From positions 1 through 43,366 of the forward strand of contig JAFGPC010000159.1 in assembly GCA_016926155.1 (NCBI GenBank): a stretch of 43,366 nucleotides of DNA, given 5' to 3'. How positions within the stretch are numbered: position 1 is the stretch's first letter; each line of letters begins with the position of its first letter. The notes beneath the pieces are model-generated. The model was not told where the DNA came from. It did no database searches and saw nothing but the letters and a program-made list of their open reading frames with translations. This document shows, in pieces, positions 1-43,366 of this stretch. Source of the DNA: Sedimentisphaerales bacterium (lineage in GTDB: Bacteria; Planctomycetota; Phycisphaerae; Sedimentisphaerales; Anaerohalosphaeraceae). Made by a program: the position numbers and the translations under genes.

Positions 1-92
1 ATTCTCACTATGGCTTCCCCTGTCGGAGAGACGGCCGAGCACAGACTCGCCATGATCAGCACTGTTATGATTCCACCCACCATTTTTCTCAT
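1..92 (-). CDS. Start of an exported protein, cut by the window edge
   Basis: Only the first 30 codons lie in the window. They read as a typical signal peptide: a basic start (MRKM), a hydrophobic core (GGIITVLIMASLCSA) and a likely cleavage site near SLCSA or AVSPTGEA. A strong ribosome binding site (AGGAGG) lies about 7 bases upstream of the ATG at 92, which makes this start convincing although the ORF is short here. The product is inferred to be secreted or periplasmic; the mature part is outside the window, so no function can be given. Confidence 0.7.
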   Translation of the reverse strand, partial: MRKMVGGIITVLIMASLCSAVSPTGEAIVR

Positions 93-450
93 CGATCTGC
101 CTCCTACTATATTTAACACACTTTTATGTTGCTTTGCCTTCTACCAGACCGGTCTCTGATCGGCCTTACAAAAGAAATATATGGTAAAAAGCCTTCCCTC
201 GCAGAATACTGCCTTTCTTTGCAAAGAAACTGAATGATCATCAAGATGGGAACCTTTGCATCGTTTCTCTTTTTCAATACTAAACAAAGAGAACCTGCTC
301 AGTTTAAATACTGCAGACTTCACATGCCTCCATTGGAATGTTAGTCAGAAAATATGAACTTGTCAATTAAGAAAGTATTTTTTTTCATTTTTTCGACATT
401 TAATTTTGTTATCCCATTAGATCAATAGACATAAATATAAAGGGATTTTC

Positions 451-576
451 ATGAAGAAACTGTCGGAATCGCCATGGGTAAATTTACTTGTGAAAATCGG
501 TATTTCACATGATTGCAATATACCGGCTCATAGAGGAAGATGCGCCATCCGCTCTCCGAGTTTGTCTGTAATGTAA
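451..576 (+). CDS. Possible 41-residue small protein or leader peptide
   Basis: A plus-strand ORF begins MKKLSESPWVNLLVKIGIS and ends at TAA 574-576. AAGGGA lies about 7 bases before the ATG, and the upstream 90 bases are very AT-rich, as a promoter region would be. Its last 10 codons run into the left arm of a 9-bp hairpin (549-557 with 602-610) followed by TTTTG, which could act as its terminator. No family is recognised, and no plus-strand gene lies downstream within the next 27 kb, so a leader-peptide role has no target here. It may be chance. Confidence 0.22.
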   Translation: MKKLSESPWVNLLVKIGISHDCNIPAHRGRCAIRSPSLSVM

Positions 577-811
577 TTTGCAGACCTCACCTCCTCCAAA
601 TGGAGAGCGGTTTTGTAAAGGGAGGCAAGGCAATATCATACACCCTTCCCTTAAATGCATGTCGCTTGACAAAACAGCGTACATACATATAATGGAATAT
701 CAGTATTAACAAGCAAAGAGGGGGGGAGAGGATCTGTCGGGATCCCCTCCCATGACGCTGCAGGGGAGAAAATGCCTTAGACACTAACTTCCAAGGCCTA
801 CAGCGTCGCCC
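541..811 (+). ncRNA. Candidate structured RNA with four hairpins
   Basis: Four inverted repeats follow each other. H1 pairs 549-557 with 602-610 (9 bp, perfect) and contains an inner stem 564-568/581-585. H2 pairs about 618-625 with 644-652 (one bulge). H3 pairs 724-734 with 741-751 (10 of 11 pairs, 6-base loop). H4 pairs 754-760 with 801-807 (7 bp) and contains an inner stem 773-777/794-798. H4 is followed by GCCCTTTTTG, which favours the plus strand with a terminator-like end. It does not match conserved cores I can recall for RNase P RNA, tmRNA, SRP RNA or common riboswitches. The individual stems are seen in the sequence; that they form one RNA is inference. Confidence 0.3.
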
Positions 812-881
812 TTTTTGCTATCCAGTCTCTTGGTTTAATAATCGCCATATTTAAAACAATCCACATAACTCAACTTATGCA

Positions 882-908
882 AAATAAAGGAATATTTTTG
901 TAATTCCT
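882..908 (-). terminator. Terminator-like hairpin after the vanZ-like gene
   Basis: Read on the minus strand, AGGAAT (908-903) pairs with ATTCCT (893-888) across a 9-base loop and is followed by TTATTTT. It lies 19 bases past the stop codon of the VanZ-like gene, so it is a plausible end of the polysaccharide operon. The stem is short and AT-rich, hence moderate confidence. Confidence 0.45.
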
Positions 909-926
909 ATCGCGTTTGCAAGCCAG

Positions 927-1394
927 TCATAAGAATTGTGAATGCTGCTTATTCGTGCTAGGATTCCATCTGCTCGCCTGGAAATAGATAAATACCAGAG
1001 AAATTCCTGCCACATCAGATAGCCAGTCATAAATACTGGCATTCCGGCCGAAATGAACTTGTGTAAATTCATCCAGAGCAGCAATGACCAAGAGCCCGAA
1101 TAGGATGAAAAGAGACCAGCGCAGCTTGGCGCCGGCAGCGAGAGAACTTAAAAAAAGAGTTGCCAACAGACCATAACTTGTAAAATGCAACAAAAGCGGA
1201 TGTACATCAAACAGTCTATGTAATTTGCCCAGTGATTTTGCTGGGATATGCGTAAGAATCACAATGGAAACAAATATGAAGCAGCCCAGTAAAAATCGTT
1301 TTCTTTTTAGGATAGTTCCCGAAGCAGGTAAGGACGTTGCAATCACTTCACTCACTGACTTGTTTCCGAATTCATTAATAAATAGCCATTTCAC
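927..1394 (-). CDS. VanZ-like membrane protein
   Basis: The 155-residue product is a small integral membrane protein of the VanZ-like family. Hydrophobic segments lie at about 35-50, 70-85, 92-110 and 125-140. The family signature is visible as acidic and aromatic residues in the loop LDEFTQVHFGRNASIYDWLSD (D and E near 107, the paired D residues near 123-127). VanZ of enterococci gives low-level teicoplanin resistance, but VanZ-like proteins are also common in polysaccharide loci, where their role is not established. The start is GTG at 1394, 6 bases past the wecB stop, so the two are probably cotranscribed. It appears to be the last gene of the locus. Confidence 0.75.
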   Translation of the reverse strand: MKWLFINEFGNKSVSEVIATSLPASGTILKRKRFLLGCFIFVSIVILTHIPAKSLGKLHRLFDVHPLLLHFTSYGLLATLFLSSLAAGAKLRWSLFILFGLLVIAALDEFTQVHFGRNASIYDWLSDVAGISLVFIYFQASRWNPSTNKQHSQFL

Positions 1395-1400
1395 AAATCA

Positions 1401-2537
1401 TTAACTTATAATACCTGCCGTAGTTGTTGAAAAAGAATATACCTTTTGTATAACCTGTACAATCCTTTCGGCTGCCTTGCCATCCCATAATGGAGGGATT
1501 TGAGGTTTCCGTATGTTACCACTAATTACATTGTTATAGGCTTTAAGGATTCTTTCTGGATCCGAACCCACGATCTGGTTTGATCCGATTTCCGCCGTCA
1601 CCGGTCGTTCTGTGTTCTCTCGAAGGGTGATGCATGGGACTTGTAACGCTGTTGTTTCTTCCTGAATGCCACCGGAGTCTGTTAAGACAAGTTGGGCTGA
1701 TGCCTGAAGTTTCAAAAAATCCAGGTAACCGATTGGATCCAGTAGATGCAGGTTTGATAATGCATGGAGTCGATTATCCATCCCGAAGGTTTTTAGGTTC
1801 TTACGTGTACGGGGATGTATCGGAAATATGATTGGAAAATCTTTCTGAATTACCTCTATGGCATCCATGATTCGGGTGAATGTTTTTGGATCATCCACGT
1901 TGCTGGGGCGATGCAATGTCAATAGCACAAATCCGTCCCCATCAAGATACCCTTTGTAATTCAGATCATGTAAAATTGTAGACTTCATAGCTCTGTCAAG
2001 ATGGGCTAAAAGTGTATCGATCATCACATGGCCAACCATGTATATCTTTTCACTGTCCACACCTTCACGAAGAAGATTGTTTACCCCTGCCTGTTCTGTG
2101 CAGAAGAGCAGGTCACTGATCGAGTCGGTAAGGACACGGTTGATCTCCTCCGGCATAGTACGGTCAAAGCTGCGTAATCCCGCTTCGACATGAATCAGTT
2201 TGATACCTAGTTTGACGGCCACTAATCCGCAGGCAATGGTGCTGTTCACATCCCCGACCAGAAGAACTGCATCGGGTTGATGCTCCAGGCAGACGGGTTC
2301 AAAGGCCTTCATAATTTCGGCGGTTTGCACGGCATGGCTGCCACTGCCAACCTCCAGGTTGATATCCGGTTCAGGGATACCCAGTTCACGGAAGAACAAG
2401 TGGCTCATTTTTTCGTCGTAGTGCTGTCCTGTATGCACCAAAAGCGGCTCAATCCAATCGTGTTTTTGATATTCCACCATTAGCGGAGCGATCTTCATGA
2501 AATTGGGGCGGGCACCGACGATATTAATCAGTTTCAT
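1401..2537 (-). CDS. wecB: UDP-N-acetylglucosamine 2-epimerase, non-hydrolysing
   Basis: This 378-residue cytoplasmic enzyme interconverts UDP-GlcNAc and UDP-ManNAc, the donor for the WecG/TagA enzyme encoded just upstream. The full length and the family motifs are present: GARPNFMK (8-15), TGQHYD (36-41), GDVNST (95-100), HVEAGLRSFD with MPEEINR (116-134), HRPSNVD (209-215), HPRTR (241-245), DSGGIQEE (287-294) and RENTERPVT (306-314). The catalytic acidic residues expected in the GD, EAG and PEE motifs are visible. No UDP-ManNAc dehydrogenase (WecC) is seen in the window, so the sugar is probably used as ManNAc. The first 47 bases recur at 3488-3534, with 45 of 47 identical (see the remnant there). 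Confidence 0.95.
   Translation of the reverse strand: MKLINIVGARPNFMKIAPLMVEYQKHDWIEPLLVHTGQHYDEKMSHLFFRELGIPEPDINLEVGSGSHAVQTAEIMKAFEPVCLEHQPDAVLLVGDVNSTIACGLVAVKLGIKLIHVEAGLRSFDRTMPEEINRVLTDSISDLLFCTEQAGVNNLLREGVDSEKIYMVGHVMIDTLLAHLDRAMKSTILHDLNYKGYLDGDGFVLLTLHRPSNVDDPKTFTRIMDAIEVIQKDFPIIFPIHPRTRKNLKTFGMDNRLHALSNLHLLDPIGYLDFLKLQASAQLVLTDSGGIQEETTALQVPCITLRENTERPVTAEIGSNQIVGSDPERILKAYNNVISGNIRKPQIPPLWDGKAAERIVQVIQKVYSFSTTTAGIIS
2491..2537 (-). repeat. Direct repeat, copy A (start of wecB)
   Basis: This is the 5' end of the intact wecB. It matches 3488-3534 at 45 of 47 positions in the same orientation, 997 bases away. The first 38 bases on the plus strand (2491-2528) are identical; the two differences (2529 and 2532) are both third-codon positions that keep Lys and Leu. 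Confidence 0.9.
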
Positions 2538-2563
2538 CGTGAAATCTTCATAGAATTAATATC

Positions 2564-3400
2564 CTATGGGCATATAACATCGGTACACATCAACCACTCA
2601 GAGGCTATCATCGACAGATCTTCCAGATCAATTATCCCATTTAGGTTGAAATCGGCGCCATCGCAATCATCGTTGTCGGATGAACAATCTATCCGACTCC
2701 ACTGAGAACTGAATTCCGCTATGTCAAATAAGTCAACTCGGCAATCAAAACTGAGATCAACCTCAGGATAAGGATGATCCTGATCACCGCAGAAGTGAGG
2801 TATGCCGGGGAAGACAACATTATCCAAATATGTCAGATCCCCAGTGTCACTCCACTCAGCATTTATGTATAAGCCCTGTAAGTTGGCCAAGACTTCCATC
2901 ATATCGGTATCTGTGGCGAAACCTCCTCTCCAGGACTTCCTCCAACCAGCACCGACCAATGAGATACTGCGGTGTGTCCAGTTACCAACCATCGTAGGGG
3001 GCATATTGTAGTACAAATTCTTGGCGGCACCTTCAAGGATCACAGCCGGCCATTCTTCATCGCTTGTATAAGAAATCCATATATCAAAATGAAGGTCGGA
3101 TCCAAAAGCTTCCGTTTGATTGCCCAGAAACATTGTTGGAGCAGAAAATAAGGTGATTTTGTAATAATCGCAAGTGTATATCCCCCCGTCGATAAGACCT
3201 TCATTTGCGCTCCAGTGAGGTTCCATAGCCTCAGTGATTGGAAAATGGAAACCATGTTCCATTTGCACGATCAGCCAGCCCTCCGTGCCTGTGTCGAATG
3301 TACTGACGATCTGGCTATAGGCGAACGGACAATAAAAAGAGAAAACCATCCCGAAAGACAATATCAACTGGCGTTTCTCATTTAAGCACTTTTTAAACAT
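2564..3400 (-). CDS. Secreted protein with C-terminal dockerin-like repeats
   Basis: The 278-residue product has a signal peptide (LILSFGMVFSFYCPFAYS, cleavage near residue 29). A middle region of about 170 residues contains FDTGTEGW and LTYLDNVVF, in the style of carbohydrate-binding beta-sandwich domains; I cannot assign it firmly. The end has two calcium-loop repeats, VDLSFDCRVDLFDIAEF and ADFNLNGIIDLEDLSMIA, that is, a type I dockerin-like module. The start is fixed by GGAAGGAG 7 bases before the ATG. The gene sits between wecG/tagA and wecB, flanked by two copies of the wecB start, so it looks like a later insertion into the operon. It may bind or display the polysaccharide at the cell surface, but this is inference. 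Confidence 0.8.
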   Translation of the reverse strand: MFKKCLNEKRQLILSFGMVFSFYCPFAYSQIVSTFDTGTEGWLIVQMEHGFHFPITEAMEPHWSANEGLIDGGIYTCDYYKITLFSAPTMFLGNQTEAFGSDLHFDIWISYTSDEEWPAVILEGAAKNLYYNMPPTMVGNWTHRSISLVGAGWRKSWRGGFATDTDMMEVLANLQGLYINAEWSDTGDLTYLDNVVFPGIPHFCGDQDHPYPEVDLSFDCRVDLFDIAEFSSQWSRIDCSSDNDDCDGADFNLNGIIDLEDLSMIASEWLMCTDVICP

Positions 3401-3444
3401 AATTATCTCCTTCCGTCGTCAAAAATAATACAGTTACGTTTAGA

Positions 3445-3534
3445 TTAAAGTGTGATGTTAAGGTTTAGATAATCCTTAAGGTAGGTCATCTTCATGAAAT
3501 TGGGGCGGGCACCGACGATATTAATGAGCTTCAT
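3445..3534 (-). pseudogene. Remnant of the wecB start (16 codons)
   Basis: The ATG at 3534 overlaps the stop of the upstream transferase gene as ATGA. The reading begins MKLINIVGARPNFMK, exactly as in intact wecB, and then changes to unrelated sequence, stopping at TAA 3447-3445 after 29 codons. Only two bases differ from the intact copy over 47, both silent. The arrangement implies that wecB once followed the transferase directly with overlapping stop and start. A segment carrying the dockerin-protein gene now separates the truncated start from an intact copy. Confidence 0.8.
3488..3534 (-). repeat. Direct repeat, copy B (truncated wecB start)
   Basis: Second copy of the 47-base direct repeat (see 2491-2537). 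The repeats bound the dockerin-protein gene and mark a duplication or insertion event. Homology ends abruptly after codon 15-16. Confidence 0.9.
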
Positions 3535-4304
3535 TGGACATGAGCCTGAATTTTTCTTCTACGGCCTGTCAATTTAGCAAAAAGAACCATTAAGGCAAAC
3601 TTGGGCAAAACCAATTGCCGTTTGAATCGCTTTGGTTCCGTGCATAATCGATAAAACCATTCGGTTCCCGTAGCACGAAAGATCTTTGGCGCCCATTTCA
3701 CAAAACCGCTGACTACATCAAACGTTCCACCCACTCCCATACAATAGGGCGCATTGATTTGGGACCGATGCCGGTTGATCCACTTTTCCTGGCATGGACT
3801 TCCCATAGCCACAAAAAGCATGTCAGCGCCGCTTTTATTAATTATTCGCACTACCTCTGAATCATCCTTGAAATATCCATCCTGTCGTCCAACGATCTGC
3901 AGCCTTGGATGTTTTTGTTTTAGTTTAAGAAAAGCCCCTTCATTTACTTCCGGTTTGGCGCCCAGCAAAAATACCTTCAATCCTTCTTTTTCTGCCCGGG
4001 CCATCAAATTCAGAAATAACTGTACACCCGTCACACGTCCGATTTTCTGATTGGAGAGTAAATGAGCTGCCACCAACGCCCCTATACCATCACAAAGATG
4101 GAAATCGGCCGAATTGATCAGTCTCATCAATTCATTATCTCTCTGTGATCGGTAAATTTTTTCCGGATTGACCGCTACACAAAATGTTTTAATATGGCTC
4201 TTTATCCGTTCGACAATTCTATCTTCTGCATACCGATAGGATTCCAAGGCTGTAACAGGAACACCAAATAAATCGATCCGTCGTAATTCTGTACTTTGTA
4301 TCAT
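3531..4304 (-). CDS. WecG/TagA/CpsF-family glycosyltransferase (ManNAc transferase)
   Basis: The family (GT26) moves ManNAc or ManNAcA from UDP to an undecaprenyl-diphosphate-GlcNAc acceptor at the inner face of the membrane. The 257 residues show all family blocks: LFGVPVTAL (12-20), VNPEKIYRSQRD (45-56), the catalytic-region Asp in HLCDGIGA (D72), VFLLGAKPEV (111-120), FVAMGSPCQEKW (164-175), GVGGTFDVVSG (190-200) and the basic C-terminal WFYRLCTEPKRFKR, which resembles the membrane-contacting tail of TagA. WecB encoded downstream supplies UDP-ManNAc; the absence of WecC suggests ManNAc rather than ManNAcA as substrate. The stop overlaps the truncated wecB start. Confidence 0.9.
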   Translation of the reverse strand: MIQSTELRRIDLFGVPVTALESYRYAEDRIVERIKSHIKTFCVAVNPEKIYRSQRDNELMRLINSADFHLCDGIGALVAAHLLSNQKIGRVTGVQLFLNLMARAEKEGLKVFLLGAKPEVNEGAFLKLKQKHPRLQIVGRQDGYFKDDSEVVRIINKSGADMLFVAMGSPCQEKWINRHRSQINAPYCMGVGGTFDVVSGFVKWAPKIFRATGTEWFYRLCTEPKRFKRQLVLPKFALMVLFAKLTGRRRKIQAHVQ

Positions 4305-4463
4305 CCTATGCCCTCCCTTCTGCTATACAGATACTCCATTAATGCATGAAATGACCATGCTTGAGATCAATACAAGTTCGAAATGTAGTACCAAGAAGTG
4401 GCTTTCGTAAAGTTAACAACTCTCTCCTCTTATGAGGACTCCGGATCACCCATCAGTGAACGA

Positions 4464-4895
4464 TTAATGGGTGTTATGGACGATTTGTCCAAAGCGTATT
4501 GTCTGGATACCCGAACGAATCACCTTTGCGGGATTACCAACAACTATACATGCGGGTGGAACAGACTTAGTCACTACTGCACCCGCCCCAACGACCGTAC
4601 AATCCCCGATGGTGACTCCGGGCATGATGATGGCATTCGCACCGATGAAACAACGCTTACCAATAAATGTATCGACATGCAGTCCCTTCACATAATCATG
4701 GGTGAGGATCAGGCATCCGGATGCGCAATAAGATTCATCGCCAATGTGAACTCCTCGGGGATGTGTTTTATCAAGTTTCGTTCCCCAGGAAATTCGCGCA
4801 GTTCGGGCAATATCCATACCGTATACCTGTACGAGAAACCAACGCCTTGCCAGAATAGCTGGTGCGCGAAGCAATTCCCTAGTCTTCGTTATCAT
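4464..4895 (-). CDS. Hexapeptide-repeat acyltransferase (WcaF/LacA-like)
   Basis: The 143-residue protein is a left-handed beta-helix acyltransferase. Hexapeptide turns are visible as VHIGDESYCASGCLI (49-63), TFIGKRCFIGANAIIMPGV (75-93) and TIGDCTVVGAGAVVTKSV (94-111), followed by the usual VGNPAKVI (118-125). The His in LTHDYV (near 65) is in the place of the catalytic histidine of xenobiotic-type acetyltransferases. It probably O-acetylates a sugar of the repeat unit using acetyl-CoA. It is rather short, and the N-terminus lacks the longer helical cap of many relatives. It sits alone between gaps of 159 and 119 bases. Confidence 0.8.
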   Translation of the reverse strand: MITKTRELLRAPAILARRWFLVQVYGMDIARTARISWGTKLDKTHPRGVHIGDESYCASGCLILTHDYVKGLHVDTFIGKRCFIGANAIIMPGVTIGDCTVVGAGAVVTKSVPPACIVVGNPAKVIRSGIQTIRFGQIVHNTH

Positions 4896-5014
4896 GAAAC
4901 TCTACTTGGTGTGTCATAATATATGTTGCTAAGGCTCGGAAAACCCACGCCTGTGACCAATGTATGTTTAGATCGAAACGTACCGTATTGAGACTTGATA
5001 TTTATGTTGTGCGA

Positions 5015-6154
5015 TTACTGCAGCAATTCTAAGTAATATTTCTCATATTTGCTCATCATATGTGTAAGGGAAAACTTCTCATTTGCGGTCCGATGTCCAC
5101 ACTCACCCATCTCCCTAGTTCTATGAGGGGATGCAAGCAGGTATTTGATAGCATCGCTAAGAGCACAGGGATTACATGGAGGTACCAATAATCCATTCTT
5201 GCCATGTAAAACAACTTCGGGAAGACCTCCGACTGACGTCGCAATAACTGGTTTTGTAAGCATCATTGATTCGATCGCTCCGCCTGGGAGTCCTTCCCAT
5301 AACGAAGACATAACAGTAAATTCGCTTATATCAATATAAGGCGCAACTGCCTCAACATTGCCACAAAAAACAACATTGTCCTGCATTTTGTTTTTCTTTA
5401 CAATCCCTTTTAGATGCTCACGCTTTTCCCCGTCACCAACAAAAAGGACCCGAATTCTAGGATATAATTCAATCACTGACTTCAGTCCCATTAGGAGAAA
5501 GTCCAACCCTTTTTGTTGTGTGAGGCGTCCTATTACTGATATAATACGGTTTTCATCAGAAAGATGCAAATCGTCCATAACGCGTCTTCGCTCTTCTTCA
5601 GTAGAGTGTTTAATGTCTGTACCATTATGAATCACGGTGATTCTTGACTGATGGATATGGAAATCATCGTATAAATTTTCCTTCACTGCGTCAGAGACAG
5701 CAATGATATTCTCGCCATAAAGAAATCGTGTGAATCTCTTGTCCGAAAAAACATTTCTTGCGGTATAGATAGTCTTGCATTTTGTCAATTGCGCTGCCAG
5801 GTAGCCAAGTGCCGCCGTCCATCGATCATTGGCATGTAATATGCTAATTTCATACTTACGGATATAGTAAGATAATTGAGCTATACAAAAGGCGGCCATG
5901 AACTTACTAATTCGAAAGGGGATTCGATTGAATACAACACCCGATGAAACCAACCTTCTTACAATCCGTGATTCAGGCTCATCATCGGAAGCAAAATACA
6001 CATACCAACCATGAGAGGCAAAATGCTCAGCCATTTGGCAGGTGCGTTTCTGTGCTCCACCAGCATAGATGGTTCTGTCTGACATATGTAGTGGAATCAG
6101 TTGCGAATACAAGAATAGTATCCGTTGTGGATGATTCACTAAATGTTTCTCCAT
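5015..6154 (-). CDS. GT4-family glycosyltransferase
   Basis: The 379-residue protein has the two-Rossmann GT-B layout. The N-terminal acceptor half has an early glycine-rich loop (YAGGAQKRT, about 30-38). The C-terminal donor half shows IGRLTQQKGLD (about 209-219), VGDGEKREHL, the E-x7-E signature region SSLWEGLPGGAIESM (about 296-310) and VGGLPEVV. It should act in the cytoplasm on a lipid-linked acceptor with a nucleotide-sugar donor; the sugar cannot be predicted. It lies in a visibly AT-rich part of the locus (about 4.9-10.1 kb). Confidence 0.9.
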   Translation of the reverse strand: MEKHLVNHPQRILFLYSQLIPLHMSDRTIYAGGAQKRTCQMAEHFASHGWYVYFASDDEPESRIVRRLVSSGVVFNRIPFRISKFMAAFCIAQLSYYIRKYEISILHANDRWTAALGYLAAQLTKCKTIYTARNVFSDKRFTRFLYGENIIAVSDAVKENLYDDFHIHQSRITVIHNGTDIKHSTEEERRRVMDDLHLSDENRIISVIGRLTQQKGLDFLLMGLKSVIELYPRIRVLFVGDGEKREHLKGIVKKNKMQDNVVFCGNVEAVAPYIDISEFTVMSSLWEGLPGGAIESMMLTKPVIATSVGGLPEVVLHGKNGLLVPPCNPCALSDAIKYLLASPHRTREMGECGHRTANEKFSLTHMMSKYEKYYLELLQ

Positions 6155-6229
6155 AACAATGATAGATAGTAAATCACCACTTAAATATACAGATGTAATA
6201 AAATATCTATATTGTGAATCATGTTCAAG

Positions 6230-6910
6230 TTATTTTGTACTATCAATGATAGCATACACAGTCAGGTCGTTTCCACCCGGTTTCCACCTCATATAATGTA
6301 ATATTCGTCCTATCACCCAACTTATATGATATCCAATCCTATGTGGAAGGTAGCATGTGTACATCTTCATCCTCGGTGTCCATAGCTCATGTTTAACAAC
6401 CTTGAAGCCCGCTCTCTCCAAAAGATTTCGAATTTCCATCACATTCCAGCAATATAAATGCTGATCCCTTTTTCTGCTTTTCGTTACAACGAGAGGAATT
6501 GATATAACAAGTTTTCCGTCAGAATTGAGTAAGTCATGAAATATTCTAAGCACATTATATGGATTTTCGAGATGTTCTAATACATGTGAACATATGATAC
6601 CGTCATATGTTTGCTCGAATCTTTCCACTTCTTCGACAGCAGCGAGTCTTGCATCTATCCCACGCTTTATGCATTCATCAACTGCAAACCGAGATATATC
6701 AATACCAGTAGCTTCTGGATGTCCAGAGATATTCTGCCCAATTCCACAACCAACTTCTAATACTGAATTGCAACCGCTCAAGTATCTCCAGTACTTTCTA
6801 TTGGCGATATACGAAAGAAAATGATAGAAGCGAATATCGTTCAGATGTCTAGAATGATTTACCTTGTGATATGCTTTATCATAAAGTACAGATAGTTCTT
6901 CGTAATGCAT
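6230..6910 (-). CDS. Class I SAM-dependent methyltransferase
   Basis: The 226-residue protein has SAM motif I LEVGCGIG (51-58), an acidic strand-2 end in GIDIS (about 68-72), motif II/III around YDGIICSHVLEHL (about 104-116) and the post-motif GKLVISIPL. This pattern is that of the Methyltransf_11/23 group, which methylates small molecules or sugars. In a polysaccharide locus it probably O-methylates a sugar or caps a chain; the target cannot be read from sequence. It is flanked by short gaps (76 and 37 bases) and is probably cotranscribed with its neighbours. Confidence 0.85.
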   Translation of the reverse strand: MHYEELSVLYDKAYHKVNHSRHLNDIRFYHFLSYIANRKYWRYLSGCNSVLEVGCGIGQNISGHPEATGIDISRFAVDECIKRGIDARLAAVEEVERFEQTYDGIICSHVLEHLENPYNVLRIFHDLLNSDGKLVISIPLVVTKSRKRDQHLYCWNVMEIRNLLERAGFKVVKHELWTPRMKMYTCYLPHRIGYHISWVIGRILHYMRWKPGGNDLTVYAIIDSTK

Positions 6911-6946
6911 AATTCTCGCAACTGTATTTGATCACTTAGAGATAGC

Positions 6947-8140
6947 TTACCTGCTGTGAATATATTCTGGTTGCCTTTTTGATATTATGTCTTTTTTTTG
7001 CAAAGCAAAGGTAGATAATGCTAGTAACATATTTGCTTGCCCCCATGCCATATAAGCTATTCGATTTGTGAATAGAGGCCATTTCTGATAATAGTATATA
7101 CCTTTGTTCTCATCATACATGTTTCTGTTCGTCCACTCTGCTATTCTTTCTGCAATCCATAAAGCATTCCGACTGAACATTGCGTATTGTGAAAAGGCCA
7201 AAATTCCTTCAGCTTGATTATGAATATCCACCGGATATTTTCGCGAGAGCCTGAATCGCGAGCAACCATCCTTGGTAAATAGATACTGTCTGTAGAAGTC
7301 GAAGCCTTTATCCATAGCAGTTGCAAAAAGTGTATTCACTCCATTTGTGGCTGATTGATAATCACATAACCCTTCAAGAACAAAACCCTGGTGAAAATCA
7401 ATTTGCGTTCTCTCATACGGTGAACCTGCCATGTAAGGCCATGCGCCATTATTGAATTGATGACTTATCAACTCTCTAAGAATATTTGTAGCAAGATCAT
7501 ACAATTTCTTATCTTTCGTGATCGAGTAGACAAGACTTAACGCACCTGCTGTCATGGAATAAACATTAAGGATCGATCTTGGTTGTCCTGAAGCATAAAT
7601 AATATGAATACCGTTATCTCTAGGAACAACATGTTTTTCCACAATGACATGGGTAAATTCTTTGGCCTTTGTTAGATCGCTATCAAAACCAAAGCAAACA
7701 TGGCCTCGAATTAAACCTTTGATTGCTAGCATTGTACCCAATGTTGAAAGGCCGTTTCTGCTAGCCAGCCAGTTTCGCATTTGATAATCGTAACTCCCGC
7801 CGAGACCCCCTCCGGGAAGTTCTTTTTGTAAAAGGAAGTCACGACATTCAATGTATTTTTCTTCATACTCTGACTTCCTAGTAAGTTCATAGAGGTTGCA
7901 ATATGCTGTAAGCAATAATGCTAGCGTTTTCGTATGTTGATATTTTTGAATGGCAAGAAGTGGTCGGGCATTAATAGGTGACATTTTATTAAGATGTGTT
8001 GTCAGAAGACGAACTGCTTTTGTTTTTTTAAGCAATCCAAAGCGAGTGTTCAATCCATCATATGGCTCATTCCCGCAGTATTTTTCGTCAGTTATATACT
8101 TGTCTAGCTGTCGGATAACGGTGTTGAGGTCAGGAGTCAT
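6947..8140 (-). CDS. Toroid-fold (alpha/alpha) protein of polysaccharide loci
   Basis: The 397 residues look like a helical-hairpin toroid of the six-hairpin glycosidase, lyase or epimerase type. Repeated helical pairs carry Trp, Tyr and Gly-rich turns such as LPGGGLGGSYDYQMRNW (about 109-125), NNGAWPYMAGS (about 236-246), IDFHQGFVLEGL and the C-terminal GIYYYQKWP and YMAWGQANMLLALS. There is no signal peptide. I do not recognise a characterised family; database relatives of this kind in such loci are sometimes named after unrelated enzymes. It could be an epimerase or lyase acting on a precursor. Its ATG overlaps the end of the glycosyltransferase remnant by 11 bases, as expected for translational coupling to a once-complete upstream gene. 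Confidence 0.6.
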   Translation of the reverse strand: MTPDLNTVIRQLDKYITDEKYCGNEPYDGLNTRFGLLKKTKAVRLLTTHLNKMSPINARPLLAIQKYQHTKTLALLLTAYCNLYELTRKSEYEEKYIECRDFLLQKELPGGGLGGSYDYQMRNWLASRNGLSTLGTMLAIKGLIRGHVCFGFDSDLTKAKEFTHVIVEKHVVPRDNGIHIIYASGQPRSILNVYSMTAGALSLVYSITKDKKLYDLATNILRELISHQFNNGAWPYMAGSPYERTQIDFHQGFVLEGLCDYQSATNGVNTLFATAMDKGFDFYRQYLFTKDGCSRFRLSRKYPVDIHNQAEGILAFSQYAMFSRNALWIAERIAEWTNRNMYDENKGIYYYQKWPLFTNRIAYMAWGQANMLLALSTFALQKKDIISKRQPEYIHSR

Positions 8141-8405
8141 GATTCAACCGTTTATCTTCCACGATACTGATATAGATTGATTCAAGCCGTGTTAACACCT
8201 TCAATGCAGCAAATTTTTCTATTGCATATCGGTGATTGTATTCACCCATTCGCCAGCATAATTTGGGTGAGTTAATCAACTTTGCAATATATTTAGCAAA
8301 AAATATGTGGATCCATACTTTCGATAATAAAGTCCATCGCTTCCAGAACAAAATTTGACTTTCCTTCTCTATAAGGAGGTAAAAGGCATAGAACACCTCG
8401 AACAA
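8130..8405 (-). pseudogene. C-terminal remnant of a GT4 glycosyltransferase
   Basis: The 91-codon frame ends with a sequence typical of the last 45 residues of GT4 enzymes: AKYIAKLINSPKLCWRMGEY followed by a Tyr-Ala-rich helix and TRLESIY. The donor-binding motifs and the whole N-terminal half are missing. An in-frame stop (TAG) lies 10 codons above the nominal TTG start, and no clear ribosome binding site is seen. The frame overlaps the next gene by 11 bases. About 210 bases between it and the next intact glycosyltransferase gene show no readable coding. I take it as the tail of a decayed gene, possibly the same one whose head survives at 9778-10044. Confidence 0.6.
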
Positions 8406-8617
8406 AAACTCGTATTTGTTCTTCGCCTTCTACTCACCCAGTTTATCTATAAACGAAAACACTATTTAATTCAAGGTATATATGGGCACAAAACATCCCA
8501 AACTAATGCGAATTCCCTTTTCAAACAATTGCATCACAGTTGACTTGCGAATTTGGCACCCTGTGCTTGACGAGACTGGTTAGCTCTTATGAGAGTCTTG
8601 GCCGGGATTTAACCAAT

Positions 8618-9694
8618 CTACTGCCCATTGAACGATAATACGTATTGGACAGCTTCAAGAAAACCATTGAACATCCGTTCAATAGATGCTTCTTTCTTAT
8701 AAGTAAAAATGGCGCACTTAGCCATCTGAGAACGACGTGAATTATCGTTCAGCAATGTCGTAAGAGTATCCGCCAATAGATCTACCTTCCCAGCCGGAAC
8801 ACGAATACCATTTTCGCCGTTCTTCAGATACATGATCTCAGGCCCATGGTTCTCCAGGTTTTCTGTCACAAATGGAAGGCTACATGCCATAGCATCTACT
8901 ATGTTAAGGCCCACACATCCCGGACAACAGTATATATCACATGCGCTCATGAGTTCAAGCAGTTCATTGCCATAAAGCTTAGGGATATGCATAACTCCGC
9001 AAGGAAGTCTTTCAGGTAATACGTTTTCAATATCGGGACCAATTAAAATAACGCCCACTTTCTGATTGTCCATAATACTTACAGCATTCAATAAATCAGG
9101 GATGCGCTTACGAACTTGCATTCTTCCAGTAAATACAATATTTTTTTCGGTCTTGATGTTATACTTTGCTAAAATCATAGAACGTACCTTATGAGATAGC
9201 AGTGGGGGTGATTGAACGAGGCATAGTGTATTGTTGGCAATAAATATTTTTCTCCAATACCTCTTGGCAATGTTTTGCCTGAGATGATCACCATAGAGAA
9301 TGATGGCATGACAGAATCGATGCAAAAGACAATACACGGGACGCCATGAATTCTTGTGAGTCAGATTTATTCCGTGACCCCAATAGATGACTTTGATATT
9401 TAAAAACTGCATAGCCAATATAAACGGAAAGACGAAATAATTGTGAATACCCGTGAAAAGAATGACGACTTCAGGCCGAACCTTTCGAACGACTGCCAGC
9501 CAACTCCATAAATTCATATTTATCTTGTGAGAAGTGACATTGCAGAGCGACAAATGATCGCTCTGGATCGATTCACAAGCGATCAAAAAAGAGATGTTAT
9601 CCTCTTCAAACCGCTTAGCAAAATAATTGTAAATCGGGACGCGATAGTGCTGAACTATTCCTGCATGTAACAATAGAACCCGTTTCCCGTTCAT
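8618..9694 (-). CDS. Glycosyltransferase, GT4-like
   Basis: The 358-residue protein starts with RVLLLHAGIVQHYRVPIYNY, the N-terminal strand and loop of GT-B enzymes that read 'listen, come, go' of the acceptor side. Later blocks are IYWGHGINLT (about 104-113), IVFTGRMQVRKRIPDLL (about 182-198), VGVILIGPD, YGNELLELMSACDIYCCPG (about 233-251) and VDAMACSLPFV, where the usual EAM is DAM. It should transfer a sugar to the lipid-linked repeat unit. It lies between a head and a tail fragment of another glycosyltransferase, so it may have been inserted into, or recombined with, an older gene. Confidence 0.85.
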   Translation of the reverse strand: MNGKRVLLLHAGIVQHYRVPIYNYFAKRFEEDNISFLIACESIQSDHLSLCNVTSHKINMNLWSWLAVVRKVRPEVVILFTGIHNYFVFPFILAMQFLNIKVIYWGHGINLTHKNSWRPVYCLLHRFCHAIILYGDHLRQNIAKRYWRKIFIANNTLCLVQSPPLLSHKVRSMILAKYNIKTEKNIVFTGRMQVRKRIPDLLNAVSIMDNQKVGVILIGPDIENVLPERLPCGVMHIPKLYGNELLELMSACDIYCCPGCVGLNIVDAMACSLPFVTENLENHGPEIMYLKNGENGIRVPAGKVDLLADTLTTLLNDNSRRSQMAKCAIFTYKKEASIERMFNGFLEAVQYVLSFNGQ

Positions 9695-9777
9695 TTTTAA
9701 TATCTCTTTAGTTGAAAGGATTGGGGAGTTTTTTTATGTGACCAGAATAAAGGCAACAGCATACGAATAGTAGTTTT

Positions 9778-10044
9778 CTAAAAAATAGAGGGGCTAATTC
9801 TATTGGATACTATATTGAATAAGGTTCCGCATATACTGACGATCGAAAGAAACCACACCGTCGTATTTAATAGAGAGAAATTGGCTTCAGATGGCTTAAT
9901 AAGAGAGAATCCCTCGATGGGATCGGAAGAAGTATGTACAGACAAATCAATATCCTTTATGCTATTCAGTTTGTTCAGCACGCCCAACCTATAATGCGGG
10001 AAATATCGTCCAAACATGCCAATATGTATAGGTTTAGCACTCAA
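9778..10044 (-). pseudogene. N-terminal remnant of a glycosyltransferase
   Basis: The 88-codon frame begins SAKPIHIGMFGRYFPHYRLG and continues VLNKLNSIKDIDLSVHTSSD, the typical first 90 residues of a GT-B sugar transferase, then stops at TAG 9780-9778. A complete enzyme would need about 270 further residues. The start is TTG with an in-frame TAA just before it. Reading past the stop gives about 30 more codons without glycosyltransferase motifs. I take it as a truncated gene. Confidence 0.6.
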
Positions 10045-10102
10045 TTAATTACCCTCTGCCGTAAATCGTTGTGAGATTTCTGCGTTCTGCGACTGTAAAG
10101 CG

Positions 10103-10864
10103 CTACGTAAACAGATCAGCCTTAAGGGCGAGTTCCAGTAAATATTCCAGAGATGTTCCTGCCTTCCCATCAACGATTCTACCATTATTGTTTAGCATAG
10201 GGTGTATCATTATCTCACAACTGTTCTTTCTCGTTGTAGAACGCACTCGTTGCGAGTAGACAAGGTAGTCATATATTGACCCGAACAATTTTGTTCGGCC
10301 CAGCTTCCGCCGTCTTAATCTCGCATTGAAGAAAGCGGCGTATAACTTCCTATGAATACTGCATGAATCGCTTATGTTTCTCATTATGCGAACGTTAGGA
10401 ATTTGAAACTGCCGAACAAGGGGAAGAATTGCCTCCATAATACCCCATTCTTCATGAAAGTGGTGATGAGAGTCGAGATGGCTAAGCGGTAGTCCTGCCC
10501 TGCGACATTTCTCAATCTGGGCCACGATTTCGCTGGTTACCGCACTTTTCTCTCTCTTGTTTAGAGAAAAGAACTTCTGATTTTTCGGCCTCGGTCTGAA
10601 GAAACCGTCTGAATTACAGAATCGTATCTCACGTTTTATAGCATCAGTAAGTGGCTTGCCCTCGCTCAAAACAACATGAATGCCAATATAGTCTGTAAGT
10701 TTATGTTCGTGAGCAATTTGGCAGGCTTCCTCAAATCCTGGCATGTTTGCCATGATTGTAGCAGACGAAATCCAATGATTTGTGAAGCAATGAAGGACTG
10801 CTATGTTCACGGATGAACTCTTACCGAAATCATCTGCATTAATGATGTTAAGTCCAGTATACAT
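10103..10864 (-). CDS. ChbG/HpnK-family (YdjC-like) carbohydrate deacetylase
   Basis: The family removes acetyl groups from N-acetylated sugars in the cytoplasm using a metal ion. The metal and catalytic residues are present: NADDFG (9-14, Asp11-Asp12), IGIHVVLS (60-67, His63), SHLDSHHHFH (128-137) and the C-terminal MIHPM (near 216-220). At 253 residues the length is normal. Known substrates are diacetylchitobiose, and in hopanoid synthesis HpnK acts on N-acetylglucosaminyl lipids. In this locus the substrate may be a lipid-linked GlcNAc or ManNAc, giving a free amino group in the polymer, which is inference. Confidence 0.85.
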   Translation of the reverse strand: MYTGLNIINADDFGKSSSVNIAVLHCFTNHWISSATIMANMPGFEEACQIAHEHKLTDYIGIHVVLSEGKPLTDAIKREIRFCNSDGFFRPRPKNQKFFSLNKREKSAVTSEIVAQIEKCRRAGLPLSHLDSHHHFHEEWGIMEAILPLVRQFQIPNVRIMRNISDSCSIHRKLYAAFFNARLRRRKLGRTKLFGSIYDYLVYSQRVRSTTRKNSCEIMIHPMLNNNGRIVDGKAGTSLEYLLELALKADLFT

Positions 10865-11168
10865 CTTTTTTCTGGTCCTGCGTTTTTTCTGACTTTCTGC
10901 CCATTGCTTAACGCAGTGTCGTATATCAACGGAAAGTCAATACATGGGTGGAAGCAAGGGTTTTGTATACAGGAAAACGATAATAAGGAAAATATTCTTA
11001 TATAGTAGCGACACGAAATTTGGTCGTCATACAATATAACTCACCCGAAACAACCATTTGAAAGTTCGATTTTAACTTGTTTATACTGTAAGAATATAGA
11101 GTTGTTTTACTTCTTTCCTTCACCAATAAATCGTGCCGTGCCACTATTTGTATTTGGCTTACCCAGTA
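10865..11168. other. Intergenic, AT-rich, nothing recognised
   Basis: A 75-codon minus-strand ORF (10807-11034) covers part of this stretch but overlaps the deacetylase start, has no domain and no ribosome binding site. No strong hairpin or near-consensus promoter was found. The gap coincides with a visible change from AT-rich genes below to more GC-rich genes above. Confidence 0.5.
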
Positions 11169-12038
11169 TTACCAGAGCCATGGAAACAAAACACGAACAT
11201 ATATCTTTAGCCAATACAATGGCCACAAAAAACCTGTGTGACGCTTTGTGAAAATGAGCCATTCCTTGGGCGGAAGCCCTTTAGGACTGTTCATAATTCG
11301 TATACGATCCAATAGACGCATGCTTGGCAGAGTCCAACCAGCCGCTGGGTTAGCAGAACACTCACCAATATAATTGGGTGCCATCCAGATAGAAATTCCC
11401 TTTGCTCTGGCGCGCAGTCCATAATCGACATCCCCCCTCGTATGGATGAACTCTGGGCTGAGATTGCCTAATCTAGTGACAACCTCTCGCGGAACAAGAA
11501 CCAGATTGCCATTCATAGTATCACAAGGCAAAACCCTATCTCCCGGTAACCGTGGTTGATCCGGAAGTCTGGAGCGTCGGTTGCGTTTAATCCGTCCGCC
11601 ATAGGTATGCTTTCCGGTTTTCGGATCGCGGCAAGAGCCAACGATAATCCCGTCATGGCCCTCGCTTGCGCGGACTTCACATGCTGTGGCCAGCATCGTC
11701 TCAAACGCACCAGACAACAGAATCGTATCATCATTCAGCCATAGGTAAGCGTCATAATCCTCCTTCATCGCTTCTGTCCATGCAAAGCGCATACCCCCGC
11801 ACCAATAGAGATTGCCATCTCCCTGCAGAACGCGCACGCCGGGGAATTGCTTGCGTACGGCGTCCCCCGTACCGTCGGTGCAACCGTCGTCCACCAGATA
11901 CACTTGAATCCCCACGCAATCGGGTAAACTCTGATCAAAGAGCGCCCGCAAACACGCCAAACTCTTCTCCCGCCGGTTATGACAAGTGATGAGAACGGCG
12001 ATGCGTTTGATGGATGATGTTTGAATGGGACTGTGCAT
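11169..12038 (-). CDS. GT2-family glycosyltransferase
   Basis: The 289-residue protein has the GT-A fold of family 2: IAVLITCHNRREKSLACLRA near the start, QVYLVDDGCTDGTGDAV (about 48-64), LYWCGGMRFAWTEAM and the DxD-type metal site in YLWLNDDTILLSGAF (about 100-114). The later part has GDVDYGLRARAKG, typical of rhamnosyl- and galactofuranosyl-like members. The C-terminus is aromatic (FLWPLYWLKIYVRVLFPWLW) and may touch the membrane. I chose ATG 12038; a TTG at 12044 would overlap the upstream stop. It closely follows the polymerase-like gene. Confidence 0.9.
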   Translation of the reverse strand: MHSPIQTSSIKRIAVLITCHNRREKSLACLRALFDQSLPDCVGIQVYLVDDGCTDGTGDAVRKQFPGVRVLQGDGNLYWCGGMRFAWTEAMKEDYDAYLWLNDDTILLSGAFETMLATACEVRASEGHDGIIVGSCRDPKTGKHTYGGRIKRNRRSRLPDQPRLPGDRVLPCDTMNGNLVLVPREVVTRLGNLSPEFIHTRGDVDYGLRARAKGISIWMAPNYIGECSANPAAGWTLPSMRLLDRIRIMNSPKGLPPKEWLIFTKRHTGFLWPLYWLKIYVRVLFPWLW

Positions 12039-12040
12039 GT

Positions 12041-13384
12041 TCAAGACTCGTAAAAAGGTTTGTCAATAACAAACCGTAATGGTTTCGGGCGGGACTGGAC
12101 GATCACTATTCCGCGTGAGACTGACGGCGCGGCGGAAGAACTCAGAAATGCAAGGCCAATAAATATAGGAAAGCCCAGGAAACACTCGCCTTGGAGTTCC
12201 AACAAGAGAATACCGCAGATCAACATGGCGGCAAGCCGATTGCCCCCGGAAAGCCGCCAAAAGCCGAGATAGACGGCGATAAACCATGTCAAGAAGCCAA
12301 TAATGCCGAATTTGGCTGTAAAGTCCGACATGCCGTTGCCCATTCCTTCGGAACTTTCCATGCCGGGATGCAGGGAATAACGCGTGTTTGAATGAAGTCC
12401 CCATCCAGTCAGTGGCCGTTTTTGGATGTATTCCCAGTCAAAAACAATTGAACCAATGCGTCCGCGATGCCAGCTTCCCTCACGTCGATCGAGTACATCC
12501 AATTGTTTGTTGATCTTCTCTTCGAGGAATGGAAGTGTCTTGTAAGCATAGAAGCCGCCGCCAATTAGTAGCGGGAGAACAAGATATACCCCAACAAGAA
12601 TTCGGAAGACCGTTTGTTTTTCTTGTTGCGCCCGCCAGTCGTAGTGCAGAAAGGGAATCAGGATCAGCGCAATGTATCCTGTGGTAGAAAGAGTCGAGAG
12701 TACGGCGGCGCAGAGGATCAACAAGGAGTAAACATACTGCTTTTGAGACATGTCATTTTTGATAAAGGCTAGAAAGATGAGTGCAAGGATCAGATATCCC
12801 TGAAACGCGCCCGGTTCCCAGAACATGCCAAAATTGCGAGGAGAAAAATCCCCGAAGAAAGTATGCAGGAACAAAGGGCGTCTAGTTATACTGGCTGTGC
12901 CCAATAATTCCGCCACGCGGGAGATTATGCCCTCCACGCTGATTCCCGCTGCCGATAAGAGAAGATAGGGGATATAAAACGCACAGCTAAGCAAGGCCAG
13001 TCCAACCATAGCACGAACGAAAGCGAGCGGGAGATTGTGCACCAGGCGAATCAGGGCGTATCCAATAAACAACCGAACAAAAAAACCGGCCATAGTTACA
13101 AAGGGGTAGAAGGAGAAACCAATGCATTGTATCAGAAGAATAGTCGCAAAAATACTCGCGACAATAATAAAATCTAAAGAGAAGATATGCCTAGTCCGCC
13201 GGATAAGCAAAAAACCGAAAAACAGCGTCAGGAGTACCAATTGCGGTTCCACTGGAAACATACGTCCCGGCGCCGGATTCCCCGAATAGACAAGTGCGAG
13301 AATAACTAGGCCCAAGTCTTTCCAAGAAGAAGCGGTTTCCGCTTTCTTGAAATATAAAACATTTCGCAACCGGCTATCGACCAT
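12041..13384 (-). CDS. O-antigen ligase/polymerase-like membrane protein (Wzy-like)
   Basis: The 447 residues form about ten to twelve membrane helices with one larger outside loop (about 280-350) that contains LDRREGSWHRGRIG and RPLTGWGLHSNTRYSLH, in the place where Wzy_C-type proteins keep catalytic Arg and His residues. It probably joins or ligates lipid-linked repeat units on the outer face of the inner membrane. A second such protein with TPR repeats is encoded at 21145-23802, so one may polymerise and the other ligate, or one may be specific for this repeat unit. The ATG overlaps the end of the acyltransferase remnant by 11 bases. Confidence 0.8.
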   Translation of the reverse strand: MVDSRLRNVLYFKKAETASSWKDLGLVILALVYSGNPAPGRMFPVEPQLVLLTLFFGFLLIRRTRHIFSLDFIIVASIFATILLIQCIGFSFYPFVTMAGFFVRLFIGYALIRLVHNLPLAFVRAMVGLALLSCAFYIPYLLLSAAGISVEGIISRVAELLGTASITRRPLFLHTFFGDFSPRNFGMFWEPGAFQGYLILALIFLAFIKNDMSQKQYVYSLLILCAAVLSTLSTTGYIALILIPFLHYDWRAQQEKQTVFRILVGVYLVLPLLIGGGFYAYKTLPFLEEKINKQLDVLDRREGSWHRGRIGSIVFDWEYIQKRPLTGWGLHSNTRYSLHPGMESSEGMGNGMSDFTAKFGIIGFLTWFIAVYLGFWRLSGGNRLAAMLICGILLLELQGECFLGFPIFIGLAFLSSSAAPSVSRGIVIVQSRPKPLRFVIDKPFYES

Positions 13385-13610
13385 GATTTAGCTCCCGGAT
13401 GACGCGCGCAGGCATTCCTCCAGTCAATACTCCGGCAGGTAACGAGCCGGCGACTACGCTATTAGCCGCTACAACCGTTCCCCTGCCTATCGTGCAGCCT
13501 TTGAGCACCACCACGTTCAAGATCGTTGAAGTTCCAAATCGCATTCGAAGGAAACTTGTCGGAGATTGCCACGGCAGCAAAACGCGGTCATTGTTTAATG
13601 AAGATTCCAT
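13374..13610 (-). pseudogene. Headless hexapeptide acyltransferase
   Basis: The 78-codon frame ends in a clear left-handed beta-helix tail, LKGCTIGRGTVVAANSVVAG followed by SLPAGVLTGGMPARVI, which is how sugar O-acetyltransferases end. The N-terminal two thirds, including the catalytic His region, are missing, and the first 25 residues do not fit the family. The frame starts inside the 3' end of the FkbM methyltransferase gene (23-base overlap). It is most likely a truncated gene left by recombination; a functional mini-protein is less likely because a single coil cannot make the trimer active site. Confidence 0.6.
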
Positions 13611-14307
13611 CGGCTTGTAACATGTATCCTGTTTTGGGGTCGAAAAATACTGGTTCCAAAGAAACTAATCTGAAGCCCATCTGAGCAAGGCAATCGAGCA
13701 TTTCATCCATAAGCAATCCACCTTGATAAAGCGGAATCAGTGATAATTCCACTTCTATAACATTGGTTCGTTTCAATGTTTCGGCAGCGCCTTGAAGGAC
13801 ATGTATTTCATAGCCTTGAACATCGATCTTAAGATACAAGCTATTAGATCCATTGAATTTCGATAAAAGAGAGTCTAACCTTGCGACCTCCACCTTCTCT
13901 TTACCAACAATGTCGCTGGCCGGCTCTGCTTGGATATGTGCCTTTGTCATCGGAAGGATAGAACTGCTTGTCTTGTGACGCGACACATTGATTTCAATCG
14001 TGCCATCGCAATCGCCAATCGCCATGTTCACACAGGTCCAGAGCGGATCGCCAGCCGCGCGCTGTTGCAACGCATGAAACGACTGAGGCAAAGGTTCGAA
14101 AGAAATAATACGTCCACGATAACCCATTTTGCGCAAAGTTGGAGGGTAGGTTCCTTCATTGGCGCCAATGTCCAATAACAGATCGATACCTTGGAAATCG
14201 AATATTTTCGCTCGTCTGAGAGAAACGAAGTTTTTTGAGTTGTATTGAAGGAAGTCATACCCCGCAATTTGAAACAGTCGATGAGCCATTATCTTGAAAT
14301 ATTTCAT
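13588..14307 (-). CDS. FkbM-family methyltransferase
   Basis: The 239-residue protein shows the FkbM SAM-binding pattern: LLLDIGANEGTYPPTLRKMG (about 40-59), IISFEPLPQSF (about 64-74), IGDCDGTIEINVS and the family signature around LYLKIDVQGYEIHVLQGA (about 151-168). FkbM enzymes O-methylate hydroxyl groups; in polysaccharide loci they are thought to methylate sugars. I chose ATG 14307, 9 bases after AAGGA, over the GTG at 14313. The 3' end overlaps the headless acyltransferase frame. Confidence 0.88.
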   Translation of the reverse strand: MKYFKIMAHRLFQIAGYDFLQYNSKNFVSLRRAKIFDFQGIDLLLDIGANEGTYPPTLRKMGYRGRIISFEPLPQSFHALQQRAAGDPLWTCVNMAIGDCDGTIEINVSRHKTSSSILPMTKAHIQAEPASDIVGKEKVEVARLDSLLSKFNGSNSLYLKIDVQGYEIHVLQGAAETLKRTNVIEVELSLIPLYQGGLLMDEMLDCLAQMGFRLVSLEPVFFDPKTGYMLQADGIFIKQ

Positions 14308-14351
14308 GGACACATTTCCTTATGCAGATATTGGCAAGTTGCGGCCGCAGA

Positions 14352-15632
14352 TTATAGTAAGGCAACCGTATTATAAATGTCAATCATATCAGTGACAATC
14401 TTCTTTCTACAGTACCGCCTTCGCGCAACATCATGCGCCTTGCTCGATAGCTCCAGTGCCAGTTGATCATCGAGAAAAACACGGCGAATCTGTTCGGCAA
14501 GGATTGCTTCATCGCCTGGAGGGAAGAACAGCCCGGTTTCACCATCGCGAACCATGCTAGGCACCCCACCCACAAAGGAAGCCACCGACGGCGTGCTGAC
14601 CAGCATGGCTTCCGCCAATGAATTGGGACTGTTTTCAATCAGCGACGGTAAAACAAAAACATGTGCCTTTACTAATTCATTTGTCATACCCTGTGCATCG
14701 AGAATTGGTAAGGGGACGATATTGTTTTCTAAGCGTTCGGCCCGGATAAGGCCATTCAAATAACGGGCATATCCGCCTACACGGCAATATTTCCAGAACC
14801 GTTTTACTCCCGAAAGCTTAGGATACAGATTCGCGAGGGGTGACCGAAGGGTAATGTCCGGGAATTCTTTGTGCAGCAGGGCCACGGCCTTGATAAGCAC
14901 ATGAAATCCTTTGAGAGGATATGAAGCGCTTGACGCAAAAATCGAATGTCGCTTGATTTTTCCGATATTCCATTGTCCATTGAAAAAAGGCCGCCGGATC
15001 ATCTCATCACAGTGATAATACCTCGCATTTGGATTCAACCGTCGAGTGTGTGCCTGATCCCAAATCGTTCGACCAATAAAAGCCGAATTTCGGGCAAACA
15101 CCTCACGCTCAAATACGGCCCGTTTGGTCACGCGTAATTGTTGTTCGATCAATCCATCCATACGAACCCAATCACGCAAAGTCCTAGTTGTCAAAATCTC
15201 AAAAAGCGACATGCCACCCCAATAATATCGGCGGACAACATCGAGTATGCCTTGGATGGAAATAACGGTCGGGCAGTTGATATGGCCGCGTGCTGTCAGT
15301 AATCCCTGGAAATTTTCCGTCCCGTGAATGTGTATGACATCTGGAGAAAAATCCTTCACGGCGTTTTGATAAGCTTGGATCAAAGAAACCGGCATGTGGC
15401 CACCGCGAATTGAACTTTTTGAGCAAGGGATGGTGTAATATCGCATCCCCTTAATCATCATATTTTCCTCCCGCCTATCGAATATATTCGTTGCTACTCC
15501 TAGTTCAACTTGTCCATCTTCTACAAGGGCTTCCGCTAATGACGGCATCCACCCACCGCGTGGGGAAGGAACCAGCCCCACAGCGTGCGCATGAGCGGGC
15601 ATAAGCATATTTGTCAACCAGAGTACTTTCAT
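14352..15632 (-). CDS. GT4-family glycosyltransferase
   Basis: The 426-residue GT-B enzyme has an N-terminal half starting MKVLWLTNMLMPAHAHAVG and the acceptor-side VIHIHGTENFQG (about 96-107). The donor half has SIFASSASYPLKGFHVLIKA (about 230-249), FVLPSLIENSPNSLAEAML (about 326-344, with the E-x7-E glutamates) and SFVGGVPSMVRDGETGLFFP. It should add one sugar to the lipid-linked intermediate in the cytoplasm. No clear ribosome binding site precedes the ATG. It stands between the SAM enzyme and another GT4 gene. Confidence 0.9.
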   Translation of the reverse strand: MKVLWLTNMLMPAHAHAVGLVPSPRGGWMPSLAEALVEDGQVELGVATNIFDRREENMMIKGMRYYTIPCSKSSIRGGHMPVSLIQAYQNAVKDFSPDVIHIHGTENFQGLLTARGHINCPTVISIQGILDVVRRYYWGGMSLFEILTTRTLRDWVRMDGLIEQQLRVTKRAVFEREVFARNSAFIGRTIWDQAHTRRLNPNARYYHCDEMIRRPFFNGQWNIGKIKRHSIFASSASYPLKGFHVLIKAVALLHKEFPDITLRSPLANLYPKLSGVKRFWKYCRVGGYARYLNGLIRAERLENNIVPLPILDAQGMTNELVKAHVFVLPSLIENSPNSLAEAMLVSTPSVASFVGGVPSMVRDGETGLFFPPGDEAILAEQIRRVFLDDQLALELSSKAHDVARRRYCRKKIVTDMIDIYNTVALL

Positions 15633-15742
15633 GGAAAGGAACTTCTCATATTGTTATAAAGTTGACTAAAAGACCCTGTAAATACTATTAACCTATTCGG
15701 AGAAAATGTTAAGAATAAACTTTACTCATGCAATACAAAATA

Positions 15743-16948
15743 CTAGCCTTCATAGTGTACTGACGTTGAAAATCTACCCTTGACTTTCTGTAAAAGCCAC
15801 CATGCACGCGAGCAACGGCGCTGGTGATAAGCGGAGAGTTGCAGTTTTCCCAGCGACACGGGCAAAAATCGGCTTGGGTCATGGGTTTTACGCAATTCTT
15901 CAATCAAGCGGAGATAACCATTCACAGTGGCTTCTGGTGAAAATTTCTGTTTCTGCCGTCTTTGCAGACGCTCCTGGATTTGGCGGTAGCATTTGGAATC
16001 GGCGGCTAAAGCGACAATGCGGTCGGCGTAGGCTTGGGCATCTTTGACCGTCGCAAGGAGAGTATCTGCGTCATCGCCCAGAATCCAGCGGTAGGATGGA
16101 ATATCGCTGGCGATGGGAACACACCCCGAGGCCATGGCTTCGACCAACGTCAAACCAAACCCCTCATAATTTGAGGGGAAAAGACCAAACTGCCGCTTGT
16201 TCAGGAAATCGCCGACAGCATCGCGTGATATTGCGCCATGCAGGCGAACGCAGTCAGATACTTCCAGCACCCTGATTTTTTCCTCCAGCGTTTGTCGATC
16301 CCGCCCGTCCCCCGCCACATCAAGGGTAAATTTAATTCCCCGTTTCTTGCAGGCCCGCGCTATTTCGGGCAAAATCATAATATTCTTATCAACATCGGTC
16401 AATCGCCCCAGATAGGCCAGCCCCAGAGGATTTTGCAGCACCGGAGCGACAGAGGGCGGCACCATGACGGCGTTGGCGATCATTTCCGTCCGGCATGTGA
16501 CCTTGGCCAGTTGCAAAAGCCGGTGTACTTCGGGAGAAATGCCCACCAATGCATCCAAGTAGGGGCTATGCGCCTTTCCTTCGGAAATGACTGGATCATT
16601 AGTGGACCGAATCACGGAAAGTCTAATTATGTGGGCGGGCAATGCCGGTAGGACGAGCCTTGTTTCGGTGCTGTGATTGTTAATCACGACATCATACATG
16701 GACAAGCGGTCCAGCGTGATCTCCAGCCGTCGGCGCAACCATCGTTCTCCGGCACAAATCGCCTCGACGGGCCAGCCATCACGACGAGCCCGGTCGTAAT
16801 CGGGACCGCGCCGTCCGTCCGTGGCGAGAATGTCCGCTTGATGGCCTGCCTGTTTCATGCCGCAAGCAAGAATGTAGGTTGAGGTGCCGACCCCGCCCAC
16901 AGAAGATTGGTCTATGCAGATGGCTATTTTTATAAAATGATATTTCAC
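15743..16948 (-). CDS. GT4-family glycosyltransferase
   Basis: This GT-B enzyme starts KIAICIDQSSVGGVGTSTYI, with the glycine loop of the acceptor side. Donor-side motifs are GLAYLGRLTDVDKNIMILPE (about 194-213), LDVAGDGRDRQTLEE, FPSNYEGFGLTLVEAMASGC (about 275-294) and the DIPSYRWI block. I chose the GTG at 16948 (401 residues); the open frame extends to a TTG at 16981 that overlaps the preceding methyltransferase gene, adding 11 unusual residues. The sugar transferred cannot be deduced. Confidence 0.88.
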   Translation of the reverse strand: MKYHFIKIAICIDQSSVGGVGTSTYILACGMKQAGHQADILATDGRRGPDYDRARRDGWPVEAICAGERWLRRRLEITLDRLSMYDVVINNHSTETRLVLPALPAHIIRLSVIRSTNDPVISEGKAHSPYLDALVGISPEVHRLLQLAKVTCRTEMIANAVMVPPSVAPVLQNPLGLAYLGRLTDVDKNIMILPEIARACKKRGIKFTLDVAGDGRDRQTLEEKIRVLEVSDCVRLHGAISRDAVGDFLNKRQFGLFPSNYEGFGLTLVEAMASGCVPIASDIPSYRWILGDDADTLLATVKDAQAYADRIVALAADSKCYRQIQERLQRRQKQKFSPEATVNGYLRLIEELRKTHDPSRFLPVSLGKLQLSAYHQRRCSRAWWLLQKVKGRFSTSVHYEG

Positions 16949-16967
16949 ATTCCGTGTGTATATATGG

Positions 16968-17729
16968 CTAATATTTCTCAAGTACTATCGAGTATCCATT
17001 CCGTTCGTAATGAAAGATTCTCAACAGGGAAAGCAATTTCGAGATACCTCGAAGAAAAAAATCGATAACGAATATAGGACTACCCCAATGATCACCTACC
17101 GGTAGCTTGTGGTAACGAAAAACAATTTCGCGAACTAAATACTTATTAGAAATTGCGCGAAAGGTTTGGGTCTGCATTCCGGAGCAGAGGTATTTTTCAA
17201 CCACAGTAGGGTTGTAAGGTTTTACGTGGCTGATATCATTATAGAAGGAATGCGTTGTATCAAGCAGGGGACAACTTAGTAAGAGTATCCCGCCAGGTTT
17301 CAAGAGGCTGTCAATCTCCTCTAAAAACAAATATACCTGTTCAGGAGTAAGGTGTTCAATTAAATGGCTGCAATGGATTAAGTCTACCGTCGAGTTCGCA
17401 AATGGCAAATCATTCGGAATCCTTGTACAGATAACATTCCTAAATAATTTTTTAAGAAGGTCTACGCTTTTCTGGTTACTGTCAATTAGATATAAGTTAC
17501 GGTATGCTTCATTGAGATTTAGATACTCAGCAAAACTTCCGTCACCTGCACCTATGTCCACGATAATAGCGTCCTGATTTATCGGCAAGTACTTTTTTGC
17601 TAGATCATAGAACGGAGCCCTTTCATCTGTGCAATATAAATTCTTCCGACGATGGCGGGAATAGATTGTTTCTCTTTTGGAAGTAAATACCCTCTCGTTG
17701 TCAAGTTCTGTTTTTTTATCTTGAGTCAT
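16968..17729 (-). CDS. Class I SAM-dependent methyltransferase
   Basis: The 253-residue protein has motif I IIVDIGAGDGSFAEYL (about 54-69), the acidic LYLIDSNQKSVD (about 78-89), VDLIHCSHLIEHL (about 113-125) and GGILLLSCPLL. It resembles the methyltransferases that act on sugars or lipid-linked glycans. I chose ATG 17729, preceded by AAAGG at a suitable distance, over the TTG at 17750. It follows the flippase gene after an 85-base gap and is tightly linked to the next glycosyltransferase gene, so a role in modifying the repeat unit is likely. Confidence 0.85.
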   Translation of the reverse strand: MTQDKKTELDNERVFTSKRETIYSRHRRKNLYCTDERAPFYDLAKKYLPINQDAIIVDIGAGDGSFAEYLNLNEAYRNLYLIDSNQKSVDLLKKLFRNVICTRIPNDLPFANSTVDLIHCSHLIEHLTPEQVYLFLEEIDSLLKPGGILLLSCPLLDTTHSFYNDISHVKPYNPTVVEKYLCSGMQTQTFRAISNKYLVREIVFRYHKLPVGDHWGSPIFVIDFFLRGISKLLSLLRIFHYERNGYSIVLEKY

Positions 17730-17814
17730 CTTGCAGCCTTTGATTCGCAATGTCAGACATTGAAACGATTATCGAAGAAAAAGGGAATTTCAGCGGCGGT
17801 AAACATTTCAATAT

Positions 17815-19302
17815 TTAGCCAGTCTGGGTTTTAGTTGCAAAGGTGATGGGAAATTCTCTCAGAAAGATTTTAAAAGTATCGCGACACGATGGCCGAACCC
17901 ATGAGACGATGACATAAGATATTCCAAAAATAATTAGATGTAGCCCATGAACCCCCAATGTATCACTTTCGCAGAAATATTTTGAAAGCATAATACATCC
18001 CGTCGCTAGAATACTTACGCAAAATGGAGCGAGGATGGTTTTGCAAAAAAGAGATACGGAAACCGGTGTACCGGAAAAACATATCCACAAGGTGGGGAAA
18101 AGCATAATATAATTCGCGATGGCATAGAATCCTGCAACCCCGTTGATTCCATAAGGGATTCCTAAAATAAAGGACAATACACATATAATGGCGTTAATTG
18201 TGCCCCAGAAAAAATACCGTTTTACATAACCGCAGCTTATAACCACAAATCCCCAAGTTGTAGCAATCGATTGGATTAGTCCCACGGTCGCTAGGATGCG
18301 AAATACGGGTACCGCGCCCAGCCACTGGGGGCCGAGCAAAAGGCGAATTAGAAAATCCGCCTCGATCGCGCAATATACCATCATGGGAAATGTCAAGGTT
18401 GCCATGATATCGAGGATATATTGGTAATACTTGACATAACGTTCTGGTTCATTGCGCAGTGAACTAAGAACCGGCAAGGCAACTTGATTTATCGGCCCCC
18501 GGATTTGGCTGATCGGCATCATAAAGAGAGTATAAGCCCTGGAATAAAACCCCAATGCCTCGGCGCCGATGAACTTACCGATCAGGACATTGTCGGCGTT
18601 GCGGGCAAAGTAATTGATGGAGTTAAAGCCGGTCAGGTACCCGCCGAACTTGAGCATCTCTCGCACGCCGGTTCCTTTTTGCATCCGGCCTGGTACCCAA
18701 GGGCAAAAAAGGAAGGTGAGCAGCGAACCGGCAAATGCGTGGGCCAGTGTGCCGCCGACCAGTGCCCAATAACGCCAGCCAAATAAGGCCAGGCCGATCG
18801 TCACGATCATGGTGATGACCTGTGAGGCGATCCGAATGCCGGCTAGCGTGCCAAAGCGCATATGGCGTCGCTGGAGGGCCTCGTGCTGAATCGTCAGGCC
18901 GCTGAGGATGAACGAGAAAGAAAGCGCCACCGTGACGGTGGTCAGTTCGGGCTTACCATAGAACCAGGCGACCAGGGGCGAGCAGGCCAGGACGCAAAGA
19001 CAAAGAACTACACTGATCAGGATATTGAGCCAGAAAAGAGTACTTATCTGCTCATGGGTGATATCTTTCTTCTGGACGGTGGCCATCGACAATCCGGCAT
19101 CCTTGAACATCGTAGCGAAGTTGACGACCACCATGACCATGCCGATCAGGCCGTAGTCAGCGGGGGTGAGCAGCCGGGCGAGAACCGCCGTGCCGGCGAT
19201 GCGCAGGACGAACTGTACACCTTGGGAGCCTATGGTGGTCATGCCCCCGCGAACGGATTTTCGGGCCAGGTCACGGCTGAGATGGCCCGATTGGAAAAGC
19301 AT
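17815..19302 (-). CDS. Wzx-like polysaccharide flippase (MOP superfamily)
   Basis: The protein of about 495 residues has 12 to 14 predicted membrane helices and the N-terminal pattern of the polysaccharide flippase family: SVRGGMTTIGSQGVQFVLRI, LARLLTPADYGLIGMV and MFKDAGLSMATVQ. The middle has YFARNADNVLIGKFIGAEAL and LGFYSRAYTL, typical of the WzxC/TuaB/AmsL branch. It should move the lipid-linked repeat unit to the outer face of the inner membrane. I chose ATG 19302; a TTG at 19329 would add nine residues. A 197-base gap separates it from the upstream transferase gene. Confidence 0.92.
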   Translation of the reverse strand: MLFQSGHLSRDLARKSVRGGMTTIGSQGVQFVLRIAGTAVLARLLTPADYGLIGMVMVVVNFATMFKDAGLSMATVQKKDITHEQISTLFWLNILISVVLCLCVLACSPLVAWFYGKPELTTVTVALSFSFILSGLTIQHEALQRRHMRFGTLAGIRIASQVITMIVTIGLALFGWRYWALVGGTLAHAFAGSLLTFLFCPWVPGRMQKGTGVREMLKFGGYLTGFNSINYFARNADNVLIGKFIGAEALGFYSRAYTLFMMPISQIRGPINQVALPVLSSLRNEPERYVKYYQYILDIMATLTFPMMVYCAIEADFLIRLLLGPQWLGAVPVFRILATVGLIQSIATTWGFVVISCGYVKRYFFWGTINAIICVLSFILGIPYGINGVAGFYAIANYIMLFPTLWICFSGTPVSVSLFCKTILAPFCVSILATGCIMLSKYFCESDTLGVHGLHLIIFGISYVIVSWVRPSCRDTFKIFLREFPITFATKTQTG

Positions 19303-19499
19303 GCCGGAACTGAGTATTGGATTATTCAATTGGAGAAAAATGAGAGTGTGAACAATCGATCAACTATAGAGAACGCGGAGAACATAGAGAAGTGAATATG
19401 AGTTATTGAGACGGTACAGAATACCGTTGACGTATCGTCTTGAACTTTCAATAAATCCGGTTGAGTTCCGAAGATAAGAGAGATCTTTTGTATCTAACA

Positions 19500-20984
19500 T
19501 CAATACCTTGTAGTCTGTGAATGTTCCTGATATATCAAAGGTAGTGGGGTGAAGAGTTCATGTTCGTCCAGCAAGCGGGTGAAAAGGGTGGCCCGTTGGC
19601 CGGCGGTTTCCAGCGAGCCGTTGACGAAGATGGCAATTTCCAATTGACGGGAAAGACCTGATTTCCCGTTGTCAAAGGGGATTATCATTGTCACGATACG
19701 TGTCTTATTCTCAGGATTCGAGGCGGCTCGCCAGATTTCTTCATCAAGCACCTTACTATTTTCAGTTGTTTTCAGAGAAATCCATGCAAAATCCATACGC
19801 TCTGCCGCTTGACATACAGCAGTAAACCACTGTTCCTGATTTTTAACCTGCTGAAATCTCAATTGCAGGTCTTCAAATGTCTTTCTGTTTTCCCGTCGGC
19901 CCTGGGCCTGGGAATATTTCTCTTTAAGGCGGGTTATCGTATCTCTAAGTTGAACCACACCAACCAGACGAAACAGGATCAAAATCAAAACCAGCACACA
20001 CCCAAACACCACCAGGGAATTGCTGTTATTATTAACCATCATAAACAGGCCCAGGCCCGTGAAGATTAATGTCGCCAGGTAGATGGCCACAACCGCATAT
20101 TTTTGATGTAATCCCAATCGCAGAAGATAGTGGTGGAAATGGCTCTTATCCGGTGCAAACATGGAACGGCGCTCGAGGAAACGACGCAACATCGAAAACA
20201 GAGTGTCAAAAATGGGGATGCCCAGCGCTAGGGCCGGGAGGGCGAGACCCACGAATGCCGTTGACTTAGTCATACACATAACACTGGAGGCAGCAATCGT
20301 AAAGCCGATAAACAAGCTTCCACAGTCGCCCAGAAAGACCTTGGCGGGATTAAAATTAAAGACCAAAAAACCACTCAGGCTGCCCACCAAGGCCAACATG
20401 AAGACCGCCATCACGCTGTCACCATTGTGGATGGACAGGGTAGCAATCACACCACAGGCAATTGTCGAAATACCTGCTGCCAAGCCATCCAAGCCATCGC
20501 TCATATTGACGGCATTGGTGATTCCCGTGATCCAGAGAAGTGTCAGCAGGTATCCTCCCCATCCCAGGTTCAGGATAAAAGCCTCGGTGAGTCTGACTTC
20601 CGTAATCCGAACACCCACAGCGCATAAAATTCCTGCCGCCAACAGTTCCCCTACAAACTTGATTCGAGCAGGTAAACCCCTCCAGTCGTCGATTAATCCG
20701 ATTCCAAAAATAAATGCAGCGCAACCAAGCAAAGTCACCAGTTGTAAACGTACTTGCCGAAATGCGATGCCCACAGCGTTGTCCAGAAAAACCACAGCAA
20801 CAATCATCACTAAGGTCGAAAAGAAGATCGCGATGCCTCCAATTCGGGGAATGGGCCGTTGATGGATCGTACGCACACCGGGCCGATCCACCGCGTTGAT
20901 ACGGCGAGCCAGCCAGATTACGGCCGGAGTCAGAACAACCGCTAAAAGAAAGGTACCGAGATAAACACACAAGTAAGTTTTCAT
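19500..20984 (-). CDS. MraY/WecA-like phosphoglycosyl transferase with C-terminal extension
   Basis: The enzyme loads a sugar-1-phosphate (commonly GlcNAc-1-P) on undecaprenyl phosphate and so starts repeat-unit synthesis. Residues 1-345 carry about eleven helices and the family motifs: RPIPRIGG (43-50), GLIDDWRGLPARIKF (about 107-121), NAVNMSDGLDGLAAG (about 157-171), FNPAKVFLGDCGSLFIGF (about 208-225) and KSHFHHYLLRLG (about 277-288). Residues about 350-494 are extra: a coiled coil (RLKEKYSQAQGRRENRKTFE) and a cytoplasmic domain of about 100 residues that I do not recognise. With WecB and TagA in the same locus, GlcNAc-ManNAc is a plausible first disaccharide. Confidence 0.9.
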   Translation of the reverse strand: MKTYLCVYLGTFLLAVVLTPAVIWLARRINAVDRPGVRTIHQRPIPRIGGIAIFFSTLVMIVAVVFLDNAVGIAFRQVRLQLVTLLGCAAFIFGIGLIDDWRGLPARIKFVGELLAAGILCAVGVRITEVRLTEAFILNLGWGGYLLTLLWITGITNAVNMSDGLDGLAAGISTIACGVIATLSIHNGDSVMAVFMLALVGSLSGFLVFNFNPAKVFLGDCGSLFIGFTIAASSVMCMTKSTAFVGLALPALALGIPIFDTLFSMLRRFLERRSMFAPDKSHFHHYLLRLGLHQKYAVVAIYLATLIFTGLGLFMMVNNNSNSLVVFGCVLVLILILFRLVGVVQLRDTITRLKEKYSQAQGRRENRKTFEDLQLRFQQVKNQEQWFTAVCQAAERMDFAWISLKTTENSKVLDEEIWRAASNPENKTRIVTMIIPFDNGKSGLSRQLEIAIFVNGSLETAGQRATLFTRLLDEHELFTPLPLIYQEHSQTTRY

Positions 20985-21144
20985 AAGGAGTGTTTGGGGA
21001 ATCAGATTGTCAAGTTAATTCTCTGTTTCACAAATCCATTGGATCATCAAATCGTTGCGCACTCCGTCCCCATCGGTTACTGACAATCCGTTTTCCAAAG
21101 CTTGTTAGCCTTTGTGAAAATGTTTTATCTGCTTTTTACGTTAT

Positions 21145-23802
21145 TCATTGTTCGACTGCTGACATACGAGTCGAAAGCTCCTCGATCAGTTGTTTGGCAG
21201 TGTTGTAGTCCGGTCGAATCCGAAGACATACCCGAGCCTCTTCGACAGCCTCATCAATCCTCCCTAAATCCGCCAGGAGCCGGGCCAGGGAATAATGCCA
21301 GGTGACCTTGTCGTACTCCAACATGACAGCTCGACGGTAATTCTGTACCGCTGCCTCTAGATCGCCTGACTTTTCGTACAGACGCGCTAAGGAGGCATGT
21401 GCGGAGGCCGGGGCCTTGTCGTTCTCACAAATCTCTTTCAACTGCTCAAAGGTCTTGGTTTCCGCCATCGCGATCACTTCTGTCGCATTGACCGACTTTA
21501 TCTTTTCATCATTCAGAGTGGAAATTGACACTTTTGACAGGAGTGAAGCGGAAGCCATAAGGTTGCCAACATAAGCAAGCTTTCTTGCATCACCCTGAGC
21601 CAGGTCAAGAGCCAGATCAGGTCGACAAAGTTTTTCAACATAAACTTGTGCGATATCTCGAAAAAGCTCATTTTGACGGGATAACTTTAGGGCACGAGAG
21701 AATTTTTCCTGGGCTGACGTTAGTATTGGGCTGTCAGGTATGATGACGATAGCATTGGGATCAGAATCTACCCTGTTCTGATGCCATGCCACGGAGGCAT
21801 CCTGGAGACCCGCAACAAGACAAACCGTAGGATTGCCTGGCGCCAGTAGATACCCCTTCTGAATATTGGCTGAGCCGATATCTGTCCCAAAAACAGTTTC
21901 CTGATCGGAATTCAATGTGAACTGTTCAAATTGCTGCAATTGCCCTAAGACGCAATACGCTGGCCCAAATGTCGGACATAATCGCTTTACCTCGTGAAAT
22001 TGTTCGATCAGCTTCCGGATGATCTCTCTGGTTTGGTCGGATGCCATGGTGGGTTGTTCTTGATTCAGATACCTTTCCGTAGAACGCCACCGATACACAT
22101 TCAGCCAATACAGATAATGTGCATTTGTTGACTCTAAAGCCACTGCCGCAGCAGCATTGCAAATCAAATCAATGTATTCGCGATCATTCCCCTGCCAATC
22201 GTTAACGGCAAGCGATTTCTCTATGGCCTGGACCTGGTTCCAATGTCTCTCTGCCAGACGTTCCGCGTTCGTTTCTAAGACGTTCCATCCTCCCACGGCG
22301 GCCAGCAATACTAGTAAAATGATGCCGAGTCGATGGCCGAATGTTTCGTAACGAAGTTCTGACGATGAAAAGGGAACTGTGGGAGACGAAGAAAGAGAAA
22401 TCAACAAACCACAAAATAGTGTTGTCAACAGAGCGTTTGCCGGTAAATGCTGCCCAAAATCGCTGAGACTGTGGATCAGTATGGCAATCAATCCGAATCC
22501 CAGCCCGTAAGCGATGGACTGGCTCAGCATCTGATGGGAGCGGATGCAAACCGTATATTTTTTCAAAACAATGAATCCCAGCAAACCCAGTGCCGTCAGT
22601 CCGACGATCCCCATTTCTTCTATGGCCTGGGCATATTCGTTCTCTGCATGAGTTGCTAGGGAGGGGATTGTCAATCGGTCGAACATGGGATACACCACTT
22701 CGTGAGTGCCGAGTCCTGTGCCTAAGATGGGAAATTTTGTCCAGGCCCAAGCGGTATCTTTGATCATCTGCCAGCGGCCGGTTTGTTCATTCAGTTCCCG
22801 CAATGTTGATAATCGGTCATAAACGGCATCAAAGCCGATATATAACACACAGATGAAGGCCCCAAGCGCCACCAATACAAGTATCCAGCCCCGTCCCTGC
22901 AGTGATCTTTGTGTACTAAGGATGAGCACAGTAAAGGCGGCGGCAATAAGCATGCTTACCATCCCTCCCCTCGTCAGGGATACAAAGACGCTGGCTGCTC
23001 CCAGAATAACCATAAGGACAAGAAGTTTTATCGTCCTGGAAGAAGGGGAGCCAAAATACTCAAATACCTTTTCCGGCGTGACCTCCCGTTTGTGAAAGAC
23101 CTCCTGTAGTTTGATCAGAAGCAAGGCGATAGCGGATCCCATCGAGAGGTTCATGAACTGTCCGAAATGGCTGTGATTGATAAAAGGCCCGGAGTGGGCG
23201 TTGTCATAAGTCGGAACAAACCAGTAAATTTTCCCATTTCCCATGATGACCTGAACCAAGGCCAAGATGGCGATACCTCCACCAATGCAGGCAATGGCGC
23301 CCAGTAGCCGCTTGATCTGTTCTGATTGGCGGTACACATTGATTACGACGATAAAAACCGCTGCGATCGCTAAAACCAATCGAAGATTATGCATCGTGGC
23401 ATGGGGGTAAAAGCTTAGGGTCATAGTGGAAAGTACAGAATCGGCATCGGGAAGATCGCTCAATAACTCGGTTTTCAGGGAAGCCGTATTGGGTGAAAGG
23501 ACTTCGACTACGGATGTCGGTAGAGAAACAAGTTGGAAAAGTGCTATAAAAATAATCACAGCGACCGGGAGAAAGGCCCATGACCAGATAAAAGGAGTAT
23601 TCTTGTAGAGTAGAAGCTTACATAGAAAGGCCAGAGTAATGGCAGTCGCCAGGCCAATAAAAATCTCCCTGCTCCAGGCATGGACTACACCGAATGCCAA
23701 TGGGCTGAAAGTGAGTAGTGTGATCAACAAAACTTCAATCACCCGATCAAACCACTCAGGCGAGTGGGGGCTGTCAATCAATGAATTACGATGCGAACTC
23801 AT
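21145..23802 (-). CDS. O-antigen ligase/polymerase with C-terminal TPR domain
   Basis: The 885-residue protein begins with about twelve membrane helices (about 15-460) with the Wzy_C-type segment GTGLGTHEVVYPMFDRL and ATHAENEYAQAIEEMG, whose His and Glu are typical of O-antigen ligases (WaaL) and related polymerases. A long outside region (about 500-885) follows, with tetratricopeptide helices, clearest at the end: SLARLYEKSGDLEAAVQNYR and LARLLADLGRIDEAVEEAR. It probably joins repeat units or attaches the chain to an acceptor; the TPR part may hold partner proteins. It is encoded between the Wzc-like kinase and the initiating transferase genes, i.e. with the core machinery. Confidence 0.85.
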   Translation of the reverse strand: MSSHRNSLIDSPHSPEWFDRVIEVLLITLLTFSPLAFGVVHAWSREIFIGLATAITLAFLCKLLLYKNTPFIWSWAFLPVAVIIFIALFQLVSLPTSVVEVLSPNTASLKTELLSDLPDADSVLSTMTLSFYPHATMHNLRLVLAIAAVFIVVINVYRQSEQIKRLLGAIACIGGGIAILALVQVIMGNGKIYWFVPTYDNAHSGPFINHSHFGQFMNLSMGSAIALLLIKLQEVFHKREVTPEKVFEYFGSPSSRTIKLLVLMVILGAASVFVSLTRGGMVSMLIAAAFTVLILSTQRSLQGRGWILVLVALGAFICVLYIGFDAVYDRLSTLRELNEQTGRWQMIKDTAWAWTKFPILGTGLGTHEVVYPMFDRLTIPSLATHAENEYAQAIEEMGIVGLTALGLLGFIVLKKYTVCIRSHQMLSQSIAYGLGFGLIAILIHSLSDFGQHLPANALLTTLFCGLLISLSSSPTVPFSSSELRYETFGHRLGIILLVLLAAVGGWNVLETNAERLAERHWNQVQAIEKSLAVNDWQGNDREYIDLICNAAAAVALESTNAHYLYWLNVYRWRSTERYLNQEQPTMASDQTREIIRKLIEQFHEVKRLCPTFGPAYCVLGQLQQFEQFTLNSDQETVFGTDIGSANIQKGYLLAPGNPTVCLVAGLQDASVAWHQNRVDSDPNAIVIIPDSPILTSAQEKFSRALKLSRQNELFRDIAQVYVEKLCRPDLALDLAQGDARKLAYVGNLMASASLLSKVSISTLNDEKIKSVNATEVIAMAETKTFEQLKEICENDKAPASAHASLARLYEKSGDLEAAVQNYRRAVMLEYDKVTWHYSLARLLADLGRIDEAVEEARVCLRIRPDYNTAKQLIEELSTRMSAVEQ

Positions 23803-23880
23803 TTACCTCTACCTCGCTCCGGATTTCCTTCGACATTCTTCCATTGTAATCAAGAAAACAGCGTCTGATTTTACTGTCCT

Positions 23881-26145
23881 TTATTGTCTGACAATCTCAT
23901 CCTCTCTGCTTTTCTTGCCTTTAGTTCTCTGTTCAGGCAGATCCGCAATCGGAATGGAACTTCTCATTTTTTTTCTATTTTTTTTCCGCATTCCCTTTTC
24001 GTCCGTTCGATAGTAGTAGCTGTATTGGGTATAATATCCGTAGCTGCTGCCATTGGTTGACACATCGTTCACCACCACGCCTAGTATCCGGGCATTAACT
24101 GTATTTAGGCTTTCGCGGGCTTGCATGCTGATTTTTCGAGTCGAACTTTCTGCTCGCACTACAAGCAGGGTAACATCACTTTGTGCGGCCAGGATCAAGG
24201 CATCGGTAACCGCGATAACAGGGGGAGAATCAATGATGAGTCGATCATATTGTTTTGATAGTTCGTCAACAATCGCTCGAAATCTCCGACTATCCAGTAT
24301 CTCGGCCGGATTGGGAACGGATGGACCGCATATAAGGACATCCAGGTTATTCAAGCCGGTATGTTCGATAGCCTCTTCCAGTTCCAACTCTCCTGCCAGG
24401 ACGGAACTCAATCCCTTTTCCTTCCGGTCTAGGTTGAAGACCTTATCCTGACTCGGTCGGCGGAAATCCGCATCCATGATCAGTACCTTCTGGCCGGTCT
24501 GGCCCAGAGCGATGCCAAGATTGCTTGCCACCGTTGTTTTGCCCTCTCCCGGTGCGGGCGAGGTGACCAGAATCACCCTTGCTTCTTCTTTCGGAGCGCC
24601 AAAACAAATCGCCGTGCGTAACGTTCGGAACGCTTCCGCTTCTCGTGAATCGGGGCTGACATGCACCTTCTGTCCCCGAATGGAGACCGTTTGTTTGGGA
24701 GAGGTCATCGCTGGCAGGGTTCCCAGTACGGGCAGTTTGAGCAAGCCGGTGATTTCCTCGATGGAATGAAGTCGCTGGTCTTTCATATCCTTTCCCAAAG
24801 CCACCCCTACCCCCGAAGCCAGTCCAATGAACAAGGCCAGTCCCAGAACTCGGGCTTTCTGAGGCTCTGCAGGATTGACGGCCGGTTCGGCGGTTTCGAT
24901 AATACTGATATTTAACGTGCCGACATCTTTGGCCACATCCAGCCTCTTGATACGGTCATCCAGCAAATCACAAAGTTTTTTGGTCTGCTCGTAATCGGAT
25001 TGAAGAATAGCAAACTCTGTCAGTTGATTGTTGAGAAGAACCGCCTCCTGACGCTGCTGTTCGAAATACTCCATTAACTCCTTTTCTCGTTCCAGGGAAG
25101 CCTGGTACTGCTGTTGGGCTACAGCCAATTGACTCTGGGCAAATTCCTTATCGAGACGGGCGATTTCTTCTTTAAGCCAATCAATCTCCTGATTCAAAAC
25201 GGTCAGGGCCGGGCTGTCGGATTTATACTGTCGCAGGTAATCATGCTTTTGGCGTTGCATTTCTCGGAGTTCCTGTAGAACGGATGAAGCCTCATTCGAG
25301 GTAGAAATATACACCCCCTTAGATCTCTGGGCCTCCACCAACTGCTTTAATCCGGCCGGATCCTCTTTCATCTGGTCGGCCACTTCATAAAAAGACTTAC
25401 ACTCCACCGTGTACAACTGCGCTTCGGTCAAAGCGGCGGACAAGCGTTCCAGCCTTCGCACAATGACATTGTTGTCCTGATCTGTTCCGAAGGCCAGGCC
25501 TTCGTTGTCCTGCTTGAATTGCATCATAACTTTGAGTTTCTGGACAAGTTCCTGATCCCGTTTGGTCTTTTCTTCCCGAAGGATCTGCACGATTTCACCG
25601 GAGGTATCACGGTTGCGTTCTTCATTAAACGCGATATAGGCATCGACAACCTTGTTCACGATATGAGCCGACTCTTCCGGATACGGGGTTTTAAACGAAA
25701 CATTGATGATCTCGTCATTTTTACCCACATTAATGTCCAGACCTTGACGAAGAGCCGCGATGGGATTGCTGGCATCCTGAAACGTACGCAAACTGGAGGC
25801 ATCCATTCGTTTCAAGGCATTCGATAAAATAGACGTGGAGGCCAAAAGCTCCGCCTGTGTATACAGATAATTACTCCAGCGGGTGATTACCCCTGTATTG
25901 TCTTTTTCAAAGACTTGAGGTCCGATCTGCTCTACATACACTCTGGAGGTGCTTTCATACAACGGAGTCGCACGCTGTAGGTAGAAAAAACCGGCTACCA
26001 GAATAACTACGGTTGTTACAAGAACCGTCCATCGGCGTCGCCAAACGATTGCGAACAAACCTTCCGTAAAGCTTGTCATCGGTTCCAAGGGTGCATTGCC
26101 AGTAAGACGTTCCGGTTGGCCTGAATTGGAATCTACACTGATCAT
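23881..26145 (-). CDS. Wzc-like chain-length regulator and tyrosine autokinase
   Basis: The 754 residues fuse a Wzz-type chain-length domain to a BY-kinase. Helix 1 lies at about 38-54, a long periplasmic coiled coil at about 180-400 and helix 2 at about 432-450 next to NPAEPQKAR. The kinase has Walker A PAPGEGKTT (530-538), Walker A' VLIMDADFRRP (554-564) and Walker B LIIDSPP (636-642). The tail holds a tyrosine cluster (Tyr702, 704, 705, 708, 710-712), the autophosphorylation target in this family. It works with the Wza-like exporter to set chain length and drive export. The PHP phosphatase at 31062-31832 is the expected counterpart. Confidence 0.95.
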   Translation of the reverse strand: MISVDSNSGQPERLTGNAPLEPMTSFTEGLFAIVWRRRWTVLVTTVVILVAGFFYLQRATPLYESTSRVYVEQIGPQVFEKDNTGVITRWSNYLYTQAELLASTSILSNALKRMDASSLRTFQDASNPIAALRQGLDINVGKNDEIINVSFKTPYPEESAHIVNKVVDAYIAFNEERNRDTSGEIVQILREEKTKRDQELVQKLKVMMQFKQDNEGLAFGTDQDNNVIVRRLERLSAALTEAQLYTVECKSFYEVADQMKEDPAGLKQLVEAQRSKGVYISTSNEASSVLQELREMQRQKHDYLRQYKSDSPALTVLNQEIDWLKEEIARLDKEFAQSQLAVAQQQYQASLEREKELMEYFEQQRQEAVLLNNQLTEFAILQSDYEQTKKLCDLLDDRIKRLDVAKDVGTLNISIIETAEPAVNPAEPQKARVLGLALFIGLASGVGVALGKDMKDQRLHSIEEITGLLKLPVLGTLPAMTSPKQTVSIRGQKVHVSPDSREAEAFRTLRTAICFGAPKEEARVILVTSPAPGEGKTTVASNLGIALGQTGQKVLIMDADFRRPSQDKVFNLDRKEKGLSSVLAGELELEEAIEHTGLNNLDVLICGPSVPNPAEILDSRRFRAIVDELSKQYDRLIIDSPPVIAVTDALILAAQSDVTLLVVRAESSTRKISMQARESLNTVNARILGVVVNDVSTNGSSYGYYTQYSYYYRTDEKGMRKKNRKKMRSSIPIADLPEQRTKGKKSREDEIVRQ

Positions 26146-26193
26146 TTTATTACCCTGTCATTAAGGCATTACACATTCTCAAAACACTTGCTT

Positions 26194-27330
26194 TTAATCA
26201 TTCAAGTTGTAATAACTGCCGAAACCAAACCGAAAGACACTGTTGAAGAACAGGTTCGACCGGGTTCTGGGAGTATGTTCGATCGCGATAAGATCTCCGG
26301 GCAGAATCGGTGTGTTAACTGCATCGGTAAATTGTTCATTATCAACCATACGGAACGGAAGGTGAACAATCCTGCCGTCTTCATCCATGCGATAGATGGT
26401 GGCATAGTAGGGTTCTGCCAGCATATTCAAACCACCGGCATAAGCGATGGCCTGCATGAGATTAAATTCGGCGGCTGGAGGGTAATCGTAGTTACCCGGC
26501 TTCTGAACCAGCCCAACCACCGAAAATAAAGGTCGTGGCGCTTCTTCGACAAGTACCGTGTCCCCATCCTGAAGCGCAATATCATATAGTGGGATCTCAC
26601 TCCCAATGACAGGGACAATGATTTCGGCGTTGGAATCGTCTTGGCCAGCTTCAACTGGATGGTCTTCGGCACGGACAATCCGGATATGAGCGGCACCGCC
26701 GGTTCGAATGTTTTCGGTAGCAGTGAACTCGCCGATTCCTCCCGCCTTGGTCAATAAAGAGACCAGGGTCATCTCATCGTTTTTTAAATCATGGACACCG
26801 GGGACTTTCACAATCCCCGCTATGTAGACTTTTTGCATCTGGTACTCGAGTATCCGAATAAAGATAGGAGGACGCTCTATCGTATGCGCATGATATGCTT
26901 TGATCACCAGTTCTTCGATTTCGGTAAGGGTTTTTCCCTGAACCTCAACCTCTCCAATCGCCGGCAATGTGATCGTTCCCCGTAATCCAACTCGGCAAAC
27001 CATTGACTTGTCTTGCTCCCTCTGCGTTGCTGCCGGCCGAACAACCGGCGAGGCAAGCGTTTGCAAAACCGAAGGCATGACGAATTCAAGTACGTCTCCA
27101 GGGACGACACGATAGGGACCGGTTTGGAGTTTGGCCCTCTCTACCCGGTCTAGAGAGGGTGATGCATGAAATGAACCGGCTGTTTCAAAGCGTTGGATTT
27201 GTTCCTCGGTCGGCTGGGCAACATTGTCACAACCCGAAAAGAATCCCAGAGAAATCGTAGACAAGAAGATGATACAATTCGAAATGCTCTCCCGCTTTTT
27301 CCAAGACAGGATATTCTTACCGCCGTTCAT
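26194..27330 (-). CDS. Wza-like polysaccharide export lipoprotein
   Basis: The 378-residue protein has a lipoprotein signal (LSTISLGFFSGC, lipid-bearing Cys34), then a Poly_export block YRVVPGDVLEFVM (about 73-85), the beta-rich VCRVGLRGTITLPAIGEVEV and two SLBB-like domains, one starting VYIAGIVKVPGVHDL (about 170) and one SVVGLVQKPGNYDYPPAAEF (about 273). It should form the outer-membrane channel or its periplasmic funnel. A ribosome binding site GGGGAG lies 8 bases before the ATG. It is the first gene of the long minus-strand locus, 48 bases ahead of the Wzc-like gene, so the operon promoter should lie in the gap above 27330. Confidence 0.93.
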   Translation of the reverse strand: MNGGKNILSWKKRESISNCIIFLSTISLGFFSGCDNVAQPTEEQIQRFETAGSFHASPSLDRVERAKLQTGPYRVVPGDVLEFVMPSVLQTLASPVVRPAATQREQDKSMVCRVGLRGTITLPAIGEVEVQGKTLTEIEELVIKAYHAHTIERPPIFIRILEYQMQKVYIAGIVKVPGVHDLKNDEMTLVSLLTKAGGIGEFTATENIRTGGAAHIRIVRAEDHPVEAGQDDSNAEIIVPVIGSEIPLYDIALQDGDTVLVEEAPRPLFSVVGLVQKPGNYDYPPAAEFNLMQAIAYAGGLNMLAEPYYATIYRMDEDGRIVHLPFRMVDNEQFTDAVNTPILPGDLIAIEHTPRTRSNLFFNSVFRFGFGSYYNLND

Positions 27331-28092
27331 TAATTTTCTCCCCTTGCTAAATGAACTTTGCGTTAATCGTTTTCTAAACTTGTTTTAAAGACAGACCTTC
27401 CCTGTTCTTCCCTTTCCTAGGGTAGCATTATGTCCTTTGAGATGACCCCCACTCCCTTGCTTTACTTCATCCTCCGGGCCTCATGCCCAGATTTAAACGC
27501 TGTGAAATAACGGGTTATCCCGATATCAGTTTGTCAAACCTCAACTTACGAAAGCTATTTCAGTGTCACCTTTGCTGAAACCTGTCAGAAAATTGAAAAC
27601 CTAATTTGACGTATTTCCCTGTGGATAAAAATGTTTTTACATCTCGCCCGCATTTGGAAGGAAAAAAGAAATGAGAAGCATTCTAACTCCATTGTCCTAC
27701 ATACCCCTCGCCTCTAAACAGAATACACTCCTGAATAAAATTGGAAGGGATGTTAGCAAGTCATCCACATTTTGTACATAGGGCAATTTACCTATTGTGG
27801 AAGTTAATGTTACTGATCAGGAAGTCTAATGAATAGTATAAAATTGAATGTCTTTCCTCGAATCATTTTAAACAACCGAATGGAAAATGTGACTGGAAAT
27901 GTATTGCATATCATTCAATAAGTTTTTTTAAGACAAGAACTTGCAAAGAAAAGAATGGATTCTGTCATGAACTCAATCCCGATAAAGAGATTTCTGCATG
28001 AGGCTGAAACTCGAATACCGGGAAAATACTGAATAAGCCTGACGATTTCAAATTAGAATGAGAACACACTTCTTTTGAATCGCATATTTTTC
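27331..28092. other. Long leader region upstream of the polysaccharide locus
   Basis: No ORF of note is found in about 760 bases. The region is AT-rich and must hold the minus-strand promoter of the export genes, but I see no minus-strand pair of boxes close to consensus with correct spacing. TTGACA occurs on the minus strand at about 27535-27530 without a convincing -10 box downstream. Small palindromes are seen at about 27478-27492 (GGGC/GCCC) and 27513-27524 (CGGG/CCCG). Nothing else is supported. Confidence 0.4.
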
Positions 28093-28254
28093 ATGATTAA
28101 AGATGTCCGGATTTTGCTCATAATAATGCCATCATTTTCTGGTCTTATCAAACAGGCGGTATTTTTCTGCCTTCTGCTAATCGCACATGAGACATGTTAC
28201 TGGGCTCATCCTGCATCTTCCTCTCGCAGGGCAATTGACATTCACGGTTTATGA
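28093..28254 (+). CDS. Possible 53-residue membrane or exported peptide
   Basis: The ORF starts MIKDVRILLIIMPSFSGLIK and has a strongly hydrophobic stretch, QAVFFCLLLIAHETCYWA, at about 21-38. Its stop overlaps the ATG of the next small ORF as TTTATGA. No strong ribosome binding site is seen and no family is recognised. The hydrophobic segment and the overlap are the only arguments for it. Confidence 0.25.
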   Translation: MIKDVRILLIIMPSFSGLIKQAVFFCLLLIAHETCYWAHPASSSRRAIDIHGL

Positions 28255-28415
28255 ACCCCGAGGAGCAGGAGATTACATCCGAACTGATGATCCTCCTGCT
28301 TAGTCTGGGGAGTTATGGTTTGTGTTGTGACTGGCAAGCGGAGATAGACTTTATACAATACGATGCAATGAGACTGAATATTCTTGAACTTACAACGGGT
28401 TTTTTGGTAGAATAA
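28251..28415 (+). CDS. Possible 54-residue peptide overlapping the previous ORF
   Basis: The ORF starts MNPEEQEITSELMILLLSLG, is acidic and has one short hydrophobic stretch, ending TTGFLVE. It would be translated by coupling to the ORF at 28093. It ends 64 bases before the six-helix membrane protein gene on the same strand, so a small operon is possible. No family is recognised; it may be chance. Confidence 0.25.
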   Translation: MNPEEQEITSELMILLLSLGSYGLCCDWQAEIDFIQYDAMRLNILELTTGFLVE

Positions 28416-28479
28416 TCAAGACAGTTAGGAGAATTTCATGTTTTGAACCGGTTAAACTTGAAATCTCAGATTACAGAAA

Positions 28480-29223
28480 ATGATGACTGAAATATCAAAT
28501 CATCCTGATGATTGTTTGAAGAAATCTGTTTTCTCAAAAGGATTGGCATTGTTAATAGGCGTTGTGGGAATCTTTGCGGTTTTCTCGGTCTGGGTTCCTA
28601 TTATTACCAAACACCGCTTTGAGAACTTTTCCGATGTCGTATTTCTCTTTATCTTTCCCATACCCTGTACCCTAGTCGGACTATATTTTTTACATACAGC
28701 CGGCCGTTTATGGCCTGGAATTTCTTCTAATGGGATTCATAAGTTGTCAGTATGTTTGTCATTTATTTTTGCAATCATGGCATTAAACCTGTTTTCAATA
28801 CTAAAAGAATCCACTCATGTAGAGGATGATATCGTTTGGGGATTACTTCAAAATTTCCCGTTAATTATCCTTGGCGGCCTGTTTTACCTATCCGTAAAAC
28901 GCTGTTTATTAAAATGGTTTTCTGTTTCTGAAGTCATTGATTACAACGCTCACAGAAAGGCAACAAAGCTGTATTTCTTTTTCTTAGCATTATCCTTTTG
29001 GAATGCAATTTCAAGCGTGACTCAATTACTGCCAAAGAATCCAGATTATGAACATGTCCCGGCCAATCAATGGCTTGAAGCCCTGATTATTTTCGGCTCC
29101 ATACCGCCGGCATTTTGGTGCTATCGATTCGGGCTGAAATTCTTCTTGAAAGAACCACCAGATGAAAATGGTCACAATCGTTCAACTTTGGAATGTCTAG
29201 ATGCCGGATCAAGTCCGGCATGA
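28480..29223 (+). CDS. Six-helix membrane protein, unknown function
   Basis: The 247-residue protein has about six hydrophobic helices: LALLIGVVGIFAVFSVWVPI (22-41), VVFLFIFPIPCTLVGLYFL (51-69), LSVCLSFIFAIMALNLFSIL (about 89-108), LLQNFPLIILGGLFYLSV (about 119-136), LYFFFLALSFWNAISSV (about 162-178) and LEALIIFGSIPPAFWCYRFG (about 200-219). No family is recognised. The start is weak: ATGATG at 28480 without a clear ribosome binding site. The last residues (ECLDAGSSPA) come from a REP-like palindrome, so the natural end may have been changed by that element. Confidence 0.6.
   Translation: MMTEISNHPDDCLKKSVFSKGLALLIGVVGIFAVFSVWVPIITKHRFENFSDVVFLFIFPIPCTLVGLYFLHTAGRLWPGISSNGIHKLSVCLSFIFAIMALNLFSILKESTHVEDDIVWGLLQNFPLIILGGLFYLSVKRCLLKWFSVSEVIDYNAHRKATKLYFFFLALSFWNAISSVTQLLPKNPDYEHVPANQWLEALIIFGSIPPAFWCYRFGLKFFLKEPPDENGHNRSTLECLDAGSSPA
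29201..29221. repeat. REP-like palindrome
   Basis: ATGCCGGA (29201-29208) and TCCGGCAT (29214-29221) form a perfect 8-bp stem with a 5-base loop. The sequence matches the widespread short palindrome whose translation gives residues such as MPDLIR in one frame and DAGSSPA in another. It supplies the last codons and the stop of the membrane protein gene before it. Only one copy was noticed in the window. Confidence 0.6.
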
Positions 29224-29293
29224 TGAATCGGAAGTCAGAATAAAAGCCAAATGGCCGGGAAAAATCTCTGATTGCAGATACCAATGAAGGTAC

Positions 29294-29325
29294 CCAAAAA
29301 AAGACCCCACCTTTTCTTGGTGAGG
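29294..29325 (-). terminator. Terminator of the PEP-CTERM gene
   Basis: On the minus strand CCTCACC (29325-29319) pairs with GGTGGGG (29311-29305), one pair being a wobble, with a 7-base loop, followed by TCTTTTTTT. It lies 28 bases past the stop codon. The stem and the T-run are both good, so a factor-independent terminator is well supported. Confidence 0.8.
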
Positions 29326-29352
29326 CCTATTAAATACCATTTTAATGAGAAT

Positions 29353-29967
29353 TTACCGTCGTCTGCGAAGGAATAAACCTCCGAGACCAAGCAGTGTGAG
29401 GGTCATCGGTTCTGGAATCAGTTGAATATTGTCAATACCGATCCAAGAGGAAGCCGATGAAACATTGATTAATTCGATACCGATCTGATTTCCAATCGAT
29501 GCAGGTACATCATCCGCGACAAATGAAAGATCATATGTTTCCCATGGTCCTTCTGTGCCGCCTAAAAGGTCTACTATGGCTAATGCCACAGGGGTTCTTG
29601 TCCCGACATTATCATAATACAGCATCATTTCCAGTTTGGCAGGCATGGTGGCAGACCAGTTATCGCGGGCATCGACCAGAAGAGTGTATACCTTGCCTGC
29701 CTCAATGACGATATCGGTCAACTGCCAAACTGAAGGATCTCCGGACATCAGGTAACCTGCATATACTCCCTCCGTCGAACCGGGCCAATCGGACTCCACA
29801 CCCGAATCGGAAGCAACTCGATCACTGGACCAGAAGGGAACCTCTTCCCAATTATTGTGCTTTCCATCGCCGGGATCCTCAAAGCTGTAATTACCGACGA
29901 CATACGCCTGCACTGTGTAGGAAAGAGCAAGCAGAATTACAGCGCTCATAATGATTTGTCTTTTCAT
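29353..29967 (-). CDS. PEP-CTERM exported protein
   Basis: The 204-residue protein has a signal peptide (IIMSAVILLALSYTVQA), a beta-rich body beginning VGNYSFEDPG and continuing with SSWIGIDNIQLIPEP, as in secreted carbohydrate-binding-like planctomycete proteins, and a C-terminal PEP-CTERM sorting signal: PEP, the hydrophobic TLTLLGLGGLFL and RRRR. Such tails are processed by an exosortase, which is not encoded in this window, and the system is linked to exopolysaccharide production. I chose ATG 29967, 6-7 bases after GGGGATAAGG, over the upstream start at 29997. It has its own promoter and terminator. Confidence 0.88.
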   Translation of the reverse strand: MKRQIIMSAVILLALSYTVQAYVVGNYSFEDPGDGKHNNWEEVPFWSSDRVASDSGVESDWPGSTEGVYAGYLMSGDPSVWQLTDIVIEAGKVYTLLVDARDNWSATMPAKLEMMLYYDNVGTRTPVALAIVDLLGGTEGPWETYDLSFVADDVPASIGNQIGIELINVSSASSWIGIDNIQLIPEPMTLTLLGLGGLFLRRRR

Positions 29968-30014
29968 CACCTTATCCCCCGATAGTAAAAATAACAAAAT
30001 TATCCATATGTCCT

Positions 30015-30043
30015 ATTTTATATTTCCGGCCCTGTCATGTCAA
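30015..30043 (-). promoter_or_regulatory. Sigma-70-type promoter for the PEP-CTERM gene
   Basis: On the minus strand a perfect TTGACA (30043-30038) is followed by a 17-base spacer and TAAAAT (30020-30015). The spacing is ideal and the -10 box ends 48 bases before the ATG at 29967. This is the best promoter match noticed in the window. Confidence 0.7.
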
Positions 30044-30369
30044 CCCCCCAAGCTGCCTCTTTTTGCTGTTTTATGGGATATTTAACAAAGCACCTGTGTG
30101 TTCCAGATATCTCTGATCCCTTATTTTGTTGGCAAGGAGATCAAAATGATAGCAAGAAACAGACAGTCCTTTCTAAAAAAAGTCCTCTTGTAGTCCATTT
30201 AAAGTAGTATTACAAGAGATTATGAAGAATATAAGAAGCATATTGTAAGATTGTTAATAGGGAAGAAGGAAATCTGGAAAATACGATATTTGATGGCGAT
30301 GGAATTATCTGCAATAAGTTCCTTACAAATCACGTCTTAACATATGTCTGCTGGACGGAGAGGTGTACT
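30044..30369. other. Intergenic between divergent genes
   Basis: About 325 AT-rich bases without an ORF of note. It must contain the promoter of the plus-strand 98-codon gene, but no box pair with good spacing was found. Confidence 0.4.
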
Positions 30370-30666
30370 GTGATAAACCAGAAGCTGATTTCTTTGGCTC
30401 AACATATGTGGGATATTCGTACCAGTCTACAGGGAGATCGGATGGATCGTTCTTCCCTGGAAAAGACAATTGGAGAGCTGGAAGAGATCAGAACTGGTAT
30501 AGCCATGACTCAAGCAATAAATGAAACAGAGCAGAAACTCCTCCCAGCGTTAGATGCATTGCTCAAAGCAGCAGAGGAAGAGGTTCTTTGTCGCCTGTCT
30601 GATTTACCCTTAACGTTACCTGATTCCTTCTATCGCGATCCTTACAGCTTGCGTTCAACTATGTAA
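30370..30666 (+). CDS. Small helical protein, unknown
   Basis: The 98-residue product is almost entirely predicted alpha-helix with heptad-like spacing (SSLEKTIGELEEIRTGIAMT and ETEQKLLPALDALLKAAEEE), then a short tail with PLTLPDSFYRDP. No signal peptide and no membrane segment are seen. It starts at GTG with GGAGAGG 7 bases upstream. No family is recognised. It stands alone ahead of the split small ORF and the PHP phosphatase gene. Confidence 0.55.
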   Translation: MINQKLISLAQHMWDIRTSLQGDRMDRSSLEKTIGELEEIRTGIAMTQAINETEQKLLPALDALLKAAEEEVLCRLSDLPLTLPDSFYRDPYSLRSTM

Positions 30667-30745
30667 GTATGGACCTATATCATTTCGAGGTTTTTTCGAT
30701 GTATTGTCTTATTGTCTATAAAAATCTGGAAATGGTCAATGTATA

Positions 30746-30966
30746 ATGAAGTGGGGAGGCGGATTGAGGAAATTAAAGTGGCCGGCGGTCTGCCCGTATT
30801 ACAGTGGCGTATTCGGTCGGCAGTGTGCATGTTTTCTCCGGTCCGGTAAAAAATCGTCTTTGGGGCTGGACTTGTGGGTTCCGTTCTGGGAATATTTATC
30901 TTGTTGATTCTGCATTGGGGCAGGAAGTGTAAGGCCCCAAAGGCCATTGAGGAACAGGACGATTAA
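30746..30966 (+). pseudogene. Small membrane protein split by a frameshift at an A6 run
   Basis: One frame runs from ATG 30746 (MKWGGGLRKLKWPAVCPYYS onward) to the run of six A at 30848-30853. A -1 shift there joins it to a second frame, IVFGAGLVGSVLGIFILLIL followed by HWGRKCK and an acidic tail, ending at TAA 30964-30966. The joined product would have about 73 residues with one clear membrane helix. The second half looks strongly coding but has an in-frame TAA at the A-run. It may be a broken gene, programmed slippage on A6 or a sequencing error. No good ribosome binding site is seen. Confidence 0.35.
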
Positions 30967-31061
30967 ATTTCGTTTGGCCTTGCCGGTCCCATCAGAGCAG
31001 AAATGACAGTTTCCTGATAGAATTGTAAAGTACGATAACAGGATGTCGATTCATTTGTCTA

Positions 31062-31832
31062 ATGCAGGGATTTATAGACATTCATTGCCATTGTTTACCG
31101 GATCTTGATGATGGTCCGGAAGATATGGAGCAGGCCATAGCATTGTGCAGAGCCCTGGTCGAGGATGGTATTGAAACAGTCGTAGCCACACCACACATGT
31201 TCAACTCGTTTTCGGATGCCACGGATATACAGATTGTCCTTCACGTCGTCGATCAGTTGCGAGTAAGATTGCAGACCGAGGGAGTAACGCTAAATCTTTT
31301 ACCGGGTGCGGAAGTGACACTGAACGATCAAATCTTTGATCTGTTGAAACGTGGGCAATTGCCGACGTTGAATCAGGGACAGTTCCTTTTGCTGGAAATA
31401 CCTTCTTCGCTATATATGGATATCACGACGATATTGGAAAAACTGAATGACCATGGTATTCGATGCATATTGGCGCATCCGGAACGGTGGGGCTACTTGA
31501 AAAAAAACTGGGCTGTGCTGGATCGGTGGACAAAGCTGGGTGTCGGATTTCAGATCAGTGCTTCGAGCTTATTAACTGGCGCTGGGTGGTTTGGCCGTAT
31601 GAAATCCCCCGCATGGCAGTTCGTTGAGAAAGGCTATGCTACCGTCATCGCCTCCGATGCCCATGACATACAGGATCGCCGGCCGCGCATGCGGCAGGCA
31701 TATCGTATCCTGGCCAAGAGGATCGGAACTGCCCGTGCCCTGCAATTATGCATTCACAATCCACAATGCCTGATACGAAAAGATAGGCTGTCGGAACATA
31801 GAAACTCCGTAAACGGGGAATCGTTAGGATAG
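31062..31832 (+). CDS. CpsB/YwqE-type PHP tyrosine phosphatase
   Basis: The family removes phosphate from the tyrosine cluster of Wzc/CpsD kinases. The 256-residue protein shows the PHP metal sites: DIHCHCLPDLDDGP (6-19), VVATPHMF (43-50), PGAEVTLN (about 85-92), LAHPERW (about 138-144) and IASDAHD (about 197-203). The partner kinase is encoded at 23881-26145 on the other strand, so the two would be under separate control. No ribosome binding site lies at the usual distance; the ATG fits the family start. Variation from usual members is small (CHC in place of CHI in the first motif). Confidence 0.9.
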   Translation: MQGFIDIHCHCLPDLDDGPEDMEQAIALCRALVEDGIETVVATPHMFNSFSDATDIQIVLHVVDQLRVRLQTEGVTLNLLPGAEVTLNDQIFDLLKRGQLPTLNQGQFLLLEIPSSLYMDITTILEKLNDHGIRCILAHPERWGYLKKNWAVLDRWTKLGVGFQISASSLLTGAGWFGRMKSPAWQFVEKGYATVIASDAHDIQDRRPRMRQAYRILAKRIGTARALQLCIHNPQCLIRKDRLSEHRNSVNGESLG

Positions 31833-32223
31833 ACTTCCGGTTTGGAGGCAGACATCCTTTCCCATTGAAAGCATAGGAAAGTAAGTTCTTCATACCTGAT
31901 TACGATGGATGGCATGCCAGTGTGATTAAGAACAAGGGATTTAGGGTTTTTCTTCTGATAGGATCTCCCTTGTACAGGACAATTTGATCACGTTGCAAGA
32001 GGCTGTGAAAACGATCCGTTTCCATTTTTCCAGGGACTTTTTTCGTGACAAAACACTTTCTTTTTCGTATTTTATAATATTACAAGTCAGGATTTGATGG
32101 CGCGACAACCCGGTTTGCAACCGGCTTACAGATCAATGTGTGGGGAAAGTCTCAAAAATGATCTTTTATGGCCGACCGGGATCAAGATGGAGCGCGCATC
32201 TATTGATCATAGGGAGGTGACGT
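31833..32223. other. Intergenic upstream of 6-phosphogluconolactonase gene
   Basis: About 390 bases without an ORF of note. TATAAT occurs at 32073-32078 on the plus strand in a T-rich stretch but lacks a good -35 box 16-18 bases upstream. A perfect palindrome CCGGTT/AACCGG with a 3-base loop lies at about 32110-32124 and could be an operator. GGGAGG lies 6 bases before the next ATG. Confidence 0.4.
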
Positions 32224-32979
32224 ATGGAAACAACGGATCAGACCAGTCCGAATATTGACCAAGTGTCCACGCCCGAAGACCTTGCCCATAAAGCCCTTAC
32301 GATATTTACAAAAGAAGCCATAAAAGCGGTTTGTGATAGAGGGCGTTTTTATGTTGCACTTTCCGGTGGGCATACTCCGCAACGTTTTTTTGAGTTACTT
32401 AGCGATAGCGAGCTTACGAAGAAAATTCCATGGAATCAAATCGAAGTTTTTTGGGTGGATGAACGATGCGTTCCTCCGGATGCAAAAGACAGTAATTATG
32501 GACTGGCGGCAGATACATTCCTTTCTAAAGTTCGAATTCCGGCAGCTAATGTACATCGAATCAATGGGGAATGTGAATCATTGGAACAAGCGGCTGTTGA
32601 TTATGAAGAAACGATTCGTCGGATTTTCCGTCTTAAACCGGGCCAGGTTCCCCGATTCGACCTAATTGTATTGGGAATGTGTCCTGATGGGCATATCGGC
32701 TCTTTGTATCCCAATACATACGCTCTGATTGATACTGATGATCTAGTTGCACCGGTTTATCTAATGGAAGGAGACTTCAGCCGGATTACACTGACAGCTC
32801 CTGTATTAACTGCAGCGCAACATTTGATGATTTTAATTTCCGGTCCGGAAAAGGCGGCGATTCTCCGCAACGTTATACAAAGTGAGCCGGACGAGATTAA
32901 ATATCCTGTCCATACGCTCTGGCCGATTCTGGATCGGATTACTTGGATTATCGATGGGCAAGCCGCCCGTTTTTTGTAA
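32224..32979 (+). CDS. pgl: 6-phosphogluconolactonase
   Basis: The enzyme hydrolyses 6-phosphogluconolactone in the oxidative pentose phosphate pathway and acts in the cytoplasm. The 251 residues match the Pgl/DevB family in length and motifs: VALSGGHTPQRFFELL (about 43-58), VFWVDERCVPPD (about 75-86), DSNYGLA (about 89-95) and the active-site block GMCPDGHIGSLYPNT (about 153-167), where most members have GxGxDGHTASLFP. The His in DGH is kept. The next enzymes of the pathway (Zwf, Gnd) are not nearby. A strong ribosome binding site precedes the ATG. Confidence 0.92.
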   Translation: METTDQTSPNIDQVSTPEDLAHKALTIFTKEAIKAVCDRGRFYVALSGGHTPQRFFELLSDSELTKKIPWNQIEVFWVDERCVPPDAKDSNYGLAADTFLSKVRIPAANVHRINGECESLEQAAVDYEETIRRIFRLKPGQVPRFDLIVLGMCPDGHIGSLYPNTYALIDTDDLVAPVYLMEGDFSRITLTAPVLTAAQHLMILISGPEKAAILRNVIQSEPDEIKYPVHTLWPILDRITWIIDGQAARFL

Positions 32980-33002
32980 CCTTCGACAAGTTGTCAGGTT
33001 TT
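32978..33002 (+). terminator. Possible terminator after pgl
   Basis: AACCT (32978-32982) pairs with AGGTT (32996-33000) around an inner GAC/GTC stem with a two-base bulge, followed by only four T. It overlaps the stop codon of pgl. The short T-run makes it weak. Confidence 0.35.
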
Positions 33003-33279
33003 AAAACATCGCGTTATGGGACGTTTCATTTCAACGGATTATTTTCATAGGGCAAGGCTTCATCCGGGACCGATAAGAGTATTCCATCCGAACTTTCATC
33101 CTGCATCCTTTTTAAAATACAGTATACCATGGCGGAAAGCTTGCTCTTGGAACGAAAAGAGAAGGTTTTAGCCACTTGCCAGTGACCCGTCTACCGGGTT
33201 TGACCGATATACCAGCGTTAGGTAAGCTTTAACGGACGAAGTGTAAACCGGATTGGATAACCAAAATCCTAAGGAGACC

Positions 33280-34572
33280 ATGAGCAAACTCTGGATCATC
33301 TGGGCATTGCTGCTGGTTGTCATTGGCATGACGGGATTGGGGTATGTCGTCACCGACAAGTATAAAGAGAAATTGGCCCTCACTCCTTATCAGGAACGTT
33401 TCAGTGAAAGCCGGGACGAATATCTTGTCTCTTATGAGCAATGGTCTCAACTTTCAGAAGAAGAAAAACATGAAAATCCCTGGGGGCAGGGCAAGTACGG
33501 CGGTGAAAAAACGAAAGAGCAGCTCATTCGCGAGCAGCCGGCCCGTCTGAAGGCCAATCTTGTAGACCTGGCCCGTGGCATTAAAGAGCCTCATCCTTTG
33601 GCGGATATGCTCTATGGAAGTCTATGGCGGAAAGAAGTTGCTGATTACCGAAAAAAGCTTGAAATACGGGATAATATAGCGATCAGCGCTACCATCTGCC
33701 TAGCGGCGGGACTCCTTTTAACATTGGGGTATCTGTCGCGTGTCATTGTGGGCAAAATTGCTCATCATGATTCTTCCTCGGATCATTCCGTGAAAGAACG
33801 GGGCAAAAAAAATCGAGCAGAAACGAATCTTCAAGATCGAAGCATAAGGGCAGTGAAAGACGGGCCGGAATCATTTGTGGAAAAAACATTTCGAGAACAC
33901 TCTTCGTCCGGGCCTTTACGAAACTCGCCAAAGCGGGAAAAACAAATCGGTTACTTTGAAGCGGCTCGGCTCAAAGATCAACCGGAGCCGAAAACGCCTT
34001 CTACTGCCTCGAAAGTATCCAAACCCGTGACGGTCTCGACGGAGGAAATGGCCGAACACTTCGAGCCCAGAGCGGGATTCGAGGATGTTACGACTCTGAT
34101 GTCCACCGATCCGGTGGGAGAAGTCGATCATTTGACTGAACTGACGCATGAAATGTCGGCAATCCGTGAATTTGCCGCCCAGCAGCAGGACCGGGTTCGT
34201 CAGCTTCAGGAAGGATACGACTGGAACATCATCAAGCGTTTCTGTATGCGCGTGATTCGATGTGTTGATAACCTGGAGGGGCGGATTGAGAAATTTCAGG
34301 AGCAAGGACTGGAAACGGATTGTTTTGAGGATGTTCGGGATGAATTGGTTTTTGCACTTGAATCCAGCGGCGTCGAACAGTTTGAGCCTGAACTGGAAAG
34401 TGATTACAAAGGGAATGAAAAAAATGTCGAAGCCGTACGTACGCGGATCAAAACCAAAGATGCGAAGCTGAAAGGCAAAATCGCTCAGATCGTACGGCCG
34501 GGTTATAAATACATTGTAAGTGAGGATGAACATCGCGTTGTGCGTTGTGCGCAGGTCAAGTTGTACGAATGA
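33280..34572 (+). CDS. Membrane protein with C-terminal GrpE-like domain
   Basis: The 430-residue protein has helices at about 4-24 and 133-156, a middle segment (25-132) that would lie outside, a basic, Ser/Pro-rich linker (about 160-280) and a C-terminal region (282-430) that follows GrpE: a long helix (EMSAIREFAAQQQDRVRQLQ), MRVIRCVDNLEGRIEKF in place of the LLPVLDNLERAL block, DELVFALESSGVEQFEPE, and the beta part GKIAQIVRPGYKYI ending CAQVKLYE. GrpE proteins release ADP from Hsp70; the Hsp70 gene follows 30 bases on. I chose ATG 33280 after AAGGAG; the spacing is short, and a TTG at 33253 is the alternative. Confidence 0.75.
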   Translation: MSKLWIIWALLLVVIGMTGLGYVVTDKYKEKLALTPYQERFSESRDEYLVSYEQWSQLSEEEKHENPWGQGKYGGEKTKEQLIREQPARLKANLVDLARGIKEPHPLADMLYGSLWRKEVADYRKKLEIRDNIAISATICLAAGLLLTLGYLSRVIVGKIAHHDSSSDHSVKERGKKNRAETNLQDRSIRAVKDGPESFVEKTFREHSSSGPLRNSPKREKQIGYFEAARLKDQPEPKTPSTASKVSKPVTVSTEEMAEHFEPRAGFEDVTTLMSTDPVGEVDHLTELTHEMSAIREFAAQQQDRVRQLQEGYDWNIIKRFCMRVIRCVDNLEGRIEKFQEQGLETDCFEDVRDELVFALESSGVEQFEPELESDYKGNEKNVEAVRTRIKTKDAKLKGKIAQIVRPGYKYIVSEDEHRVVRCAQVKLYE

Positions 34573-34602
34573 TCTGACCGAAGGACAGAAAAGGACAGAA
34601 AA

Positions 34603-36153
34603 ATGAGTGTAATAGCAGGTATTGACTTGGGAACGACCTTTTCGGCTCTGGCTATCCTGAATAGCATCGGCAAGCCTCAGATTGTACCCAATGCGGAAGG
34701 AGAGCGAATTACGCCCTCGGCTGTCTTCTTTGATGAAGAGGATACCAATGTGATTCGTGTCGGCATCGAAGCGATCAATTCGCGACAGCTCAATCCTGAG
34801 CGATCGGTCCGGTGGATCAAACGACATATGGGCGACCGCAAGTACAAGAAAAGCATCGACGGGAAGGACTGGACTCCTGAGGAGATTTCCAGTCTGATTC
34901 TTAAGAAACTAAAACAGGACTGCAGTCGAGATGAAGGAGACATCAACGATGTCGTGATCTCCGTTCCCGCTCATTTTGACGAAGTGCGTCGTAAGGCGAC
35001 CATGGATGCCGGCCGCTTGGCCGGTCTCAATGTAATCGGGATTGTCAATGAGCCTGTAGCCGCAGCGCTGTATTATGCGACGACATGCGAAGTCACCGGT
35101 CGCGTTCTTGTCTATGACCTGGGTGGCGGAACCTTTGATGTGACAATCCTGGATGTCCAGAATAAAGATATCAATATCGTTTGTTCTCAAGGAGATCATG
35201 CCCTGGGAGGAATCGATTTTGACCAGAGAATTCTGGAATTGTTCCAGCAGGCCTATCGAGAAAAATTTAACGCGGAATTGCTGGTGGACGATGAGGCTCG
35301 GGCCAAGTATGAAGATGAGGCCGAAGATCTTAAAAAGACATTATCCCGTCGTCCTTCGGCGAAGAAAATGCTCTATGGCGAAGCCGGCAGTATGCGATTT
35401 GAAATCACACGAGAGCAATTCGAAGAAGCGATAGCACCCCTGATTACACGAGCCGATATGCTGGTGGAAGTGACGTTACAGGAAGCCAAATGTAATCCTT
35501 CCGATATCAATAAAGTCCTTTTGGTGGGAGGAAGTACACGGATTCCTACCATTCGAACTCGTCTGGAAGAAAAATTCGGAAAAGCACCTGAAGTGGCTGT
35601 CAATGTCGATGAATGCGTGGCTTTGGGAGCCGCTATTCATGCCGGATTGACCAAAATGCGCGAGGATCCTTCTGAAATCGACAGTGGAATCGCCGGCGGA
35701 TTGCGCGATGTCAAGCTTAAAGATGTTTGTAACCATAGTTACGGCACGATCTGTGCACCCCGTGACCAGGAGACCGGACAATATGTAGTGCAGAATTCGA
35801 TCATTCTGAAAAAGAATACGCCTTTGCCCTGTGAATCAACCCAGCGGTTCTTTACAATGGTGGACGGCCAGACCGAACTTCAGGTGACGATCACACAGGG
35901 AGAAGACACCGATCCCGATTATGTCAACAAAATCGCAACGGAAATATTCGAATTGCCTCCCGACCGGCCTGCCAATCGTCCCATCAAGGTGACCTACAGT
36001 TATGACCTCAACCAGCGGATGCATTGCACATTTCAGGATGAGGAGTCGGGGCGCGTACTGGAGGTGAATTTCTGCATTGGCGAAAACGGCGAAATGAGCG
36101 AAGACAACGTGGCTCATAAGGCGGCGGAAATGGAGAGCTTTAAAGTTGAATAG
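34603..36153 (+). CDS. Hsp70-family chaperone, short, without lid
   Basis: The 516-residue protein has a complete ATPase domain: IDLGTTFS (7-14), NEPVAAALYY (149-158), VYDLGGGTFDVTIL (170-183), LLVGGSTRIP (306-315) and DECVALGAA (336-344). The linker, normally close to VLLLDVTPLSLG, reads VKLKDVCNHSYG (370-381). A beta substrate-binding domain follows (about 382-490), and the protein then ends, so the alpha-helical lid (about 100 residues in DnaK) and the EEVD-like tail are absent. It is encoded between GrpE-like and J-domain membrane proteins, so it should be recruited to the membrane. It is unlikely to be the housekeeping DnaK. Confidence 0.9.
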   Translation: MSVIAGIDLGTTFSALAILNSIGKPQIVPNAEGERITPSAVFFDEEDTNVIRVGIEAINSRQLNPERSVRWIKRHMGDRKYKKSIDGKDWTPEEISSLILKKLKQDCSRDEGDINDVVISVPAHFDEVRRKATMDAGRLAGLNVIGIVNEPVAAALYYATTCEVTGRVLVYDLGGGTFDVTILDVQNKDINIVCSQGDHALGGIDFDQRILELFQQAYREKFNAELLVDDEARAKYEDEAEDLKKTLSRRPSAKKMLYGEAGSMRFEITREQFEEAIAPLITRADMLVEVTLQEAKCNPSDINKVLLVGGSTRIPTIRTRLEEKFGKAPEVAVNVDECVALGAAIHAGLTKMREDPSEIDSGIAGGLRDVKLKDVCNHSYGTICAPRDQETGQYVVQNSIILKKNTPLPCESTQRFFTMVDGQTELQVTITQGEDTDPDYVNKIATEIFELPPDRPANRPIKVTYSYDLNQRMHCTFQDEESGRVLEVNFCIGENGEMSEDNVAHKAAEMESFKVE

Positions 36154-36173
36154 AAGTCTGTTGCTGGATAGAT

Positions 36174-37364
36174 ATGCTTGAAGTAGGCGTTGTAGTCGTA
36201 TTGGCTGTGATCTGGCTGGTGTACCTGCGCTTGACCGGGAGCGGGATGCTGATTCCCCGTCGACGGAGCACGTCCGGACCATTGGATCGAGAGCGTTTTA
36301 TGTGTAAGATAGACCGTTCTCAGATCGATTTTAATGGTTCGCGCGTGCCGGGATTTGTGATAAAGATGCGGGGCCAGCTCCGCGTTCCGCATAACAACTG
36401 CGATACGGATGTTCAGGCGGTTGCTTTTGACATAACCGAAGGGCAAAATAACGCGCATCCGGTGTTATCGATCCTGCCTCAATGGCAGATGGAAGATTCG
36501 CCCGCCTTCTGCCTGGTTGCTCATAATGGAAAAGTGCCACGAAAGGTGTCGATTCTGGCCAATTGGGTGACGATCGGATCCATTCCTTGTTCTGTCCTGA
36601 AATTTCCACGAACGGGACAAAGGCAGCTCAAGTTTGTAATATCTCTCCTGAATCGGTCCAATGGGAAGGAGTTGCTGTGTACGGCGACAACCTTTCCGTA
36701 CGATAACCGGGAGGCCGGCTATATCGATCTCCGCGAATCGTTTCAGAAGGTGGAGGGTATGATCATCCATTTGGCGGTTGCCGCGGCCATGGAGGAAGAA
36801 GGAGCTTCCGAAAAGGGCTTGGCAGTCATCCGTGAGTGGATCGAGGCCAAGGATAAAACATCCGAAAACCAAGACAATCAAAATCCACGTCTTGCCGTAT
36901 TGGAGAAGGCGATCCAAAAGGCCATGCAGGATGACTTCGATGCCGAAGCGGCATGCCGCAGCATCGCTGAAAATGCTTCCATCGTGGACCGCTATAACGC
37001 CATCCGACTGGTGTTGCGTGTTGTGGCCGCTGAGGGTAATATTGATCGCGAACAAACCGATCAATTAACTCTTGTGGCTGAATTGCTCAGGATCGACAAG
37101 GACAAATTTCGCGCTTTAGCACAGAAATCCCTCCCCATTAACACCCATCGCATTGAGGACATCCGATTTCTATTGGGTATTAATGAGACAATGCCTTCGG
37201 AGGAGATTCGGCGCCGCCTCAATGATGAGTATCAAAAATGGAACGGCCGGGTTACACATCCCGATATTGAAATCCGAACACAGGCAGACCGAATGCTCGG
37301 TCTCATTGCCGAGGCGAGAAATCGTTTTGTCGAACAAGGATGGAAAGTAACGGCAGCATCCTGA
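36174..37364 (+). CDS. Membrane-anchored protein with TerB-like and J-domains
   Basis: The 396-residue protein has one N-terminal helix (4-20), a beta-rich domain of unknown family (about 43-180), a helical region resembling TerB (about 195-320, clearest at LRVVAAEGNIDREQTDQLTL) and a C-terminal J-domain: RFLLGINETMPSEEIRRRLN, the catalytic HPD at 362-364 and AEARNRF. TerB plus J is the arrangement of DjlA-like co-chaperones, which are also membrane-anchored. The J-domain should stimulate the Hsp70 encoded 20 bases upstream. The order Hsp70 partner, Hsp70, J-protein makes a full set in one operon. Confidence 0.82.
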   Translation: MLEVGVVVVLAVIWLVYLRLTGSGMLIPRRRSTSGPLDRERFMCKIDRSQIDFNGSRVPGFVIKMRGQLRVPHNNCDTDVQAVAFDITEGQNNAHPVLSILPQWQMEDSPAFCLVAHNGKVPRKVSILANWVTIGSIPCSVLKFPRTGQRQLKFVISLLNRSNGKELLCTATTFPYDNREAGYIDLRESFQKVEGMIIHLAVAAAMEEEGASEKGLAVIREWIEAKDKTSENQDNQNPRLAVLEKAIQKAMQDDFDAEAACRSIAENASIVDRYNAIRLVLRVVAAEGNIDREQTDQLTLVAELLRIDKDKFRALAQKSLPINTHRIEDIRFLLGINETMPSEEIRRRLNDEYQKWNGRVTHPDIEIRTQADRMLGLIAEARNRFVEQGWKVTAAS

Positions 37365-37657
37365 AAGACAGAAAACAAGCAGAATAATCCATAGAAATAC
37401 GGATAGCTTTACATTTCATCCCACAATGTCATATAATACAATACTTCATTTTTTATATTTGTGTGGAAAAATGTGGTTTTTTACCAACAAAGACGGTTAT
37501 AATGTAAAATCTCATTTCTCATGGGTATTTTAGAAAAAAATTGAAAATAGGGGCAAGACCGGAGTAAAAGAAAAAGACTCTTCTATGGAACAGTAATATA
37601 GAATAATCAAAAACAGGGTTGATTTTACTGTCTTTTCGGATTACAGTGCGGTATCTA
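37365..37657. other. AT-rich gap after the chaperone operon
   Basis: About 290 very AT-rich bases without an ORF of note. A weak hairpin near 37388-37403 (ATCC/GGAT) may mark the end of the operon but lacks a T-run. The promoter of the next gene lies at the right end. Confidence 0.4.
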
Positions 37658-37685
37658 TTGACAGAAACTCTGTAAGATTGATAAA
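37658..37685 (+). promoter_or_regulatory. Possible promoter of the response regulator gene
   Basis: A perfect TTGACA (37658-37663) is followed after 16 bases by GATAAA (37680-37685). The ATG at 37708 is 22 bases further on, leaving a short leader with AAGAGAA as a ribosome binding site. Confidence 0.45.
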
Positions 37686-37707
37686 GAAGGGTAGACTGAA
37701 GAGAATC

Positions 37708-38355
37708 ATGAATATCCGAGTCTTCATGGCGGACGATCATGAAATCATGCGGGAGGGCATGTGTGCTCTGCTCAAAAAGCGTTCTGATATTGAAATAGTC
37801 GGTCAGGCGGCGGATGGTAGAGAAGCGGTGCAAAAGGTTTCGGAACTTGCCCCCGATATCGTAATTATGGATATCGGAATGCCCAATCTCAATGGAATTG
37901 AGGCCACTCGCCAGATGGTTCTGGATAATCCCAAGCTGAAAGTCATGGCCTTGTCGACGCATTCAGATGGTACGATTGTCGCCAAAATGCTCAAGGCCGG
38001 GGCCAGCGGATATATGCTTAAAGAGTCCGCTTTTGCTGAGCTTATGGAGGGGATTGACTCCATGATCGACGGCGAGACGTATCTTTGCACCAAGATCGCC
38101 AGAGTCATTTTCAATGATTATGTGAATATGCTGACGAATCCGAAATGGACCGGGACAGATGGATTGTCCAGCCGGGAAATGGAGGTTCTCCAGCTTGTCG
38201 CTGAGGGCAGAACGACAAAGGAAATAGCAAAAATGCTCAGCGTAAGCGTCAAAACTGTCGATTCTCACCGCGAGCATATTATGGAAAAGCTCGGAATCCA
38301 CAACATTGCCGGACTGACGAAATACGCCGTCAGGGAAGGCCTGACCAATCCTTAA
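37708..38355 (+). CDS. NarL/FixJ-type response regulator
   Basis: The 215-residue protein has a receiver domain (1-120) with the acidic pair Asp9-Asp10, phospho-acceptor Asp55 in IVIMDIGMP, the Thr/Ser region at LSTHSDG and Lys in YMLKES. A LuxR-type helix-turn-helix follows (about 150-213): LSSREMEVLQLVAEGRTTKE with IAKMLSVSVKTVDSH. I chose ATG 37708, where the receiver starts in register; a TTG at 37678 would add ten residues. No histidine kinase gene is near, so it is an orphan in this window. Its targets cannot be told; the neighbouring chaperone operon and the polysaccharide locus are candidates. Confidence 0.92.
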   Translation: MNIRVFMADDHEIMREGMCALLKKRSDIEIVGQAADGREAVQKVSELAPDIVIMDIGMPNLNGIEATRQMVLDNPKLKVMALSTHSDGTIVAKMLKAGASGYMLKESAFAELMEGIDSMIDGETYLCTKIARVIFNDYVNMLTNPKWTGTDGLSSREMEVLQLVAEGRTTKEIAKMLSVSVKTVDSHREHIMEKLGIHNIAGLTKYAVREGLTNP

Positions 38356-38489
38356 TCACCTCAAAGTATAAGATCTTGAGCGAGAACCGCCCCCCTTCTT
38401 TTTAGGTGTTTTCTGTGTCTCAAATTAGGTATTATCCCCATCAAGAGAAACAGATTGTCAGGTCGATAGAAAAGTAAGGGGTGGGGGTG

Positions 38490-38601
38490 TAAGCCATCTT
38501 TGACAAGATGATATGAGTTGGGCGGTACCACGAAATAGCCGTTAAATTTAAGATGGTTTATATACCCATTTCGACGCCGAGCTGAGATACTTCAGCTCGG
38601 C
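38490..38601 (+). ncRNA. Candidate small RNA with alternative pairings
   Basis: TAAGCCATCTT (38490-38500) can pair with AAGATGGTTTA (38550-38560) over 11 positions with one G-U. The same CATCTT (38495-38500) can instead pair with AAGATG at 38505-38510 in a tight hairpin, so the two folds exclude each other. A strong terminator closes the unit at 38576-38601. GGCGGTACCACG at 38521-38532 recalls the T-box core, but no downstream gene fits. No plus-strand gene follows for 1.9 kb, so an independent small RNA or the 3' end of the response regulator mRNA is more likely than a riboswitch. Confidence 0.3.
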
Positions 38602-38610
38602 ATTTTATTT
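38576..38610 (+). terminator. Strong factor-independent terminator
   Basis: GCCGAGCTGA (38576-38585) pairs perfectly with TCAGCTCGGC (38592-38601) across a 6-base loop and is followed by ATTTTATTT. It ends plus-strand transcription from the response regulator gene (stop at 38355) or from a small RNA. Confidence 0.8.
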
Positions 38611-38649
38611 CATACATTCATTTGGAGTGAGGAATCCGATTACAGTATA

Positions 38650-38684
38650 AATGGAAACGGGACGGGCACAAGGCGCCGTCCCGT
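38650..38684 (-). terminator. Terminator-like hairpin after the Tat-exported protein gene
   Basis: On the minus strand ACGGGACGG (38684-38676) pairs perfectly with CCGTCCCGT (38665-38657) across a 10-base loop, then TTTCCATTTAT follows. It begins 24 bases past the stop of the gene at 38709. The T-run is interrupted, hence moderate confidence. Confidence 0.55.
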
Positions 38685-38708
38685 CGTCCTCTTCCGCCTC
38701 CAGGAAGG

Positions 38709-40274
38709 TTATACATTTTTACTCAGATTGTTCCAGGCTATGCCGACTTTCTTCAGGGCGTATCCCGTCTCTCGCAGATAATTACCGTAAGAAGCCATCC
38801 AGTGGAAACCTCGAGTTTCGGCGATAAGCGTTTCACAGTCCCCTTTGATATGAATATCACTTTGACAACGGCATATATCCAGGAACGGATTGTCAATCAC
38901 AGTAGCTTCAAAGCCCAACCAGACCTTGGCATCAAAGTCCGGATCGATCACTGTCATGGCCTGCCCCTTCTTCATTGCCACTTTAGGTGCTGCACCATAG
39001 TCCGACTCGAAATGAGTCAGGATTCGTACGGGTTCATAGTTTTTCCCGTCCATTTTACTCGGCCCGGTACAGTGGGCGATCGTGACCATGTTATCATGTG
39101 GATATGTCGGGTCATTCAGGAATACAGGCTTTGAAGAGATATGATGCAACAGGATTCCGGATGGGATCACGACAAAGTCGCTTTCACAATAGGCCTGATA
39201 GCCTTCATCGTTTAACAGCATCAACGGCAGACACGCCGTCGTCTCTGAAATGGGCATAATCGTGCCCATACAGTGATTGATGGTGATCGAATCGGTCTGG
39301 TACTGGTACATCACATCCTTGAACACCTCCGTCAAAAGAAACGCGTTCCGTACGAAAACCGGCTGGGTTTCCAGAGTGATTCCCTGCCGTTTGAGAAATT
39401 GTTCCGCACAGGCATTGCAATAATTCACCAAAGTTTGATTGGCCCGGGCCTTTTTAATCATCTCCCCCAGATCCTTGTATTCGAGGGTACGCAGATCCAT
39501 CTTCCAGAGGTTTTTCGTGATTTCCGGGGCCTTTTGCCCGCCGGTGCCCCAGCCGGACGGCCCGCCGACGGCAACAATCCGCTTACCCATTGTATTTTTA
39601 AGTCCGTACAATGCCCGAAAACGCCATTGCAGCTCATCCAGCCGATCCACGACCACATCCTGATGATCCACCCCTGGCTGTCCGTACTGGTCCACGGTCT
39701 TGCGGAGATAACGGTTGTGCGCGATCTCATACCACAGGTAAACCGGCCCGGATTTATGCCGGACAAAGACCATCGTCCATTTATCCGGATTAGTCAGGCT
39801 CTCCAGGACATTAAGCCAGGCATTAGCCGCATAGATCAACATGACATCGTGGTCCCCCTTGGCCAGTTCGGTAGCCTTGTTGGGATCATTAAGTGTCACC
39901 AGCGGGCGAACCTCCACGGCAAACTCGCTGTCAGCCTGGATTTTCTTCAATTCCTCGGCGATTCGCTTCTGCTCCTGTTTGATATCCTCCTCGGTATGGA
40001 ACCCTCCCCATGATCTCCAACTGGTTTGCTCCCGCCGCTGGAACAGCGTCACCGTCAGCACCGGCTGAATTACCAGCGGTTTGGGTGGTGTGGGTTTGAA
40101 CTGGGGTATGTCGCTGGGTCGTCTAACCTGGGCCAGGACCGACGCCGCCAGGGCGGGCACAGTCAATCCTGCCCCGACACCCGTCATGAACTGGCGTCGA
40201 TTCAGCGCAAAAGCGGCCTTGGACATACAGCAACCACAGGGAATTCCGTGCGAATGGACATGCTCTGCACACAT
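38709..40274 (-). CDS. Tat-exported protein, sugar-isomerase-like, unknown
   Basis: The 521-residue protein has a twin-arginine signal (NRRQFMTGVGAGLTVPALAA, arginines at 26-27; a Cys-rich CGCCMS lies before it). The mature part is alpha/beta with an LVIQPVLTVTLFQRRE start, HDVMLIYAANAWLN, KRIVAVGGPSGWGTGGQKAP, TINHCMGTIM and LPLMLLNDEG, then a C-terminal domain with HFESDYGAAP. The layout recalls the L-fucose/L-arabinose isomerase fold, seen in exported planctomycete proteins of unknown activity; this is a weak resemblance. Tat export implies folding, perhaps with a cofactor or metal, before transport. It is divergent from the epimerase-like gene pair. Confidence 0.65.
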   Translation of the reverse strand: MCAEHVHSHGIPCGCCMSKAAFALNRRQFMTGVGAGLTVPALAASVLAQVRRPSDIPQFKPTPPKPLVIQPVLTVTLFQRREQTSWRSWGGFHTEEDIKQEQKRIAEELKKIQADSEFAVEVRPLVTLNDPNKATELAKGDHDVMLIYAANAWLNVLESLTNPDKWTMVFVRHKSGPVYLWYEIAHNRYLRKTVDQYGQPGVDHQDVVVDRLDELQWRFRALYGLKNTMGKRIVAVGGPSGWGTGGQKAPEITKNLWKMDLRTLEYKDLGEMIKKARANQTLVNYCNACAEQFLKRQGITLETQPVFVRNAFLLTEVFKDVMYQYQTDSITINHCMGTIMPISETTACLPLMLLNDEGYQAYCESDFVVIPSGILLHHISSKPVFLNDPTYPHDNMVTIAHCTGPSKMDGKNYEPVRILTHFESDYGAAPKVAMKKGQAMTVIDPDFDAKVWLGFEATVIDNPFLDICRCQSDIHIKGDCETLIAETRGFHWMASYGNYLRETGYALKKVGIAWNNLSKNV

Positions 40275-40412
40275 ATTCAGACCTCCAACGAATAGACCAG
40301 AACTTAGCCAACAAATTCCATACTACCAGTAATGCTCTGACTCGTCAAGTCTGTCCCATAGAAATCACAAAACCGTTTACAATCAGTAAATTTAGGATCG
40401 GACAATCCTGTT

Positions 40413-40459
40413 TGCTTTCATGAATCGGTCGTGGTAGTGTATAAATCTGCATGAAAGCA
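40413..40459. promoter_or_regulatory. Inverted repeat bracketing a -10 box (possible operator)
   Basis: TGCTTTCATG (40413-40422) and CATGAAAGCA (40450-40459) are perfect 10-bp inverted repeats, extendable to 12 with one G-T. Between them lies TATAAA (40440-40445), with TTCATG at 40417-40422 exactly 17 bases upstream as a poor -35 box. The ATG of the 72-codon gene follows 60 bases on. A repressor or activator binding the two arms could govern the divergent carbohydrate genes; alternatively the repeat is an RNA hairpin. Confidence 0.4.
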
Positions 40460-40519
40460 GAATCAGGAGATCAATATTCATGGATAGCCGGCTAAGATGC
40501 ACTGATCAGGAGAGAACCG

Positions 40520-40738
40520 ATGCAGAAATTGGTTACGATTTACATAGACAGCATGGCTTATATGAGTGGCAAGTGGATCCGTGGAAGCTATGCCGATAAA
40601 CATGGATTTATCGAAGAACACCTGGGCGAGTATCTTTCAGCCGGGTGGACGATTCGTGACATTCACAGTTTCGGTGGCGCTGCCGAGTCCCTTAATGTGC
40701 GAGGCTGGATCATCGTTCTGCTCGAACGCCAAGAGTAA
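40520..40738 (+). CDS. 72-residue protein, unknown, paired with the epimerase gene
   Basis: The small protein (MQKLVTIYIDSMAYMSGKWI to the end) alternates beta strands and helices like a compact cytoplasmic domain: VTIYIDS, a helix HGFIEEHLGEYLSAG, WTIRDIHSF and the final strand RGWIIVLLERQ. AGGAGAG lies 5 bases before the ATG. It ends just before the 2-epimerase-like gene, so the two are cotranscribed. No signal peptide is seen, while the partner is secreted. No family is recognised. Confidence 0.65.
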   Translation: MQKLVTIYIDSMAYMSGKWIRGSYADKHGFIEEHLGEYLSAGWTIRDIHSFGGAAESLNVRGWIIVLLERQE

Positions 40739-40754
40739 AATGAAGAGGTTTACA

Positions 40755-42080
40755 ATGAAAGGAATTTCTTCTCTGATCACCGTGTTTTTTCTGAGTTGTA
40801 ATTCTTTCCTTCTGGCTGGCGAGCCGATGAACCGTCTCGAACAAACCAAGGATATTTTGCAGCAGCGAATCACGGAGTCTTCTGAAAAACAGGTTCTGGA
40901 GCAATGGATTCAGGAGGCAGAGAATGAATTATATGACAACATTCTGGCCTTCTGGCTGGCTCATGGCATCGATGAAAAAAACGGCGGATTTGTCGGTAGG
41001 GCGATCAATGACGGTACGGCCCTGCCCGATGCTCCTAAGGGCCTGGTGCTCAACGCTCGCCTGCTGTGGACGTTTTCGGCGGCCTATCGATTCCGACAGG
41101 ATAAACGATACCTCGATGCGGCCCGGCGGGCCTATGAATACCTTGACCAGCATTTTCTGGACAAAGAGAATGGGGGGTATTACTGGTTGCTGGATGCCAA
41201 GGGAAATCCGTTAGAGGACAGGAAGGAACTGTACGGCAATGCCTTTGTTGTCTATGCCCTTGCTGAATATTATCGTGCTGTGCCAGGTTGGGAGACGTTG
41301 CAGCCGCTCAAGAAACTTTTCAACCGGATTGAAGAGACGTGCAAAGACAGAATGAACGACGGTTACTATGAGTCCTTCTCGCGTACCTGGCAGCGGGCGG
41401 AAAAAGCTACTCTTGCCTATGGAATCGACGGTGGGATCAAGACCATGAACACGCACCTGCATATGCTCGAGGCTTATACCAACTTGTACCGCGTCTGGCG
41501 GGATGCCACCGTGCGGGAAGCCCTGGAGGAATTGATGGATGTCTTTGCCGACCATATCTACGATCCGGGGCAGCGGTATTGCCGGCTCTTTTTCGATGCC
41601 GAGTGGAATCCGATCCGGTCCGAAATGACCTCCTATGGGCATGACATCGAGGCGGCCTGGCTGGTTCGGGATGCGGCGATTGTCCTGCAGGATGTGGATC
41701 AGTTGGAACAGACCAATCGAATTGCTCGGGGCATCGGCAGGGCGGTCTTGCTGCGGGGAGTCGATGAAGATGGGGGACTGCTATATGAAGGCACCCTGAC
41801 CGGAGTGACCAACACGGCCAAGGACTGGTGGCCGCAGGCCGAGACGGTAGTCGGCTACCTGGACCTGTATCAGCTTACCGGCGATCGGTTGTATCGGGAA
41901 ACCGCACTGCGGAACTGGCGATTTATCCAGAAACATATTGTCGATCATACGCACGGAGGGTGGTTCGGCCGGGCACGGGCTGAGCACGATCCGAACGAGC
42001 AGAAAATATCCGAATGGAAAGCCCCTTACCACAACGGCCGAGCCTGTATGGAGATCATTCGAAGACTCTCTGCGAATTGA
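40755..42080 (+). CDS. Secreted cellobiose/mannobiose 2-epimerase-like protein (AGE family)
   Basis: The mature part matches the N-acylglucosamine 2-epimerase family, an (alpha/alpha)6 barrel: NELYDNILAFWLAHGIDEKN, GGFVGRAINDG, LNARLLWTFSAAYR, ENGGYYWLLDAKGNPLEDRK, KELYGNAFVVYALAEYYRA, MNTHLHMLEAYTNLYRVW, YGHDIEAAWLVRDA, WWPQAETVVGYLDLY and the closing PYHNGRACMEIIRRL, which fits the cellobiose epimerase branch with its catalytic His residues. I chose ATG 40755 (441 residues, preceded by AAGAGG), which opens with a signal peptide MKGISSLITVFFLSCNSFLL; the longer frames from 40566 or 40740 are less likely. Export is unusual for this mostly cytoplasmic family. It may act on beta-mannan or cellulose oligosaccharides in the periplasm. 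Confidence 0.85.
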   Translation: MKGISSLITVFFLSCNSFLLAGEPMNRLEQTKDILQQRITESSEKQVLEQWIQEAENELYDNILAFWLAHGIDEKNGGFVGRAINDGTALPDAPKGLVLNARLLWTFSAAYRFRQDKRYLDAARRAYEYLDQHFLDKENGGYYWLLDAKGNPLEDRKELYGNAFVVYALAEYYRAVPGWETLQPLKKLFNRIEETCKDRMNDGYYESFSRTWQRAEKATLAYGIDGGIKTMNTHLHMLEAYTNLYRVWRDATVREALEELMDVFADHIYDPGQRYCRLFFDAEWNPIRSEMTSYGHDIEAAWLVRDAAIVLQDVDQLEQTNRIARGIGRAVLLRGVDEDGGLLYEGTLTGVTNTAKDWWPQAETVVGYLDLYQLTGDRLYRETALRNWRFIQKHIVDHTHGGWFGRARAEHDPNEQKISEWKAPYHNGRACMEIIRRLSAN

Positions 42081-42098
42081 TTAAAATGTTGTTGACTA

Positions 42099-43193
42099 TT
42101 ATAGAGGATTACAACTATCGAGCCATTGATCCATTAGAATGGCTATGTCGTGCAGGTCCACGAAGCTGTCTCCGTTGAAATCGCCGACTATGTCGGTTTC
42201 TCCCTGATGCCAGTTGACGGCAATCGCGTCAAATTCCTCCATGTTGACGATATCCAATCCATCTGCATTTGGACAGTCGAATTCGGGCACGCCGTCCCAG
42301 CCTGCCAGTCGGGCCCAGAGAACCCAGGTGGCCATGCCTTTGAGAACGCAATTGAGGCGGGCGGCATTCTCCGGCCCGTCGGAATGGGCACAGGAACTGC
42401 AGCCCGAATAGCCGTCGGTTCCCCAGACCAGCCGATAGAGCAAGGCATTGTCATGACGATTGAGATACTCGAGTGCCCAATTGCTCTCGTGGGTGCCGTC
42501 GCCGTCGGCATCATAGTCAAGATCATCTTGCAGGAGCTTATCGAGGAAGTAATTGCCGTCCGGATCATAATTCTCGATATCAGCGAAGTCGAAGAGGATG
42601 CGATTGTTTTCAAGGCAATGCTGTCGAATGATCTGGTTGCGAGCATCCGAGGAGTCTCCCTCTCCGCCGCCATTAGCATGCCCGGTCATGAAGACAAAGT
42701 GCACATCAGGATATTCGGCGATCAGGATTTCTATGTTGGTCAAATAGCGGTCGATGTTATGACCGCCGATATTGCACCAGGACCAGACAATGACGTTGAC
42801 ATGAGAATTGGCCGGATCGTCCAGCAGATTCCGGGTAGCCGTTACCCAGGGCGTGACTCCATGCTCGTCAATATAATCTCCCTGGCTCAGGTCGGGTATG
42901 CCGGGGATACCTTCATCATCCAGATCCAGTGCCCCGGCGGCTCCGCTGTCGGACCATTCAAACCGGTCGCCGAAGGCGGGAAACCTCTCAAGGGCATTCA
43001 TGCCGGTAATCAATTGACTTCCATGGGAGGTATGCTGATAGGCGATACGCAGATTTGAGCGGATCTGTTCGATCCAATAATCGGGAATCCCCTGGAACAG
43101 AGTAAACGCCGTGTGGTCGATGAGGATTGGTTCTGCGAGGAGATTTATACTTATGATCACGAACAGGCAGGCTACAAGAAGAGAGGTTTTCAT
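42099..43193 (-). CDS. Secreted protein with C-terminal dockerin-like repeats
   Basis: The 364-residue protein has a signal peptide (LLVACLFVIISINLLA), a globular part of about 270 residues with AYQHTSHGSQLITGMN (about 51-66), VIVWSWCNIGGHNIDRYL, DVHFVFMTGHANGGGEG and a Cys pair in YSGCSSCAHSDG, and a C-terminal dockerin-like module (DIVNMEEFDAIAVNW and DFNGDSFVDLHDIAILMDQW). The conserved His, Ser and Asp positions hint at an SGNH-type hydrolase fold, but I cannot show the catalytic set. I chose ATG 43193 with GGAG 7 bases upstream over GTG 43196. It converges with the epimerase gene, 18 bases apart. Confidence 0.75.
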   Translation of the reverse strand: MKTSLLVACLFVIISINLLAEPILIDHTAFTLFQGIPDYWIEQIRSNLRIAYQHTSHGSQLITGMNALERFPAFGDRFEWSDSGAAGALDLDDEGIPGIPDLSQGDYIDEHGVTPWVTATRNLLDDPANSHVNVIVWSWCNIGGHNIDRYLTNIEILIAEYPDVHFVFMTGHANGGGEGDSSDARNQIIRQHCLENNRILFDFADIENYDPDGNYFLDKLLQDDLDYDADGDGTHESNWALEYLNRHDNALLYRLVWGTDGYSGCSSCAHSDGPENAARLNCVLKGMATWVLWARLAGWDGVPEFDCPNADGLDIVNMEEFDAIAVNWHQGETDIVGDFNGDSFVDLHDIAILMDQWLDSCNPL

Positions 43194-43277
43194 CACGATT
43201 CTCCGTTATTTATGTTATTTTCTATCGATCCTCTTCTTCCACCTTGTATTGATATTATACCTATCAGGACGGCGATT

Positions 43278-43366
43278 TCAAGGAAAAAGGCGTTGCCAAG
43301 CGGTTTTAAAGATGGTATAAAAGCCCCTTCTATAACCATGGTGGTCTTTGCGTCGGGTCCGGCCGG
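43278..43366 (-). CDS. Possible 3' end of a minus-strand gene
   Basis: An open frame enters from the right edge and ends at TGA 43280-43278. Its last residues are very basic and aromatic (RRKDHHGYRRGFYTIFKTAW, then QRLFP), like the end of a real protein. Another minus-strand frame stays open to 43195, so the choice is uncertain. On the plus strand, TTGCCA (43293-43298), 17 bases and TATAAA (43316-43321) also suggest a promoter here. The window ends too soon to decide. Confidence 0.3.
   Translation of the reverse strand, partial: GRTRRKDHHGYRRGFYTIFKTAWQRLFP

Follow-up and report, generated by a model that had tools for sequence, protein, structure and literature searches.

The window, i.e. 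the whole stretch of 43,366 nucleotides analysed here, is one whole contig (C219) of its genome (G000; 5.0 Mb in 222 contigs). The genes of interest are arranged on the minus strand in the order wecG (4304-3531), a cut wecB start (3534-3488), a 950-nt segment with one gene (3400-2564), wecB (2537-1401), and a VanZ-like gene (1394-927). The first of them encodes a wecG/tagA-type glycosyltransferase (Pfam PF03808, 194.6 bits; TIGR00696, 175.6 bits at a cut-off of 69). The intact wecB encodes a non-hydrolysing UDP-GlcNAc 2-epimerase of 378 amino acids that passes the curated cut-off of TIGR00236 (340.3 vs. 210.15 bits). The VanZ-like gene scores 24.7 bits against Pfam VanZ, below the cut-off of 30.1, and matches the corresponding gene of a related locus (L061) at 34%. 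The surroundings of wecG-wecB also contain a tyrosine autokinase gene (TIGR01007, 194.4 bits; cut-off 108.05) as well as flippase-, WecA-, and export-like genes with scores under their family cut-offs, and this neighbourhood looks like an exopolysaccharide cluster. A promoter scan of positions 800-4600 returned five sites, compared to a mean of 8.3 after shuffling, and none on the minus strand. Elsewhere in the window, an intact glycosyltransferase gene (8618-9694) is flanked by two short ORFs (8130-8405 and 9778-10044) that resemble, by eye, C- and N-terminal pieces of a glycosyltransferase; Pfam detected no such domain in either of them.

The two wecB starts form a direct repeat of 47 nt (2491-2537 and 3488-3534) with 45 identical positions and a start-to-start distance of 997, exactly as a first-pass annotation of this DNA had reported. 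Neither difference changes the amino acid (codon 2, AAG/AAA; codon 3, CTC/CTG), again as reported. The longest exact stretch is 38 nt, compared to 10-17 nt in 200 dinucleotide shuffles of positions 1-8000 (repeats within 2 kb), and a repeat of 47 bases is far beyond chance. It is also the only listed direct repeat of at least 28 nt (14-nt seeds) in the window. Its edge is the A of the wecB start codon, with no extension upstream, where the flanks differ. On the minus strand, the outer copy retains the ATGA overlap with the TGA stop of wecG, continues with MKLINIVGARPNFMK, and then diverges. The first-pass annotation had noted this overlap and placed the cut after about 16 codons; it lies after 15 full codons and two bases of wecB, and the sequence past this left junction is unlike wecB. 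The remnant thereby opens a 29-aa ORF (3445-3534) made up of 15 wecB codons and 14 new ones. The inner copy heads the intact wecB, and the TIGR00236 match bears out the earlier assignment. Both copies share the frame from the same codon. Joining them in silico restored the overlapping wecG-wecB operon and left the WecB protein unchanged, so the insert could leave without harm to wecB.

If both differences had arisen in an unconstrained remnant, the chance of both being silent would be about 0.05. They could also stem from the selected intact copy after insertion, and are weak evidence for separate wecB alleles. The 26-nt spacer between the inner wecB start and the inserted gene (2538-2563) holds what may be a degenerate trace of the repeat end: AATTCTATGAAGAT at 2541-2554, immediately ahead of the inner start, agrees with the end of the repeat, AATTTCATGAAGAT, at 12 of 14 positions. 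Four of 4000 random 26-mer draws equalled this likeness, a figure that is uncorrected for choice and based on slightly fewer scored draws, since those inside the locus were skipped. The motif ATGAAGAT is present at the left junction and again in the spacer. The first bases of the spacer, GATATTAAT, are the reverse complement of ATTAATATC within the repeat.

The segment bounded by the two copies (2538-3487; 950 nt, minus strand) carries a gene (2564-3400; start region AAGGAGATAATTATG) for a protein of 278 amino acids with a likely signal peptide (by eye), a Laminin_B domain (residues 85-196), and dockerin-like C-terminal repeats. Laminin_B is the clear domain of this protein (Pfam, 58.6 bits; cut-off 22.4). 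Its earlier description as a dockerin protein is less certain: the repeats are dockerin-like and a homologue (L003, 55%) is just at the Pfam cut-off for Dockerin_1 (22.9 bits), but the inserted protein itself (P0001) gave no dockerin match, either in Pfam at E values up to 10 or in NCBIfam at E values up to 0.01. We searched 161 genomes of the order, a sample with no other genome of the same genus, for homologues at E 1e-16 or better. Five genomes matched, i.e. the own genome, G018, G062, G066, and G501. The homologues in G018 (55%) and G062 (49%) are near full length, those in G066 and G501 partial only. The G018 gene adjoins methyltransferase-like and helicase-like genes and the G062 gene a reductase-like gene (all names by eye); neither sits at wecB. 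The own genome contains no second copy among the matches listed, the best of which is a dockerin-region match (E 6.7e-9). Since nothing closer is listed there, the inserted gene was probably gained from outside the genome. In a phylum sample of 392 genomes (E 1e-18 or better) only the own genome was found. Neither the repeat pattern nor peptide patterns of the inserted protein had an exact match in viral_contigs, and a single remote, partial match was seen among plasmids (28% over 65%). An AlphaFold2 model from a three-sequence alignment reached a mean pLDDT of 30.8, and a search of solved structures returned one weak match (E 0.64).

We compared the arrangement with that in relatives. Among 184 loci, many of them overlapping or fetched for other proteins, six distinct ones besides the window have wecG followed by wecB on the same strand without the insert, namely G002 (also L053), G047 (also L061), L069, L080, G485 (L155), and G527 (L156). 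The identification of L053 with G002 and of L061 with G047 is inferred from equal lengths or identities. The more distant pairs are those of G485 (wecG 35%, wecB 57%) and G527 (wecG 34%, with a wecB match of 53 aa only). In L061 a VanZ-like gene follows wecB, as in the window. Across the 161 genomes of the order, wecG occurs at 28 places outside the window, with wecB following it in four, within the flanks examined; the two best wecG places, G002 and G047, are both among these four. In a class sample of 397 genomes, wecB was absent from the examined flanks of the seven further wecG loci retrieved. Because six other loci, including the two nearest wecG relatives, have the direct wecG-wecB order, the arrangement in the window arose by insertion into an older wecG-wecB operon, in line with the insertion scar proposed in the first-pass annotation. 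In ten relatives, the wecB start agrees with either repeat copy at 34-40 of 47 positions. The two copies agree with each other at 45 of 47, and the duplication is therefore younger than the splits from these relatives. A donor arrangement, with the inserted gene directly before wecB, was found neither among the best 80 of 526 wecB matches in genome_contigs nor order-wide. Two other loci carry different genes beside a wecB: in L062 a leucine-rich repeat protein with a dockerin-like end is encoded (7545-8576) between another wecB and a VanZ-like gene, and in L056 two small, likely secreted proteins (by eye; no Pfam match) are encoded upstream of wecB (1209-3118).

The inserted gene had been suggested to have arrived together with a foreign wecB or by recombination at the wecB start; a foreign wecB should cluster apart from wecG in trees. 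In the wecG tree (all 33 rows passing; long branches flagged for L121 and L082), the window groups with G047 and G002 (88/89), the latter two being sisters (100/100). The large wecB tree comprised the closest 60 of 113 sequences, 53 being dropped by score. Here, the window falls into a 14-row clade (98/92) that also contains G002 and G047, but these two belong to separate starred groups, G047 with G004 and G006, and G002 with G513, G077, G503, G525, and G523. In a smaller tree of 28 of the 60 rows the window was placed without starred support. With these 28 rows, a clade of the window, G002, and G047 was rejected (p-AU 0.0007), also when the second wecB of G047 was used (p-AU 0.0028), as was a clade of G002 and G047 alone (p-AU 0.0065). 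That second gene, which lies in L062, is likewise a close wecB. The two genes thus differ in history among G002, G047, and relatives (L023, L027), with G002 and G047 as sisters by wecG and apart by wecB. Because the wider sampling groups the wecBs of G002 and G047 with unlinked wecBs, wecB must have moved or been replaced in some relatives. Trees of the six full-length linked pairs (window, G002, G047, L069, L080, and G485; L156 was left out because of its short wecB match) agree with each other weakly: the window, G002, and G047 group together in both wecB (66/79) and wecG (76/79), and G002 with G047 weakly by wecB (78/83) and firmly by wecG (100/99). The wecB and wecG identities are 73 and 56 between the window and G002, 70 and 48 between the window and L069, 66 and 52 between the window and L080, and 78 and 77 between G002 and G047.

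The proposal of an insertion that came with a foreign wecB is therefore borne out for the insertion, whereas the trees are compatible with either origin of wecB: the histories of the two genes differ among relatives in the wider sampling and fit each other weakly in the six linked pairs. Judged from these trees, the wecB of the window may be of foreign origin, and a close donor allele would go unseen in such tests. The mismatch between the two histories weakens the reading of wecB as native and favours no single insertion mechanism strongly. Base composition was ambiguous. GC3 is 0.491 in the inserted gene, 0.472 in wecB, 0.395 in wecG, and 0.397 in the VanZ-like gene; the closeness of the first two values seemed to point to a shared origin, but the two genes of the G002 pair differ to a similar extent (wecB 0.524, wecG 0.362). 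L162, too, has a wecB with falling GC3.

We also scanned the own genome for direct repeats of at least 35 nt and 80% identity that lie less than 16 kb apart, treating each of 61 stretches (891,548 bases) alone. Fifteen repeats were found. In ten of them, the two copies fall within a single long ORF or within a pair of adjacent long ORFs; the other five are the wecB-start repeat, a repeat in L189 (G000:C140), one in L200, and two pairs in L185. Two of the 15 are clear scars, the wecB-start repeat included. The second scar, in L189, is a repeat of 177 nt (11207-11383 vs. 16276-16452; 89%) derived from the 3' end of a sulfatase gene. The cassette between its copies holds wecB2, PMT_2-type, LPG-synthase-TM, and GT2 genes. 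This second wecB of C140 (59%) overlaps the stop of the sulfatase gene, from which the other 177-nt copy is separated by wecB and three glycan genes. That remnant ends in a stop of its own (LHKKLAARP*), in the same place as in the relative L247 (LHTKLARKP*), and the gene on the cassette side has another tail. Because 12 of the 20 differing codons are silent (13 of 20 differences are at third positions), the two copies look like two working alleles; the silent excess has a P of 0.0009 against an assumed 25%. A wecB of the C140 type was absent from the examined flanks of the sulfatase genes of two relatives (L246 and L247; 77-78%). In L200 (G000:C6), a 72-nt copy (1898-1969 and 3842-3913; 86%) stems from the 5' part of what is, by eye, a regulator-like gene and is accompanied by a 281-nt block of 77%; it looks like an old tandem duplication. 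In L195 (G000:C210, 1-849), a 237-nt stretch is repeated at 95%, 612 bases apart, within one long ORF.

Because this second scar of the same design lies in the own genome, we consider homology-facilitated illegitimate recombination (HFIR), homologous on one side and illegitimate on the other, to be the likeliest mechanism of the insertion, with a probability of about 0.5. Incoming linear DNA would have carried the inserted gene followed by a wecB start. On one side it would have recombined homologously, within or beyond wecB, and on the other it would have been joined without homology to the resident wecB at codon 16. The resident start would then remain as the outer remnant, and the incoming start would become that of the working gene. 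The repeat begins exactly at the start codon, as two wecB alleles with unlike upstream sequences would give, and the inserted gene has no further listed copy in its own genome and has homologues in two relatives in other contexts. Donor wecBs are plausible, since wecB has been exchanged or relinked among relatives. A junction without homology to the resident sequence is seen on the left; for a homologous junction with a donor allele, we found the two silent differences and no donor. HFIR has been described in Streptococcus pneumoniae, Acinetobacter baylyi, Pseudomonas stutzeri, and E. coli conjugation, with an average gain of about 1 kb, illegitimate junctions mostly at 3-10 bp of micro-homology, and products from which, in the account given there, a resident stretch of about the same size is generally lost (PMC3240628). 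The present locus, with its 950-nt insert, resembles these cases in having one homologous and one non-homologous flank and a foreign gain of about 1 kb beside a conserved gene. It differs in its small duplication, in being known from the end product only, and in showing no visible resident loss: wecG, wecB, and the VanZ-like gene are all still present, as in L061. Therefore, the insertion may resemble HFIR in the way it works, without being a classical case. The small duplication in place of a loss and the missing donor speak against HFIR, the L189 scar is one case and could reflect another type of event, and the possible degenerate trace before the inner start suits template switching as well or better.

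The main rival of HFIR is a local duplication with filler, in which a filler segment was taken up at the wecB start, through a staggered break or a replication template switch, and 47 bases of the target were copied. The two differences would then be later drift, with no foreign wecB involved. We regard this as a possible but rather unlikely course. The geometry is that of a target duplication, a third trace of the repeat end may lie by the inner start (12/14; 4/4000 draws), ATGAAGAT recurs at the left junction and in the spacer, and the linked wecG/wecB pairs fit one history, weakly. However, the position of the repeat edge at the start codon would be a coincidence, which selection for a working wecB helps to explain, and both differences are silent. 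Direct repeats around the insert, and the presence of the inserted gene at different places in two relatives, would also agree with transposition or site-specific integration of a small mobile unit and a 47-nt target or att duplication. This is very unlikely, given that the insert has no other ORF of at least 80 aa, that none of seven inverted-repeat pairs of at least 9 nt links its ends, that a search of the own genome turned up no second copy, and that none of the six other wecG-wecB loci is occupied. The flanks of the L003 homologue, which the flank comparison covers (the L004 homologue lies at a contig end), share only a 16-nt pair of 88% that we take as chance. Target-site duplications of transposons are short and of fixed length, commonly 2-14 bp, and the 47 bp found here are outside this usual range.

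An ancestral order of wecG, inserted gene, and wecB with loss in the relatives, or a decayed full tandem pair of wecB, hardly seems credible. Other likely secreted genes do occur beside wecB in L056 and L062, but they are not full-length homologues of the inserted gene, and the remnant is far closer to the intact start (45/47) than are the starts of the ten relatives (34-40/47). An ancestral layout had been named as the observation that would overturn the insertion; the insert is absent from all six of the other loci. There is also little chance that the repeat is an artefact of a metagenome-assembled genome. The genome is in 222 contigs and the window is one entire contig, but the exact stretch is only 38 nt and the copies differ at two sites. 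Moreover, both junctions join unlike sequence, and a mis-join through the repeat would therefore not make them.

An HFIR-like stepwise displacement of genes has been proposed for the T6SS clusters of Vibrio cholerae (PMC5361080). There, as here, a module is anchored by a conserved neighbour and a resident remnant is kept next to it; those modules consist of effector-immunity genes and reflect repeated events, whereas the present case concerns one likely secreted-protein gene. In a survey of small variable segments in bacterial species, 10-18% of the segments lie between direct repeats, 66-94% of these repeats are under 30 bp, and direct repeats are held to explain part of the segment losses in other species (PMC2884548). 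Our locus likewise has a short segment between direct repeats that may allow its deletion, but the repeat is 47 bp long and made from a gene start, in contrast to the mostly shorter repeats reported there. The insertion scar clearly exemplifies an event of a known kind: an ordinary yet unusually legible trace of single-gene uptake by bacteria, in which the acquisition of one gene can be read with both ends preserved.

With two scars of the same design in 0.89 Mb of the own genome, the wecB-start one included, it is conceivable, albeit improbable, that this lineage repeatedly slots cargo into polysaccharide loci, that the duplicated gene ends serve as a built-in exit, and that the secreted protein is an on/off trait of the population. 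If this were true, recombination between the repeats would remove the cargo and restore the overlapping operon exactly, and an empty junction is predicted among reads of the same population. For annotation, the 29-aa ORF at 3445-3534 is a wecB remnant and not a gene.
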